Source of the DNA: a virus
Virus record (IMG/VR): IMGVR_UViG_3300007734_000699
Span: 1 to 45,101 of that record
DNA length: 45,101 bases
Strand: one strand, 5' to 3'
Shown here: one piece after another, positions 1 through 45,101 of the stretch
Numbering within the stretch: the stretch's first letter is position 1
Layout of the letters: every line of letters starts with the position of its first letter
Program-made: the position numbers and the translations under genes
Notes under the pieces: generated by a model
Told to the model about the DNA's origin: nothing
Databases searched by the model: none
What the model saw: the letters and a program-made list of their open reading frames with translations, nothing else

Positions 1-320
1 CCCGCCGTTCAACACGCCGACCTGATTCCGGCTGTCCGCGTTCCCGCTCAGGCGAATCTCGCCGTTGTGTTGCGCGGAGTGACATCCCACACAGAGCGTC
101 ACGATGTTGCTCGTCTCGTCCTCACCGCCCCGTGAGCGGTAGACCAGGTGGTGGTGATGGGCCGCATACAGCATCCCGATCCCACCCACACGCTTGTGAC
201 AGACGCGGCAGCAATGCGAGTCGCGGGCATCCACCTTGGCGTAGGCCGCTTTGAGAATGCGCGTGTTCTCGGCGGCTCTCTTGGCCTTGTCTTTCCAGCG
301 CGGCGGCGGCTTGGGGATGG
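1..320. repeat. Near-duplicate of 44116-44435 (HNH gene repeat)
   Basis: Base n of this copy corresponds to base n+44115 of the other; by eye there are about 15 mismatches in 320, with divergence beginning near codon 10 of both genes. Both copies are on the same strand, so they can recombine to delete or circularise the intervening 44 kb. Confidence 0.8.
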
Positions 321-345
321 CGAAGCCGGAGTAGTCGATGCCCAT
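1..345 (-). CDS. HNH endonuclease, copy 1 (3' end cut by window)
   Basis: The product starts at ATG 345, directly after the TAG of the upstream gene, and runs off the window edge after 115 codons. The second copy at 44065-44463 has 132 residues, so about 17 C-terminal residues are missing here. The fold is read from CRVCHKRVG, a run of histidines (AAHHHH), the segment around SNIVTLCVGCH and a downstream QHNGE: paired zinc-binding CxxC motifs plus the His-containing beta-beta-alpha metal site of HNH nucleases. It shares about 95% nucleotide identity with the other copy up to the first ten or so codons, where the two diverge. Phage HNH genes of this small type act as homing or free-standing nicking enzymes or in packaging. 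Its place among replication genes favours the former. Confidence 0.82.
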   Translation of the reverse strand, partial: MGIDYSGFAIPKPPPRWKDKAKRAAENTRILKAAYAKVDARDSHCCRVCHKRVGGIGMLYAAHHHHLVYRSRGGEDETSNIVTLCVGCHSAQHNGEIRLSGNADSRNQVGVLNGG

Positions 346-600
346 CTACGCAACCTCCGCGTGGTTATCGATCCACTCGCTCAGGCACTCCGCGCACAGC
401 CACGGCTGCGGATGCTCGCCCATCGCCGGATGCCGTTGGCACGACTCACACGCGCCATTCTGTGAGCAGCCGGGGCATTCATCCTTGGACTTGCATTCGC
501 AGCGATACACGGCGTGGCCGTGCTCGTTCTCGCCCTGCTCAAACGTGTCGCAGGGGTAATCGGAGTCGCACCACTGGCACCGATGAGTGACGGCCCCCAT
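346..600 (-). CDS. Cysteine-rich small protein with four CxxC pairs
   Basis: An 84-residue protein. The frame stays open far upstream, but the ATG at 600 overlaps the TAA of the exonuclease gene by one base (TAATG), which decides the start. It contains CQWC, CPGC, CESC and CAEC pairs plus further single cysteines, so it probably binds two or more zinc ions. It ends with an acidic helix-like tail. It lies between the DEDD exonuclease and the HNH gene in one operon. No family is recognised; a nucleic-acid-binding or adaptor role is inference from the zinc pattern and neighbours. Confidence 0.7.
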   Translation of the reverse strand: MGAVTHRCQWCDSDYPCDTFEQGENEHGHAVYRCECKSKDECPGCSQNGACESCQRHPAMGEHPQPWLCAECLSEWIDNHAEVA

Positions 601-1274
601 TAGAACGGCGCTCCTACCGCTTCCGGTGCCGGTGCCGTGACGGCCGGCAGCAGCCCCAACCGAGCCGCCACCGCATGAGTCAGGCCCACATCGGACAGGC
701 AATGCTGGCGGATGGCTTCCCAGTCCTTCGCCTCCACCAGCTTGCCGATGTCCTTCCCGTCCACCTTGTCCAGCGTGGTGAAGTTGTATTTCTTGGCGTA
801 GAAGCTCAGGGAGTGCGGATACTGCCGCGCGCCATTGCGGGTCAGCCATTGCCACACGTCCAAGTCCTTTGACCGGAACCGATCCAGGTTGATCTCTGGA
901 TGCGGCACTTCCAGATCAATCGAGCGCGTGAGCAGGACAGGCAGGTCAAACTTCAGACCGTTGAACGTGACGAGCTTCGTGGGCCGTTGGCTGTAGGTCT
1001 TCCAAAAGAACGTGAGCGCCGAGCGTTCCTCGTCCTCGTTCTCGCAGACTTCACACCACGGATCGTTAGAGCCCACGTCCACCCACCCGAGCGCGACGAT
1101 CCGACAGCAATCCCAATCGAGCGCCAATTTCTCGTTCCGCTCGGCGGTCTTCTCTTCGATCGACTTGGCGATCTTGACGGGATCAACCAGACGGGCATCC
1201 GGCTTAACCGGCTCCAGCCAGTCCAAGGCTTTCGGATTCACCGCCGTCTCGAGGTCGAGGACGCGCAGACGCAT
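600..1274 (-). CDS. DEDD-family 3'-5' exonuclease (DnaQ/PolB-exo-like)
   Basis: A 224-residue protein with the RNase H-like exonuclease layout. The first motif LDLET at residues 6-10 supplies D7 and E9, the second (FNGLKFDLP, about 104-112) supplies D110, and the third is HCLSD at 191-195. The last motif has histidine four residues before the final aspartate, where DEDDy enzymes have tyrosine, so it is an intermediate between the DEDDy and DEDDh patterns. It resembles stand-alone exonucleases related to the PolB proofreading domain. No polymerase gene is present, so it may act in end processing or recombination with the neighbouring SSB. Its start overlaps the SSB stop by one base. Confidence 0.85.
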   Translation of the reverse strand: MRLRVLDLETAVNPKALDWLEPVKPDARLVDPVKIAKSIEEKTAERNEKLALDWDCCRIVALGWVDVGSNDPWCEVCENEDEERSALTFFWKTYSQRPTKLVTFNGLKFDLPVLLTRSIDLEVPHPEINLDRFRSKDLDVWQWLTRNGARQYPHSLSFYAKKYNFTTLDKVDGKDIGKLVEAKDWEAIRQHCLSDVGLTHAVAARLGLLPAVTAPAPEAVGAPF

Positions 1275-1801
1275 TAGAACGGCTCCACGTCGTCCGAGTC
1301 GGCCGGATGCGGCACATCGTCATCGTGCGGCTGCGACGACTTGCCGTTGCCCTTCTTCTCGTCCAGCGCCTTCTTCACGTCCTGCACCGTCTTGTGCGCG
1401 GTGATGGCTTCGTTCTCGGCCTGCGTGAGGACGCTTTCCTTCCGCGCCGGCATCAGCGCGTATTTGACTTCCTTGGTCCCGGCGCCGTCCGCGTTGATCG
1501 TCAGGTCGTAGGGCATCGGCACGCCGTCGAAGGCGTAATCGTCCGACCGCTGCAACGCCACGATCTGCTTGTAGATCGTGTGGGGCATGAAGAACGGCTT
1601 CACCTTGCCATCGGCGCGATCGATCACCAGGCACAACCACTTGAAGTTCTTCTTGCCCTGATACTCGCCCTCGTGGGCCAAGCATTCCGAGACGAGGCGG
1701 AAGCGGTTCGCGCCTTCCTTGAGCTTGAGATAGTCCCCGCTGCTGAGAAGGCCCTGCTTCTCGGCTTCCTTCATCCGTGCGCCGAAATCAACTGCTGGCA
1801 T
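1274..1801 (-). CDS. Single-stranded DNA-binding protein
   Basis: A 175-residue protein. The N-terminal two thirds carry a pattern shared with phage SSBs: YLKLKEGANRFRL around residues 24-36, then a GKKNFKWLCLVIDR strand, then a basic/aromatic core. The C-terminus is the giveaway: a Lys-rich linker followed by an acidic tail ending DSDDVEPF, equivalent to the DDDIPF tip by which SSBs recruit replication and repair partners. It sits just upstream of the DEDD exonuclease, a natural partner. Identification as an SSB is firm on architecture; the exact subfamily is not. Confidence 0.85.
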   Translation of the reverse strand: MPAVDFGARMKEAEKQGLLSSGDYLKLKEGANRFRLVSECLAHEGEYQGKKNFKWLCLVIDRADGKVKPFFMPHTIYKQIVALQRSDDYAFDGVPMPYDLTINADGAGTKEVKYALMPARKESVLTQAENEAITAHKTVQDVKKALDEKKGNGKSSQPHDDDVPHPADSDDVEPF

Positions 1802-1969
1802 TTACGCTGCTCCTTGTTCCATCTGAGTAACCCACGCATCGCGGGCGTTCATATCCTGCGCGTCCAGTTGTTCCAGTCGGCGCAACTGCCGACGCATTTC
1901 AACGATCCGGCCCGCGGTCACACAGACCCAGGACCACGCGAACAGCAAGGCGAGAAGAATGACGATCAC
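1802..1969 (-). CDS. Small single-pass membrane protein
   Basis: 55 residues. The start is taken as GTG 1969, overlapping the upstream TGA as GTGA; longer in-frame versions would run through the neighbouring gene. Residues 2-20 form one hydrophobic segment rich in Ile, Leu, Val and Trp, followed by a charged helix with RRQLRRLEQ, likely a short coiled coil in the cytoplasm. It sits in the early operon, not with the lysis genes. Function unknown; it could be an inner-membrane exclusion factor. Confidence 0.62.
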   Translation of the reverse strand: MIVILLALLFAWSWVCVTAGRIVEMRRQLRRLEQLDAQDMNARDAWVTQMEQGAA

Positions 1970-2148
1970 TTGGCCTCCAATCGATCGACGGCTTCCAGGA
2001 ACGCCATCTGTTCGTGACGGTTCAACAGGTTCCACGCGAGCGCCTGCGCCTTCGACAACCGCGTCAACTTCCGACGCATCGCCGCCGCCAAGTCCGCCTC
2101 TAACGCCTTGTCAATCGCGGCGTCCGCTTGCGCTTGAATGCCAGTCAT
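1966..2148 (-). CDS. Hypothetical helical protein
   Basis: 60 residues, ATG 2148 chosen because it overlaps the upstream stop as ATGA. The sequence is almost wholly helical and mixed in charge (for example LAAAMRRKLTRLSK), without cysteines or membrane segments. It is translationally coupled on both sides in the early operon. No family recognised. Confidence 0.6.
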   Translation of the reverse strand: MTGIQAQADAAIDKALEADLAAAMRRKLTRLSKAQALAWNLLNRHEQMAFLEAVDRLEAK

Positions 2149-2369
2149 TGCTTGCCGTCCTGCATGGATGCCCATGCCTTGAGGGTGTCGCGCTTCAACT
2201 GCTCCCACTGGTCTGGAGTCAGTTCGACGCTCAGCACCGTTTGCGTAAACTCATTAACCTGATGCGGGAGTCGCTTATCCCGGCTGTATCCCCACTGGTC
2301 ATCCGGCGGCGGCAGGTAATCGGGATTAGGGGCGCTATACGTCACCGTCAACATGTAACGTCCGCTCAC
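2145..2369 (-). CDS. Hypothetical protein
   Basis: 74 residues from GTG 2369, which overlaps the upstream TGA as GTGA. An internal ATG at 2354 would give 69 residues and cannot be excluded. The middle is Pro-rich with YLPPPDDQWGY, and the C-terminal half is a helix with WEQLKRDTLKAW. No known domain seen. Confidence 0.58.
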   Translation of the reverse strand: MSGRYMLTVTYSAPNPDYLPPPDDQWGYSRDKRLPHQVNEFTQTVLSVELTPDQWEQLKRDTLKAWASMQDGKQ

Positions 2370-2611
2370 TTGCCGGCTCTTTCGTCCGCCTTCAATGCCG
2401 CCACGCGACCGCTGACGATCTGATCCAGTTGATTCCCCATCGGGCATTCCGACGCGTACCAGGCGCGACCGATCTTGATGAGCGCGGGGCCGTCGCTGTA
2501 GTAGCCGAGGCAGTCGGGATCACCACAGGCGCAGGGGAAGGTGGATTCGTCGTCGACCGGCGATTCATCCACCGGGGCATCGAGACGATGATCAAAATTC
2601 GGGATGCTCAT
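2366..2611 (-). CDS. Hypothetical protein with CACGDPDC motif
   Basis: 81 residues starting at ATG 2611 (ATGA overlap upstream). It has an acidic N-terminus, then the compact cysteine cluster CACGDPDC, then a short beta-like segment with WYASECPMG. Three or four cysteines suggest a small metal-binding knuckle. Member of the early cluster of tiny genes; function unknown. Confidence 0.6.
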   Translation of the reverse strand: MSIPNFDHRLDAPVDESPVDDESTFPCACGDPDCLGYYSDGPALIKIGRAWYASECPMGNQLDQIVSGRVAALKADERAGK

Positions 2612-2808
2612 TCGGTCACCTCTTCAACGCGCAGCGGACGGACGCGCACGGAATCCCCGCGCTCATCCACATCAGGGATAAACTGACGATAGCCGCTCAC
2701 CCGATGCAGGCGGCGACTCGTGGAGTCGTGCGGGGCGTCCTGTTCGGCCTGACGCTTCAACAGGACGAGGTAAGAGAGATCAGAGGCGATGGTGTGTGTG
2801 TGTGCCAT
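2608..2808 (-). CDS. Hypothetical protein
   Basis: 66 residues from ATG 2808, with an ATGA overlap into the next gene. Begins MAHTHTIASDLSYLVLLKRQ, followed by a basic middle and a C-terminal half rich in Arg and acidic residues (DVDERGDSVRVRPL). No domain recognised. The upstream TTGGGC is a poor ribosome site, so the start is moderately sure. Confidence 0.52.
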   Translation of the reverse strand: MAHTHTIASDLSYLVLLKRQAEQDAPHDSTSRRLHRVSGYRQFIPDVDERGDSVRVRPLRVEEVTE

Positions 2809-2818
2809 GCCCAAGAGT

Positions 2819-2998
2819 CTATGCCGCCGACACCTTGCCGTCAAGGGTTTTTTTCTGCCGTGCTTTTTTGGCCGCTTTCGACGCTTTCAGGGCAATGGCG
2901 CGGCAGCGTTCCGGCCCCAACACCTTCGCTCTTGCCTTGCCACCCATCCGGCCCAGGGCCGACAACAATACGCTGCGCTCTGCTTTGGTCAATTCCAT
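2819..2998 (-). CDS. Small basic helical protein, first gene of the leftward early unit
   Basis: 59 residues from ATG 2998. A GTG at 3040 would add 14 residues but would overlap the palindromic control region. The core GGKARAKVLGPERCRAIALK followed by KASKAAKKARQKK matches a very common bacterial and phage helical motif of the form GGKARA..L.PE.R..IA.KA..AR, of unknown role and probably nucleic-acid binding. It is divergent from the plus-strand helicase-methyltransferase, so it might act on the shared control region; that is only inference from position. Confidence 0.55.
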   Translation of the reverse strand: MELTKAERSVLLSALGRMGGKARAKVLGPERCRAIALKASKAAKKARQKKTLDGKVSAA

Positions 2999-3018
2999 GT
3001 CTGCAAGGATAGCACGCT

Positions 3019-3035
3019 TGTCAAGAGGCTTGACA
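3019..3035. promoter_or_regulatory. Palindromic operator with back-to-back TTGACA elements
   Basis: A perfect 7-base inverted repeat, TGTCAAG-AGG-CTTGACA. Each arm contains a consensus -35 hexamer TTGACA, one reading right (3030-3035) and one reading left (3024-3019). It lies in the 70-base gap between the divergent genes starting at 2998 and 3069. The matching -10 boxes are weak on both sides (GTTACA at 3053-3058 for the plus strand, GACATG at 3001-2996 for the minus strand), so activated or repressed use is plausible. This layout would let one protein control both directions. Confidence 0.5.
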
Positions 3036-3055
3036 GACACCTTGCCGATATGGTT

Positions 3056-3065
3056 ACATGCATGT
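3056..3065. promoter_or_regulatory. 10-bp perfect palindrome ACATGCATGT before the methyltransferase start
   Basis: A self-complementary decamer three bases upstream of the ATG at 3069, where a ribosome-binding site would be expected; no purine-rich site is visible. It could be an operator or a modification site used in feedback. If the plus-strand promoter at 3030-3058 is real, transcription would begin at about 3065 and the message would be nearly leaderless. Confidence 0.3.
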
Positions 3066-3068
3066 CCT

Positions 3069-5348
3069 ATGAACTATACGGACTTTCTCGATAGTAAAGC
3101 GCTCCGTGTGCAGCCCGCCGGATTTGAGCCAAAAGGCCTATCGCCGACGCTCATGCCTTTTCAGTGGGATATCGTGACGCTCGCGGCGAAGCTGGGCCGA
3201 TTCTGTGTCTGGGCCGATTGTGGCATGGGGAAGACGCTCGTGCAGTTGGAATGGGCGCATCAGGTCGTGAAACAGACACAGGGCCGCGTGCTAGTGCTTG
3301 CCCCACTCGCCGTGAGCCATCAGACCGTGCGCGAGGCGGCGAAGTTCAAGATCCCCGGTGTGCGGTATTCGGCCCATCCGTCTGCGGGTGACTCCACGAT
3401 TGTCGTCACCAACTACCAGAAACTCGACCGATTTAACCCTGACGACTACGCCGGCATCGTGCTGGATGAAAGCTCGATCCTGAAATCGATGGACGGCAAG
3501 ACCCGGATCGCCATTCTCGACGCGTTCAAGGAGACGCCCTATCGATTAGCCTGTTCCGCGACACCAGCGCCGAACGACTACATGGAACTCGGGAACCATG
3601 CCGAGTTTGTCGGCATTATGACTCGCGAAGAAATGCTCTCGATGTTCTTCGTGCATGATGGCGGCGACACGTCGAAATGGCGGATCAAGGGCCATGCGGT
3701 CGAGAAATTTTGGGAGTGGGTGTGTTCATGGGCCGTGACCATTCGCAAGCCGTCCGACCTCGGCTATGAGGATGGGGCCTTTAAACTGCCCCCGCTCGAG
3801 ATGCGCGATGTGATTGTCGAGACGCCGCGCGAGCTGATTACCGACGCCGTGGGCCAAGCATCCCTTTTCCCGCAACAGGCGCAGACGTTGAGCGATCAGC
3901 GCGCCGTCCAGCGTTCCTCCTTGCAGACACGCGTGGATGCCGCGGCCAAGATCGCCAATCAACCGGGCCAGTGGATCGTCTGGTGCCACTTGAACGACGA
4001 GAGCGCGGCTCTCACGGCGGCGATTGACGGCGCCGTGGAAGTGTCCGGTAGCGATAGCGACGAGCACAAGACGCAATCGGCTATTGACTTCCAGGAAGGT
4101 AAGATCCGCGTCATTGTCTCCAAGGGATCAATTTTCGGATTCGGCATGAACTTCCAAAACTGCCATCAGGTCGTCTTTGTGGGCATGTCGCATAGCTACG
4201 AGCAGTATTACCAGTCGATCCGCCGCTGCTGGCGCTTCGGCCAGACCGAGCCGGTGCAATGCTATGTCGTCTACGACTGGGCCGAGGGCGCGGTCATCGA
4301 TAACCTTCGACGGAAAGATCAGGACGCGGACGCGATGGCGTCGGCGATGGTGGAGATCATGCGAGCCAACACGTTAGAGCAGTTGAAACAAGTGCAACGA
4401 CAGGTCACGCCGTATGCCGAGAAGGTCACTGAGGGCGACGGCTGGCAAGCATATATGGGCGATTGCGTCGAAGGCGTCTCAAAGCTGGCCGACAACAGCA
4501 TCCACTACTCGATCTTTTCGCCGCCGTTCGCGTCACTTTACACCTACAGCAACAGCGACCGGGATATGGGTAACTCAAAGGAAGAGGGGGAGTTTGAACA
4601 GCACTTTTCGTTCCTCGTCCGCGAATTGCACCGCGTGATTATGCCGGGGCGTCTCGTCTCGTTCCACTGCATGAACCTGCCGATGTCCAAGACGCGACAC
4701 GGCGTCATCGGGATTCGTGACTTCCGCGGCGACCTGATCCGGATGTTCGAGGCCGAGGGCTTCGTATTCCATTCCGAAGTGTGCATATGGAAAGACCCCG
4801 TCACCGCCATGCAGCGGACCAAGGCGCTCGGGCTGTTGCATAAGCAGATCATGAAAGACTCCGCGATGAGTCGGCAGGGCGTGCCGGATTACCTTGTCAC
4901 CATGCGGAAGCGCGGCGACAACCCCGAGCCCGTCGCCGGCAAACTGCGCGACTTCAAGGGCACGGACGGCCCTCGCGTCACTGGCGATGACACCCGAGAC
5001 AGCATTAATATCTGGCAGCGGTATGCGTCCCCGGTCTGGATGGATATCAACCCGTCCGACACGTTGCAGTTCCGTAACGCGCGCGACAACGATGACGAGC
5101 GGCACATCTGCCCATTGCAGTTAGATGTCATCCGACGAGGTGTGCAGCTATGGAGCAATCCAGGGGACGTGGTGCTCTCGCCGTTCATGGGCATCGGGTC
5201 TGAGGGGCACGTTGCTCTTGAGTTGGGCCGAGCGTTCATCGGATTCGAGCTGAAGCCCAGTTATTACGAGTGCGCGGTGAAGAATCTTGCAGCGGCGGTG
5301 AAGTTGAAGGATCAGGAAACGCTCTTCGGGGAAGAGGTGGCGCAATGA
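3069..5348 (+). CDS. SF2 helicase fused to a beta-class DNA methyltransferase
   Basis: A 759-residue fusion. The helicase half carries Walker A GMGKT (52-56), a DESS motif II (133-136), SAT (163-165) and motif VI QSIRRCWRFGQ (about 382-392), as in SNF2-like SF2 translocases. The methyltransferase half has catalytic SPPF (484-487) and, near the end, FMGIGSEG (706-713), the SAM-binding FxGxG motif. Motif IV before motif I marks the beta class, making N4-methylcytosine or N6-methyladenine. No nuclease motif is visible, so it is unlikely to be a complete restriction enzyme. The ATG at 3069 is chosen because homology-like sequence begins there. Related helicase-methyltransferase fusions occur in phages (P1 DarB is a larger relative in concept). 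Likely role: modifying phage DNA against host restriction. Confidence 0.88.
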   Translation: MNYTDFLDSKALRVQPAGFEPKGLSPTLMPFQWDIVTLAAKLGRFCVWADCGMGKTLVQLEWAHQVVKQTQGRVLVLAPLAVSHQTVREAAKFKIPGVRYSAHPSAGDSTIVVTNYQKLDRFNPDDYAGIVLDESSILKSMDGKTRIAILDAFKETPYRLACSATPAPNDYMELGNHAEFVGIMTREEMLSMFFVHDGGDTSKWRIKGHAVEKFWEWVCSWAVTIRKPSDLGYEDGAFKLPPLEMRDVIVETPRELITDAVGQASLFPQQAQTLSDQRAVQRSSLQTRVDAAAKIANQPGQWIVWCHLNDESAALTAAIDGAVEVSGSDSDEHKTQSAIDFQEGKIRVIVSKGSIFGFGMNFQNCHQVVFVGMSHSYEQYYQSIRRCWRFGQTEPVQCYVVYDWAEGAVIDNLRRKDQDADAMASAMVEIMRANTLEQLKQVQRQVTPYAEKVTEGDGWQAYMGDCVEGVSKLADNSIHYSIFSPPFASLYTYSNSDRDMGNSKEEGEFEQHFSFLVRELHRVIMPGRLVSFHCMNLPMSKTRHGVIGIRDFRGDLIRMFEAEGFVFHSEVCIWKDPVTAMQRTKALGLLHKQIMKDSAMSRQGVPDYLVTMRKRGDNPEPVAGKLRDFKGTDGPRVTGDDTRDSINIWQRYASPVWMDINPSDTLQFRNARDNDDERHICPLQLDVIRRGVQLWSNPGDVVLSPFMGIGSEGHVALELGRAFIGFELKPSYYECAVKNLAAAVKLKDQETLFGEEVAQ

Positions 5349-5989
5349 TCGAAATCTTCCGCATCTTTGGACGCTGTTATCGCATTCCATCGGGATGGGA
5401 TGTGTGCCGTATTGAAGGAACCCGACTCCGCCGTCAATGGAATCGGTGGGGTGAGTCGCAATGGAGAACAGTGATCCCGGCCGGGCTGGTGATCGTCTAT
5501 CTCTCGGGCTGCTCTCACGCCCCCACTGCGCCCACGCCGATCCCGGTTGTGGTCAATCAACCGCCTGCGGTAGTCAACACGCCGCCGCCTGTGGTCGTGA
5601 CGCCACCCACCACGCCCACGCCCACCATCCCCCAAGTGGCTGGCACCTATACGGGGCAGGTCACGATCACGCTGCCAGAAGTGCCCAGTTCCCGCACCTG
5701 TCCCGCGCAAACCGCGGTGACGCAATCGGGATCGGGTGTCAACATCGCCCCGATCGTCTTCACCGGCAGCTGCGGGAATCTGAGCGTCCCGATGGGGCCA
5801 ACCACGATTGACGCCACCGGAGCCCTGGCGAATTCAGGGATCGCGCAGACCTTCTTCGAGCCCACCTGTGGCGGGAATTACACCACGATTGGCAGCGGGG
5901 GCTTCTTCGGGAGAGAACTGCGGATCACGCTCACGGCCACGTCGAGCGTCTGTCTCAATTTCAACTTCACCGCAGTGTTGACGCGATAG
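5345..5989 (+). CDS. Putative lipoprotein with Pro/Thr linker
   Basis: A 214-residue product whose ATG overlaps the methyltransferase stop (ATGA). After about 45 basic and Trp-rich residues there is a hydrophobic stretch ending VYLSGCS, a good lipobox, so the mature protein would be anchored through that cysteine. A later in-frame GTG at 5471 would give a shorter leader. The lipobox is followed by a Pro/Val/Thr-rich linker of about 45 residues and a beta-rich domain starting GTYTGQVTI with four cysteines. Phage lipoproteins often block superinfection at the cell envelope, which would fit the coupling to a DNA-modification gene. The 3' end overlaps the convergent NeuA-like gene by 23 bases. 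Confidence 0.68.
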   Translation: MIEIFRIFGRCYRIPSGWDVCRIEGTRLRRQWNRWGESQWRTVIPAGLVIVYLSGCSHAPTAPTPIPVVVNQPPAVVNTPPPVVVTPPTTPTPTIPQVAGTYTGQVTITLPEVPSSRTCPAQTAVTQSGSGVNIAPIVFTGSCGNLSVPMGPTTIDATGALANSGIAQTFFEPTCGGNYTTIGSGGFFGRELRITLTATSSVCLNFNFTAVLTR

Positions 5990-6701
5990 CCTCCGCACGC
6001 GCCCAGTCTTCGGGCGTGTTGATGTCAAAGCCTTCGGTCGGATCGGTGAAGAAGGGCGACACCGACACTCCACTAATCCGCCGTGTCTGCCGGATGGCGC
6101 CCGTGCGGGCCATCTCGAGACTGGCATTTTGTGTGTAGACCTTTGGGAGCAGTTGCGTGGGCATCGAATGCCACGGAGTCCCGCGCTCGTCAAAGCCCTG
6201 CATCACCGGGACGATCTCCCGGCCGTTGTCGCGCCACATCTTTGCCGGGTGCGGGTACGTGATCTTTTCCACCGCGCGGATGGAATCGCTATTGGAGGCG
6301 ACGAGCAGCGCAAAGCCGCGCCGGATCGTGCTGGCCGTGCGAAAGGGTGACGTGGGCCGGCAGATGGCCACATATGGCGTCTCGACCATCGGCAGCACGT
6401 CTAACACCCACTCAATGTCTGGAGAGTCATCGGTGGCGTGTTCTGGCTTGCGAATATGCCACTTCATCGACTCGGGCGCGGTGACATGATCCACAATCCA
6501 CTTGCTATCAGTCGAAATAATGACGCGCTCTGGATTGGCGGCAAAGGCCGATTCGATAGACCACTCAATGAGTGGCTTGCCCCCCAGTAGCTTCGTATTT
6601 TTGCCTGGTATCCGCTTCGATCCCGCCCGCGCCGGGATCAGGATCGTCAGGTCACGATCAGGACGTAGTTGGAAGTCCACCCGTGGGCTCCGGTTCGCCA
6701 T
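5967..6701 (-). CDS. neuA: CMP-nonulosonate cytidylyltransferase (NeuA-like)
   Basis: A 244-residue protein, the usual length of the family. The nucleotide-binding signature LIPARAGSKRIPGKN lies around residues 20-34, followed by an LLGGKPLIEWSI strand, STDSKWI, RPTSPFR (about 114-120) and a closing DINTPEDWARAEA. These are hallmarks of acylneuraminate cytidylyltransferases, which join CTP to sialic, legionaminic or related acids, giving the CMP-sugar used by glycosyltransferases. It is the last gene of the sugar cassette and overlaps the cupin gene by 44 bases if ATG 6701 is used; an internal GTG seven codons on is possible. The exact sugar cannot be told from sequence. Confidence 0.88.
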   Translation of the reverse strand: MANRSPRVDFQLRPDRDLTILIPARAGSKRIPGKNTKLLGGKPLIEWSIESAFAANPERVIISTDSKWIVDHVTAPESMKWHIRKPEHATDDSPDIEWVLDVLPMVETPYVAICRPTSPFRTASTIRRGFALLVASNSDSIRAVEKITYPHPAKMWRDNGREIVPVMQGFDERGTPWHSMPTQLLPKVYTQNASLEMARTGAIRQTRRISGVSVSPFFTDPTEGFDINTPEDWARAEAIASTLR

Positions 6702-7095
6702 AGTCCGCTTCGACCCGCACGCGATCGTTATAGACAGGCGTGCTCCATTCCAGAAACTTGCAGGCCGTGAGCGCCGTCACCCGATGCACCGCACCGGCCG
6801 GGACTTGCACCGTCATCCCCGGCGCCATCACCAACCGCGTGAGCTTGCCATCTCCAGCGTCGTAATCGACAAACGCCTGCCCCTCATCAAGAAAGAATGC
6901 TTCCACCTTGTCGCGGTGATACTGCAAGCCGCCAGCCGCGCCCGCGTTCATCAACAGAATCTTGCCGATGAATTGCGGCATCTCGCACACAAGAATTTCG
7001 CGGCCCCATGTGTGCTGCGCCGTCGTCAACTCCTTCGGCGCGAAGAGTTCGATGCTGGGCCGCGGGGTGTGCCCGTCAGGCTGCGGTGATGTCAT
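6658..7095 (-). CDS. Cupin-fold protein of the sugar cassette
   Basis: 145 residues from ATG 7095, preceded by AGGACAGAGAG as a ribosome site and overlapping the NeuB-like gene by 20 bases. The core has the cupin pattern: GGLQYHRDKVEAFF as first motif with the histidine, then PGMTVQVPAGAVHRVTAL with the second histidine. Such cupins occur beside nonulosonate genes as sugar isomerase-like or binding proteins. This one keeps metal-type ligands (H, E and H). Its reaction is not known; it may adjust the sugar precursor before or after condensation. Confidence 0.75.
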   Translation of the reverse strand: MTSPQPDGHTPRPSIELFAPKELTTAQHTWGREILVCEMPQFIGKILLMNAGAAGGLQYHRDKVEAFFLDEGQAFVDYDAGDGKLTRLVMAPGMTVQVPAGAVHRVTALTACKFLEWSTPVYNDRVRVEADYGEPEPTGGLPTTS

Positions 7096-8011
7096 CTCTC
7101 TGTCCTGTGATCTTGAGTCCGCCTGGGGTGTCTCGCCGGCGCATCTTGGAGATGGGGGCGACTTCTGAGGGGAGATAGCGCTTGGTGCCGTCGCCCAGTG
7201 CGGCATGCGCGCGCGCCAGGTCCCGACATAGCTTTGAAAGACCGCTGGGTTCAAGCGAAAACGCATGGTCGGTCCCCTTGCTCGCGCGGTTCAACGTGAA
7301 ATGCTTCTCAATCACCCGCGCGCCCAGTGTGTAGGCCGCGACACTCATCGCAATGCCCGAGTCATGCCCCGACCAGCCGATGACGAGCTCTGGATAGGCG
7401 TCCCGCAGCGTCTGGATGCACTTCAGGTTCAGTTCCGTAAAGTCGCGCACCGGATAGGCCGCCGTGCAGTGCAGCACCGCCAACTGGCTTGTCTTGACCG
7501 TGATCGTCGCCACCGCCCGGTCGATGTCCCTTAATGTGCCGCCGCCGGTCGAGAGAATGATCGGCAGGCCCAGCGATCGCACATGCGTCAAAAGAGGTAG
7601 GTCGGTAAGCCCGCCGGATGCGATCTTGATCGCGCACATCCCCAGCGAAACAATGCGATCAGCAGACTTTTCATCAAACGCCGTCGCAAAGACATCCACG
7701 CCCGAGGTGGTGCCTTCGTGGACACACGCGGACAGCTCCGTAAATCGCAGCTCGAGCGCTTCGCGGTGTTCGCCGTAGGTCTTGCCATAGCTATTCTCGT
7801 TTTCGTAGGGCTGATTCAGTAGGGCGTCGCTGTAGAGGGTCCGATTGTCACGCACCTGAAACTTCGCCGCCTGCGCGCCACAGGCCGCCGCGACGTGGAT
7901 CATCTTCTGGGCCGTCTCCACGTTCCCGCCGTGGTTGTGCCCGATCTCCGCGATCACATACGCGGGGCTCTCGTCCGTGATTACATGCTGCCCTATCGTG
8001 AGTTGTCGCAT
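7076..8011 (-). CDS. neuB: Nonulosonate (sialic acid) synthase, NeuB-like, without SAF domain
   Basis: 311 residues from ATG 8011. The TIM-barrel synthase is complete in motif: AEIGHNHGGN near residue 20, AAKFQ, KIASGGLTDLPLL, ILSTGGGT, LHCTAAYPV, GWSGHDSGI and EKHFTLNR followed by TDHAFSLEP. The family condenses phosphoenolpyruvate with an N-acyl hexosamine to make a nine-carbon acid. Normal NeuB proteins have about 340-350 residues with a C-terminal antifreeze-like SAF domain that closes the active site. Here the chain stops soon after LPSEVAP, so SAF is missing or vestigial. Overlaps both neighbours, so it is translated as part of the cassette. Confidence 0.88.
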   Translation of the reverse strand: MRQLTIGQHVITDESPAYVIAEIGHNHGGNVETAQKMIHVAAACGAQAAKFQVRDNRTLYSDALLNQPYENENSYGKTYGEHREALELRFTELSACVHEGTTSGVDVFATAFDEKSADRIVSLGMCAIKIASGGLTDLPLLTHVRSLGLPIILSTGGGTLRDIDRAVATITVKTSQLAVLHCTAAYPVRDFTELNLKCIQTLRDAYPELVIGWSGHDSGIAMSVAAYTLGARVIEKHFTLNRASKGTDHAFSLEPSGLSKLCRDLARAHAALGDGTKRYLPSEVAPISKMRRRDTPGGLKITGQRDDITAA

Positions 8012-8883
8012 ACGTCCCGCATCCGTCGAAGGAGTGCATCCCAGGTATAGGGCGAGCGCTGCACACCAGGCCGCGCCGGCCACGAGGTCAGGTGATCGAT
8101 ATTCTTGGTGGCCTGATTGAAGAACAGCGGCGTCTTGCTGTCCCAATTCGTGATCACGCCGCACCCCGCCGCCACCGCCGCGTGGATCGTGGTGTTATTC
8201 GCGCGCGCGCCCTGGTCAAAGAACGCCAGCACATAATCCGCCGCCGCAAGTTCATCCGATACCGCCGCGTCAGTCATAATGCCGAGGATCGTGACGTGCT
8301 CCGGCCCCATGATCGCGGTCAACTCGTCAAAGTGCCGCTCCACGCGATCCAGCGCCGTGCCTTCGTGCAGGCCCACACTCACGCGCAAGTGATACGGCTG
8401 CCCAGAGGCATCTAAGAGCGCCTTGACCTTGCGGTATTGCTCGAGCGGCTGCTTCCCCGCCATCCCAAAGGTGAACAGCCGGACGGGGCGTATCTTCGTG
8501 GGCAACAGCGAGGGGCAGAACAACCCAGGCGATCCGAGCGACGGGTCCCCGTAAAAGACGTGCTGCGCGTGTTGGGTCACATACGCATCGCCCGCGTCAT
8601 GCCAGAAGACGCCGTAGGTCTTGGGCTGCGCCGTCCGCATCACTTCCGCCGAGGAGCCAGCGGATTGCGGGCAGCAGTAATGCCGCGTATACGTGTGATC
8701 GTCGGGCTGCAGTTCCGCCCACTTCAGCGACAGCAGCGGATAGGCGCCCCAGCGCTCAGGTAAGGGCGACAACGGCACCATCGGCACACCGAGCCGATCC
8801 GCCAACTGCTGCGAGAATTTCGCCACGCCGCAGGTGGTCGGGTTCGTGTGCAGCGAAACAACCGAGGTAAACCGCAGGCTCAT
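7993..8883 (-). CDS. GT-B-like glycosyltransferase
   Basis: 296 residues; ATG 8883 overlaps the upstream stop as ATGA. The N-terminus, with HTNPTTCGVAKFSQQLADRL, has the Gly-rich acceptor-side loop typical of GT-B enzymes. The C-terminal half has YVLAFFDQGARANNTT followed by AAVAAGCGVIT, resembling the donor-binding half where the enzyme recognises a sugar nucleotide and checks capacity for a valid target. No close family can be named. The position, immediately upstream of the NeuB-like gene, suggests that it transfers the cassette's sugar or builds the acceptor glycan. Confidence 0.68.
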   Translation of the reverse strand: MSLRFTSVVSLHTNPTTCGVAKFSQQLADRLGVPMVPLSPLPERWGAYPLLSLKWAELQPDDHTYTRHYCCPQSAGSSAEVMRTAQPKTYGVFWHDAGDAYVTQHAQHVFYGDPSLGSPGLFCPSLLPTKIRPVRLFTFGMAGKQPLEQYRKVKALLDASGQPYHLRVSVGLHEGTALDRVERHFDELTAIMGPEHVTILGIMTDAAVSDELAAADYVLAFFDQGARANNTTIHAAVAAGCGVITNWDSKTPLFFNQATKNIDHLTSWPARPGVQRSPYTWDALLRRMRDVCDNSR

Positions 8884-9941
8884 CGGGTGACTTCGTAGAC
8901 CAACACGCGGCCCTTGCCCATATGATCCAGTTCCTGTTCGAGCCCCTTGCGACGCACCCCGCCATTCAACACGCACAAGGCGCGCAGGAACGGCTGCGAC
9001 AGGCACGTGATGTGTGTCGGATCCGTCTCGAAATCCGTGGTGGCATCAAACACGCCATCAGACGAAAACCGCGTCGTGATGTAGACGTATTTCCGCGCCA
9101 CGCGGAAGAGTTCCGCCACCAGCGGCCCCACCGACAACACCGGCACATGCTCGAGCACTTCGCGGCAGATGGCGACGTGGGCGATCTTCGGCGGCAGGCT
9201 CGCCACATCCCCCCGCACCACGCGATCCGCGAGGCCATTCGAGAGCGCCACCGCCGCATCAGAGGGATCCACGCCACCGGCGTCCATCCCCAACTCGCGC
9301 AGCATGCGGACAAAATGACCCGGCCCACAGCCCACATCCAGCACTGTCAACCCGTCGAAGACGGCCTTCACCAGCTTCGGGTGCCGCCCTTCGATCTTCT
9401 TGCGGGCCTCGTAGGTAAACGGCTGCTCACCGCGCCACTCACCTGTGAAGTACTCCTGGTCGAAGACCGGCGCCGGTGCCGCTTCTTGGTGCGCGATGAA
9501 CCGCGACAACCGATCCAGCGAGGCGTCGGCATCCCTCAGCGCCCACTGTCGCAAGCGCGCCGTGGACGAATCCCGCGTCTCACCGGACAGGAACACAATC
9601 TGTGTCCCCGCCTCCGAACAGGCCAAGACCTGCTCATCGGGGAGTCGGTTCTCCCAATCCTTCCCCTTCACGTAGGCCAACGGCCGGAGGGCCGCAATCA
9701 CGTTTTCGGTGGGTTGATACTTGATAAAGACCGAATCCACGCCCTTAATCTGCCCGACCACATCGGCGCGGGTCTGTTGATCCAGTAACGCCTCTCGGCC
9801 CTTGGCGCGGATGTCGTCATCGGACGCCACGGCTACCACCAGAGAATCATCGGGGAAGGCGCGGCGGGCGGCTTGGATGTAGGCGACGTGTCCCGCGTGC
9901 AACGGGTCAAAACTTCCGTCCAGCAGGATGGTGGATCTCAC
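8880..9941 (-). CDS. Fused sugar-phosphate nucleotidyltransferase and SAM methyltransferase
   Basis: A 353-residue fusion. Residues 1 to about 130 are an HxGH nucleotidyltransferase: GSFDPLHAGH (9-18), LVVAVASDDD, IAALRPLAYVKGKDW and a closing SSTARL similar to the STTxII loop of HldE/RfaE-type enzymes, which attach AMP or CMP to sugar or polyol phosphates. From about residue 190 follows a class I methyltransferase with VLDVGCGPG and REVLEHV. Joining an activating enzyme and a methyltransferase suggests one substrate handled in two steps, such as a methylated polyol or heptose. ATG 9941 gives an ATGA overlap with the gene before it. The substrate is unknown. Confidence 0.82.
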   Translation of the reverse strand: MRSTILLDGSFDPLHAGHVAYIQAARRAFPDDSLVVAVASDDDIRAKGREALLDQQTRADVVGQIKGVDSVFIKYQPTENVIAALRPLAYVKGKDWENRLPDEQVLACSEAGTQIVFLSGETRDSSTARLRQWALRDADASLDRLSRFIAHQEAAPAPVFDQEYFTGEWRGEQPFTYEARKKIEGRHPKLVKAVFDGLTVLDVGCGPGHFVRMLRELGMDAGGVDPSDAAVALSNGLADRVVRGDVASLPPKIAHVAICREVLEHVPVLSVGPLVAELFRVARKYVYITTRFSSDGVFDATTDFETDPTHITCLSQPFLRALCVLNGGVRRKGLEQELDHMGKGRVLVYEVTR

Positions 9942-10108
9942 GCCTTCATCGTGTTCCGCTTCGGCGGGGAGAGTTCAGAACTTTGAAACTCATGCCCGCA
10001 GACGCAGCAGTAATAGCGCTTACCTATTGGGTCGGTGATTTCGTGGATAAGGGTGGGTCGATCCTCCCCGCACTTGGTGCAGGTGATCGTCCCCGGTTGG
10101 ACGGGCAT
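9938..10108 (-). CDS. Zinc-ribbon protein
   Basis: 56 residues starting at ATG 10108 after a good AAGGGTAAC ribosome site. Two cysteine pairs, CTKC near residue 10 and CCVC near residue 34, give a classic zinc-ribbon spacing. It ends in a short Ser/Pro/Lys tail. It is coupled to the fused nucleotidyltransferase gene by an ATGA overlap but shares no obvious pathway with it. Role unknown. Confidence 0.65.
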   Translation of the reverse strand: MPVQPGTITCTKCGEDRPTLIHEITDPIGKRYYCCVCGHEFQSSELSPPKRNTMKA

Positions 10109-10113
10109 GATTG

Positions 10114-10449
10114 TTACCCTTGGTAATCGATCGCGTCGACCGGCCGGCGCTTGCGGACGGCGCGGCGGTATCGCTGATACCAAATTTGAATATCGCGTTG
10201 AGAGAGCTGGCGTAAGGCGCGGATTTCCGCCTTCGCCACTTTGCGTTCCGGCCAGTCTGGGAACCGCCGATGAATCAGTTCATGAAGCAGCGTCGAGACA
10301 ATCGACACCTTGGGGTCAATCGTCACCGCGCCAGTGCCGTGATCACAGAGGCCCATCAGATGCGCCCCGTCATCCGTGATCAGTGTCGCTTCATAAATCC
10401 GCCCCTTGGCGAATTCCTCCGTGACCGCGGCGATGAGGTCAACGGCCAC
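10114..10449 (-). CDS. Small HExxH-motif putative metallopeptidase
   Basis: 111 residues. The segment STLLHELIHRRFPDW contains HELIH, the HExxH zinc motif of metallopeptidases, preceded by a beta strand AVTIDPKV as in SprT- or ImmA-type minimal folds. The rest is a basic C-terminal helix region (YQRYRRAVRKRR). A third zinc ligand is not obvious. Phage proteins of this size with HExxH are usually uncharacterised; cleavage of a host regulator is only speculation. Confidence 0.6.
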   Translation of the reverse strand: MAVDLIAAVTEEFAKGRIYEATLITDDGAHLMGLCDHGTGAVTIDPKVSIVSTLLHELIHRRFPDWPERKVAKAEIRALRQLSQRDIQIWYQRYRRAVRKRRPVDAIDYQG

Positions 10450-10822
10450 GAAACACCGTCACTTCACCCGAGGCCAATAACCGATGGTCGTGATCAAACG
10501 CCATCGCCGTCACGCGCATGGTGCCGGCCGGCAGGTTGCGCCAGTAGAACAATTCCTGCTTGCGTCCAAACAGTTCCACCGTGCTCTCCCGCTCAAACTC
10601 GCCCGTGCAATAGGATCCGGTTTCGGTGACTTCCGCCGAACACCCGTAGACACTCAGCCAGCGATAGGCATCCGTGACGCGGTTGAACGTCACCACGACG
10701 GTCACAAGCGTCCGCTCCGGTACGACGGAGAGCCGCAGGCGCTCGGGACCACCATCCGCCAACCCGCCCCACAGCAGCAGGACGCCGCAGAGGATTGCCA
10801 CCACCGCGATGGCGCGCGTCAT
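10439..10822 (-). CDS. Exported or membrane-anchored protein
   Basis: 127 residues from ATG 10822 (ATGA overlap with the exonuclease stop). It opens with MTRAIAVVAILCGVLLLWGG, a signal peptide or signal anchor. The mature part is beta-rich with two cysteines (YGCSAEV and YCTGEF) that could form a disulfide, resembling an immunoglobulin-like fold in strand pattern. Not a recognised lysis protein. Location in periplasm or inner membrane is inferred. Confidence 0.6.
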   Translation of the reverse strand: MTRAIAVVAILCGVLLLWGGLADGGPERLRLSVVPERTLVTVVVTFNRVTDAYRWLSVYGCSAEVTETGSYCTGEFERESTVELFGRKQELFYWRNLPAGTMRVTAMAFDHDHRLLASGEVTVFRGR

Positions 10823-11487
10823 GGCGTATACACTTCGACAGGTGACGCGCCCGAACGCCACATCTTCGGCGGGGCCAACATGCCACGATCAAGCAGCACG
10901 CGGCGCAGTTCCATGTGCTGCCGCACATCCCCCACCACGCGCTCGCGCACCTCGCGTAAGCCCTCCGGCGTCAGCCGGTTCGCCGCCCGCCACTTGCTTT
11001 GATTCATGCTTACCTTGGGCGCGTCGAGGTGAAACATGGCGCCGAGGGATTCCTGCGACTTGCTGATGCCCTTCGCGCGCATCAGATGCACCTTGGTGTC
11101 TTGCACGAACTTGTCACCCAGTGGCGGGAGTCCGCACTCCATCAGCGCGCCATTCAACATCGGCAAGTCGTGGCCGAGGATGAAATGCCCAGTTACCATG
11201 TCCGCGGCGTCATAGGCTGCTACAAACTCGCGCAAGATGCTGAGGAGGGGCGTTTCGCCCAGGAGCCGCACGGTCACCTCTTCGGCGTCCGTCCACGCCC
11301 ATGCAATCGCGGTCACTTCCGCGGTGGTAAAGTCCGAGCCGAGATACGACAGCGGCCGGTTCTCAATATCGAAATCCAGCACGCGCATCGGGCGCGACCG
11401 CACCACCAGGCGCGTCGGCGCTACCGTGATCGTGCCCGGATCGTTGATGACGCTAGTGCGCGTCTTTGGCCGGATCGTGATCTTCAA
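10819..11487 (-). CDS. Second DEDD-type RNase H-like exonuclease
   Basis: 222 residues from ATG 11487; an alternative ATG at 11388 starts just before the fold (MRVLDFDIE). Catalytic layout: LDFDIE with D40 and E42, GHFILGHDLPML with D108, and GDVRQHMEL with D187. The residue four before the last aspartate is arginine, so the usual tyrosine or histidine of the third motif is missing at that spot. It is a different lineage from the exonuclease at 600-1274. Location far from replication genes suggests a separate role, such as degrading host nucleic acid. Confidence 0.78.
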   Translation of the reverse strand: MKITIRPKTRTSVINDPGTITVAPTRLVVRSRPMRVLDFDIENRPLSYLGSDFTTAEVTAIAWAWTDAEEVTVRLLGETPLLSILREFVAAYDAADMVTGHFILGHDLPMLNGALMECGLPPLGDKFVQDTKVHLMRAKGISKSQESLGAMFHLDAPKVSMNQSKWRAANRLTPEGLREVRERVVGDVRQHMELRRVLLDRGMLAPPKMWRSGASPVEVYTP

Positions 11488-11674
11488 TGCAAATATCGAA
11501 GGCCGCGCCGTCCGGCAGGCCGAGGACTGATTTCCCGCTCTTTAACGCCTCGATTTCGGGCAGAAGTGTGTCTTCTTCCCAGTCGATGCGCTCAAGCGAT
11601 TGTTTGAGTCGAAACTGCGCGCGGCGTAACGCTTTCAGCTTTCGCTCTTGCCTGCTGTCGCGTGATAAAGGCAC
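11453..11674 (-). CDS. Hypothetical coiled-coil protein
   Basis: About 73 residues if GTG 11674 is the start; the frame is open farther upstream but overlaps the neighbour. The credible part is KLKALRRAQFRLKQSLERI, a long charged helix, then EEDTLLPEIEALKSGK and a short beta-like end. It overlaps the gene upstream by 83 bases and the exonuclease downstream by 35, so its start is poorly determined. No family recognised. Confidence 0.45.
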   Translation of the reverse strand: MPLSRDSRQERKLKALRRAQFRLKQSLERIDWEEDTLLPEIEALKSGKSVLGLPDGAAFDICIEDHDPAKDAH

Positions 11675-11957
11675 TCGTCCTCTCCCTGATGTGCTGCTGG
11701 ATCGCCTGGGCCCGTGCGATCGATGTCGCGCGCCCCACATACCGCCGATTTACGAAAATGCGAAAGGCGCTATTCTTCGCAAACACCGCCCGCCCGCCCG
11801 CGCTCTGCGCGTAGCGTTTATGCGCGGCCTTGCCTTTCGCCGTCCGCTCATACCGCCGTTGCGCGAGTCGCTTGGAACACGGCCGACACCGGCCCGTCCT
11901 CGAGCGCGGCGACAGCGGCGCACCACAGGCACACAGCGTTAGGCGCCCGGATTTCAC
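11592..11957 (-). CDS. Basic protein with N-terminal zinc-binding cysteines
   Basis: 121 residues, start ATG 11957 with ATGA overlap. The first 30 residues carry CACG and CRPC, a probable zinc knuckle, followed by a strongly basic region (RLAQRRYERTAKGKAAHKR). The C-terminal half has IFVNRRYVGRATS and a helix rich in Ala, Gln and Arg. Its charge suggests nucleic-acid binding. The last 25 codons overlap the next gene in another frame. Confidence 0.55.
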   Translation of the reverse strand: MKSGRLTLCACGAPLSPRSRTGRCRPCSKRLAQRRYERTAKGKAAHKRYAQSAGGRAVFAKNSAFRIFVNRRYVGRATSIARAQAIQQHIRERTSAFITRQQARAKAESVTPRAVSTQTIA

Positions 11958-12061
11958 CGCCGCTTTCTGACGCGTGGTGCCCCTTTCTTGGCGACTTCTT
12001 CAGCCGCGTATTCGAGCGCCTTCTTACCGATCCACTTCAGCAGCGGTTTCCACCAACTCAT
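11954..12061 (-). CDS. 35-residue basic amphipathic peptide
   Basis: Begins MSWWKPLLKWIGKKALEYAA and ends with a run of Arg/Lys. ATG 12061 overlaps the DUF1353 stop as ATGA and its own stop overlaps the next start, which supports reality despite the short length. The Trp/Leu/Lys face looks like a membrane-interacting helix. Being close to the lysis genes, it could disturb or associate with the inner membrane, but that is inference from composition. Confidence 0.6.
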   Translation of the reverse strand: MSWWKPLLKWIGKKALEYAAEEVAKKGAPRVRKRR

Positions 12062-12429
12062 GCGAACACCTTCGGTTGATAGGCCGATCCGCCGAACACA
12101 CGGACGGCCCGATAGATCAGATGGCGCGTGAGCCACGAGACGCCCAATGTCTCCATCGCTTCGAGGAGAATCTTGTCGGCCAGTTCACGCGAAATGCCGG
12201 ACTTGCGGTAGCACCAATCGTGGACCACCGCCGCCTTTCCGTACGCGCCAGTGGGCGGCAGGATGTTCCAGAGCGGTCTTGGGATGGAGGCGAAGTCCGT
12301 CTCGAATCCCGCCGGCACGTAGACTGCACCCAACGGGACGAGATCGGTGTCGTAGCGAAAGCCTTGCACCAGCCGCCATTCGTGGCCGTCGCCGTATTCG
12401 AGGATGAGCGGGGTCTGGAACGAGCTCAC
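12058..12429 (-). CDS. DUF1353 family protein
   Basis: 123 residues from GTG 12429, which overlaps the upstream stop as GTGA. The family signature is clear: PAGFETDFASIPRPLW around residues 40-55, then GAYGKAAVVHDWCYR about 60-75. DUF1353 proteins are frequent in tailed phages near lysis or tail genes and have no proven function; the conserved His-Asp-Trp-Cys-Tyr segment suggests an active or binding site. The gene is coupled to the protein upstream. Confidence 0.8.
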   Translation of the reverse strand: MSSFQTPLILEYGDGHEWRLVQGFRYDTDLVPLGAVYVPAGFETDFASIPRPLWNILPPTGAYGKAAVVHDWCYRKSGISRELADKILLEAMETLGVSWLTRHLIYRAVRVFGGSAYQPKVFA

Positions 12430-13055
12430 AGCGGCGGCAGGCCGAGCGCGGCTCTCCATTCCTTGCGATGCTTTTTAATCGAGGCGTCCAGCGTGGGCTC
12501 GTTCTTGGCCAGCCAGTCGAAGATCGTGCGACCAAACCAGCGGCCCATTTGGGCATCCGGCGCATTCCCGGCCTGTGCGTAATCGGCAAAGAGCGTCATC
12601 CCCACGGCATCGAACGCGGCATCACCGGGATACGGTTCATGCGCGGGCGGGGGCGGGGGCGGCGGCGCTTCATCCTTCAGCGGCGGATTCTGCGGACGCC
12701 AATACTGCGCGGGGATCGCGTTCCAGACCGGAATTCCCGGCATGCCGATCGGATCCGGTGAATCGTTGCCCTGCGCGATCAGATCGAACTGTTGGCCATC
12801 GCACCAGATGGCATCGTGCGACAGGCCCGTGCAGGTGTAGGTCTTGCCATCCAAACCCACCACCGGCCGCGGCTGGAAGCCGGGCGGGGTGTATTGCCCC
12901 TCGCCGGAGGTCTTGCACATGCGATAGGCGGTATGGCCCGCCAGCTTCAGCTTGATGACCACAAAATCGGAGAACTGCGAACACGTTGCGTTGATGTTTT
13001 GCCGCAACAGTTCGGGATGCTCCCGATCCACTTGCCGAACAATCTCTAGGCTCAT
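12426..13055 (-). CDS. Hypothetical two-domain protein with polyproline hinge
   Basis: 209 residues. The N-terminal half (to about 125) has several cysteines and beta segments (KTYTCTGLSHDAIWCDG). A hinge of eight prolines in a row follows at about 133-140, then a helical C-terminal domain with two tryptophans (GRWFGRTIFDWLAKN). Both flanks are coupled by ATGA/GTGA junctions. No family recognised; proximity to the lysozyme suggests late expression. Confidence 0.6.
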   Translation of the reverse strand: MSLEIVRQVDREHPELLRQNINATCSQFSDFVVIKLKLAGHTAYRMCKTSGEGQYTPPGFQPRPVVGLDGKTYTCTGLSHDAIWCDGQQFDLIAQGNDSPDPIGMPGIPVWNAIPAQYWRPQNPPLKDEAPPPPPPPAHEPYPGDAAFDAVGMTLFADYAQAGNAPDAQMGRWFGRTIFDWLAKNEPTLDASIKKHRKEWRAALGLPPL

Positions 13056-13276
13056 GCCCCATCCTCATCGGGGGTCATCGGCCAGATGCGGCCGTGCCCA
13101 CACTTCACGCCACTGCTACAGTCCCGAATCGTCAGTTGCGTATACGCCCGAGCGCCCTGCCACTCGAACCAGACCACTTGTGTCCACACGGCCCCGCGCG
13201 GCGTCAGTTCCGGCTGCTGCCGGAGCAACTTCGCCCCGGCGCGCAAATCTTCCGCTTGGTTCCACTCACTCGCCAT
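13052..13276 (-). CDS. Hypothetical protein
   Basis: 74 residues; start overlaps the lysozyme 3' end by 11 bases and its stop overlaps the next ATG. Contains WTQVVWFEWQGARAYTQ, a likely beta hairpin, and CSSGVKCGHGR, which could bind a metal. No family recognised. Confidence 0.55.
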   Translation of the reverse strand: MASEWNQAEDLRAGAKLLRQQPELTPRGAVWTQVVWFEWQGARAYTQLTIRDCSSGVKCGHGRIWPMTPDEDGA

Positions 13277-13727
13277 CTCGCAGGTACTTCGCGATGCGGC
13301 CGGAGCGCGTCTCCCCCACTTGAACCTTCCAGCGGCTCTCCAGCAGATGCGCGGCGGCGGCCTTGAACTGTTTCACTTCAATCGCGCGGATCGTCTGCCG
13401 AAAACCGCGAAACGTGGCGAGGCCCATGTTCAGCACGAGTTCGGTAATCGCCCGCTGTCGAAGTTCGCTCAATGATGGGAACCATTGAAACGCTTTCGCG
13501 GCGAGTTGTTCAGAACTAAAGAGGTCGTGATCGAGAAGAACTTCTCCCTCTAGCTGTGATAGGCCAACGTCATCAAGGTTCCGGCCATAGCCAATAGTTA
13601 ACTTCCCACGACGTTGGCACTGGCATTGGCGATAGGGTTTTCCACAACAATCAAAGTAGGGAAACTGGCGAAAGCCCTCAGCCTTCATCACGTCCTCTCG
13701 AAGCGCGGCTCTTGATGTGAGATTCAT
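13266..13727 (-). CDS. Endolysin, GH24 lysozyme with Cys-rich insertion
   Basis: 153 residues, the size of T4- and P22-type lysozymes. Catalytic E17 lies in KAEGFR and D26 in PYFD, nine residues apart as in T4 lysozyme (E11, D20). The third catalytic residue, T44 in LTIGYG, comes 18 residues after D26 instead of six, because about 12 residues with four cysteines and several basic residues (27-42) are inserted in the active-site loop. The rest of the fold is ordinary, ending with TRSGRIAKYLRDGE. It cuts peptidoglycan in the periplasm. There is no signal peptide, so export needs a holin. Confidence 0.9.
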   Translation of the reverse strand: MNLTSRAALREDVMKAEGFRQFPYFDCCGKPYRQCQCQRRGKLTIGYGRNLDDVGLSQLEGEVLLDHDLFSSEQLAAKAFQWFPSLSELRQRAITELVLNMGLATFRGFRQTIRAIEVKQFKAAAAHLLESRWKVQVGETRSGRIAKYLRDGE

Positions 13728-13736
13728 CGAAAGCTC

Positions 13737-13751
13737 TGAACGCTCCGTTCA
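13737..13751. repeat. Inverted repeat TGAACG-CTC-CGTTCA upstream of the lysozyme
   Basis: A perfect 6-base inverted repeat with a 3-base spacer in the 57-base gap between the small membrane protein gene and the lysozyme start. It is too short for a strong terminator and lacks a T-run on either strand. It could be an operator or a small hairpin affecting lysozyme translation. Confidence 0.3.
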
Positions 13752-13784
13752 ATATGGGACACGATTAATCCATGAGCCATCGGC

Positions 13785-13982
13785 TTACTTCCCGAGATCG
13801 CGGCCGATCAACTGGTTGAGGTTCTTGGAGATTTCATCCAATGAATGCGTCACGGTTTCCCGCCACCGCTGATCGGAGTCCCGGTCCTTCTCCAACTGCG
13901 TGACGCGGTTTTCCATCCGCACTAAGAGGATGAGCCCCGTCATTGACGGCATTCCGATACCAAGCACCAGCGACCAATCCAT
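13785..13982 (-). CDS. Small membrane protein with coiled coil (holin or spanin candidate)
   Basis: 65 residues from ATG 13982 after GGGAGACGGGACAAC. Residues 3-22 are a hydrophobic segment (LVLGIGMPSMTGLILLV), followed by a charged coiled-coil with ENRVTQLEKDRDSDQRW and a polar end. One membrane pass plus a coil just upstream of the endolysin fits a class III-like holin or an inner-membrane spanin. No outer-membrane spanin partner was found, so the choice between them is open. Confidence 0.62.
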   Translation of the reverse strand: MDWSLVLGIGMPSMTGLILLVRMENRVTQLEKDRDSDQRWRETVTHSLDEISKNLNQLIGRDLGK

Positions 13983-14035
13983 GTTGTCCCGTCTCCCTGT
14001 CGGCCCGTTATCGCCCGGTCTGTTACAATGGGCCC

Positions 14036-14185
14036 GTGCCCCGCGTGCTTCGGCTCGTCCCGAAACGCCGCCCATCCCTCCCGCTCCGCGCGGCCCGTGG
14101 ATACCGCGATCTGCTGATCGGCCTGCTCGTGCTCATTGCCGGCTGCCTCGTGCTGACATTGGCGCTGACGGCTCTGCATCTGTAG
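14036..14185 (+). CDS. Possible small plus-strand membrane protein
   Basis: A 49-residue frame starting at GTG 14036 with no clear ribosome site. Basic N-terminal half (VPKRRPSLPLRAARG), then one strong membrane segment of about 20 residues ending TALHL. It lies mostly in a 150-base gap of the minus strand (13983-14132) beside lysis genes and overlaps the end of the gene at 14133 by 53 bases antiparallel. It could be a holin-type protein or simply a chance frame in GC-rich DNA. Confidence 0.25.
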   Translation: MPRVLRLVPKRRPSLPLRAARGYRDLLIGLLVLIAGCLVLTLALTALHL

Positions 14186-15647
14186 CGTCGTCCTTCTGCG
14201 CCACTTGCCCATTCTTCACGCGCGCCGTCGCGCGGCTCGTGGTGCCGGCTGCATCGAGTCCTGACGAAATCAACCCCTTCACCTGCGGCACGTTGCGTGC
14301 GGCGATGGCATCCGCCAGACGTTCTTTCTGCACCGCCGACCAGAGCCGATAGCCTGGAGAATCCACCAGGCGCTTAAGGCTGGCAAAGGTCTTGGCACCA
14401 AGGATCGCGCCGAGTCCCTTGGTGGTCGCTGTGGCCCCTAACGCCTCACCGACTACTGCACCGGCACCGCCGGAAATCGTGGTGAGCAGCGTCCCGTTCT
14501 GACCCGTGCGCCGCTGATTCGTTGCGTGCGCCACATCTTCCAGCGTCTGCCAGAAGCTGTATTCCGCATTCACCTTGTCAAGATTCGGGACGGTGGCCGA
14601 GAGTTGATCACGCAGCGCTGAGCGCCCTTCGCGCGCGGCCCAGGCCTTCACGCTGGCCTTCGGCGTCGTGAAGCCCTTACCGGCTTCCACAACCTGATCC
14701 AAGTTCCGGCGCAACTTCACCATTGATTCCACGGAGATGTTCGGTCCGTATTCGGTCAGCGTGTCCTGTAGCTTCTGGATCGCCTTCACGCGCTGCGGAT
14801 CGTTGATGACTTTCTGGCCGTTGGTCGCAGTGCCGATATAGGGCTCCTTGGCCTTCTCGAGCGCGTCGGTCACGAGGTCGGTCGATGTGGTCGCGTTCGC
14901 GTGCGGCGTTAACGCGGCGTCCACGTCCGCGCCAGCCGCGGCGGACTTCTCGGCGGCCTTCGCTTCGAGCTTTGGCAAAGACGTGGCCGTGACGCGACGC
15001 TCCAGAATCTCGGGCGCAATACGCGCCGTGCGGACTTTTGTATCCACGCGCGTCGGGTTGATCGCTTTCTCCACGCCCTTGATGGCGCTGGTGTGCAGCT
15101 TGTCCGCCACCATTTCGCGCAATGGAGCCGTGAGCTTACCTGCACCAGAAGCCACGGACGGACCCATAAGTGGCGACAGAATGCCGGCCGTTGCGCCCAG
15201 CCCGCCCGCCACATCACCGGAGGCGATCTGTTCGCCGGCATTCGCGGCGGCAGGCCCGACCACGGGCAGCACCGTGGCGAGGCCATGCCCCAACATCTCG
15301 GACGCGGCTCCGGCTTTCCCAGCGAGTGTGGGGGCATTCACGATGCCACGCGCGGCCTCTGCGGTTTTCCCGGCTTGCTGTTTGTGCGAGTCGATAAAGG
15401 CGTTAACGATCAACCCGAGCGCATCGAGGGGATGCTTCGCGGCGTACATCGGGCCTTCCACGTAATCGGCAGCGCGGGTGGATGGCAGGACGTTCCGGAC
15501 AAAGCTCTCACCGAATCGCTGCGCCTTCGACTTAACTTCAACGGGCTCCCCGAAATTGGGATCCATTGAGACGTACTTCTTCTCAGGCGCCCGATCAACA
15601 GGTGCGCCAAAATTCGGATCGGTTGAGACGTACTGACGCTGACCCAC
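14133..15647 (-). CDS. Large internal virion (ejection) protein
   Basis: 504 residues from GTG 15647, chosen because AAGGTGG lies 8 bases upstream and the G overlaps the preceding TAG; a TTG at 15668 is the alternative. It begins with two near-copies of a short unit, YVSTDPNFGAPV and YVSMDPNFGEPV. Then come Ala/Gly-rich and helical regions (for example VVGPAAANAGEQIASG) and a long mixed-charge helix. Length, composition and the place at the end of the virion operon match pilot or ejection proteins of short-tailed phages. The repeats may be docking motifs. No enzymatic motif is seen. Confidence 0.6.
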   Translation of the reverse strand: MGQRQYVSTDPNFGAPVDRAPEKKYVSMDPNFGEPVEVKSKAQRFGESFVRNVLPSTRAADYVEGPMYAAKHPLDALGLIVNAFIDSHKQQAGKTAEAARGIVNAPTLAGKAGAASEMLGHGLATVLPVVGPAAANAGEQIASGDVAGGLGATAGILSPLMGPSVASGAGKLTAPLREMVADKLHTSAIKGVEKAINPTRVDTKVRTARIAPEILERRVTATSLPKLEAKAAEKSAAAGADVDAALTPHANATTSTDLVTDALEKAKEPYIGTATNGQKVINDPQRVKAIQKLQDTLTEYGPNISVESMVKLRRNLDQVVEAGKGFTTPKASVKAWAAREGRSALRDQLSATVPNLDKVNAEYSFWQTLEDVAHATNQRRTGQNGTLLTTISGGAGAVVGEALGATATTKGLGAILGAKTFASLKRLVDSPGYRLWSAVQKERLADAIAARNVPQVKGLISSGLDAAGTTSRATARVKNGQVAQKDDATDAEPSAPMSARGSRQ

Positions 15648-17026
15648 TAGCCGCCCACCTTGAACCAACCCTTTCCGTCATACTCAACAAGCCCACCATC
15701 GGGAGCCTTGCGCCGCTCGCCAACCCTAGGGCCGGCCGTCTGCGTGGGGGCGGCCTGCGTCGGCTTCAGAGATTCCGATGGGAACGCCGCCCCGTAATCC
15801 GTCAACTCGTCGATGCCACCAGGCTTGCCCGTCACGCGTTCGATGCGGCGGCCATACTCACGGCGGATGTTTTCGTACTGCCCTTTGCCGGCGGCGAACT
15901 TCGCGCGGATCGTCGCTTTCATGTTCGCGCGGGCTTCCGGCGTCAGGAAGGGCGAGTTGCTGAACATGCGCTTGACATCAAAGCCAAACGAGTCAGCCCA
16001 CGATTGCGCGTATTTCTGGACGGTCGCGTATTCACCCTCACGCACCACCGAATCCGGGTCCATCGCCTTAGCGAAGGCATAGATCAATGCCTGATCATCG
16101 GCGGGATTCTTCGTGTTTGGATCGAGGCCATCCGCGAAGCTCACCGCCTCCGCCATCGTCTGCGTCTTCTTCACGATCGGCTGGCTATCAAAGCCCTTCG
16201 TGATCGCGTTGATGCGGCTCTGGACGGGGGCGGGATAGGCGCCCTGCCCGGTGTTGACCGTGACCTTCGGCGCGCGATCATCCACCTGCTGATACACCTT
16301 GCGCGCTTCAAGGATTTGATCCGGCGTCGGGTTCTCGCCGTACTTCGCCTGCACGTAATCTTCAAACGATCCCGCTGCGGCCGGCATGCGTTCCTTGATC
16401 GGCTTGGCGGGCTTACCGACCGGCATCTGGGCGAAAGTTTGCACTTCCGACAGCCGCGCCTCAGGCTTGCCGATCATCTTGGCAATGTGATCGGGTAGCT
16501 GCAGCAACGGATCCACGTCCGGGTTATTGATGACGTGTTCGGTCTTCAGCGCGTCCCCGAGGTAGTCCTTGACCTGCTTCTTCTGCCGGCCCGTGATGAC
16601 CTGCTGCGCCTGTTCGACGGCGGGCTGGCCGAGCGCCATCGCGCCCTGCCCATACACGCTCATCAGGTTCGGCATCATCGATTCGATGAAGGACTTGGCC
16701 TGTGCGGGATCATCGAAGTTGGACGCGGACTGGGTGATCTGGCCCACGGCATCCAAGCTGCGGTTGTAGTCCTGCTGCTTGCCGATCTCGCCGGCGCGCT
16801 GATCCGCTTCGGTCTGTCGCGCGATCAACCGCTGGCGATCGTCCGCGGCGGTCTGTCGATCTTGCTGCGTGAATTGATCCTGCTGCTTCAGCCGCTTCTG
16901 CTGCTCTAGTTGGGCGAGCGTCCGCTGATAGCCTTCCATGAAGGCTTGCGTGGCGTGTCCATCTCCGCCAATCGCCGCCCCAATACCCGGCGCGACCGAT
17001 AACAGTTGCTGCAGGATCGGATTCAT
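15647..17026 (-). CDS. Internal virion protein with Gln-rich coiled coil
   Basis: 459 residues. The first 30 residues are glycine-rich and hydrophobic (APGIGAAIGGDG), followed by a Gln/Arg-rich coiled coil over about residues 35-90, then a mostly helical body. A C-terminal segment with RRKAPDGGLVEYDGKGWFKV looks like a small beta domain of the kind often seen at the end of phage virion proteins. It starts one base before the 626-residue gene stop and ends at the start of the 504-residue protein, so the three are an ejection-protein set. Confidence 0.6.
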   Translation of the reverse strand: MNPILQQLLSVAPGIGAAIGGDGHATQAFMEGYQRTLAQLEQQKRLKQQDQFTQQDRQTAADDRQRLIARQTEADQRAGEIGKQQDYNRSLDAVGQITQSASNFDDPAQAKSFIESMMPNLMSVYGQGAMALGQPAVEQAQQVITGRQKKQVKDYLGDALKTEHVINNPDVDPLLQLPDHIAKMIGKPEARLSEVQTFAQMPVGKPAKPIKERMPAAAGSFEDYVQAKYGENPTPDQILEARKVYQQVDDRAPKVTVNTGQGAYPAPVQSRINAITKGFDSQPIVKKTQTMAEAVSFADGLDPNTKNPADDQALIYAFAKAMDPDSVVREGEYATVQKYAQSWADSFGFDVKRMFSNSPFLTPEARANMKATIRAKFAAGKGQYENIRREYGRRIERVTGKPGGIDELTDYGAAFPSESLKPTQAAPTQTAGPRVGERRKAPDGGLVEYDGKGWFKVGG

Positions 17027-18907
17027 TTAGCGCCCCGCATTGGCGAGCACCGCCGCCAACGAGCCCAGCCCACTCCACAGTGACGAATTGTTCTGCGCGT
17101 TGTAGGCCGCTGAATTCTGGTTCAGCCCTGCCAACTGCATCAGGTTCTGGAACATGGACGAGGGGTTGCCCCCCAGGTTCGCCGCCTGCATCGCCAACTG
17201 CAACCGCTGCGGCCCCAAGTCGCTCAACGCGCCCCCGTAGCCAATCGCTTCGCGCTGGCGGGCGTCGTCTTCCTGTCTCGCCATCGACGACAACTGATTG
17301 AGCGTCGAGTAGATGTCGAGCGATTCGCGCGCGCGGCCCTCGGGAATCTGCGCCAGCGTGGACTGGATCTGTTCCGCCCGCTGCTGTCGCCCTTCTCGCC
17401 GCTGGAGATCGTTGGTCGTCAGCGTGGTCTGCGCCGTGCCGCGCAGGGCATCAAACTGCTTATCCACTTCCAACAGTGCCGCCTGCGCCACACCCGAATC
17501 CGGGTTGATGCCCCGCTGCGCCAGTCGCGCCAGCACCGTCTTCCGTGCGGCGGCACGATCCGTCTCGATCGGGTCCAACGCGCCCGTGCGAAGGGCTTCG
17601 TTCTCCGCGCCGGTATAGCCGGGCCCCTGCAAGTCCTTGAAGCGGGAGTTCAGGTACTCGATCAGGCTGTTGAGTTGCGGCGTGTTTTGGGCGAGGGCAT
17701 CGGCGCGCTGCTTGAGTTGCGCCTGATACATCGCCATGTACGGATCGTTGACCGGCTGCTGCAAGTTCCCGATGCGCTGCTTCAGCAGCATCTCGAGGAA
17801 CTGCGTGTACGGATCGCTATACTGGTTCTTCGGGCCAGCCACGCCCCCGACGCCATCCCCGCTGTTTTTGCCGCGATCCAGCCACTGCCACGCGCCGCCC
17901 CAGCCACCAGGGCCCACCACGTCCACAGCCGTGCCATCCGGCAGGAACAAGCGCCCGCGGATATTGCCGTCGCTGTCTTTTTGCAGCTTGATGCCGTACT
18001 TGTTCAGCATCGGCTCGAGCGCGGCGAGGGCCTGCGGCGAGGCATTCCCCGTCAAGAGGCTCTTGATATACGCCTGCGCGTTGCCGCCGGGAATCCCGCT
18101 CGTGCTGGTGCCCGTGCCGGTGCCAGTGCCGCCGATGCGCTCGTAGCCCGTCGCCGTGCGCTGCCAACCGGATTTCAGTTGGCCGGTATTGGGATCGAAA
18201 ATATCGATCGCGGGCACGCCCTGCGACTGCCAGTAGTCGATCCCGTGGTAGCCGTTGGGCTCCGTCGTGCCGTTGCCACGATAGCGGCGGGCCTCGTCCG
18301 AGCCCATGATGGCGTTGACATACTTGTTGTAGTCACCCGCACCAGAGCCGTAGCCGTAGCCGCCACTGAGCCATTTCTCGGCTTCACCCGCACCGGGCGC
18401 ACGACCGAGGAACTGCTTGTACACGTTCGTCAGGCCATTCAGGGCGTCCTGGTAAGCCTGATCACCAGAACCATCCGAACTCACATCCGCGGGACGAAAG
18501 GCGCGCGCTTCTGCGGAGCCCATGATGCCCCGCTGAATGCCCTGCAGGTTGCCGCTATTCCCCCAGCCGTAGGCACCACTCAACCAGTTGTTGATTTCGT
18601 CCTGTGACCCCTGACGGCCCAGGAAGCTGGTGTAGTAATCCGACACCTGATTCCAGGCACTCGGGTCGTACGAGGGCTGCGACGGCTGATTGTCGTACCC
18701 GTGGTAGGTTTCCGGCTGCGGCTGGATCACAGGCTCCTGCGCGCCGCGATAGCTCTGCGCTTCGCCGGAGTTCTGGATCTGGTTCAGCCAGTCGTTAACA
18801 CCGCCGCCGCCATAGTTGCCGCCGGTCCAGTTATTGACTTCTTCGTCAGAGGCATCGCGGCCGAGGTTGTTTCGATACGCTTCTCGGATGAGATCGACAT
18901 CAGCCAT
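17027..18907 (-). CDS. Virion protein with three DUF4214-like repeats
   Basis: 626 residues. The N-terminal 215 carry three copies of a 45-55-residue unit with the same landmarks: a YxxxLGR-type helix start (AYRNNLGRDAS, YYTSFLGRQGS, VYKQFLGRAPG), a W-x-SG-Y turn, and a closing helix ending SxEAR or GEAQ. This is the pattern of DUF4214, found in secreted and S-layer or adhesin-like proteins. A Gly/Thr-rich linker at about 262-275 leads to a helical C-terminal half with NLQQPVNDPYMAMYQAQLKQ and an Asn/Gln-rich end. It is probably an ejected or tail-tip protein. Confidence 0.65.
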   Translation of the reverse strand: MADVDLIREAYRNNLGRDASDEEVNNWTGGNYGGGGVNDWLNQIQNSGEAQSYRGAQEPVIQPQPETYHGYDNQPSQPSYDPSAWNQVSDYYTSFLGRQGSQDEINNWLSGAYGWGNSGNLQGIQRGIMGSAEARAFRPADVSSDGSGDQAYQDALNGLTNVYKQFLGRAPGAGEAEKWLSGGYGYGSGAGDYNKYVNAIMGSDEARRYRGNGTTEPNGYHGIDYWQSQGVPAIDIFDPNTGQLKSGWQRTATGYERIGGTGTGTGTSTSGIPGGNAQAYIKSLLTGNASPQALAALEPMLNKYGIKLQKDSDGNIRGRLFLPDGTAVDVVGPGGWGGAWQWLDRGKNSGDGVGGVAGPKNQYSDPYTQFLEMLLKQRIGNLQQPVNDPYMAMYQAQLKQRADALAQNTPQLNSLIEYLNSRFKDLQGPGYTGAENEALRTGALDPIETDRAAARKTVLARLAQRGINPDSGVAQAALLEVDKQFDALRGTAQTTLTTNDLQRREGRQQRAEQIQSTLAQIPEGRARESLDIYSTLNQLSSMARQEDDARQREAIGYGGALSDLGPQRLQLAMQAANLGGNPSSMFQNLMQLAGLNQNSAAYNAQNNSSLWSGLGSLAAVLANAGR

Positions 18908-19621
18908 TTACGACATGCCTCCACCACCTTTCTGGTACTGCGTCGGCAGCAGCCCGTTCGCCATCGACATCACCGAATCAAACAGGGGTTCACTCTTGCT
19001 CAAGCGCCCCTGCATTGTCGCCAGCAGTTGCTGGATGTTCGGGTCGTTCGTCAGCGTGTTGGGCTGCATCGCGTTCTGATTCTTGCGACCGGACACCGCG
19101 CCCCCAATTAAGCCCGTGAGCCCCGTCCCGAGCGAGAGCCAATCATTGAGGCCCATGTTACCCATTGCGTGACTCACCGGCGGCCCCGCGGCGTCAAAGC
19201 CGATGCCGGCCGTCGCGTCGGCGGGCAGCTTCGTGGCGGTCCCGGCGATCTGTGCCGCCGTAGGCACGGCTGCGCCTTCCAGCGCCGCATCCACCGGGAA
19301 GGCTGTGTTGACCATTGCACCGCCCGGCATCATGCCAGCGGGCAGCCCCGCGCCGTCCGCAGACGCCGCCGCCGTGCCGCCACCGCTGCCGCCAAAGATC
19401 GACCCCAGCGCCTGGCCGCCGCCGTAGCCCAACAGGCTAATCGCCGCCGCCATCGCCGCTTTATCCGCAATGCCCCAGCGCTGTTGCGAGCGTTTCAGCT
19501 TGGCGGCATCCTCGGCCATCAACTGCTGCCCCGCGGCCTGGATCTCTTCGGGCGGGATCGAGGTCCACTCACGGCCCTGGAACTGCGGCAGTTGCGAGAT
19601 ACGTTGAGACAACGACGGCAT
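18908..19621 (-). CDS. Gly/Ala-rich virion protein (ejection type)
   Basis: 237 residues. N-terminal helix with QQLMAEDAAKLKRSQQRW, then a long Gly/Ala region containing at least two membrane-like segments (AAMAAAISLLGYGGGQ and LSLGTGLTGLIGGAVSG). The end is KGGGGMS. Such hydrophobic Gly-rich proteins in this genome position are normally internal core proteins that help form a channel across the envelope. It abuts the DUF4214 gene with no gap. Confidence 0.55.
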   Translation of the reverse strand: MPSLSQRISQLPQFQGREWTSIPPEEIQAAGQQLMAEDAAKLKRSQQRWGIADKAAMAAAISLLGYGGGQALGSIFGGSGGGTAAASADGAGLPAGMMPGGAMVNTAFPVDAALEGAAVPTAAQIAGTATKLPADATAGIGFDAAGPPVSHAMGNMGLNDWLSLGTGLTGLIGGAVSGRKNQNAMQPNTLTNDPNIQQLLATMQGRLSKSEPLFDSVMSMANGLLPTQYQKGGGGMS

Positions 19622-19624
19622 GAC

Positions 19625-20419
19625 TTAGAACCCCGCGGGCGGACGGCCCGCAATCACATGCTGGACACCCAGATTCACATCCGTGAGTTGGGCATTCAGC
19701 ATCGCTAATCGAGACGCGGCATTCGGATCCTTGCGCTGATACCACTTCTTCCCTGACTGCCGCTGCTTAATCAGCTGGCGTTCGCGCTGCAGGTGTTCCG
19801 CCTTCCGCTGCAACCGGACTTTCGGCACGTCGGGATCTTCCTCAAACGCGTACTGGTGACTCTCCGTCAGCAGCGGGCAGCCCTTTGGCAGATGCAAGCG
19901 AATGCCACGGCCCGCCGCCACGCCCAGCAGAAAGTTCATGTTGGGCTTCTGCCGCTGGTATTCCCACTCCGTCGCCAGGTGGATGCCATAGACGTGCAGA
20001 TCGGTGACACCCTCCAGCAGCGCCAACCCGATCATCCACGCGGGCGAGCTCGCAAAGTGCGGCCCGAGCGCCTTCATCACGTCCTCACGAGGGAACGTCC
20101 GCGCATTGGGCGATCCGAGCGCCGCGGCGTCCTGCACGTAGACCGGGATCGTCTGCTTCCGCAACCATTCCAGATGCCCCACCGGGCGCACGAAAAACCC
20201 CGCCGGCACATCGCTGGCGTAGACCTTTTTGCCCGGATGGCGAAAGTGCATTTTGTGCAGCGGGTGCAGATCAAACCAGCGATCCGCCCGCGGCAGGTTC
20301 AGTACCCACGAATCATTGAGCGCCCAAATCTCCACGGACGGATCCGCAAAGGGCGCGATCTTCCAAGTCGGCGCGGTGCCTAAGATACAGACGTGGCGCG
20401 GGGGTTTCTCGTCGCTCAT
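19625..20419 (-). CDS. Rossmann-like protein of phage type, possibly glycosyltransferase-related
   Basis: 264 residues. Starts with a strand-loop signature VCILGTAPTWKIAPF, continues IWALNDSWVLNLPRADRWFDLHP, and later has DLHVYGIHLATEWEYQRQKP with a ring of conserved-looking residues. The order resembles families of unknown role related in layout to DUF115 or GT42 sialyltransferases, whose first strand carries G-x-x-P-S/T. The C-terminal 60 residues are a basic coiled coil. In a genome with NeuA and NeuB a transferase role is attractive, but the similarity is by eye only. Confidence 0.5.
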   Translation of the reverse strand: MSDEKPPRHVCILGTAPTWKIAPFADPSVEIWALNDSWVLNLPRADRWFDLHPLHKMHFRHPGKKVYASDVPAGFFVRPVGHLEWLRKQTIPVYVQDAAALGSPNARTFPREDVMKALGPHFASSPAWMIGLALLEGVTDLHVYGIHLATEWEYQRQKPNMNFLLGVAAGRGIRLHLPKGCPLLTESHQYAFEEDPDVPKVRLQRKAEHLQRERQLIKQRQSGKKWYQRKDPNAASRLAMLNAQLTDVNLGVQHVIAGRPPAGF

Positions 20420-20420
20420 C

Positions 20421-20780
20421 TCACTCCACTAGCAGGGTGATCGCCGCACTTGTCGAACTGGATTTCAGATACACCCGGTTCGCATCCGCCGCGCGGCTTA
20501 CCTGCAATGGTACGGTCTGTCCCCCGATCGCGTTCAGAGGAAGTACCGACAGCATCACGTTCGGCACCCGTCCCAGTCCATGCGCGATCGAGAACTCCTG
20601 ATTCGCCACCGCGGGCGTCGTGCTCGAGAGCCAATACCACTGAAAGTTCTTGGCCCGATTCTGATCGGGTGCGCCCAGCGTGAGGTTATTCAGCACGTAG
20701 GTAAACGCCTGTTCCGCCGCCTGCCGCACTTCGGGCGGGCAAGTCCCAAAAAACGACTTAATCGCGCCGATGTCAGCCAT
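20421..20780 (-). CDS. Small beta-rich virion protein
   Basis: 119 residues. N-terminal helix (PPEVRQAAEQAFTYVLNN), then a beta-rich domain with EFSIAHGLGRVPNVMLSVLP and a closing strand TSAAITLLVE. The HGLGxxP turn is common in phage tail-fibre and baseplate beta domains. Its stop comes just before the next gene. Probably part of the tail or capsid surface. Confidence 0.55.
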   Translation of the reverse strand: MADIGAIKSFFGTCPPEVRQAAEQAFTYVLNNLTLGAPDQNRAKNFQWYWLSSTTPAVANQEFSIAHGLGRVPNVMLSVLPLNAIGGQTVPLQVSRAADANRVYLKSSSTSAAITLLVE

Positions 20781-21340
20781 TAATAAAACTCAGCGACTTC
20801 ATATCCGGCGGTCGCCTGTGCAGCGACCACGTTTGAGGCCGTCACGGTCGTGGCGTTCGTCAGCGTTAGCGTCGGCACCACGCCGTTATTGTTCGAGGTG
20901 TCGGCATCACTAAAGCCCAGCAACGAGAGTTCCGACTTCTGGAGATTCACGGCTGCAATCGTGGCCGTGGCGCTCCCGCCCGTGCAACTGATCGTGCCGC
21001 GTTGCACACTGCGGAGCACGCCAGGGTAGTACTCTGTGACTTCATACCCCACCGTGCAGCTATTCGCACCGGGGGACGCGTTCGCCGTGGCGGTTACGGT
21101 CGTGGCGTTGGTCAGCGTCACGCGGGCGAAATACTTCGTTCCATCCACAACATTCAGGCTGGCCGTCTGCCCAAGGAACCGAATGCGACTATTGGCGGCG
21201 TCCACCGCCGTAATCGTCGCGGTGCCAGTCGCCGCGCCCGTAATCGTGATCGTGCCGCGCTGCACGCTGCGGATCAGCGATCGGACGCGCTGTCCCGTCA
21301 ACGCTGACATCGCCGCCGGAAACGCCGATCGTTTAGACAT
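20780..21340 (-). CDS. Beta-rich virion protein with internal duplication
   Basis: 186 residues, two copies of an approximately 80-residue unit. Each copy begins SVQRGTI, continues with a GTATITAV or ATATIAAV strand, then VTLTNATTVTA or LTLTNATTVTA, and ends GYEVTEYY or GYEVAEFY. Tandem beta modules of this sort form capsid decoration or tail-fibre shafts. It overlaps the neighbours by a single base and by eight bases. Confidence 0.6.
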   Translation of the reverse strand: MSKRSAFPAAMSALTGQRVRSLIRSVQRGTITITGAATGTATITAVDAANSRIRFLGQTASLNVVDGTKYFARVTLTNATTVTATANASPGANSCTVGYEVTEYYPGVLRSVQRGTISCTGGSATATIAAVNLQKSELSLLGFSDADTSNNNGVVPTLTLTNATTVTASNVVAAQATAGYEVAEFY

Positions 21341-21689
21341 GGGCCGTGCTATTAATGACCGCCGTGCGGCCCACCACGAAGAGGGCGGACGTGCTCACCG
21401 TGGAGCAATACGCCTTGACGATCTTGCCGTTCCGCAAGGGCCAGCCGTCAATGACGCGCAACGGACCCGCCTTGGCGGGGATGGTCGTGACGACGGGATT
21501 GATCGTGCTCCCGAAGTTCACATACAGATCCACGGCCACGTTCGTGTTGTTGTACGCGTCCAGATAGATTTCCTCGGTATTCGTCGAGGTCGTATGGAAC
21601 GCCGTCGCGCCCGTGGAGTTGGTGGAGGTCACCGCAATCGGTAACCCGTTCGTGCTGGTGCTGAAATAACCGCGTGAATAAGTCGCCAT
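21333..21689 (-). CDS. Virion protein (beta-rich)
   Basis: 118 residues, Ser/Thr/Asn-rich with alternating strands (EIYLDAYNNTNVAVDLYVNFG). A PAKAGPLRVIDGWPL segment in the middle resembles the single-domain accessory proteins found between connector and tail genes. No exact family recognised. Confidence 0.5.
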   Translation of the reverse strand: MATYSRGYFSTSTNGLPIAVTSTNSTGATAFHTTSTNTEEIYLDAYNNTNVAVDLYVNFGSTINPVVTTIPAKAGPLRVIDGWPLRNGKIVKAYCSTVSTSALFVVGRTAVINSTAHV

Positions 21690-21698
21690 GTCGCTCCC

Positions 21699-21983
21699 TT
21701 AACCGAAGATGCCGGTGGCCAAGACCACGCTCTCGCCGTCCGGATCCGTTGCGGCGTCCGCCCATGTCGCGGCGTTGCCGTTGCCCTGTGACGTCAAGAC
21801 TTGCCCCGCTGATCCATAGGCTGTTTGCCCGGTGCCGCCGCGGACCACCGACAACCCCGCGATCAGATCGGTTTCGATCGCGGTGACTTCCAGTTGCAGA
21901 TCATTGACGTGCGAGGCGTCAATCGTGCCGCCGTTGGATTTCGTCGTGAATGTCTTCGCGCTGGTCGGATAACTCGCGGGCAT
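21699..21983 (-). CDS. Tail-fibre-type small protein
   Basis: 94 residues. N-terminal part with HVNDLQLEVTAIETDL looks like a short coiled trimerisation helix. It is followed by VRGGTGQTAYGSAGQVLTSQ, a GGTGQT repeat unit that is typical of tail-fibre shafts. In most phages that motif occurs inside long fibre proteins; here it stands in a very short protein just after the gp10-like gene. Confidence 0.6.
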   Translation of the reverse strand: MPASYPTSAKTFTTKSNGGTIDASHVNDLQLEVTAIETDLIAGLSVVRGGTGQTAYGSAGQVLTSQGNGNAATWADAATDPDGESVVLATGIFG

Positions 21984-23881
21984 TACTGGCTCACCTGTAA
22001 CGGATTGGTTTCTGGGACCATGCCAATGGCGTAGGTATACAGGGCGAAATCTTCCTGCCCGGTGTACACAAACTTCTGCTGCACCGTGCGGCCTTCCGAG
22101 CCCAACGGCAGCGGCGTGTAGGCTTTCCGCCGACCGGCGCCCCCATAGAGCGACGTGCCATACACGCCCGAGCCGTAGGTCGCCACACCGCTCCCGATGC
22201 CGAGCGAAATCTGGCCCTGGCTCACCACGTCCACGAGCGTCTCCGCCGTGAACGATCCGGCGTGCGGCTCGTACTCCACATGCAGATCGGTGAAGCGCGC
22301 CCGATGCAGGCCGGCGGTCATCGTGGGGCCGTCATACTCTGCCGTCATGTCCGACCCATCCGCCGACGTGCCCACGGATTCGGTCATCACCTTGACGGCG
22401 GTGGAGTTCACTGATTGCAGCTTGCCGCGATTGCCCGCGACAGGTTCGTCGCCGTCCCAGAAGATGTATTGACGGATCCCGCGGTCGGTCTGTGACCACG
22501 CCGGCGTGTTCTGCTCACGCGTACGATTGAGATCGAGCACCCATTCACCAGGTGAGGCCGTGGGGTAGCACCGCGATACGGCAATCCGCAGTTCCTTTTG
22601 GCGCCAGTCGAACACCAGCGGCGTATTCTCCAACGTGGTGGACGCGGTGTTATCCACCATGTCGCGCCAGCCGGGCGTGATGTCATACGACAGCAAACGA
22701 TCCTGCGCGCCGTCGAAGATGAACACACCTTCCGCGGAGGCATGCACCACGCCCGATTCAATCGCCGTCACGGCCCGCGGACCGAGTGCGCCACTCTGCG
22801 CCCCCAAGCTCGGACGCACTTCGAAATCCAGCGAGGTCTGCCCAATGACGAGGAAGATTTGCGACTCCCCGAGCACGAGCAGCGTGTCCCCCTGCGGGAC
22901 GATGGCATTGATCGACTCGCCATTCGTAAAGGGCAGGTCGATGTAATAAAGCGCCGGCCAGCCTTGCGGCTGGAAGATTTCCGAGAAGTGGAGGCGCGTC
23001 GGATTCGCGGCGGATTTCGCCCACCAGCGGTTCTTCCACACCACACCAAAGCTCACCACCGGCGGGACGCCATGCGTACTCGGCGCTTCGTCATTCGCGG
23101 ACCAGTTCGAGGACTCAATCACGAACGTGGACGAAGCCCCACCGCTCTGTGCGCCAGAGGAGGCTTTCCGGTAGACCGTCTCACCCGCCGTCTTGTTCCG
23201 GGCGTAGACCACAATCGCATCCACCTGCGGGTCGGTGGAGTTTGGTACCTGCAGGTTGATGGCGTTGCCAGTGGAGACTAACGTAACCGTGCTCACCGCC
23301 GTGGTCGGATCGCTTTCAAACCCAAGGCCGCGATCCTTGTAGGTATAGACAAACGCGAACTCGGACGTGCTGAGCGTGGCGGAGGAATTCGCCAGCGTAG
23401 ACGCGGTGCTCTTCACGAGCCCCGGCGCGATGCCCATGCGGGTCCAAGTCACCAGGTCGGTAGACTTCTTCGGCGTCGTGGAGCCGTCAAAGGCGGCCAC
23501 CATTGTCCGATCAAACGGGAAAAAGATCTGGTTCGCCGTCGAAAATCCAGACGCCACCGCCGTGCTGTTCCACTGCGCGTTGTCGCGTAACTGGTAGATC
23601 GAGCCATCCACGGCCACCAGCGTGCCCTGCGTGGACCCGAGATAGACGCGCTGGGCGCCCTGCGACAGCTTCGTGGACAGCACCGAGGAAAAGCCCGCAT
23701 AGCCCGCGCGCACGCGCAAGGCGCCCGGCTCGGCCAGCGAGAAATTCCGACACACGACCGACCGACGCGGATCGAGCAGGGTGGGCGATTGGCGAATGTC
23801 CACCCCGCCCGTCATGTCGCCCACGGGGAGGGTTTGATAGACCGCCTGGGCCTGCGGGCGTCGGCTCTTGAGTTGCGCCAT
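21983..23881 (-). CDS. P22 gp10-like tail stabilisation protein
   Basis: 632 residues, beta-rich throughout, with SPTLLDPRRSVVCRNFSLAEPGALRVRAGY at the start region, then repeated blade-like strands ending near YIFWDGDEPVAGNRG and a C-terminal YTGQEDFALYTYAIGM. This order resembles tail accessory proteins that plug or extend the portal channel in short-tailed phages (P22 gp10 type), built from beta-propeller or barrel blades. It follows the adaptor gene, as expected for tail assembly. Confidence 0.68.
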   Translation of the reverse strand: MAQLKSRRPQAQAVYQTLPVGDMTGGVDIRQSPTLLDPRRSVVCRNFSLAEPGALRVRAGYAGFSSVLSTKLSQGAQRVYLGSTQGTLVAVDGSIYQLRDNAQWNSTAVASGFSTANQIFFPFDRTMVAAFDGSTTPKKSTDLVTWTRMGIAPGLVKSTASTLANSSATLSTSEFAFVYTYKDRGLGFESDPTTAVSTVTLVSTGNAINLQVPNSTDPQVDAIVVYARNKTAGETVYRKASSGAQSGGASSTFVIESSNWSANDEAPSTHGVPPVVSFGVVWKNRWWAKSAANPTRLHFSEIFQPQGWPALYYIDLPFTNGESINAIVPQGDTLLVLGESQIFLVIGQTSLDFEVRPSLGAQSGALGPRAVTAIESGVVHASAEGVFIFDGAQDRLLSYDITPGWRDMVDNTASTTLENTPLVFDWRQKELRIAVSRCYPTASPGEWVLDLNRTREQNTPAWSQTDRGIRQYIFWDGDEPVAGNRGKLQSVNSTAVKVMTESVGTSADGSDMTAEYDGPTMTAGLHRARFTDLHVEYEPHAGSFTAETLVDVVSQGQISLGIGSGVATYGSGVYGTSLYGGAGRRKAYTPLPLGSEGRTVQQKFVYTGQEDFALYTYAIGMVPETNPLQVSQ

Positions 23882-23884
23882 TCG

Positions 23885-24532
23885 TTAGAACGCGGGCGTC
23901 TGATCCGGCTCTGAGCCGCCGCCGTAGCCGCCCAGCCAATCACCAAAGGGCGATCGCTTCGGGGTCGGCGCAATCGAGGCCGGCGGGAAATTGGAGCCGT
24001 CAAAGTTCGGCAACGAGGGCGCGGCTTCATACACGCCGCCACCGGGCCCGGTCGGCCGTCCATCGCCGCCCACCGTGAAGTCGCCTTGTCCGAGCGGGCT
24101 ATCCACCACCACGCGCGGCTTGCCGTAAATGTTCGGCGCATCCGAGGCCCGTTCACGCGTCGGCGCGGGATAGCTCGGCGGCGCGGACACGCCCGAGAAC
24201 GACGGCGCACTGTCACCACCAGGCGACCCACCCCACGCACTCGGTTCCGGCGTGGACATGGGGGCCATACCAAAGCTCGGCATCTCGGATGCGGGGCTGG
24301 CCGTGCCGGGGAACATCTTGGACAGCACCTGATTGACAACGCTATCCACGCGCGTGCCGGAGCCGCCAAGGGATTGCAGCAACCCCTGTGGCGCCACAGC
24401 CTGCGCGCCCACGGTCTTCGGGAGGCGCAACGACAGCACCTTGATGGCTTCCTGCACGCCCTGATTGGGATTCGACGGACGGCCGCCGCTCATCTGGTCT
24501 TGCGTGCCGGGCTGGAAATTCACACCAATCAT
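23885..24532 (-). CDS. Low-complexity linker-like virion protein
   Basis: 215 residues, mostly Pro, Gly, Ser and Ala with little secondary structure (AWGGSPGGDSAPSFSGV, YGGGSEPDQTPAF). One helix near residues 26-45 carries QEAIKVLSLRLPKTVG. Probably a disordered virion linker or scaffold. Its ATG overlaps the stop of the 52-residue protein upstream. Confidence 0.5.
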   Translation of the reverse strand: MIGVNFQPGTQDQMSGGRPSNPNQGVQEAIKVLSLRLPKTVGAQAVAPQGLLQSLGGSGTRVDSVVNQVLSKMFPGTASPASEMPSFGMAPMSTPEPSAWGGSPGGDSAPSFSGVSAPPSYPAPTRERASDAPNIYGKPRVVVDSPLGQGDFTVGGDGRPTGPGGGVYEAAPSLPNFDGSNFPPASIAPTPKRSPFGDWLGGYGGGSEPDQTPAF

Positions 24533-24687
24533 TTCGTCACCAAGGGACCGCGACAGGCCCCGCTAAATCTGGGCGTTGCTCCTTGCACCTTGCTCACCAC
24601 GCGCTCGGCACACTGCGGACACACGGGCGGCTCCTTCGCATCCCGCTCGAGCGTCACCGAATGGCCGCACCGGAAGGTGACCGTCAT
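24529..24687 (-). CDS. 52-residue zinc-finger protein
   Basis: Starts at ATG 24687 (ATGA overlap with the adaptor gene) and ends in the ATGA of the next gene. Contains FRCGHSV followed 17 residues later by CPQC, and a further cysteine near the C-terminus (SGACRG). The exact fit of both junctions supports that it is translated. Function unknown. Confidence 0.6.
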   Translation of the reverse strand: MTVTFRCGHSVTLERDAKEPPVCPQCAERVVSKVQGATPRFSGACRGPLVTK

Positions 24688-25475
24688 CGCCACCACGGCG
24701 CCAGCGGCGACGACTGCTCACTGCGATGGGAGGCGTTGCGGAAGTAACTCCGCGCCGCCCGCACGCCCTTGACGCCCTTCTTCGGCTTCTGCGCGTTGTA
24801 GCGCTGCACGTAGGCCAGGAACAGTTGGAACTGCTTGTCGGACTCCTGAAACTCGCGGCGCAGTTTATTGAGTTGACTGGCGGCGTAATGCACTATCGCC
24901 TGGTGATACGGCACCAAGTCCCGGCGATAGTTGGAACTCACCGCAAACGGCACGGTGGTGTCGCTCGACATGGAGGACGGCTGAGCGACAAACGGAATCC
25001 ACAGCTTCGCCGTCTCTGACGTGCTCACATCCGCGGGACGATCCAAGCCAAAGTAGAGCGCCCCGCCATCCTGCCGGAGATACCAGCCGGTCGGTTCTCC
25101 GGTGGTATTGGTGGAACGCCAGCCAGGATCCGCCGCATCCAGATACGGCACCGCCCGCTGCGGGAAGTCATCCCCCGCCGTCCACTGCTGATTCCCCGCC
25201 GTGTCGGTCTTGACGTAGGCCGGCCCTTCGCCCGCCATCCGCGCGAATCCCGAACTCCCCGCCATCACCGACGAACTGGAGAGATTGAATTCACGCGCAG
25301 ACGAGCTCACCGTTACGGACGACCGCTTAACGAAGCATTCGGTCAGATCCGCGAACTGGCGATACCCTTGGTTGACCGCGTGCTTGCGCCGCGCGTCCGT
25401 GAAGAGGACCGAGGTATCGTTGGTGCCGAGCTCTGTGGTGAGGTCATCCCCCCAGAGTTGCGAGAACTGCGGCAT
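24684..25475 (-). CDS. Head-to-tail adaptor/connector protein
   Basis: 263 residues. N-terminal FSQLWGDDLTTELG followed by a helical DARRKHAVNQGYRQF segment, a beta insert in the middle, and a long C-terminal helix (FQESDKQFQLFLAYVQRYN) with a basic end. This matches adaptor or connector proteins that join portal and tail in podoviruses and siphoviruses. It lies directly before the tail protein genes. Confidence 0.58.
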   Translation of the reverse strand: MPQFSQLWGDDLTTELGTNDTSVLFTDARRKHAVNQGYRQFADLTECFVKRSSVTVSSSAREFNLSSSSVMAGSSGFARMAGEGPAYVKTDTAGNQQWTAGDDFPQRAVPYLDAADPGWRSTNTTGEPTGWYLRQDGGALYFGLDRPADVSTSETAKLWIPFVAQPSSMSSDTTVPFAVSSNYRRDLVPYHQAIVHYAASQLNKLRREFQESDKQFQLFLAYVQRYNAQKPKKGVKGVRAARSYFRNASHRSEQSSPLAPWWR

Positions 25476-25756
25476 TAGTCCGGCACCCCCGAAATCGCGC
25501 CCGCCACGATGCCATCCGTAATTAACCGCTGCAGGATGCGCCGATGCAGCGATTGCACAGAGAGGTCGGCCTTATTCAGCGCACGCAGCAGCGCCACCGC
25601 TTGCGCGCCCTGGTAGGCATGGCCGACCGTCTCCCCACCGGCCTGCAACTTGACGGCAATGCGGCTGTTCTCCCAGTCGAGATCGAGCCGCATCACCGTG
25701 TAGTCTTTCGACACCGCCGGGACCGGAGGCGTCGTGACCGTGAGCGCTTCAGCCAT
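25475..25756 (-). CDS. Hypothetical virion-region protein
   Basis: 93 residues. A short beta region with VMRLDLDWENSRIAVKLQ is followed by a helix containing LLRALNKADLSVQSLHRRIL. The beta region resembles accessory connector proteins but no family can be named. It shares one base with the adaptor gene. Confidence 0.5.
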   Translation of the reverse strand: MAEALTVTTPPVPAVSKDYTVMRLDLDWENSRIAVKLQAGGETVGHAYQGAQAVALLRALNKADLSVQSLHRRILQRLITDGIVAGAISGVPD

Positions 25757-25762
25757 GCGCGG

Positions 25763-26086
25763 CTAGTTCCCGAAGAGTGTGACCGTGATCGTGCCCGAGG
25801 TCTTGGCCGTGACGTACGGCCGCACCCACTCCAAGGGGCCCGCAAACTGCTGCAGGCTCACCTGGCTCGTGCTGAGCGAGGTGCTCGTGCCGGTGATCGT
25901 GGCGTAGGGGCCCGCCGAGGACCCCGCACGCGCCTCCATCCGGATCGAGCCAGTGCAGCCCGCGCTGGCTTCATAGAACGCGGAGAACCGCTCCGAGAGG
26001 CCGAACATGTTCCGCGCCTTCAGCGCTCCCGTCGAGGTGTTATCGATGTACGTCCAACTTGCGTGGGCGGAATCTTCGAATCCCAT
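25763..26086 (-). CDS. Small beta-rich virion protein
   Basis: 107 residues starting MGFEDSAHASWTYID and rich in Ser, Thr and Ala, with strands such as GPYATITGTSTSLST and a final TSGTITVTLFGN. It is related in style to the neighbouring virion proteins, probably a minor structural component. No known domain. Confidence 0.5.
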   Translation of the reverse strand: MGFEDSAHASWTYIDNTSTGALKARNMFGLSERFSAFYEASAGCTGSIRMEARAGSSAGPYATITGTSTSLSTSQVSLQQFAGPLEWVRPYVTAKTSGTITVTLFGN

Positions 26087-26090
26087 CGCG

Positions 26091-26573
26091 TTAGGTCCGG
26101 TCGATGTAGGCCCAGCGCACGCGACCCGACGAGCCGGTCACGTTGGCGTTGTGCAGGTTGCCCAGCGACACCTTGATCTCGTTGGCCGAGCTCGGGGTCG
26201 GCGTGCCGACGATGTAGACCGTCGAGAGTGTGCCGCGGAAATCCACGGAGATGATCAGGTCACCCGTCGAAATGCCGGCCGCGGCAAACGTGGAGTAGTC
26301 CTGCGCGAAGGATGAGAGCGACGGCGGGCGATAGCTCGATTCACCCACGACCAGCTTAAACGGCGTCGTGGACCCGTTGATCGTCACCACGTTCGAGGAA
26401 TCCCCGAGCGTCAGCGTGCCGGTGCCCTTTGCCTTAATCGTGAGGTTCGAGGCCGTGGTATCGCCAATGGCGACAATCGAACTGCCGAGCATTTCAATGC
26501 CCGCATCGGCGTCCACACTGACCGCCAGCCCCTTGCCGAGGTGTGACGCGTTACCCGAATTGCGATATTCCAT
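26091..26573 (-). CDS. Beta-rich virion protein
   Basis: 160 residues. Beta-helix-like middle (IKAKGTGTLTLGDSSNVVTI) that is common in phage fibre or decoration proteins, then a globular C-terminal half. It is the first gene after the terminator that follows the capsid gene, so readthrough or a separate promoter is needed for it. Confidence 0.5.
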   Translation of the reverse strand: MEYRNSGNASHLGKGLAVSVDADAGIEMLGSSIVAIGDTTASNLTIKAKGTGTLTLGDSSNVVTINGSTTPFKLVVGESSYRPPSLSSFAQDYSTFAAAGISTGDLIISVDFRGTLSTVYIVGTPTPSSANEIKVSLGNLHNANVTGSSGRVRWAYIDRT

Positions 26574-26660
26574 GTTTCTGCTGTCCTCAGCGCATCCCTA
26601 TCTGACAGCGACAACACCGGGCGGGAACCGGCAGAGATGCGCGACGAAGCGCCCGCGAAG

Positions 26661-26699
26661 AGAAAAGAGGCGGGGCCACGGCTATCTGCCGCAGCCCCG
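26661..26699 (-). terminator. Rho-independent terminator behind the major capsid gene
   Basis: On the minus strand a 12-base-pair stem (10 Watson-Crick pairs plus two central G-U) with an AGATA loop occupies 26699-26671 and is followed by CCTCTTTTCT. It lies in the 137-base gap between the capsid stop (26711) and the next start (26573). It would set capsid mRNA above that of the downstream connector and tail genes. Confidence 0.72.
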
Positions 26700-26710
26700 A
26701 ACCACGCGCC

Positions 26711-27631
26711 CTAGACGCCAGGCGAACCGAACACGCCCTGCCAGAACGCGCACCCGAACGACCGACGCCACCGCACCGGATACATCCGATTCCGAGTCCG
26801 CGGGTCCGTCATCGCCGGTTCCATCGTCATTCCCACGCGCGTGTAGGAACGCATGCCGATGTTCTTCTTGTTCGCGTCCTGCAGGAACCACGCGTCGGCG
26901 TCGGTGAGGTACGGATTCACCACCACCGTCCAGTTGCGCTCCTTCAGGGCGTTCACATCGTTGTCCGTGACACCCGGACGCAGCTGCGAGTTGATCAGGC
27001 GATGCGCCGTGAACTCGAGTGCGGGCGGGACGTGCAGGAGCAGCGACGTGGCCGGGGCCACCAACTGACCCGCTTCCACCTTCGTCTCGGTCTGCAGGTC
27101 AATCAGGGCCTGCTCGAGCGAGGTGGCCGACAGGTCGGCCGCCGCCGACAGGATGTTGCGGGCCGTGCCGCCACCCTTGAGGACGTGTGACGAGCTGAAG
27201 ATCGACACGCCATCGGGCGACTGCTCGGTACTGAACCCGTTGTTCCAGAGAATCGCCGCGCGCTTCTCTTCGACCACACGGGCCGCGAACATGAACCAGC
27301 GGGCGTTCTGCGCCAACTGGTCGTACTGGTCATCTTCCAGGGCGGTCTGGGTGACTTCGAACATCGCACCGAATTCGGTGTGCGTGAAGTCCTTCGACCA
27401 GCCGGGACGAATCACCTGCGCGATATAGGCCGCGCCTTCGCCCTTCTCCGGAATGTCGCCCACACCCGTCACGCTCAACACGCGCTCGAACTTGCGCTTG
27501 CTGGTCAGGACGTTGCAGACCTTCTTCCAGATGTTCGGGAGTTCCTTGTTGCTGTCAAACAGGAGCGTGAAGATCTCCTTGTCGACATTGTCGTTCAGTT
27601 CAACGAATGTGCCGCGAGTCTGGACTGCCAT
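26711..27631 (-). CDS. Major capsid protein
   Basis: 306 residues with a GGGGTAG ribosome site upstream. The order matches HK97-fold capsid proteins of the Mu gpT-like group: an N-terminal helical arm (NVDKEIFTLLFDSNKELPN), IWKKVCNVLTSKRKFERV, then FSSSHVLKGGGTARN, ALIDLQTETKVEAGQLVAP, and a domain around WTVVVNPYLTDADAWFL. The C-terminal strand carries YTRVGMTMEPAM and MYPVRWRRSFG. A promoter and leader precede the two-gene capsid unit and a terminator follows it, as expected for the most abundant virion protein. Confidence 0.82.
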   Translation of the reverse strand: MAVQTRGTFVELNDNVDKEIFTLLFDSNKELPNIWKKVCNVLTSKRKFERVLSVTGVGDIPEKGEGAAYIAQVIRPGWSKDFTHTEFGAMFEVTQTALEDDQYDQLAQNARWFMFAARVVEEKRAAILWNNGFSTEQSPDGVSIFSSSHVLKGGGTARNILSAAADLSATSLEQALIDLQTETKVEAGQLVAPATSLLLHVPPALEFTAHRLINSQLRPGVTDNDVNALKERNWTVVVNPYLTDADAWFLQDANKKNIGMRSYTRVGMTMEPAMTDPRTRNRMYPVRWRRSFGCAFWQGVFGSPGV

Positions 27632-27644
27632 GGTCGGGCTACCC

Positions 27645-28226
27645 CTACTTCACCGCGGGCGAAACGTTCGCCGCGAGGAATTTGAAAATGACCGGACCGT
27701 TGGTGTCGCCCACCGTCTCGCGCGGGACATCCGTAATAAACACGGAGGTCAGGCCAGAGGTGGAGTTCGTTGATTCCACCAGATACACATGGTTGGTGGA
27801 GTCGTAGCGGATATTGTGCGCCGTGCCGATCATCGACGAGAGCGACGGGCCCGCATCCAGATAGCCCCGGAATTCGGCGTCCCCGTCCGCGATGAGCACG
27901 CCCAACTGACGGTTGGCGATCTGCGTGTTGTCGTTCAGCGCCAGGCCAGTGGTCGAGCCGTCCGAGGTGGAGTTTTCGATCGCAATGCCGAGGACGTTGG
28001 TGGTGTTGAGCACCACTGCCGGCGTGCCGCCGTTGAACGGGGCGCGCACGATGCGGAAGCCGCCGGTCGAGACGACGGTGTCGTTGGACACGATGTCGCC
28101 CGCCTTGATGACGGCCGTGGAAGCGCAGGTGCTTTCCTGAAAGTAACGAATCGCCGGCGTGCCGGCGCCCGCGCGCGATCGATAGTGCTGGGGATTCGAT
28201 CCCGCGTTAATAGTCCAATCTGCCAT
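27645..28226 (-). CDS. Capsid-associated (decoration-type) protein
   Basis: 193 residues from ATG 28226, immediately before the capsid gene. It has alternating strands and loops (STGGFRIVRAPFNGGTPAVV, NTTNVLGIAIENST). Genes just upstream of capsid genes often encode head decoration proteins. It is the first gene after the promoter at 28415-28443. The frame is open upstream, but the start is set by the end of the leader region. Confidence 0.58.
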   Translation of the reverse strand: MADWTINAGSNPQHYRSRAGAGTPAIRYFQESTCASTAVIKAGDIVSNDTVVSTGGFRIVRAPFNGGTPAVVLNTTNVLGIAIENSTSDGSTTGLALNDNTQIANRQLGVLIADGDAEFRGYLDAGPSLSSMIGTAHNIRYDSTNHVYLVESTNSTSGLTSVFITDVPRETVGDTNGPVIFKFLAANVSPAVK

Positions 28227-28357
28227 GTCACACCCACGCGCATACAGCGCCATGAGAACACGTGACGTGGTTCGGGATTTGATCAGGCCAATGCGCGGGT
28301 TCCGATCCGTGACCGATGCGCTGGCCGAAGACGCCCGTTGGACTCGGCGGCAGTCTG

Positions 28358-28404
28358 TGTGGTGACCGGGTGGCACAGCGTGTGTGTCACCACAACACAC
28401 ACGC
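28358..28404 (-). promoter_or_regulatory. Two mutually exclusive hairpins in the capsid mRNA leader
   Basis: Hairpin 1: a perfect 10-base stem (28404-28395 with 28387-28378) with loop TGTGGTG. Hairpin 2: a perfect 9-base stem, TGTGGTGAC (28394-28386) with GTCACCACA (28366-28358). The loop and first stem-end bases of hairpin 1 form the 5' arm of hairpin 2, so both cannot form at once. Hairpin 1 starts about four bases after the predicted transcription start. Confidence 0.6.
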
Positions 28405-28414
28405 CGGTAGTTTC

Positions 28415-28443
28415 GTTATACGCGAAGTGCCTTACAAAGTCAA
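28415..28443 (-). promoter_or_regulatory. Sigma-70-type promoter for the capsid genes
   Basis: TTGACT (28443-28438) and TATAAC (28420-28415) on the minus strand, separated by exactly 17 bases; five of six consensus bases match in each box. The likely start is near 28408, giving a leader of about 180 bases. It lies in the only sizeable gap of the head operon. Confidence 0.72.
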
Positions 28444-28448
28444 GCGCT

Positions 28449-28949
28449 TTACGCGGTTTCTTCCAGCTCGAGATCCGATCCGCGCGAGGTCTTGATGTCC
28501 ATCTGCGACGATTCGTAGACCGCATCACCGGCCTGTGAGCCGAATTTCACCGCGGTTTCCTGTGCGGCGGCTTCTTTCAGCTTCTTGCCGCTCACGCCCT
28601 GCTCGTTGAGACGCGTTTTGGCGTCCACGATGCGCTGGTAGTTGTCCGCGTGCATCTTCATCAGCACTTCGCGGCCGTTTTCGCCACGCACGAGACGCCC
28701 ATCCACCTCGCGGAGGCCGTATTCGTCGGGCGTGCCGTCCAATTCTTCGGGACGGACGAATTCCCAGCCCTTGACGTGCCGCATTTCGTGAATCCGACCG
28801 GCCCGCAGCTGGCTATCGACGATGCGGATCTCCCACGGGCCGCCCTCTTTGAGCGTGATTGCCACACTGGGCGAGCCAAACGGGTGCGCCAGGCGCCGAT
28901 CGATGACGTTGACGGTCGGTAACGGCTTACTTTCGGTCTTTTTAGCCAT
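28449..28949 (-). CDS. Head-operon hypothetical protein
   Basis: 166 residues. N-terminal basic tail (MAKKTESKPLP), then a beta-rich segment with GGPWEIRIVDSQLRAGRIHE and a helical, Lys-rich end. Stands between scaffold and the capsid promoter. Possibly an assembly or structural factor; no family recognised. Confidence 0.52.
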   Translation of the reverse strand: MAKKTESKPLPTVNVIDRRLAHPFGSPSVAITLKEGGPWEIRIVDSQLRAGRIHEMRHVKGWEFVRPEELDGTPDEYGLREVDGRLVRGENGREVLMKMHADNYQRIVDAKTRLNEQGVSGKKLKEAAAQETAVKFGSQAGDAVYESSQMDIKTSRGSDLELEETA

Positions 28950-28952
28950 GCG

Positions 28953-29831
28953 CTACTCCAAACTGTTCGCCTTGCCCGGTTCATACCGGCTGGCGATCTT
29001 TTCGTATTCTTTCGGGGTGATGTCGGCGGCCTGCCGGAACGCCTGCGCCGTGGCCGTGAGGACCGCGGGCTTCGAGCGATCCCCGCCCACGCTCTCCGTG
29101 ACGACCGGCGGCGGCGGCGCATTCACCGGGGCGCGGAAATTGCCGGCCATCACTGACTCGGCCAGCGCGACACGCCAGAGCACCCCCGCCACATCAGGAC
29201 GGGCGCTCATTTCCTTGGGCACAATCGACCAGACTTGCCGCAAGATGCCGGGGTCAACGCCCATCTTCTGCTTGTCCGCGTGGGCAATCGCCGCGGCCAG
29301 GTTCGCATTCGATTGCGCCACCGCCGTCTGTTCATGCAGCGGGGCCACCATCGCCTGCGCTTTGCGCTCCGCGAGGGATTCATTGCGGGCGGCAATGCGC
29401 TGGGCGCGGCCGGTGTCCGGTTTCCCTTCCGGTGTGTAGAGATCGAGCTCCTTGGCGTATTCGACCGCTTCCTGATCGCTCAGGGGGCCCGCGGGCGCCG
29501 GAGGCGGTGGGGCTTGCGGCTGGTAGAGTGCGCGCTGGATCAGCGGCTGGGCGGCTTGCCACTCGGCCACCACCTGATCCACCTTCTCGGCCTTCGGGCG
29601 GAGTTGTTCGATCTGCTGCTTGAGCGCTTGTTTCTCTTGACGCAGGGCGGACACCGCACTCAGCGGGACGAGCTTTTCCCCGCCTGGATTCACGACGGTG
29701 CCTTCAGGATCAGCATCGGCCGCCGCGACGGGCGCGGGCGGGTCGACGGGCGCAGGGGCTTGTGGTTCCGGCTCAGGGGCCGGTGTCGGGTCGTCTTCTA
29801 ATGACATCGCGCCGGCGGGCATTTCACTCAT
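28953..29831 (-). CDS. Scaffolding protein
   Basis: 292 residues; start overlaps the GroES-like stop (ATGA). An acidic Pro/Ala-rich N-terminal 45 residues, a coiled coil (SALRQEKQALKQQIEQL), a Pro-rich hinge and a helical C-terminal part ending with PKEYEKIASRYEPGKANS. Coiled, low-complexity, proline-rich proteins between portal and capsid genes are normally scaffolds that leave the shell during maturation. Confidence 0.65.
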   Translation of the reverse strand: MSEMPAGAMSLEDDPTPAPEPEPQAPAPVDPPAPVAAADADPEGTVVNPGGEKLVPLSAVSALRQEKQALKQQIEQLRPKAEKVDQVVAEWQAAQPLIQRALYQPQAPPPPAPAGPLSDQEAVEYAKELDLYTPEGKPDTGRAQRIAARNESLAERKAQAMVAPLHEQTAVAQSNANLAAAIAHADKQKMGVDPGILRQVWSIVPKEMSARPDVAGVLWRVALAESVMAGNFRAPVNAPPPPVVTESVGGDRSKPAVLTATAQAFRQAADITPKEYEKIASRYEPGKANSLE

Positions 29832-30112
29832 ACGGGCGGTTCTTCCTCATGCCAGATCGCTAAGAGTTCATCTTCGTGCAGCACCAGGTAGCGAATGCCC
29901 TGATACTCCATCACTTGACCCGCTTCGGGCGTAAATAACACCACGTCGCCGGTCTGCACATCCCGTACGCCGTCACCCGTTGCCGTGACGGTGCCGATCA
30001 CGTCCGGGCTATACGCCGACACCGCGATCAAGCCACTGGGCCGCGTGCGCTGGCTCTGATCTTCCGCGCGCACAATCACGCGATCCCCTCGGACCGCGAG
30101 TTCCACGTCCAT
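29828..30112 (-). CDS. GroES-like co-chaperonin
   Basis: 94 residues, the size of bacterial GroES. The order of the fold is visible: RGDRVIVRAEDQSQ for the first strands, a mobile-loop region with RTRPSGLIAVSAY, then DVIGTVTATGDGVRDVQTGDVVLF and the roof and closing strands GIRYLVLHEDELLAIW. The loop and length match Cpn10, which caps GroEL. T4 gp31 is the well-known phage counterpart, needed for folding a capsid protein. Here it sits between portal and scaffold, beside the capsid genes. Confidence 0.8.
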   Translation of the reverse strand: MDVELAVRGDRVIVRAEDQSQRTRPSGLIAVSAYSPDVIGTVTATGDGVRDVQTGDVVLFTPEAGQVMEYQGIRYLVLHEDELLAIWHEEEPPV

Positions 30113-30424
30113 CTATAGGCCACCCCGCCGCGACAAGGACACCGTTACCGGCTGCAGATCCTGTTCGGCTTGCTGCAAGCGCTTCAGTTCGTCCATCGGC
30201 CACTGCATCAGGCGGTGAATCTCCCGCTGCGCGCAGACGATCTGCCGGAGATACGCCGTGGCGTTGGCATCCGAGGCATCATTGGCGGCGTTGCGGACAG
30301 CATTTAAGAACGTCGCGCCCCCGCCTTCCTGGGTGCCCCACTCCCGCTCGACGTGACGGCAGAACACCTTCCAGCCCTCATCGTTGACAAAGGCTTCTAA
30401 TGCTTCGCGTTCCTTAACGGCCAT
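30113..30424 (-). CDS. Head-operon hypothetical protein
   Basis: 103 residues from ATG 30424, overlapping the portal end by 11 bases. Almost entirely helical (REALEAFVNDEGWKVFCRHV, CAQREIHRLMQWPMDELKRL). Possibly a portal-associated or capsid assembly factor; unknown. Confidence 0.52.
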   Translation of the reverse strand: MAVKEREALEAFVNDEGWKVFCRHVEREWGTQEGGGATFLNAVRNAANDASDANATAYLRQIVCAQREIHRLMQWPMDELKRLQQAEQDLQPVTVSLSRRGGL

Positions 30425-32423
30425 TCGGCGGCGCTCCTTGCGGCGGCATCCCACCGCCCTGCATCATTTGCGCGATCTGGGGAGGCAGGCCCGGCGGCGG
30501 TCCGCCCGGACCCGGAGGCGCACCACCCGGCGGCATCCCCGGTGGCATCGGGGGCATCGCAATCACCGCCCACGGATCCGGCATCCCCGGCTGTGCGGTG
30601 CCGATCCACGCCTGCTTATCCGGCATGTTGAACAGGCGTAGCAACTGCTCGATCGCAGACTTCGCCGCTTCGGGATTGCGGCCAATCACCATCTGCATGG
30701 CCGGCCAAATCTTCACGGCTATGCCCAGCGCCTGCATGAACTGGATGTAATCCCCGCGCTGCTTACTCTTGTCCGAGGTTTCCGTGGAGCCACGCGGCTT
30801 GAACCGGAAGGTGCCTTCCAGCATCTCGGGGCGGATCGTCGCGGTGTCCACCTGGCCGCCGCGCTGCTCGAGGCCAGGCACCAGCGCTTGCGGCATCGGC
30901 ATGCCGTCTTCGCCGTATTCCTTGATGCAGTTGATCCAGATCGCCTGCCGGACCTGCCCCAAGTCTTCGAGCGATTCCTGCAGGTTCTTGATCACTTCGT
31001 CCATACGGACAAAGGACTGTTCGGCCACGAGATTCACTTCGCCCAGCGTGCGCGAGTTCTCCGGCACTTGGCCGAGGGCCACATCGTTGATACCCGCCAC
31101 CCGCTCCGACGCCTGGACAATCTCCTGCTCCCGCGAGATCGCCCCATTCATCGCCGGCGCGATCTGCATGGACTCGATCTCTTTCATGTCCCGCACATCG
31201 ATCACGGCGCGCGGGCCCAGGGGCTGCAGGTCTTGATCCCACAGGGCACCCGTCAGGCGCTTGATCGGCGCGGAGATTTCGAGACTCGCTCGATCCGCCA
31301 GCATGTTGCGCCAGGCCGTGTGCTCTTCGATGGTCGTGATCAGCTTGTGGCCGATGTAGGAGTAGCCCTCGTGTGACTTGTCCGAGCGCGGGAAGGGCAC
31401 GAACAGGATGTAACGGTGCGTGGCGTGGTCTTCATGCACCAGCCGCAGGAGCGTATTGCTCGGCACATGGATGGTGGCGACATACCAGCGCAACCCGTCG
31501 CCCAAGTCTTTGAGCAGCTGCACTTCCCACAGTTCCTTTTCGGCGGTGTCGCCTTCTTGGCTCGCCACCGGCTCGGGATTGCCGCTCAGCGTGCGCTCGG
31601 AGCTCACATCGTTGGTGTCGTGGAGACTCTTGACCGCTGCCGGGTCGTAGATACCGCGTTCGGCGTCCGCCTGCAGTAAGTCCCAGCGCTTCGTGAACTT
31701 CTTGGCGTAGCCCCAGATGTCCGCCTTCTCTTTCGCGTGCGAGGGTAGGACGAGGAATTGCCGCGACGGGAGCACTCGATAGCCCGGCCCCTTCCGTACC
31801 CGCTCCGGCGCGTCAATCACCACTTCGGCGGAGGGAATACTGGGATCGTTCACTTCGATGAAGTTGCCCTGCGCGTCCTTCGCAAAGACCGGCTGGAACT
31901 TCTCATCGAGGATCGGCGCGCTGTCCTGCGTCACCTGCACCTGCGCGCGGATGGCCTTCCGCACGGTGCGATAGGTCGTGTCTTCGTAGACCTCGAGGCA
32001 GCCGCGGGTTTCAATCAGCGCGGCCTGAATAGCGCGGGCCAGGAACGACTGGAGCCCTTCGCTCTCCGCCTGCCACTGATGGAACTCTTCCACGAATGGG
32101 GCTTTCTTGGCCGAGTCGCCCCAGCCTTCCACCGTCCAGATCGGATCCACCATCACGGTCCGCATGATGCGGGCGCGCAGGGCGTCCACCTTCTCGGTGC
32201 CGAGATAGCTGGTCAGATCCGCGGCGTCCTGCCACGGCATCGACTGACTCGATCGCGTCCGCCCCTGTTCGTAGAGCGTCCACCAGTACTCAACTTCCGG
32301 CAGCGGCACGGAACGCGCCGAGTCAGCGTTAAGCACTTCCTGGCACAGCCAGTTGGTGAAGTCGGCCTTCTTGGGTTCGGCCAGCTTCACATCCCACGGA
32401 GTTTTCTTAGTTGGTTGCGCCAT
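30414..32423 (-). CDS. Portal protein
   Basis: 669 residues, in the size range of P22-like and related podovirus portals. The body is long and mixed alpha/beta: DAADLTSYLGTEKVDALRAR near the N-terminus, then SRQFLVLPSHAKEKADIWGY, a region around MNGAISREQEIVQASER and a long helical C-terminal part. It ends in a Pro/Gly/Met-rich tail of about 55 residues (PPGMPPGGAPPGPGGPP), probably disordered. Genomic context agrees: terminase upstream, scaffold and capsid downstream. It forms the dodecameric DNA gate. Confidence 0.82.
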   Translation of the reverse strand: MAQPTKKTPWDVKLAEPKKADFTNWLCQEVLNADSARSVPLPEVEYWWTLYEQGRTRSSQSMPWQDAADLTSYLGTEKVDALRARIMRTVMVDPIWTVEGWGDSAKKAPFVEEFHQWQAESEGLQSFLARAIQAALIETRGCLEVYEDTTYRTVRKAIRAQVQVTQDSAPILDEKFQPVFAKDAQGNFIEVNDPSIPSAEVVIDAPERVRKGPGYRVLPSRQFLVLPSHAKEKADIWGYAKKFTKRWDLLQADAERGIYDPAAVKSLHDTNDVSSERTLSGNPEPVASQEGDTAEKELWEVQLLKDLGDGLRWYVATIHVPSNTLLRLVHEDHATHRYILFVPFPRSDKSHEGYSYIGHKLITTIEEHTAWRNMLADRASLEISAPIKRLTGALWDQDLQPLGPRAVIDVRDMKEIESMQIAPAMNGAISREQEIVQASERVAGINDVALGQVPENSRTLGEVNLVAEQSFVRMDEVIKNLQESLEDLGQVRQAIWINCIKEYGEDGMPMPQALVPGLEQRGGQVDTATIRPEMLEGTFRFKPRGSTETSDKSKQRGDYIQFMQALGIAVKIWPAMQMVIGRNPEAAKSAIEQLLRLFNMPDKQAWIGTAQPGMPDPWAVIAMPPMPPGMPPGGAPPGPGGPPPGLPPQIAQMMQGGGMPPQGAPPNGR

Positions 32424-33015
32424 CCTGTCTCACAAGTAAAGCGACGTAGTAAAACGGCCGCCGCGGGTCGGTGCAGTTCGTGGCGGGTTTCGGAATCCAG
32501 CCGGACACGGGTTGGTCGGTGTAGCCCAACACGTCATGCGGGCCGAAGCGCTCGAGCAGGCTCTGATCGTCATACACTCGGCACTTGGTGCCATAGACGA
32601 AGTAGCCTTCCGGGGCATACGGCACATCCACATAGATAAAGCCACCAGGCAGCAGGTGATCGCGCAGCCGCTGCATTACCTTGACATCGCCATACGGGTC
32701 GAGCGGATCGCGCTCGTAGTTGCCCAGCCCGATATGCTCAATGGACGACAGGCCGACGAACGCATGCGCGCACGGCAGGGGCGCCACCCGCACATCCCCG
32801 CGATCCACGCAGGGCCGCGGCACTTCCCGCCAATCAATCCCGCGGACCGCCACGCTCGGCGCCAGCGCCTGCACCCGCTCGATCCAATCCGTATCCTTCG
32901 CGCCAATCTCGTAGAGGATGGAGCCCTCTGCCAGCGTCGGCAGGAGCGGATTCGCCAGCGTGAACAGCTTCAAGCCGGGATCGTCGCCGTCGTACGTCCA
33001 GTCAGGCAGGAACAT
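32407..33015 (-). CDS. DUF268-like SAM-dependent methyltransferase
   Basis: 202 residues. EGSILYEIGAKD near residue 31 resembles the nucleotide-binding motif, and VGLSSIEHIGLGNYERD followed by DPYGDVKVMQRL and LLPGGFIYVDVPY is the core of DUF268 methyltransferase-like proteins, which sit in glycan and polysaccharide gene sets. It interrupts the terminase-portal order of the virion operon. A role in modifying surface glycans is an inference from the family and from the sugar cassette. Confidence 0.72.
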   Translation of the reverse strand: MFLPDWTYDGDDPGLKLFTLANPLLPTLAEGSILYEIGAKDTDWIERVQALAPSVAVRGIDWREVPRPCVDRGDVRVAPLPCAHAFVGLSSIEHIGLGNYERDPLDPYGDVKVMQRLRDHLLPGGFIYVDVPYAPEGYFVYGTKCRVYDDQSLLERFGPHDVLGYTDQPVSGWIPKPATNCTDPRRPFYYVALLVRQDGATN

Positions 33016-33093
33016 CTACCAGCGATACCGGCAGGTCAGGCAGCGACCCACAAACACGCGCACGGCCTTGCAGTGGCGGCAGTACTTCGCCAT
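33016..33093 (-). CDS. 25-residue zinc-ribbon microprotein
   Basis: Reads MAKYCRHCKAVRVF, then VGRCLTCRYRW and stop: two CxxC pairs 14 residues apart, the minimum for one zinc. The ATG at 33093 overlaps the upstream TGA (TGATG) and its TAG is followed at once by the next ATG. This perfect packing is the main evidence. Confidence 0.58.
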   Translation of the reverse strand: MAKYCRHCKAVRVFVGRCLTCRYRW

Positions 33094-33191
33094 CAGCAGC
33101 CCTTACGACCGCCCTTCTTGCCGCCGGACTTCTTGCCGCCCGTCATCTTGGTATTCAACTGCGGAAACGTGCCCGTGGTCTGCAATGCCAT
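33093..33191 (-). CDS. 32-residue Gly/Lys-rich peptide
   Basis: Starts MALQTTGTFPQLNTK and continues with a Gly/Lys/Arg-rich tail (KMTGGKKSGGKKGGRKGC). The stop overlaps the next gene start as TGATG. The basic repeats would bind nucleic acid or a membrane; function unknown. Confidence 0.5.
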   Translation of the reverse strand: MALQTTGTFPQLNTKMTGGKKSGGKKGGRKGC

Positions 33192-33195
33192 GTGC

Positions 33196-33426
33196 TTATT
33201 CATCCGTGTGCCCGACATGCCAAATCCCCTTGCGCTCCGGACACATATACGGATGCAAGAGCCCTTCGTAACTGCGATCGCGTCCGTGGGCCTTCATGCG
33301 CTTCACCGCGCGTCGTGCTTCGCCTTCCGTGGCGTAGCGTGACTTCCCACACACACACCGAGAACGCACGACCAGCGACGGCATCGTCCAGGCCGTCGAA
33401 TGCTCCGCGTAATCCAGTGTCGCCAT
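33196..33426 (-). CDS. Zinc-binding hypothetical protein
   Basis: 76 residues from ATG 33426. The first half has RSRCVCGKSRYAT with a CxC knuckle, followed by RRAVKRMKAHGRD, and near the end PYMCPERKGIWHVGH with Cys and His ligands. The overall pattern (CxC, then C and two H) suggests one zinc site. Lies between terminase and the microgenes. Confidence 0.55.
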   Translation of the reverse strand: MATLDYAEHSTAWTMPSLVVRSRCVCGKSRYATEGEARRAVKRMKAHGRDRSYEGLLHPYMCPERKGIWHVGHTDE

Positions 33427-33430
33427 CGTG

Positions 33431-35029
33431 CTACAGCAATCCACGCCGACCACGCCTATTCTCCCGCCCGTCCGCCGGGTCGTAATCCGCCTGCTGTCGT
33501 CGCAGTTGCATCGCGTCCTGCATCTGCCGCTGCAACGCGGCCCGCTCCGGTGCGCTCTGATACTGCGCCGCCGCCTGCGTCAACTCCCGCACACTCGGCG
33601 CCAGCGGAATCGCTTCCCCGATCACCCCGTATTCGAAGGCATTCATCAAGTCGTCGTACTTCGTGCCTTTCTTGGGTTTGCGGATGTTGGGCTTATCTTC
33701 AGACGCGGCTTTCGTGTCCCAGATATAGCCCGCCTCAAACGCTGTAATCAGGATAGAACTCTCCTGCTCCAAGAGTTCAGAACCTTCGCGCCGGAGCTCC
33801 ACACACTGCGGCGCGATCCGAAAGGCCGGCTTGCCGTTCGTCGCCGTGCGCAGCATGTAGCCCGCCACCGTCTGGATGGCCTTGTAGCGCACTTCGGAGT
33901 CGTTGCCGTCTCGTGCCCCTTCCGAGGCTTTACAGGGCCGCGCATCGACGCCCAACTGCTTCAGGAGGCTAATGGGCGTGAACTCGAGCCCGCCGTTGCC
34001 CGTCGCGCCGGTCGGGTCACACCAGGATCGGATCTCGGCGGCCTGCGGGAACCAGCGGTTGCGGATCTCGAGCACCTTGGGGGCGAACGTCTCAAGGAAT
34101 AGCTCCGAGCCCTTCACGGCCCCAAGAATGCGGATGGCCGCCAGATGGCGCAGATACTGGAACCACACGACCGCCGGCTTCTCTTCACCAAAGTCCCAAC
34201 CCTCGATGATGGGATAGAACGCGGTGAACTTCACTTCCGGATGGACATGCACCGGGCGCTTGAAGGCGTGCGCGTAGACGGGAGAGCCGAGCAGGTTGAC
34301 CCCACGCTTGCCTTCGATCTTCGTGGTGCGTAAGGGATTGCCGACCGGGTAGTCAAACTCATACCCCGCCATGACATCAGGGCCGAGGTTGTGGGCGTTC
34401 GAATAGAGATCCGCGCGAATGTGCTGATGGCCGTCCCGCGTGCAGGTATCGCCATCGGCGGCCAGCGGGAACTCTTGCGCGATCCAGTGGTCGGTGTCGA
34501 TCGCGTTATGCACCAGCACGATCTTGAGCGGGTAGCGGTAGTCCTTCCCGTCCGGGCCCTTACTCTGTGACAGGCGCTCCTTCAGGCCCACGTAATTCAC
34601 GCGGGGCACTTCCTGCGCCTCTTCGATGATGACGACGGCAATGGTCTTGCCCTTGTATTTGCCGTGAACCGCTTCCGCGTCCGCTCCTTCGCTGACGCGC
34701 AGGCTCGAGAGAAACACCCGAGAGCCGTTCTTGAAGTCCCATGAGGCGTCCGAGCTATTCCATGACGGGTGCAGGTAGCCAGGGAAGTGGACACCCACCT
34801 TCGCCCACACATCCCTCAGCGTCACAAGATCGTCGTCTTTGTAGCGGCAGTAGAACACCTGGATGCCGGGGTACTTGTAGACCAGCTTCCACATCCAGAA
34901 GCCGATGCCCCAACTCTTGGCCGAGCGGGCCGCGCCTTCCACATCCCAACAGCGTTCTGGGCGCTCATCGATCGAGCAGATGTCGCCTTGAGGCGCGGTG
35001 AGCTCGGGCAGCTCGACTTCTTCGATCAC
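33431..35029 (-). CDS. Large terminase subunit
   Basis: 532 residues with both terminase domains. ATPase: Walker A-like GAARSAKSW at about 32-40, Walker B VVIIEEAQE and the coupling segment with VLVHNAIDTDHW. Nuclease: EGWDFGEEKPAVVWF, then WCDPTGATGNGGLE and a closing DDLMNAFEYG with the last acidic residues. It packages DNA into the prohead and cuts the concatemer. Start is coupled to the small terminase by ATGA. Confidence 0.86.
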   Translation of the reverse strand: MIEEVELPELTAPQGDICSIDERPERCWDVEGAARSAKSWGIGFWMWKLVYKYPGIQVFYCRYKDDDLVTLRDVWAKVGVHFPGYLHPSWNSSDASWDFKNGSRVFLSSLRVSEGADAEAVHGKYKGKTIAVVIIEEAQEVPRVNYVGLKERLSQSKGPDGKDYRYPLKIVLVHNAIDTDHWIAQEFPLAADGDTCTRDGHQHIRADLYSNAHNLGPDVMAGYEFDYPVGNPLRTTKIEGKRGVNLLGSPVYAHAFKRPVHVHPEVKFTAFYPIIEGWDFGEEKPAVVWFQYLRHLAAIRILGAVKGSELFLETFAPKVLEIRNRWFPQAAEIRSWCDPTGATGNGGLEFTPISLLKQLGVDARPCKASEGARDGNDSEVRYKAIQTVAGYMLRTATNGKPAFRIAPQCVELRREGSELLEQESSILITAFEAGYIWDTKAASEDKPNIRKPKKGTKYDDLMNAFEYGVIGEAIPLAPSVRELTQAAAQYQSAPERAALQRQMQDAMQLRRQQADYDPADGRENRRGRRGLL

Positions 35030-35313
35030 GTCCGATTCTTGGCGTCGGGATTCACGCGCATCACGAACGTGATCGTCTGCGGGATCAGATCCTTGTTATC
35101 CGCGCCCGTGACCTGCATGGGCAGCACCTTCCCGACCAACGCCAGGAACGGGCCCGGATTCTTCTCGGCCTGCTGCTGCAGGTAATCCACGCCGCCGGCC
35201 TTCGACAGCGCGGACAGGATCATATCCTTGAGCTCACCCGTGAGCTTGTTGGGGACGCCCTTCTTGCGACCCTTGCCGGCATTCGGTGGACGTGTGCCTT
35301 TTGCAGCAGGCAT
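35026..35313 (-). CDS. Small terminase subunit-like protein
   Basis: 95 residues, directly upstream of the large terminase. A basic Lys/Gly start (NAGKGRKKGVPNKLTGELKD) leads into helices with LSALSKAGGVDYLQQQAEKN and FLALVGKVLPMQV. This order is common in phage packaging genes annotated as small terminase. It probably recognises the phage DNA, although a DNA-binding helix-turn-helix is not evident. Confidence 0.65.
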   Translation of the reverse strand: MPAAKGTRPPNAGKGRKKGVPNKLTGELKDMILSALSKAGGVDYLQQQAEKNPGPFLALVGKVLPMQVTGADNKDLIPQTITFVMRVNPDAKNRT

Positions 35314-35315
35314 CT

Positions 35316-36299
35316 CTACTTTCGTGTTCCCATCACGAGGCTTAACGGCCCATCAATGTCTTTCGTCTGGCAGGCGATAAACGGCACGCCCGTCTTCAGG
35401 GCCAGCGTCTGACTCAGCGTGAGGTGGGCCGGCGCCGTCTGCCCGAATTCCTTGTAGAGCGCCACCGTGGGGACGCCGAGCCGCAAGGCCAGTTGACTCA
35501 TCCCGCCGTAGGTGCCCACGTAGGCTTGCGCTTTGGCAATCACGCTGGACTGGACCGCCAGATTGTTCAGCGGCGTCATCTCCGCTAACTCACTGAGCCG
35601 TATCACGTTCGGGAGCGGGCCTAGGTGCATATCGGCGTGGTCGTCTGCATGGAAGCTGTCAATCAGCACCACGGGCATCTGACTGGAGACTTTCTCCACC
35701 AAGGCGCGCATCCAGAGCACCGTGTCTTCCCGATAGGGCCACGTCGCACGGGTATACCAGCGCATCGCCACGAACTTGTCGGGCAGGAGCACGTCGGCCT
35801 CGAGCGGCGGGGCGCCGAAGCGCACGGGCTGCAGCGTGTAGCGGTCTAGGAAGGCTTCCGTCGCCCTGCCCTGCCACCACGGGGTCAGGAGCTGATACAT
35901 CCACGTTGGGCTCAGGACGCGGTATTTCTGAATTCCTAAGCCCTTGGCCGTCAACGCGCAGACGTGGGACTCCCACCCTTCCGGCTGATGCTGCTTGATC
36001 GAGCCGGTCTGCTGCGAGGCCAACAGGTTCAACTGGCGGGCCATCTCCACGGGGATATGCTCGTAGAGGTCCGCCGTCCCGTTCATCCCGTACCATTGCG
36101 CTGATCCCCCGCGCCCGATCGCAATCAGCCGATCCGCGGGGATCTTGAACTGCTCCCGGAAGCGATTCAGGAAGGGGATCCAATACAGCACCTCGAAGCC
36201 GACTTCGCTCCGCCAGGGTCCCACTAGAATCGGTTGGTTCGAGAATGCTAAAGAGCGGGCGAACGCGGCCCACTTCGCTTGCCACCATGTTTGCTGCAT
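35316..36299 (-). CDS. Glycosyltransferase-like protein
   Basis: 327 residues. The N-terminal half has ILVGPWRSEVGFEVLYWIPF and ADRLIAIGRGGSAQW, while the C-terminal half has LNNLAVQSSVIAKAQAYVGTYGGMSQLALRLGVPTVALY in segments typical of the donor-binding half of GT-B enzymes such as heptosyltransferases. It lies just upstream of the terminases. The 5' part overlaps another open frame over about 640 bases. Substrate unknown; a link to the sugar cassette is possible. Confidence 0.62.
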   Translation of the reverse strand: MQQTWWQAKWAAFARSLAFSNQPILVGPWRSEVGFEVLYWIPFLNRFREQFKIPADRLIAIGRGGSAQWYGMNGTADLYEHIPVEMARQLNLLASQQTGSIKQHQPEGWESHVCALTAKGLGIQKYRVLSPTWMYQLLTPWWQGRATEAFLDRYTLQPVRFGAPPLEADVLLPDKFVAMRWYTRATWPYREDTVLWMRALVEKVSSQMPVVLIDSFHADDHADMHLGPLPNVIRLSELAEMTPLNNLAVQSSVIAKAQAYVGTYGGMSQLALRLGVPTVALYKEFGQTAPAHLTLSQTLALKTGVPFIACQTKDIDGPLSLVMGTRK

Positions 36300-36597
36300 G
36301 CCGATGGGCCCATTGTCCCGCGCCGATCCGGCGTGCGTTCAGACCTTTACAGCGGGGGCACCGAAGGCCCACGCCCGCATGCGCCGAGCGGCAATCCACG
36401 CACTTCCGCTCCGCGGCAAGCGCCACGAAGGTCACGAAACTTTTTTGTGCGGAAATCTCTCGCCGGCACCGGAGGCAATACCAACCCGCCCCCTCGACCA
36501 GCCGCGGACAACGATGACACCGTCCGGCCGCCGTCCGCTGTTCGTGCCATGCCCGCGTACGCAGAATACCCGCCTGCCGCCGCTCCTCTGGCTGCAT
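35659..36597 (-). CDS. Zinc-ribbon protein with long overlap into the glycosyltransferase gene
   Basis: ATG 36597 has a strong ribosome site (AAGGA, 7 bases upstream). The first 100 residues contain CHRC, CLRC, CVDC and CPRC pairs, two likely zinc ribbons, and are the only coding option for 36300-36597. The frame then stays open to 35659, reading the glycosyltransferase gene out of frame, with Arg/Gly-rich low-quality sequence. Only the zinc-ribbon half is credible. The real 3' end is unknown and may reflect a frameshift or true overlap. Confidence 0.4.
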   Translation of the reverse strand: MQPEERRQAGILRTRAWHEQRTAAGRCHRCPRLVEGAGWYCLRCRREISAQKSFVTFVALAAERKCVDCRSAHAGVGLRCPRCKGLNARRIGAGQWAHRHAANMVASEVGRVRPLFSILEPTDSSGTLAERSRLRGAVLDPLPESLPGAVQDPRGSADCDRARGISAMVRDERDGGPLRAYPRGDGPPVEPVGLAADRLDQAASAGRVGVPRLRVDGQGLRNSEIPRPEPNVDVSAPDPVVAGQGDGSLPRPLHAAARALRRPAARGRRAPARQVRGDALVYPCDVALSGRHGALDARLGGESLQSDARGAD

Positions 36598-36678
36598 GGA
36601 CTCATCCTTTCCGGGCACGGCAGCGCCGTGACGCGCGACCGGGCCACATTGTGCGATGCGTCTAAGGATGCGCTGCTT

Positions 36679-36888
36679 CTAGCGTACGCGCAACGGCTCG
36701 ACCACAATAGGTTGATCTTTATTTACGTCGCGGGGGTCGATCGTCGTCTCGTAGGTGTTCCAGCGCCAGTTACAGGGTTTGCATTCCCGCCGGCGCCAGC
36801 GATAGCCGCGAGGATCGGTGCGGCTGTTCACCACGCGGCCCTGGCTGCCGCACTTGCGACAGGTGCGAGGATCGGGAAGCTTCACCAT
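36679..36888 (-). CDS. NrdR-like zinc-ribbon protein
   Basis: 69 residues from ATG 36888. Pattern CRKCGSQGRVVNSRTD followed by YRWRRRECKPCNWRWNTYE: the CxxC-x-n-CxxC ribbon with the RRRxC and TYE landmarks matches the N-terminal zinc domain of NrdR, the ribonucleotide-reductase repressor. The ATP-cone domain is absent. It might bind NrdR boxes of the host or be a nucleic-acid adaptor. The upstream stop overlaps its start by one base (TGATG). Confidence 0.68.
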   Translation of the reverse strand: MVKLPDPRTCRKCGSQGRVVNSRTDPRGYRWRRRECKPCNWRWNTYETTIDPRDVNKDQPIVVEPLRVR

Positions 36889-37388
36889 CAGCAATCGAGA
36901 TCCTTCGCGCCTGGTGCCAGTTCCCACCGTGTTCTGACGGTGCCATCAGGATAGGTTTCCACAGTGTGAGAGTCCGCCTTTAACGCAGGGCTCGCGGCGG
37001 TCGTGGACGATACCTCGGTCGTAGCTGATGGGGCGGCAAGCGGCTGAGATTCGTAGAGTTCCGTGGGGATAAAGGCAATCACGCCGATGTATTTAGGCTT
37101 GCGGCTGTCGCCGCCGCCCATCTCACGCGAGAACCACAATGCATCATTGGGCGTGAATACGTTCGACGGTAGTCCGAGCGTGACATTCGTGCCAGCCTTG
37201 ACCGTCCTCACATTCAACAAGTTCTCATGGAGTAGGCAGACCGGGACGCGATCTGGCGCGTGCGTGAATGCATCAACGACTATCTGCGCATAGCTACGCC
37301 GTCTTGCCGTCTCGGTCGTGCTGCGTCCGGTATCGTTCCCGACCGCTGCGAGCTCTGCGCCATGATCTTTTTCGTCGTGTTCGCTCAT
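36888..37388 (-). CDS. Hypothetical accessory protein
   Basis: 166 residues from ATG 37388 (ATGA overlap). An acidic start, then RRRSYAQIVVDAFTHAPD, a beta segment with TVKAGTNVTLGLPSNVF, and a Thr/Ser/Ala-rich stretch near the C-terminus. No motif recognised. Confidence 0.52.
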   Translation of the reverse strand: MSEHDEKDHGAELAAVGNDTGRSTTETARRRSYAQIVVDAFTHAPDRVPVCLLHENLLNVRTVKAGTNVTLGLPSNVFTPNDALWFSREMGGGDSRKPKYIGVIAFIPTELYESQPLAAPSATTEVSSTTAASPALKADSHTVETYPDGTVRTRWELAPGAKDLDC

Positions 37389-37645
37389 TTCTGGGCCTCG
37401 GGTGTCGAAGGAGAGAACTGCGGCAAGAGTTGATGCTTGATGAGGCCGCTGGCTACCCACATCCCTGGCGCAACGACATGGTTCTCGAAGGCGGCGTGGT
37501 CGCGCACGAACGCCATGACCTCCTGAAGCACGGCCACGGCGACTCGCTCAGCAATGAGATCGAGGTTTACTTCATGCTGGCTGTCCGGCGTCTGCCGGAT
37601 GTATTCCTCCAATGCCGCTTGTCGGGCGATCTTAGGGAGCGTCAT
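37385..37645 (-). CDS. Hypothetical helical protein
   Basis: 86 residues from ATG 37645. Helical, with LPKIARQAALEEYIRQ, DLIAERVAVAVLQEVMAF and a Pro-rich end. Coupled by ATGA on both sides. No family recognised. Confidence 0.52.
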   Translation of the reverse strand: MTLPKIARQAALEEYIRQTPDSQHEVNLDLIAERVAVAVLQEVMAFVRDHAAFENHVVAPGMWVASGLIKHQLLPQFSPSTPEAQK

Positions 37646-37827
37646 CGAACCCTCGTTAGATGCTGCGCGAATAGCTCGTCTTGCCACTTGTGAAGCAGGG
37701 CCATGACGGTCTGATACTCCTCGCGTGGCACATGCTTGTTGTTTTCTGGGATCACCTCTCGCAGCATCGTCGTGACGTGACGAATCGTGCGGAGGTCCGA
37801 GATTTTAAAATAGGTCTGTTCGCTCAT
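37642..37827 (-). CDS. Hypothetical protein
   Basis: 61 residues beginning MSEQTYFKISDLRTIRHVTT. A short helical protein with mixed charge (LLHKWQDELFAQHLTRV). Directly after the DUF551-like gene, no spacing. Function unknown. Confidence 0.5.
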   Translation of the reverse strand: MSEQTYFKISDLRTIRHVTTMLREVIPENNKHVPREEYQTVMALLHKWQDELFAQHLTRVR

Positions 37828-38508
37828 CTAGGTCGTCTCCTTGATCGACGGGGGGATCGGCATCCAGAACTTCGGGCTACACCACTCGTTGATGTTTAGC
37901 CAGCCGTCCGTGGCCCATCGGGTGCAATACACTGGCCCGGCGTATTCGGTCTGGCACGACTGGCGCGTCTGAACCAGAATCCATGTTCCATCCTTCGGCG
38001 CTGTGCTGATGTCCTGCCAGTCTTGTGAGGCGCGGGACTGGAGAGCCGCTTCCCCCAACCGCTTGCGAATCCAGTCGATCGCGTGAGGCACGCACGAACC
38101 ATGCGCCGGGCATTCTGGAATCTCATCCAGCACGCTCTTGTACATCGCGGCCAAATGCTCCGTGACCTTGATCTCCTCCTCTAGGGAGGCGCGGGAGGCA
38201 GCAAGGAGGGCGTCCACGGACGGCCCGACCGCTTCATCGTAGGGTTCGCCACCCCATTCCAATGTTGCGGCCTTCAGCTTCTCTCTCGCCTGCTGGATCG
38301 CCTGGTCAGGATCAGATACCTGATTTGAGAGTGTGATCTTTTCGCTGCGCTCGGGAGTGATCCCGCTAGACTCGCGGCGCTCGTTCACGCCCTCAGCACA
38401 CCCGACCTGATTCAAAAGAATCGAGATCGCGCACGCCGACTTGCCTGTTTGGTGAAACTCAGGACCGGAGCAATCGCACGCGAGTCGTCGTATCTGTTCA
38501 ATAGTCAT
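37828..38508 (-). CDS. DUF551-like C-terminal domain protein
   Basis: 226 residues from ATG 38508 (ATGA overlap); an upstream open frame overlaps the membrane protein gene and is not used. N-terminal half has CDCSGPEFHQTGKSACA, possibly metal binding, then a helical region. The C-terminus, WQDISTAPKDGTWILVQ followed by W-rich strands (GWLNINEWCSPKFWMPI), is the DUF551 pattern common in phage accessory regions. Function unknown. Confidence 0.6.
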   Translation of the reverse strand: MTIEQIRRLACDCSGPEFHQTGKSACAISILLNQVGCAEGVNERRESSGITPERSEKITLSNQVSDPDQAIQQAREKLKAATLEWGGEPYDEAVGPSVDALLAASRASLEEEIKVTEHLAAMYKSVLDEIPECPAHGSCVPHAIDWIRKRLGEAALQSRASQDWQDISTAPKDGTWILVQTRQSCQTEYAGPVYCTRWATDGWLNINEWCSPKFWMPIPPSIKETT

Positions 38509-38708
38509 TTCATCCAGCCCATCACCACCCACACAGCCACACCAGACCAACAGGCGGCAGCGATAATCAGGAACAGGCCTAATCCGATCACAGGTGTAAA
38601 ATCGTAAGAGCCTCGCGCACGAAACTTCCAATTCAACACAGGCAGCGCCAGGAATGGGGCCAGCGTCACAAACACAGCGATCATCCAGCCGGGAATCGTG
38701 AACGTCAT
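38505..38708 (-). CDS. Two-helix membrane protein
   Basis: 67 residues with two hydrophobic segments (IPGWMIAVFVTLAPFLALPV and IGLGLFLIIAAACWSGVAVW) separated by a short basic loop with NWKFRARGS. Typical of small phage membrane proteins. Coupled by ATGA on both sides; not next to lysis genes, so an envelope-exclusion role is more likely than holin. Confidence 0.6.
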   Translation of the reverse strand: MTFTIPGWMIAVFVTLAPFLALPVLNWKFRARGSYDFTPVIGLGLFLIIAAACWSGVAVWVVMGWMK

Positions 38709-38887
38709 TGGTCTTCTCCCACTGGGGCTGGAGTAAGTCCGAAGATGCGATGCTGTAACTCATCGCAGTTCTGCGCGTCACCGACGTTGGCGAACAGGGC
38801 CGCATCCACATGACCGAGAGCGCCCTGGGACGCCAAGACCAGAAGGGCCGTCGATTGGACACCGCCGCCGTAACTGATGACTCGCAA
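38705..38887 (-). pseudogene. Truncated PP-loop (PAPS reductase-like) fragment
   Basis: 60 residues from TTG 38887 with AGAGGT six bases upstream. Starts RVISYGGGVQSTALLVLASQ, the PP-loop nucleotide-binding motif, then DAALFANVGD. Full-length phage PAPS reductase-like proteins have over 200 residues; here the rest is missing and the chain ends after about 30 unrelated residues. Probably a decayed remnant that may still be translated. Confidence 0.6.
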
Positions 38888-38891
38888 ACTG

Positions 38892-39131
38892 TTACCTCTC
38901 GCTCCGTTTCCACGTTCGGACGTTATCCTTGGGCACCCGTTGCGCCTTGAGACTCGTTCTCGCCCCCGCATCTGGTTTGAAGGTATGCGCGGGGCCAATC
39001 ACCACGTCCTCCGCTAACACCAGGCGCGTGTAGCCGCACAACACGCATTCCTGGGTGAGCTTGCCGGCCGCGTCTCTGCCGTTCTGGAACTCATGCGAGG
39101 ACTGGCCGTGTTTCAGTAGGTGCAGGATCAA
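38892..39131 (-). CDS. Hypothetical protein with CVLCGY knuckle
   Basis: 79 residues. Centre ECVLCGYTRLVLAED resembles half of a zinc ribbon; the rest is basic (KPDAGARTSLKAQRVPK). The ATGA junction with the upstream gene supports the start. Unknown role. Confidence 0.5.
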   Translation of the reverse strand: MILHLLKHGQSSHEFQNGRDAAGKLTQECVLCGYTRLVLAEDVVIGPAHTFKPDAGARTSLKAQRVPKDNVRTWKRSER

Positions 39132-39322
39132 CTCATCCTCCGTTGACGATCAAAGCCCTTCGGCCCATGTTGACCAAGTTCATGCGTCAGGTCTAAGGCC
39201 GCATCCAGTTCACGCTTCCGAAGCTGTTGCCGTTCGGCCTTGGCTTCTTCGGCGGATAACCAGACACCGTAAATAGCCCCACCGAGTAAGCCCATCACTA
39301 AGGGGATCAGGGCGAGGATCAT
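39128..39322 (-). CDS. Small membrane protein with charged tail
   Basis: 64 residues from ATG 39322. Residues 1-22 are hydrophobic (MILALIPLVMGLLGGAIYGV), followed by a long acidic/basic helix (EEAKAERQQLRKRELDAALD). Coupled to the cytosine methyltransferase by ATGA. Function unknown. Confidence 0.58.
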   Translation of the reverse strand: MILALIPLVMGLLGGAIYGVWLSAEEAKAERQQLRKRELDAALDLTHELGQHGPKGFDRQRRMS

Positions 39323-40005
39323 GCGGCACGCTCCGGGTAGTAGACCTTCGCAATGTGACGCGAGAGGACGAGCGGGATTTTGGCGATCTGCGCTGATGCC
39401 GCTTTTCGCGCCAGGCTGCCCGATGATGTCGCGGGAATCTTCCATCCGAAGGCGTTTGGGTGGGTCCGCTCGAATCCGTCAACATCGCGCAACTTCATTC
39501 CCTCGGCAGCGTTGTTCTTGATCGCCTTCCGGATCGGCATCAACGCCGGCACATCCCCCCACAGATAGAACGAGCCGAAATTCCACCGAGCTTTCCCGAT
39601 CCACTCCTGCGCCCCGCGCACGTTCTCCACCACGAGCGGGATATGCCGTCCTGCCGCCTCGACCGCTTCCTGCTGAATCCGAAAGCACGCATCGAACAGG
39701 GCCGTCAGATCGGCCTTGTTGCGCGTCCCATCCCGGTATTCCGCGGCTTTCTTTTTCGCAATCGACCACGGCATCGCCATGTAGCTGTATTCCTGGCATG
39801 GGGGCGAGGCGACAATCAGATCAGCGTCCTTGAACTGCCGGCCGTGAATCGTCAGCACGTCCTGCAACACCAACTGCGCGGGATACCGATGCTGCCCGTA
39901 GACGTGGCGCTCAATGTCGAACCCGACCACGGTGTAACCTTCAGCCAGCAAGCCTTCCGTCCAGCCGCCAAGGCCGCAAAAGAGGTCAATAGCCAACGGC
40001 TTCAC
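39319..40005 (-). CDS. C5-cytosine DNA methyltransferase
   Basis: 228 residues from GTG 40005 (GTGA overlap). Conserved motifs: I IDLFCGLGGWTEG, IV SPPCQEYSY with the catalytic cysteine, VI VENVRGAQ and X AKIPLVLSRHIAKV. This is short for the family, which normally has over 300 residues, so the target-recognition domain is minimal. It modifies DNA to 5-methylcytosine and may protect phage DNA; together with the helicase-methyltransferase, two methylation systems are present. Its neighbour is a small zinc-ribbon gene. Confidence 0.85.
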   Translation of the reverse strand: MKPLAIDLFCGLGGWTEGLLAEGYTVVGFDIERHVYGQHRYPAQLVLQDVLTIHGRQFKDADLIVASPPCQEYSYMAMPWSIAKKKAAEYRDGTRNKADLTALFDACFRIQQEAVEAAGRHIPLVVENVRGAQEWIGKARWNFGSFYLWGDVPALMPIRKAIKNNAAEGMKLRDVDGFERTHPNAFGWKIPATSSGSLARKAASAQIAKIPLVLSRHIAKVYYPERAA

Positions 40006-40133
40006 TTCCCCCCTCCGCGTCTCTTCCCTCGCCGTTGATTGGTGCAACGACTACATCTGCCAGTCCGTGATGCCAGCTTGCGCGGACGGATCAAGCATTC
40101 CAGACAGGCATTGGACTGCGCGTAGGGACTCAT
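40002..40133 (-). CDS. 43-residue zinc-ribbon protein
   Basis: ATG 40133 overlaps the upstream stop (ATGA). CLEC and CSRC pairs 15 residues apart and a very basic end (RRGKRRGGGK). Looks like a small DNA- or RNA-binding zinc finger. Confidence 0.6.
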   Translation of the reverse strand: MSPYAQSNACLECLIRPRKLASRTGRCSRCTNQRRGKRRGGGK

Positions 40134-40447
40134 GCGGCTTTCCTCAGAATGCGATCCACCCAGTTCAACGCTTCCCCGTTGGCGATCTGCTTCGGGGTCA
40201 CGCGGATCAACCGATAGCCCATACACGCCAGCGTGTTGTATTTCTCCATGTCCTTCACCGCGCCCGCGCCTCTAGAGTGCCGGCCCGCGATGAACATGCC
40301 GCCCTCAACCTCGAGCGCGATCTTCTCGGCCACGAAGCACCAGTCGATCCGCCACTTGCGCGTCTCATGGAAGCGATACTCGGCCATCGGCTCAGGCAAA
40401 CCAGCCAGCCGGCATTGCTGATCGAAGGGCACCGACCATGAAGGCAT
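40130..40447 (-). CDS. PD-(D/E)xK-type nuclease (DUF559 or VRR-like)
   Basis: 105 residues from ATG 40447 (TAATG junction). EYRFHETRKWRIDWCF followed by IALEVEGG gives the D and ExE pattern of restriction-endonuclease-like folds, then GRHSRGAG and KDMEKYNTLACMGYRLIRV, a typical arrangement of small phage nucleases or Holliday-junction-type resolvases. Sits in the replication-associated block. Substrate unknown. Confidence 0.7.
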   Translation of the reverse strand: MPSWSVPFDQQCRLAGLPEPMAEYRFHETRKWRIDWCFVAEKIALEVEGGMFIAGRHSRGAGAVKDMEKYNTLACMGYRLIRVTPKQIANGEALNWVDRILRKAA

Positions 40448-40776
40448 TACGCCGCCCTCCCGCCCTGATTCCGCGCCCGCCGAATCTCCGTGGCCCGCTC
40501 CGTCATCTTCCGCGCCTGGCTCAGTAACCGCCGCTCCGCGTGATCCACTTCTTCCACCGTGGCAAACGCCGTGAGCTTGTAACCCTTGTCGCTCGAGATC
40601 ACTGATCCACGGCTCTGGTCGGCAATCTTCCGAATCGTGCGCTCGTCCGTCTGGAGGGCCGCGCACAGTGCCCGGCCCTTATGCCAGCCACCGTCGTGAA
40701 GTGCGCTCAGGAAGGCTCCCGTGAGCTTCTGGGCGGCATCGTGGACCGCGAGCAGGATCAAGGGCTGTTGGGTCAT
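40447..40776 (-). CDS. Helix-turn-helix DNA-binding protein
   Basis: 109 residues from ATG 40776. The centre GGWHKGRALCAALQTDERTI and RKIADQSRGSVISSDKGYK reads as a winged helix-turn-helix with a recognition helix and wing, and the rest is a long helix with ERRLLSQARKMTERATEI. A probable phage regulator of the nearby genes. Confidence 0.62.
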   Translation of the reverse strand: MTQQPLILLAVHDAAQKLTGAFLSALHDGGWHKGRALCAALQTDERTIRKIADQSRGSVISSDKGYKLTAFATVEEVDHAERRLLSQARKMTERATEIRRARNQGGRAA

Positions 40777-41369
40777 GCCACATGGCTCCATGATTTCCCG
40801 TGCCGAATCTTTGAGGCTTGCCCGATCGTGATTCCTAGTCGCCGCGCGATCTTGGTGACATTTCCGTGGCCGGTAACTGCCTTAATCTCCAGCACCTGAG
40901 CGAGCGTGAGCTTTGACGCCGCGATCTGCTCACCGTTTTGGGTTGGAGCGCGGAACCTGGTGTGCATGGGTTGAGTGATTGCCTGCTCTACCGTGTAACC
41001 ACGACGCAATCGAGCAAGCAGCATTTCGTCACTAAATCCAAGCCGACGCGCCCACTGCGACACCGTGAGACGATCGCCTGCGTATTCGATATAGCGGCTA
41101 CATGAGCGATTGTTTCGCTGCTCTTCATCTGACGCCCATCGGCAATTTGAAGGCTCGTAATGACCATCGTTGTTGATGCGGTCCAGTGAGTGATGAATCG
41201 ACGGACGCGGCCCCATGTCGGCGTAGAAATTCTCAAACGAATCGCGCCATCGATCGCACACTGTGATGCCGCGCCCACCGTAGTAGGCGTAAAACCTATG
41301 GGACGGCGAAAGGCATCTCTTCCGCATCGCAATCCAGCTACTACGCTCAGGTGATGGTTTAGCGCCCAT
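40773..41369 (-). CDS. His-Me-finger homing-endonuclease-like protein
   Basis: 198 residues. Contains YYGGRGITVCDRWRDSFENF, PRPSIHHSLDRINNDGHYEP and NCRWASDEEQRNN, the order found in HNH-related homing nucleases with HSLDRINND as active site. The C-terminal part has two helix-turn-helix-like segments (LTVSQWARRLGFSDEML and NVTKIARRLGITIGQASKI), as in NUMOD-type DNA-binding modules. Probably a free-standing mobile gene. Confidence 0.72.
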   Translation of the reverse strand: MGAKPSPERSSWIAMRKRCLSPSHRFYAYYGGRGITVCDRWRDSFENFYADMGPRPSIHHSLDRINNDGHYEPSNCRWASDEEQRNNRSCSRYIEYAGDRLTVSQWARRLGFSDEMLLARLRRGYTVEQAITQPMHTRFRAPTQNGEQIAASKLTLAQVLEIKAVTGHGNVTKIARRLGITIGQASKIRHGKSWSHVA

Positions 41370-41372
41370 TTG

Positions 41373-41702
41373 TCACCTCGTGAATCGATACCGTTGCGCC
41401 TGACCCCAGCGATTAGAACGTTGCGTAATCTCTCGCTCCCGGATCAAGTCACCTGATTTACCCAGGTTAGTCAGCGCTGAATTCGTTTGAGCGGCATCAA
41501 AACCTGTCGCCGCTTTCACGTCCGCGATGGTGAACCAGTCTTGAAATCTCGCGTCGGTTCGCAAGGCTCTGACTCGTGCCGTGGTCATCCCGTAGTGACG
41601 GGAGACAGGCTGAGGCTGCACTTGGGCATGATTGGGGCCGAAGATGTATTTGCCCCATTCGCCTTTTTTGGTGCCGTCGAACTTAACGGTGTAGTCAGTC
41701 AT
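41373..41702 (-). CDS. Putative DNA-binding protein
   Basis: 109 residues. DWFTIADVKAATGFDAAQTN followed by SALTNLGKSGDLIRERE has the sequence feel of a winged helix (recognition helix then wing). The N-terminal 45 residues are unrelated to known domains. It lies between the loader-like gene and the homing endonuclease. Confidence 0.55.
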   Translation of the reverse strand: MTDYTVKFDGTKKGEWGKYIFGPNHAQVQPQPVSRHYGMTTARVRALRTDARFQDWFTIADVKAATGFDAAQTNSALTNLGKSGDLIREREITQRSNRWGQAQRYRFTR

Positions 41703-41752
41703 CGGCCTCTGCGCTCCGCAAGACGACGATCAAACTTCTGCATCAACTTCAC
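41699..41752 (-). CDS. 17-residue microprotein filling the gap between loader and DNA-binding gene
   Basis: GTG 41752 overlaps the loader TGA as GTGA and its own stop overlaps the next ATG as ATGA; it reads MKLMQKFDRRLAERRGR. The two 4-base overlaps fit the gene spacing of this genome exactly. Very short and basic, so it could be only a translational coupler. Confidence 0.45.
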   Translation of the reverse strand: MKLMQKFDRRLAERRGR

Positions 41753-42327
41753 GCCGCGTCATTCCCATACATGTGGGGGAACAATTTCCGCCCGAGCCGT
41801 TCAAACTGGGCGCGCATCTCGGCGCGGTGATTTAGGCGGGCCGCTTCAGACTTCCACGGCTTCGCCTTCGCCCATTCGGGCATGGTGTCCCGCGAGAATC
41901 GGAGCGCCTTCCATTCTTCGTATTCCGTCTTTGTCGCCGGTCGCGCATGCGGGTTCGGCTTCTTCATCTCCGGCGCTGGAATGCCGCAATCGGGGCAACG
42001 AGAGTGCATCTCGTAGAGCCGTCCGTCATAGACCAGCGGCCATGCCTCAATCCAGGTATTGCCGTGACAGGTGCCGCACTTCCCGCTCGTGCGTTCGTAC
42101 TTGTCGAAGCGGGATTGAATCGCCGTCAATAACTTGCCGAGCGCGGGCCAATACCGATCCTGCGCCGAGCGGATCAACTCCGTTACCGCCCGCTCCAAGG
42201 CGTCCGCGTGGTAATGCTCGACGGCCTTGAACCAGTCAATCGCCACCGTCTCGCGCTTCGCATCCACCGGCAAATGGAAGTGGCCCGTCAGCCGATCAAA
42301 TTGCGTATCGAAGTCCGCCGCGTTCAT
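41749..42327 (-). CDS. Helicase-loader-like replication protein with zinc site
   Basis: 192 residues, start overlaps the initiator stop (ATGA). The N-terminal 90 residues are helical with FDTQFDRLTGHFHLPV and ERAVTELIRSAQDRYWPAL, resembling loader or inhibitor proteins of phage G39P/G40P type. The centre has CGTCHGN and CPDCG, one zinc site. The C-terminal region is basic and Trp-rich. It would deliver the host helicase to the phage origin. Confidence 0.6.
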   Translation of the reverse strand: MNAADFDTQFDRLTGHFHLPVDAKRETVAIDWFKAVEHYHADALERAVTELIRSAQDRYWPALGKLLTAIQSRFDKYERTSGKCGTCHGNTWIEAWPLVYDGRLYEMHSRCPDCGIPAPEMKKPNPHARPATKTEYEEWKALRFSRDTMPEWAKAKPWKSEAARLNHRAEMRAQFERLGRKLFPHMYGNDAA

Positions 42328-43112
42328 GACGCCTTGCCTTTCGCCGCTTCACGCTCCGCGAGAATTTCCGCCACGCCGCGAGGCTTCGCCGCCGTGATCA
42401 ACGGCGCGGGGGCCTTGCCGATCGATTTCAGGTAGGTCTGGAAGTTCTTTTCGACCCACGAAAACGGGCCGATGCTTTCATTGGGCGTCACGCCCTTTTC
42501 CAGCACTTCCACGAATTGCGAGATCACCGCCCGAGTCGCATGTACGTCCGGGTTGTTTAACTGCTTGGCGAGGGTGTTGTATTCCCACGTCTTGAGGCAG
42601 ATCAGCATCGACGGGCCACAGAGCGCGTGGTGCATGTGATCCCGAGGCAGCGAGTTCGGAGCAAACGCGCCAGAGCCTTGAACGGGAGCGCGCTCTACGC
42701 TCTTTCTGTTCTCTGTATCTGTTCTCTGTATCTGCTCTCTGTTCTCTGGTCGCGGTTTTTCTTCGGTACCACCGGCGGTTGTACCAGTGGCCGTACCGGC
42801 GGTACGACCGGAAGCATTGCGGCGGTTTCGGTTCCGTAGCCTCTCCGCTTCTACTTGAGCGCGTGAGGTTTGGTGTTGCAGGTAGTCGTGAATCTCTAGC
42901 CTGGAGTCGCGCTCAATCCAGAGTTTTGCCGCGATTAATTCGGCTCGGATATTCGGCTTCACGCCGACCAAAAACACTCCGGGAATCACGCCGTCAGTGA
43001 GAAATCTTGAGCAATAACAGAGCGAACGAATCCACCAGCGGAAGGCGCGATCGGACAATCCCGCGATCTTGGGATGGTCGGCTACGGAGTCTTCAAGCTT
43101 GATCCAGGTCAT
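42324..43112 (-). CDS. Replication initiator (replisome organiser)
   Basis: 262 residues with GGAG about 9 bases before ATG 43112. The N-terminal domain (WIKLEDSVADHPKIAGLSDR, AFRWWIRSLCYCSRFLTDG) is the winged-helix start of phage replication proteins of the lambda O class. The middle is a Thr/Gly/Arg-rich linker, the C-terminal domain a helical one with WEYNTLAKQLN and SWVEKNFQTYLKSIGK. The linker region of the gene contains tandem 13-base repeats, which is where lambda-type phages keep their origin. The next gene is the loader-like protein. Confidence 0.75.
   Translation of the reverse strand: MTWIKLEDSVADHPKIAGLSDRAFRWWIRSLCYCSRFLTDGVIPGVFLVGVKPNIRAELIAAKLWIERDSRLEIHDYLQHQTSRAQVEAERLRNRNRRNASGRTAGTATGTTAGGTEEKPRPENREQIQRTDTENRKSVERAPVQGSGAFAPNSLPRDHMHHALCGPSMLICLKTWEYNTLAKQLNNPDVHATRAVISQFVEVLEKGVTPNESIGPFSWVEKNFQTYLKSIGKAPAPLITAAKPRGVAEILAEREAAKGKAS
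42705..42748. repeat. Iteron-like tandem 13-base repeats inside the initiator gene
   Basis: Two exact consecutive copies of TCTGTTCTCTGTA (42705-42717 and 42718-42730) and a degenerate third, ending about 42748. Thirteen is not a multiple of three, so the copies are not a codon repeat. Just to the right are GGTAC/GTACC (42765-42769 and 42781-42785) and the near-palindrome GTACCGGCGGTAC (42793-42805). Candidate origin of replication. Confidence 0.5.
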
Positions 43113-43279
43113 CGGAAGGACTCCGACGACGCCGTGAGGATAGAATACGGACGGGCAACGTTGATCACGCAGGCACCTCTGCTGGTTGACGGGAACGTAA
43201 GCGCGGCAAACGCTTGCGTTCTGCCCCTTAACGTATCACATCCCGAAAGTGTTTTCATAAGAAAATCCGTCAACTAAGC

Positions 43280-43305
43280 GCCCCGAATGAGCCGCGGCTC
43301 GGGGC
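43280..43305. repeat. Inverted repeat with inner palindrome
   Basis: GCCCCGA (43280-43286) pairs with TCGGGGC (43299-43305), and the interval contains the self-complementary 12-mer GAGCCGCGGCTC (43289-43300). No T-run follows on either strand, so it does not look like a simple terminator. Confidence 0.5.
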
Positions 43306-43312
43306 AACACCG

Positions 43313-43369
43313 CTATTGGCCGGAGGTGTCAGACGGCCAATCAATCGGCGGGTCCGGTTCTTCGCCCAT
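43313..43369 (-). CDS. Possible 18-residue acidic peptide
   Basis: ATG 43369 after AGAGAGGGTG; reads MGEEPDPPIDWPSDTSGQ. The frame is open to 43423 and upstream codons continue with FGGFGPDSSYRERV, more protein-like than chance, but no good start was found. Kept as a weak candidate. Confidence 0.25.
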   Translation of the reverse strand: MGEEPDPPIDWPSDTSGQ

Positions 43370-43408
43370 CACCCTCTCTCGATAAGAGGAATCGGGACCG
43401 AACCCGCC
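43347..43408. repeat. Long imperfect inverted repeat
   Basis: GGCGGGTCCGGTTC (43347-43360) and GACCGAACCCGCC (43396-43408) pair in 11 of 12 aligned positions after one small bulge, and CCTCT/AGAGG inside can form a second stem. It overlaps the possible peptide at 43313, so protein coding and RNA structure are alternative explanations. Confidence 0.45.
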
Positions 43409-43560
43409 AAACTCCTTACGTTCTCAACGCCCGAGGGGTACACCCCCTGCCACCGACCCCCAAAGCCTTAGGAGCTTCTACATCGGTGCCGTGCCTTCGT
43501 TAACTGCTTCCCGGCTTGGCTCGGAGGCGTTGAGAAACCCTTGGTGTTACACGCTCAGAA

Positions 43561-43626
43561 GGAACGAGCGATGCTTGCGATCGCTGGTGCCGGGCGATGG
43601 CGGTCTTTGGACACACCGCTCGTTCC
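43561..43626. repeat. 66-base element with perfect 10-base inverted ends
   Basis: GGAACGAGCG (43561-43570) and CGCTCGTTCC (43617-43626) are exact reverse complements enclosing 46 bases that contain the palindrome GCGATCGC. It begins 11 bases after the NinB-like stop on the minus strand. It could cap the 3' end of the recombination mRNA or mark a small structured RNA. Confidence 0.5.
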
Positions 43627-43636
43627 ATCTCAACGC

Positions 43637-44068
43637 TCAGGCCGCTTTCGCCGCATGCTTCCGTGCCTTCGCCTTCTCCCGCTTAAATTCTTCGGGATAC
43701 AGAATCAGCACGTCCTGTTCCGCCGCCCGTTGAATCAGTAGCTCCGTAATCTCGACAAACTCTTGCGTCGAGAGTTCCGACGTGTGGAGCTTCACCGGCA
43801 ACGTCACGCCGTTCACCTGGTGATACCCAAAGCACTCGCCCAAGAGCGCCAGCTTCAATTCCTCGACCGTGTAGCCACAGTGGTCCGCGAAGGGCTTAAT
43901 CGCCGCGTGGAGATAGGCGTTTTGTTTCAGCGTTCGCTTCGTGCGCCGCTTGCGTAGCTCGATCTCGACCTCATGGCCGGCGAACTGCTGATAGAACGCC
44001 TTGAAGGCGTCCGGGAAATCCAGCAACAACCTCTTGCCGTCTTCAGTCACCAGCCCCACGAAGGTCAC
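43637..44068 (-). CDS. NinB-like recombination protein
   Basis: 143 residues from GTG 44068, which overlaps the HNH stop as GTGA. The landmarks RRTKRTLKQNAYLHAAIKPF, HCGYTVEELKLALLGECF and LHTSELSTQEFVEITELLI match NinB/Orf-type proteins, which help RecA-independent recombination in lambda-like phages by loading on SSB-coated DNA. Located with the exonuclease and SSB-tail protein, it makes up a phage recombination set. Confidence 0.7.
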   Translation of the reverse strand: MTFVGLVTEDGKRLLLDFPDAFKAFYQQFAGHEVEIELRKRRTKRTLKQNAYLHAAIKPFADHCGYTVEELKLALLGECFGYHQVNGVTLPVKLHTSELSTQEFVEITELLIQRAAEQDVLILYPEEFKREKAKARKHAAKAA

Positions 44069-44463
44069 CGATAGCCCTCCGGCTTCCATCCCGCATCGGT
44101 CCCGCGCTCGAGCTTCACGCCGTTCAACACGCCGACCTGATTCCGGCTGTCCGCGTTCCCGCTCAGGCGAATCTCGCCGTTGTGTTGCGCGTGGTGACAG
44201 GCCACACACAGCGTCACGATGTTGCTCGTCTCGTCCTCACCGCCACGAGAGCGGTACACCAGGTGGTGGTGATGGGCCGCATACAGCATCCCGATCCCAC
44301 CCACGCGCTTGTGGCAGACCCGGCAGCAATGCGAGTCACGGGCATCGACCTTGGCGTAGGCCGCTTTGAGAATGCGCGTGTTCTCGGCGGCTCTCTTGGC
44401 TTTGTCTTTCCAGCGCGGCGGCGGCTTGGGGATGGCCAGCCCTTCCCAGTTGGAGGCACCCAT
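44065..44463 (-). CDS. HNH endonuclease, copy 2 (complete)
   Basis: 132 residues from ATG 44463. Contains CRVCHKRVG, the AAHHHH stretch, YRSRGGEDETSNIVTLCVAC and an HNGEI segment: the paired CxxC zinc site and the His-Asn-His region of HNH nucleases. It differs from copy 1 by roughly 15 bases in 320 and has an unrelated first ten residues (MGASNWEGLA against MGIDYSGFA). Situated between the SSB-tail protein and NinB. Confidence 0.85.
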   Translation of the reverse strand: MGASNWEGLAIPKPPPRWKDKAKRAAENTRILKAAYAKVDARDSHCCRVCHKRVGGIGMLYAAHHHHLVYRSRGGEDETSNIVTLCVACHHAQHNGEIRLSGNADSRNQVGVLNGVKLERGTDAGWKPEGYR

Positions 44464-44465
44464 GA

Positions 44466-44696
44466 TCAAAAAGGAACGTCGATGTCGCTGATGTCCGCCA
44501 CCGGGACGGTCGGCACCGCCGCTGCGTCCTTCGGCTTCGACTTCATCACGCGCCACGTCGGCGCCTTCGGGTTGTCGCTCTTGGTCGGTGTGCAGAACAC
44601 ATTGACCCCGTTAATCATCCCCGTCATGTACTCGCCCTTGCCGCCCGTCTTGAGCCACAACGCGCCCAACTCGTCTGGATTCTTCTCGTATGCCAT
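44466..44696 (-). CDS. Small protein with SSB-like acidic tail
   Basis: 76 residues. Core with GALWLKTGGKGEYMTGMING and VNVFCTPTKSDNPKAP resembles the DUF736-type small phage proteins. The C-terminus, ADISDIDVPF, copies the DDDIPF tip of SSBs used to recruit recombination and replication enzymes. Sits directly after the YqaJ-like exonuclease, sharing one base. It may recruit host SSB partners or compete with SSB for them. Confidence 0.6.
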   Translation of the reverse strand: MAYEKNPDELGALWLKTGGKGEYMTGMINGVNVFCTPTKSDNPKAPTWRVMKSKPKDAAAVPTVPVADISDIDVPF

Positions 44697-45101
44697 TACG
44701 CCGCCACTCCTTCGGTCTGTGTCTTGATCGCCAACGTCTCCGCTTCCACTTCCGCGAGAAACGCCAGCGCCTTCTTTTCGTAGCCGTCGATGTCCACTTC
44801 GTCGCGTGTCACGCGCACCAGGAACGTCTGCAAGTTCTCGGGGAAGCGATCATCGAAGCTCAGGAAGTCGCACCACTGCGCGCCCGTGATCCACAGGTTG
44901 TGCGTGATCTGCGGGATGTAGTCCTCGGGCGCTTTGCCGGGGCCGCGCCAGTACTTCAGGTGCGTAGCCGACTTCGGACACTTGATCTCCACGATGCCGG
45001 CGAAGTTGTCCACATGCCCATCCAGCGAGCATCCCGCGAGAATCGTGTTGTGCCGCAGGAACCCCGTCCGCACCGCCACGGAACCCGTCAGGGCTTGACA
45101 G
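44696..45101 (-). CDS. YqaJ/lambda-exonuclease-like recombinase (5' end outside window)
   Basis: About 134 visible residues; the frame remains open to the window end, so the N-terminal part, normally 80-100 residues, is missing. LAGCSLDGHV supplies the first catalytic Asp, then IVEIKCPKS gives the ExK pair of the restriction-like nuclease, followed by YIPQITHNLWITGAQWCDF. This is the C-terminal three quarters of YqaJ-type 5'-3' exonucleases that feed single-strand annealing recombination. Confidence 0.8.
   Translation of the reverse strand, partial: CQALTGSVAVRTGFLRHNTILAGCSLDGHVDNFAGIVEIKCPKSATHLKYWRGPGKAPEDYIPQITHNLWITGAQWCDFLSFDDRFPENLQTFLVRVTRDEVDIDGYEKKALAFLAEVEAETLAIKTQTEGVAA

What the first reader, a model, noticed from the sequence alone, without database searches (positions are those of the whole stretch)
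28358..28443. Capsid leader with alternative hairpins
A near-consensus promoter (17-base spacing) is followed at once by a 10-base-pair hairpin whose loop pairs perfectly with a downstream 9-base arm. The two structures are mutually exclusive. Such geometry can control mRNA decay, transcription elongation or ribosome entry, and here it precedes the most highly expressed virion genes.
Basis: seen in the sequence. Interest (0 to 1): 0.62.

Follow-up and report, generated by a model that had tools for sequence, protein, structure and literature searches.

The report
Pseudoknot heading a phage capsid mRNA
The messenger RNA for this virus's shell proteins begins, within a few bases, with a tightly folded knot whose shape has been kept while its letters changed in related uncultured phages; it most likely shields or controls the capsid message, and it belongs to no RNA family in the public library.

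Summary
On the minus strand a TTGACT-17-TATAAC promoter is followed, 9 nt after the -10 box, by an 11-bp hairpin. Its 7-nt loop pairs perfectly with an arm 12 nt further on (9 bp if the arm invades the stem by two). No other site in the 45-kb window reaches the same score. In five relatives promoter, hairpin and loop-arm pairing recur at the same place with different letters. On five of the six sequences all 90 pair cells are kept, 14 of 18 pairs change on both sides, and 0 of 500 shuffles match; over all six there are ten G-U pairs and no A-C, so the minus-strand RNA is what is conserved. Two further relatives have similar modules.

'Mutually exclusive' is probably wrong: an 11-bp stem with a connecting loop of at least 8 nt has the geometry of an H-type pseudoknot, so both helices can coexist. 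A second, sequence-specific mini-pseudoknot motif (loop GYCGCCG + CGGGYG, 1-3 copies per leader) follows, then capsid genes and a strong hairpin. No Rfam family matches.

Most likely function (inferred): a 5'-terminal knot protecting a short capsid mRNA from 5'-end-dependent decay, with the second motif as a regulator-binding site. Rival: a gene-32-like translational operator.

The parts
28415..28443 (-). sigma-70-type promoter TTGACT-17-TATAAC
   Evidence: 17-nt spacing kept in L033, L034, L035; TGnTAGACT (extended -10) in L038 and L092
28395..28405 (-). pseudoknot stem 1, 5' arm GGCGTGTGTGT, starts 10 nt after the -10 box
28388..28394 (-). hairpin loop TGTGGTG = stem 2, 5' arm
28377..28387 (-). 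stem 1, 3' arm ACACACACGCT
28365..28376 (-). connecting loop (12 nt; 8-24 nt in relatives)
28358..28364 (-). stem 2, 3' arm CACCACA (9-base arm GTCACCACA spans 28358-28366)
28332..28355 (-). motif B: hairpin GACT-GCCGCCG-AGTC (28341-28355) plus CGGGCG (28332-28337); loop CGCC can pair with GGCG
28269..28308 (-). motif C: GGATCGG (28308-28302) with CCGAACC (28275-28269); 6 of 7 pairs here, perfect in four clade-I relatives
   Evidence: weaker in the window than in relatives
28227..28237 (-). ribosome-binding region GTGGGTGTGAC; can be covered by CCACG next to motif C
   Evidence: sequence; weak support as a general rule
27645..28226 (-). 193-aa virion-type protein (family unknown), first gene of the capsid unit
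   Evidence: start ATG 28226 set by alignment of relatives, several of which have stops just upstream; phrog_1731 virion structural protein matches 2 of 12 members
26711..27631 (-). major capsid protein, 306 aa
   Evidence: PF25209 Phage_capsid_4, 58.7 bits against cut-off 27; phrog_371
26671..26699 (-). strong terminator-like hairpin just after the capsid gene
   Evidence: a strong hairpin follows the capsid gene in the relatives inspected

Best explanation
A late promoter makes a short mRNA (193-aa virion protein plus major capsid protein, closed by a strong 3' hairpin) whose 5' end is folded, starting about 2-4 nt from the first base, into an H-type pseudoknot: 11-bp stem 1, 6-7-bp stem 2, 8-24-nt connecting loop. 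Shown: the pseudoknot-forming pairing, on this strand, is conserved by selection in related phages. Inferred: it acts as a structural 5' cap that leaves too few unpaired 5' bases for pyrophosphohydrolase, 5'-sensing RNase E or RNase J, so the capsid message lives long. Also inferred: the second element (motif B, invariant loop GYCGCCG, 1-3 copies) is the site for a specific regulator, probably a protein, and the region before the start codon sets translation.
For: Covariation: 100% of cells paired, 14 of 18 pairs changed on both sides, score 0.867 against 0.279 for shuffles and at most 0.194 for slid partners, 0/500. Ten G-U and zero A-C combinations over six sequences: selection is on this RNA strand. 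Stem 1 begins 9-10 nt after the -10 box in all six, the place where a 5'-terminal stem blocks decay; RppH enzymes need unpaired 5' nucleotides and adding a 5' hairpin stabilises bla mRNA (PMC3997798). The knot's letters are free while its shape is fixed, which suits a structural role rather than a specific binding site. Strong hairpin after the capsid gene in the window and the relatives inspected. Motif B: 15 copies in the leaders of relatives and one elsewhere in 254 kb; one copy in the window, in the leader; stem covariation 0.651 against 0.154, 0/500.
Against: No transcript start, half-life or probing data. The host, hence its decay enzymes, is unknown (one relative sits in a Vicinamibacterales MAG as a 3-kb contig). 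A plain 5' hairpin would be enough for protection, so the conserved stem 2 asks for more explanation (exonuclease resistance or protein binding). Only six clear examples plus two looser ones; clade-II relatives start with a different hairpin. The alignment for one search was set by hand on the paired arms (stem-2 register in L038 chosen by complementarity, L092 left out).
Confidence: 0.5

Rival explanations
1. Autogenous translational operator, as in T4 gene 32: the 5' pseudoknot (with motif B) nucleates binding of a capsid-unit protein, which then covers the ribosome-binding site when product is in excess.
For: T4 gene 32 has a leader pseudoknot 67 nt upstream of the start codon bound by its own product, and very stable mRNA (PMC3014915). 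Tandem copies of motif B with an invariant loop look like protein sites. Leaders are long (179-267 nt from the first stem to the ATG) and lie directly before capsid genes.
Against: The pseudoknot is not sequence-conserved; no A+U-rich spreading region follows; no known RNA-binding domain was found in the 193-aa protein.
Confidence: 0.25
2. Two-state switch: hairpin against loop-arm duplex, or motif C helix against a stem that hides the ribosome-binding site, toggled by a ligand, temperature or a protein.
For: In the window and L033 the arm invades the stem by 2 bp. Motif C occurs exactly in 18 of 42 leaders against 0.8 expected, and its 3' strand abuts or overlaps the anti-SD in several (e.g. 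L080, L070, L075).
Against: Invasion of the stem is not conserved. Loop length and stem length suit coexistence. SD hiding is only weakly above chance overall (combined p = 0.004, not significant in most single leaders).
Confidence: 0.15
3. Processive antitermination or elongation element like HK022 put: the nascent 5' RNA fold binds RNA polymerase.
For: Structured RNA at the very start of a late transcript.
Against: The unit is short and ends in a strong hairpin after the capsid gene; put sites (own knowledge) are two hairpins with conserved bases, here the knot's sequence is free.
Confidence: 0.06
4. DNA-level dyad: an operator for a repressor or activator overlapping the promoter start.
For: Inverted repeats lie directly next to a promoter.
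Against: Ten G-U and no A-C combinations; complementarity kept with changing sequence; the two pairings interleave with a minimum spacer of 8 nt, an RNA constraint.
Confidence: 0.03

Closest known systems
T4-type gene 32 leader pseudoknot
   Same: H-type pseudoknot near the 5' end of a phage mRNA, upstream of an essential abundant protein's gene
   Different: Stem 1 of 11 bp with free sequence, placed at the transcript start, followed by other conserved motifs; no A+U-rich operator; capsid rather than ssDNA-binding protein
ompA/papA/aprE-type 5'-terminal mRNA stabilisers
   Same: Stable stem starting within a few nt of the transcript start of a highly expressed gene
   Different: Here the loop is pinned by a second helix (pseudoknot), conserved by covariation
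Coronavirus (IBV-class) frameshift pseudoknot
   Same: Stem 1 of 11 bp and connecting loop at least 8 nt: same fold geometry
   Different: Not in a coding region, no slippery site; fold class only, no shared function
HK022 put sites
   Same: Structured RNA at the start of a phage transcript
   Different: No conserved bases in the knot; short unit closed by a strong hairpin

Membership tests
H-type pseudoknot (fold class) | Loop of a hairpin pairs with a downstream strand | tested here: met
   kept in six phages with compensatory changes
H-type pseudoknot (fold class) | Connecting loops long enough for both stems at once | tested here: met
   loop 3 is 8-24 nt against a minimum of 8 for an 11-bp stem; one stem-2 pair must open to give a 1-nt loop 1 where the loop is 7 nt; no 3D test
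5'-terminal mRNA stabiliser (ompA type) | Stem begins within a few nt of the transcript start | tested here: inconclusive
   9-10 nt from the -10 box in six phages; start not mapped
5'-terminal mRNA stabiliser (ompA type) | Removing it shortens mRNA half-life | not testable with these tools
   needs an experiment
T4 gene 32 operator | Bound by the product of the downstream gene | not testable with these tools
   needs a binding assay
T4 gene 32 operator | A+U-rich unstructured region from the knot to the ribosome-binding site | tested here: not met
   the leader between knot and start codon is G+C-rich and predicted to be structured
Any Rfam 15 family | Covariance-model match | tested here: not met
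   no match at gathering score in the window or 20 related loci; at E up to 5 only two chance-level matches in L006
HK022 put | Two adjacent hairpins with conserved bases that antiterminate | not tested
   no put model was run; anatomy argues against

The most novel reading that the evidence does not exclude
A new phage RNA class: capsid-operon leaders built from a sequence-free 5'-terminal pseudoknot 'cap' plus one to three copies of a sequence-specific mini-pseudoknot (GYCGCCG...CGGGYG) that together sense capsid or host state and set capsid mRNA life and translation.
Probability: 0.3. Interest if true: 0.8.

Novelty: new variant of a known kind. Interest (0 to 1): 0.62.

Why it matters
How tailed phages make the large excess of capsid protein at the right time is usually put down to promoters. 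Here covariation shows that RNA shape at the very start of the capsid message is under selection in uncultured phages (one relative hints at an acidobacterial host). A 2010 review called the T4 gene 32 knot possibly the only viral pseudoknot used for translational autoregulation (PMC3014915). The module is small and directly testable with reporters, and could be useful as a ready-made 5' mRNA cap.

Tried and rejected
Leader as coding sequence: the frame of the 193-aa gene is open back to GTG 28400, but L001, L002 and other relatives have in-frame stops just before MADW/MAQW, so the leader is non-coding. Known RNA family: none. Overall folding energy: not unusual. Near-identical phage genomes: none by megablast; isolate phages share only distant capsid proteins, 26-37% identity. 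DNA pattern scan for motif C found only relatives already known and one chance coding hit, L032. Terminase search of the MAG that holds L092: no match. General SD sequestration: only weak support. MAFFT alignments of whole knots misplaced arms, so only the paired arms were aligned for counting. L001, L002, L037, L039, L040 have short hairpins with possible loop-arm pairing that do not beat shuffles, so the long 5' knot is not claimed for them.

Full report
What is there. The window is an uncultured virus record with a head module on the minus strand: terminase large subunit, SU10-like portal, GroES-like co-chaperonin, two proteins without a family, then the leader under study, a 193-aa protein and a 306-aa major capsid protein. 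Just before the leader the preceding gene ends at 28449. The promoter TTGACT-17-TATAAC occupies 28443-28415. Nine bases lie between the -10 box and an 11-bp stem, GGCGTGTGTGT/ACACACACGCT, with loop TGTGGTG; 12 nt after the stem comes CACCACA, the exact complement of the loop, and with two more bases on each side GTCACCACA pairs with TGTGGTGAC.

Chance. Overall folding of the leader is not remarkable (z = -0.12). The specific combination is: none of 60 dinucleotide shuffles of the leader reaches its score and a both-strand scan of the whole 45-kb window finds no second site. In GC-rich relatives, single-sequence hits of similar strength do occur elsewhere, so conservation is the real test.

Relatives. 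No near-identical phage record was found in the annotated phage collection. Protein-guided searches of IMG/VR and of genome contigs gave 42 distinct leaders with the gene order leader, virion protein (mostly 155-210 aa), capsid protein. One relative (L092, capsid 71% identical) is a 3-kb contig in a Vicinamibacterales MAG, a weak hint at acidobacterial hosts.

Conservation of the knot. In L033 (same as L004/L007), L034 (L005), L035 (L006), L038 and L092 the same construction stands at the same place with other letters. Loop and arm: TGTGGTG/CACCACA in the window, TGGTGTG/CACACCA, TGATCTG/CAGATCA, TGGTGTG/CACACCG (one G-U), GTGCAGGAGGT/GCCTCCTGCAC, GGCCAG/CTGGCC. Stem 1 can be written with 11 bp in all six. 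Counting on the paired arms of five of them (hand-set, ungapped; L092 left out because MAFFT misplaced it) gives 90 of 90 cells paired, 14 of 18 pairs changed on both sides, covariation 0.867 against 0.279 in shuffles (0/500) and at most 0.194 for slid partners. Over all six there are ten G-U and no A-C combinations, which identifies the transcribed strand. A permissive scan found two more leaders with a knot at the corresponding place, L070 (loop-arm GCTCGCT/AGCGAGT) and L084 (GCGACTGT/ACAGTCGC).

Pseudoknot rather than switch. What is common to all relatives is pairing of loop bases; the invasion of the stem differs from one to the next. The connecting loop is 8, 9, 11, 11, 12 and 24 nt, and 8 nt is the published minimum for crossing an 11-bp stem 1 (PMC7618472). 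With a 7-nt loop one stem-2 pair must open to leave a 1-nt loop 1. A rough energy estimate puts the knot below the bare hairpin, or level with it in L033, and nested alternatives without stem 1 are worse than those with it in five of six. So both helices most likely coexist. This is a prediction without probing data.

Place in the transcript. The distance from the -10 box to stem 1 is 9, 9, 9, 9, 10 and 9 nt in the six phages, whether the promoter is of the -35 type (spacing 17) or the extended -10 type. With initiation 6-8 nt after the -10 box (general knowledge), the stem starts about 2-4 nt from the 5' end.

What lies downstream. Motif B, a hairpin with invariant loop GYCGCCG followed by CGGGYG, has 15 copies in the capsid leaders of nine clade-I relatives, plus one in the window, always on the sense strand and 95-194 nt before the start codon in the relatives, and one copy elsewhere in 254 kb of related loci; in the window the only copy is at 28355-28332. 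Its stem covaries (0.651 against 0.154, 0/500) while loop CGCC and GGYG stay complementary; that second helix is nearly invariant, so its pairing is possible but not proven. Several leaders carry two or three copies. Motif C, a helix of the type GGTTCGG/CCGAACC, GGTTGG/CCAACC, GGTCGG/CCGACC, GGTTGA/TCAACC, is present exactly in 18 of 42 leaders against 0.8 expected; in the window it has one mismatch. In several leaders its 3' strand touches or overlaps the strand that can cover the ribosome-binding site, but covering of that site is only weakly above chance in the whole set. After the capsid gene a strong hairpin follows in the window and the relatives inspected.

How it probably works. Sequence-free shape at the 5' end fits a structural job: hiding the 5' end from 5'-end-dependent decay, as 5' hairpins do (PMC3997798). 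The pinned loop would make the stem harder to unwind. Motif B, with fixed loop letters and variable stem, fits recognition by a protein or ligand. Together with the 3' hairpin this describes a short, stable, regulated capsid message. That the structure is real and selected I rate at about 0.93; that its main role is protection about 0.5; a gene-32-like operator about 0.25.

Comparison. The closest functional precedent in phages is the T4 gene 32 leader pseudoknot (PMC3014915), which shares fold class and place but differs in lacking the A+U-rich operator region. The closest mechanistic precedent is the ompA-type 5' stabiliser. No Rfam family matches, and the literature searches made here found no description of such capsid leaders; the paper library is incomplete. 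I file it as a new variant of a known kind.

Noticed in passing
window 28332-28355 (-), and leaders of L001, L002, L033-L035, L037, L038, L040, L092: Motif B, hairpin with invariant loop GYCGCCG plus downstream CGGGYG, one to three copies per capsid leader and almost nowhere else.
   Followed up: partly
L044 2287, L049 2283, L055 2266, L057 2287, L058 2301, L061 2298, L089 2303: Clade-II capsid leaders carry a hairpin with changing stem and invariant 12-base loop TTACTCCAGTGG.
   Followed up: partly
window 26601-26643 (-): After the capsid terminator hairpin another stretch (CTGCCGGTTCC..GCCCGGT..GCTGTCA) recurs in L033-L035 inside stems that change compensatorily by eye; possibly a second leader RNA for the next gene.
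   Followed up: no
18 of 42 leaders, e.g. L039, L044, L075, L080: Motif C helix with covarying core (GGTTCGG/CCGAACC, GGTTGG/CCAACC, GGTCGG/CCGACC, GGTTGA/TCAACC) before the start codon, sometimes abutting or overlapping the anti-SD.
   Followed up: partly
window 29828-30112 (-): Phage-encoded GroES-like co-chaperonin inside the head module (phrog_3188).
   Followed up: no
window 32407-33015 (-): Protein with a DUF268 match (37.8 bits, cut-off 25) between portal and terminase.
   Followed up: no
L092: The capsid unit of a close relative lies in a Vicinamibacterales MAG (3-kb contig), a weak hint at acidobacterial hosts; no terminase match elsewhere in that MAG.
   Followed up: partly
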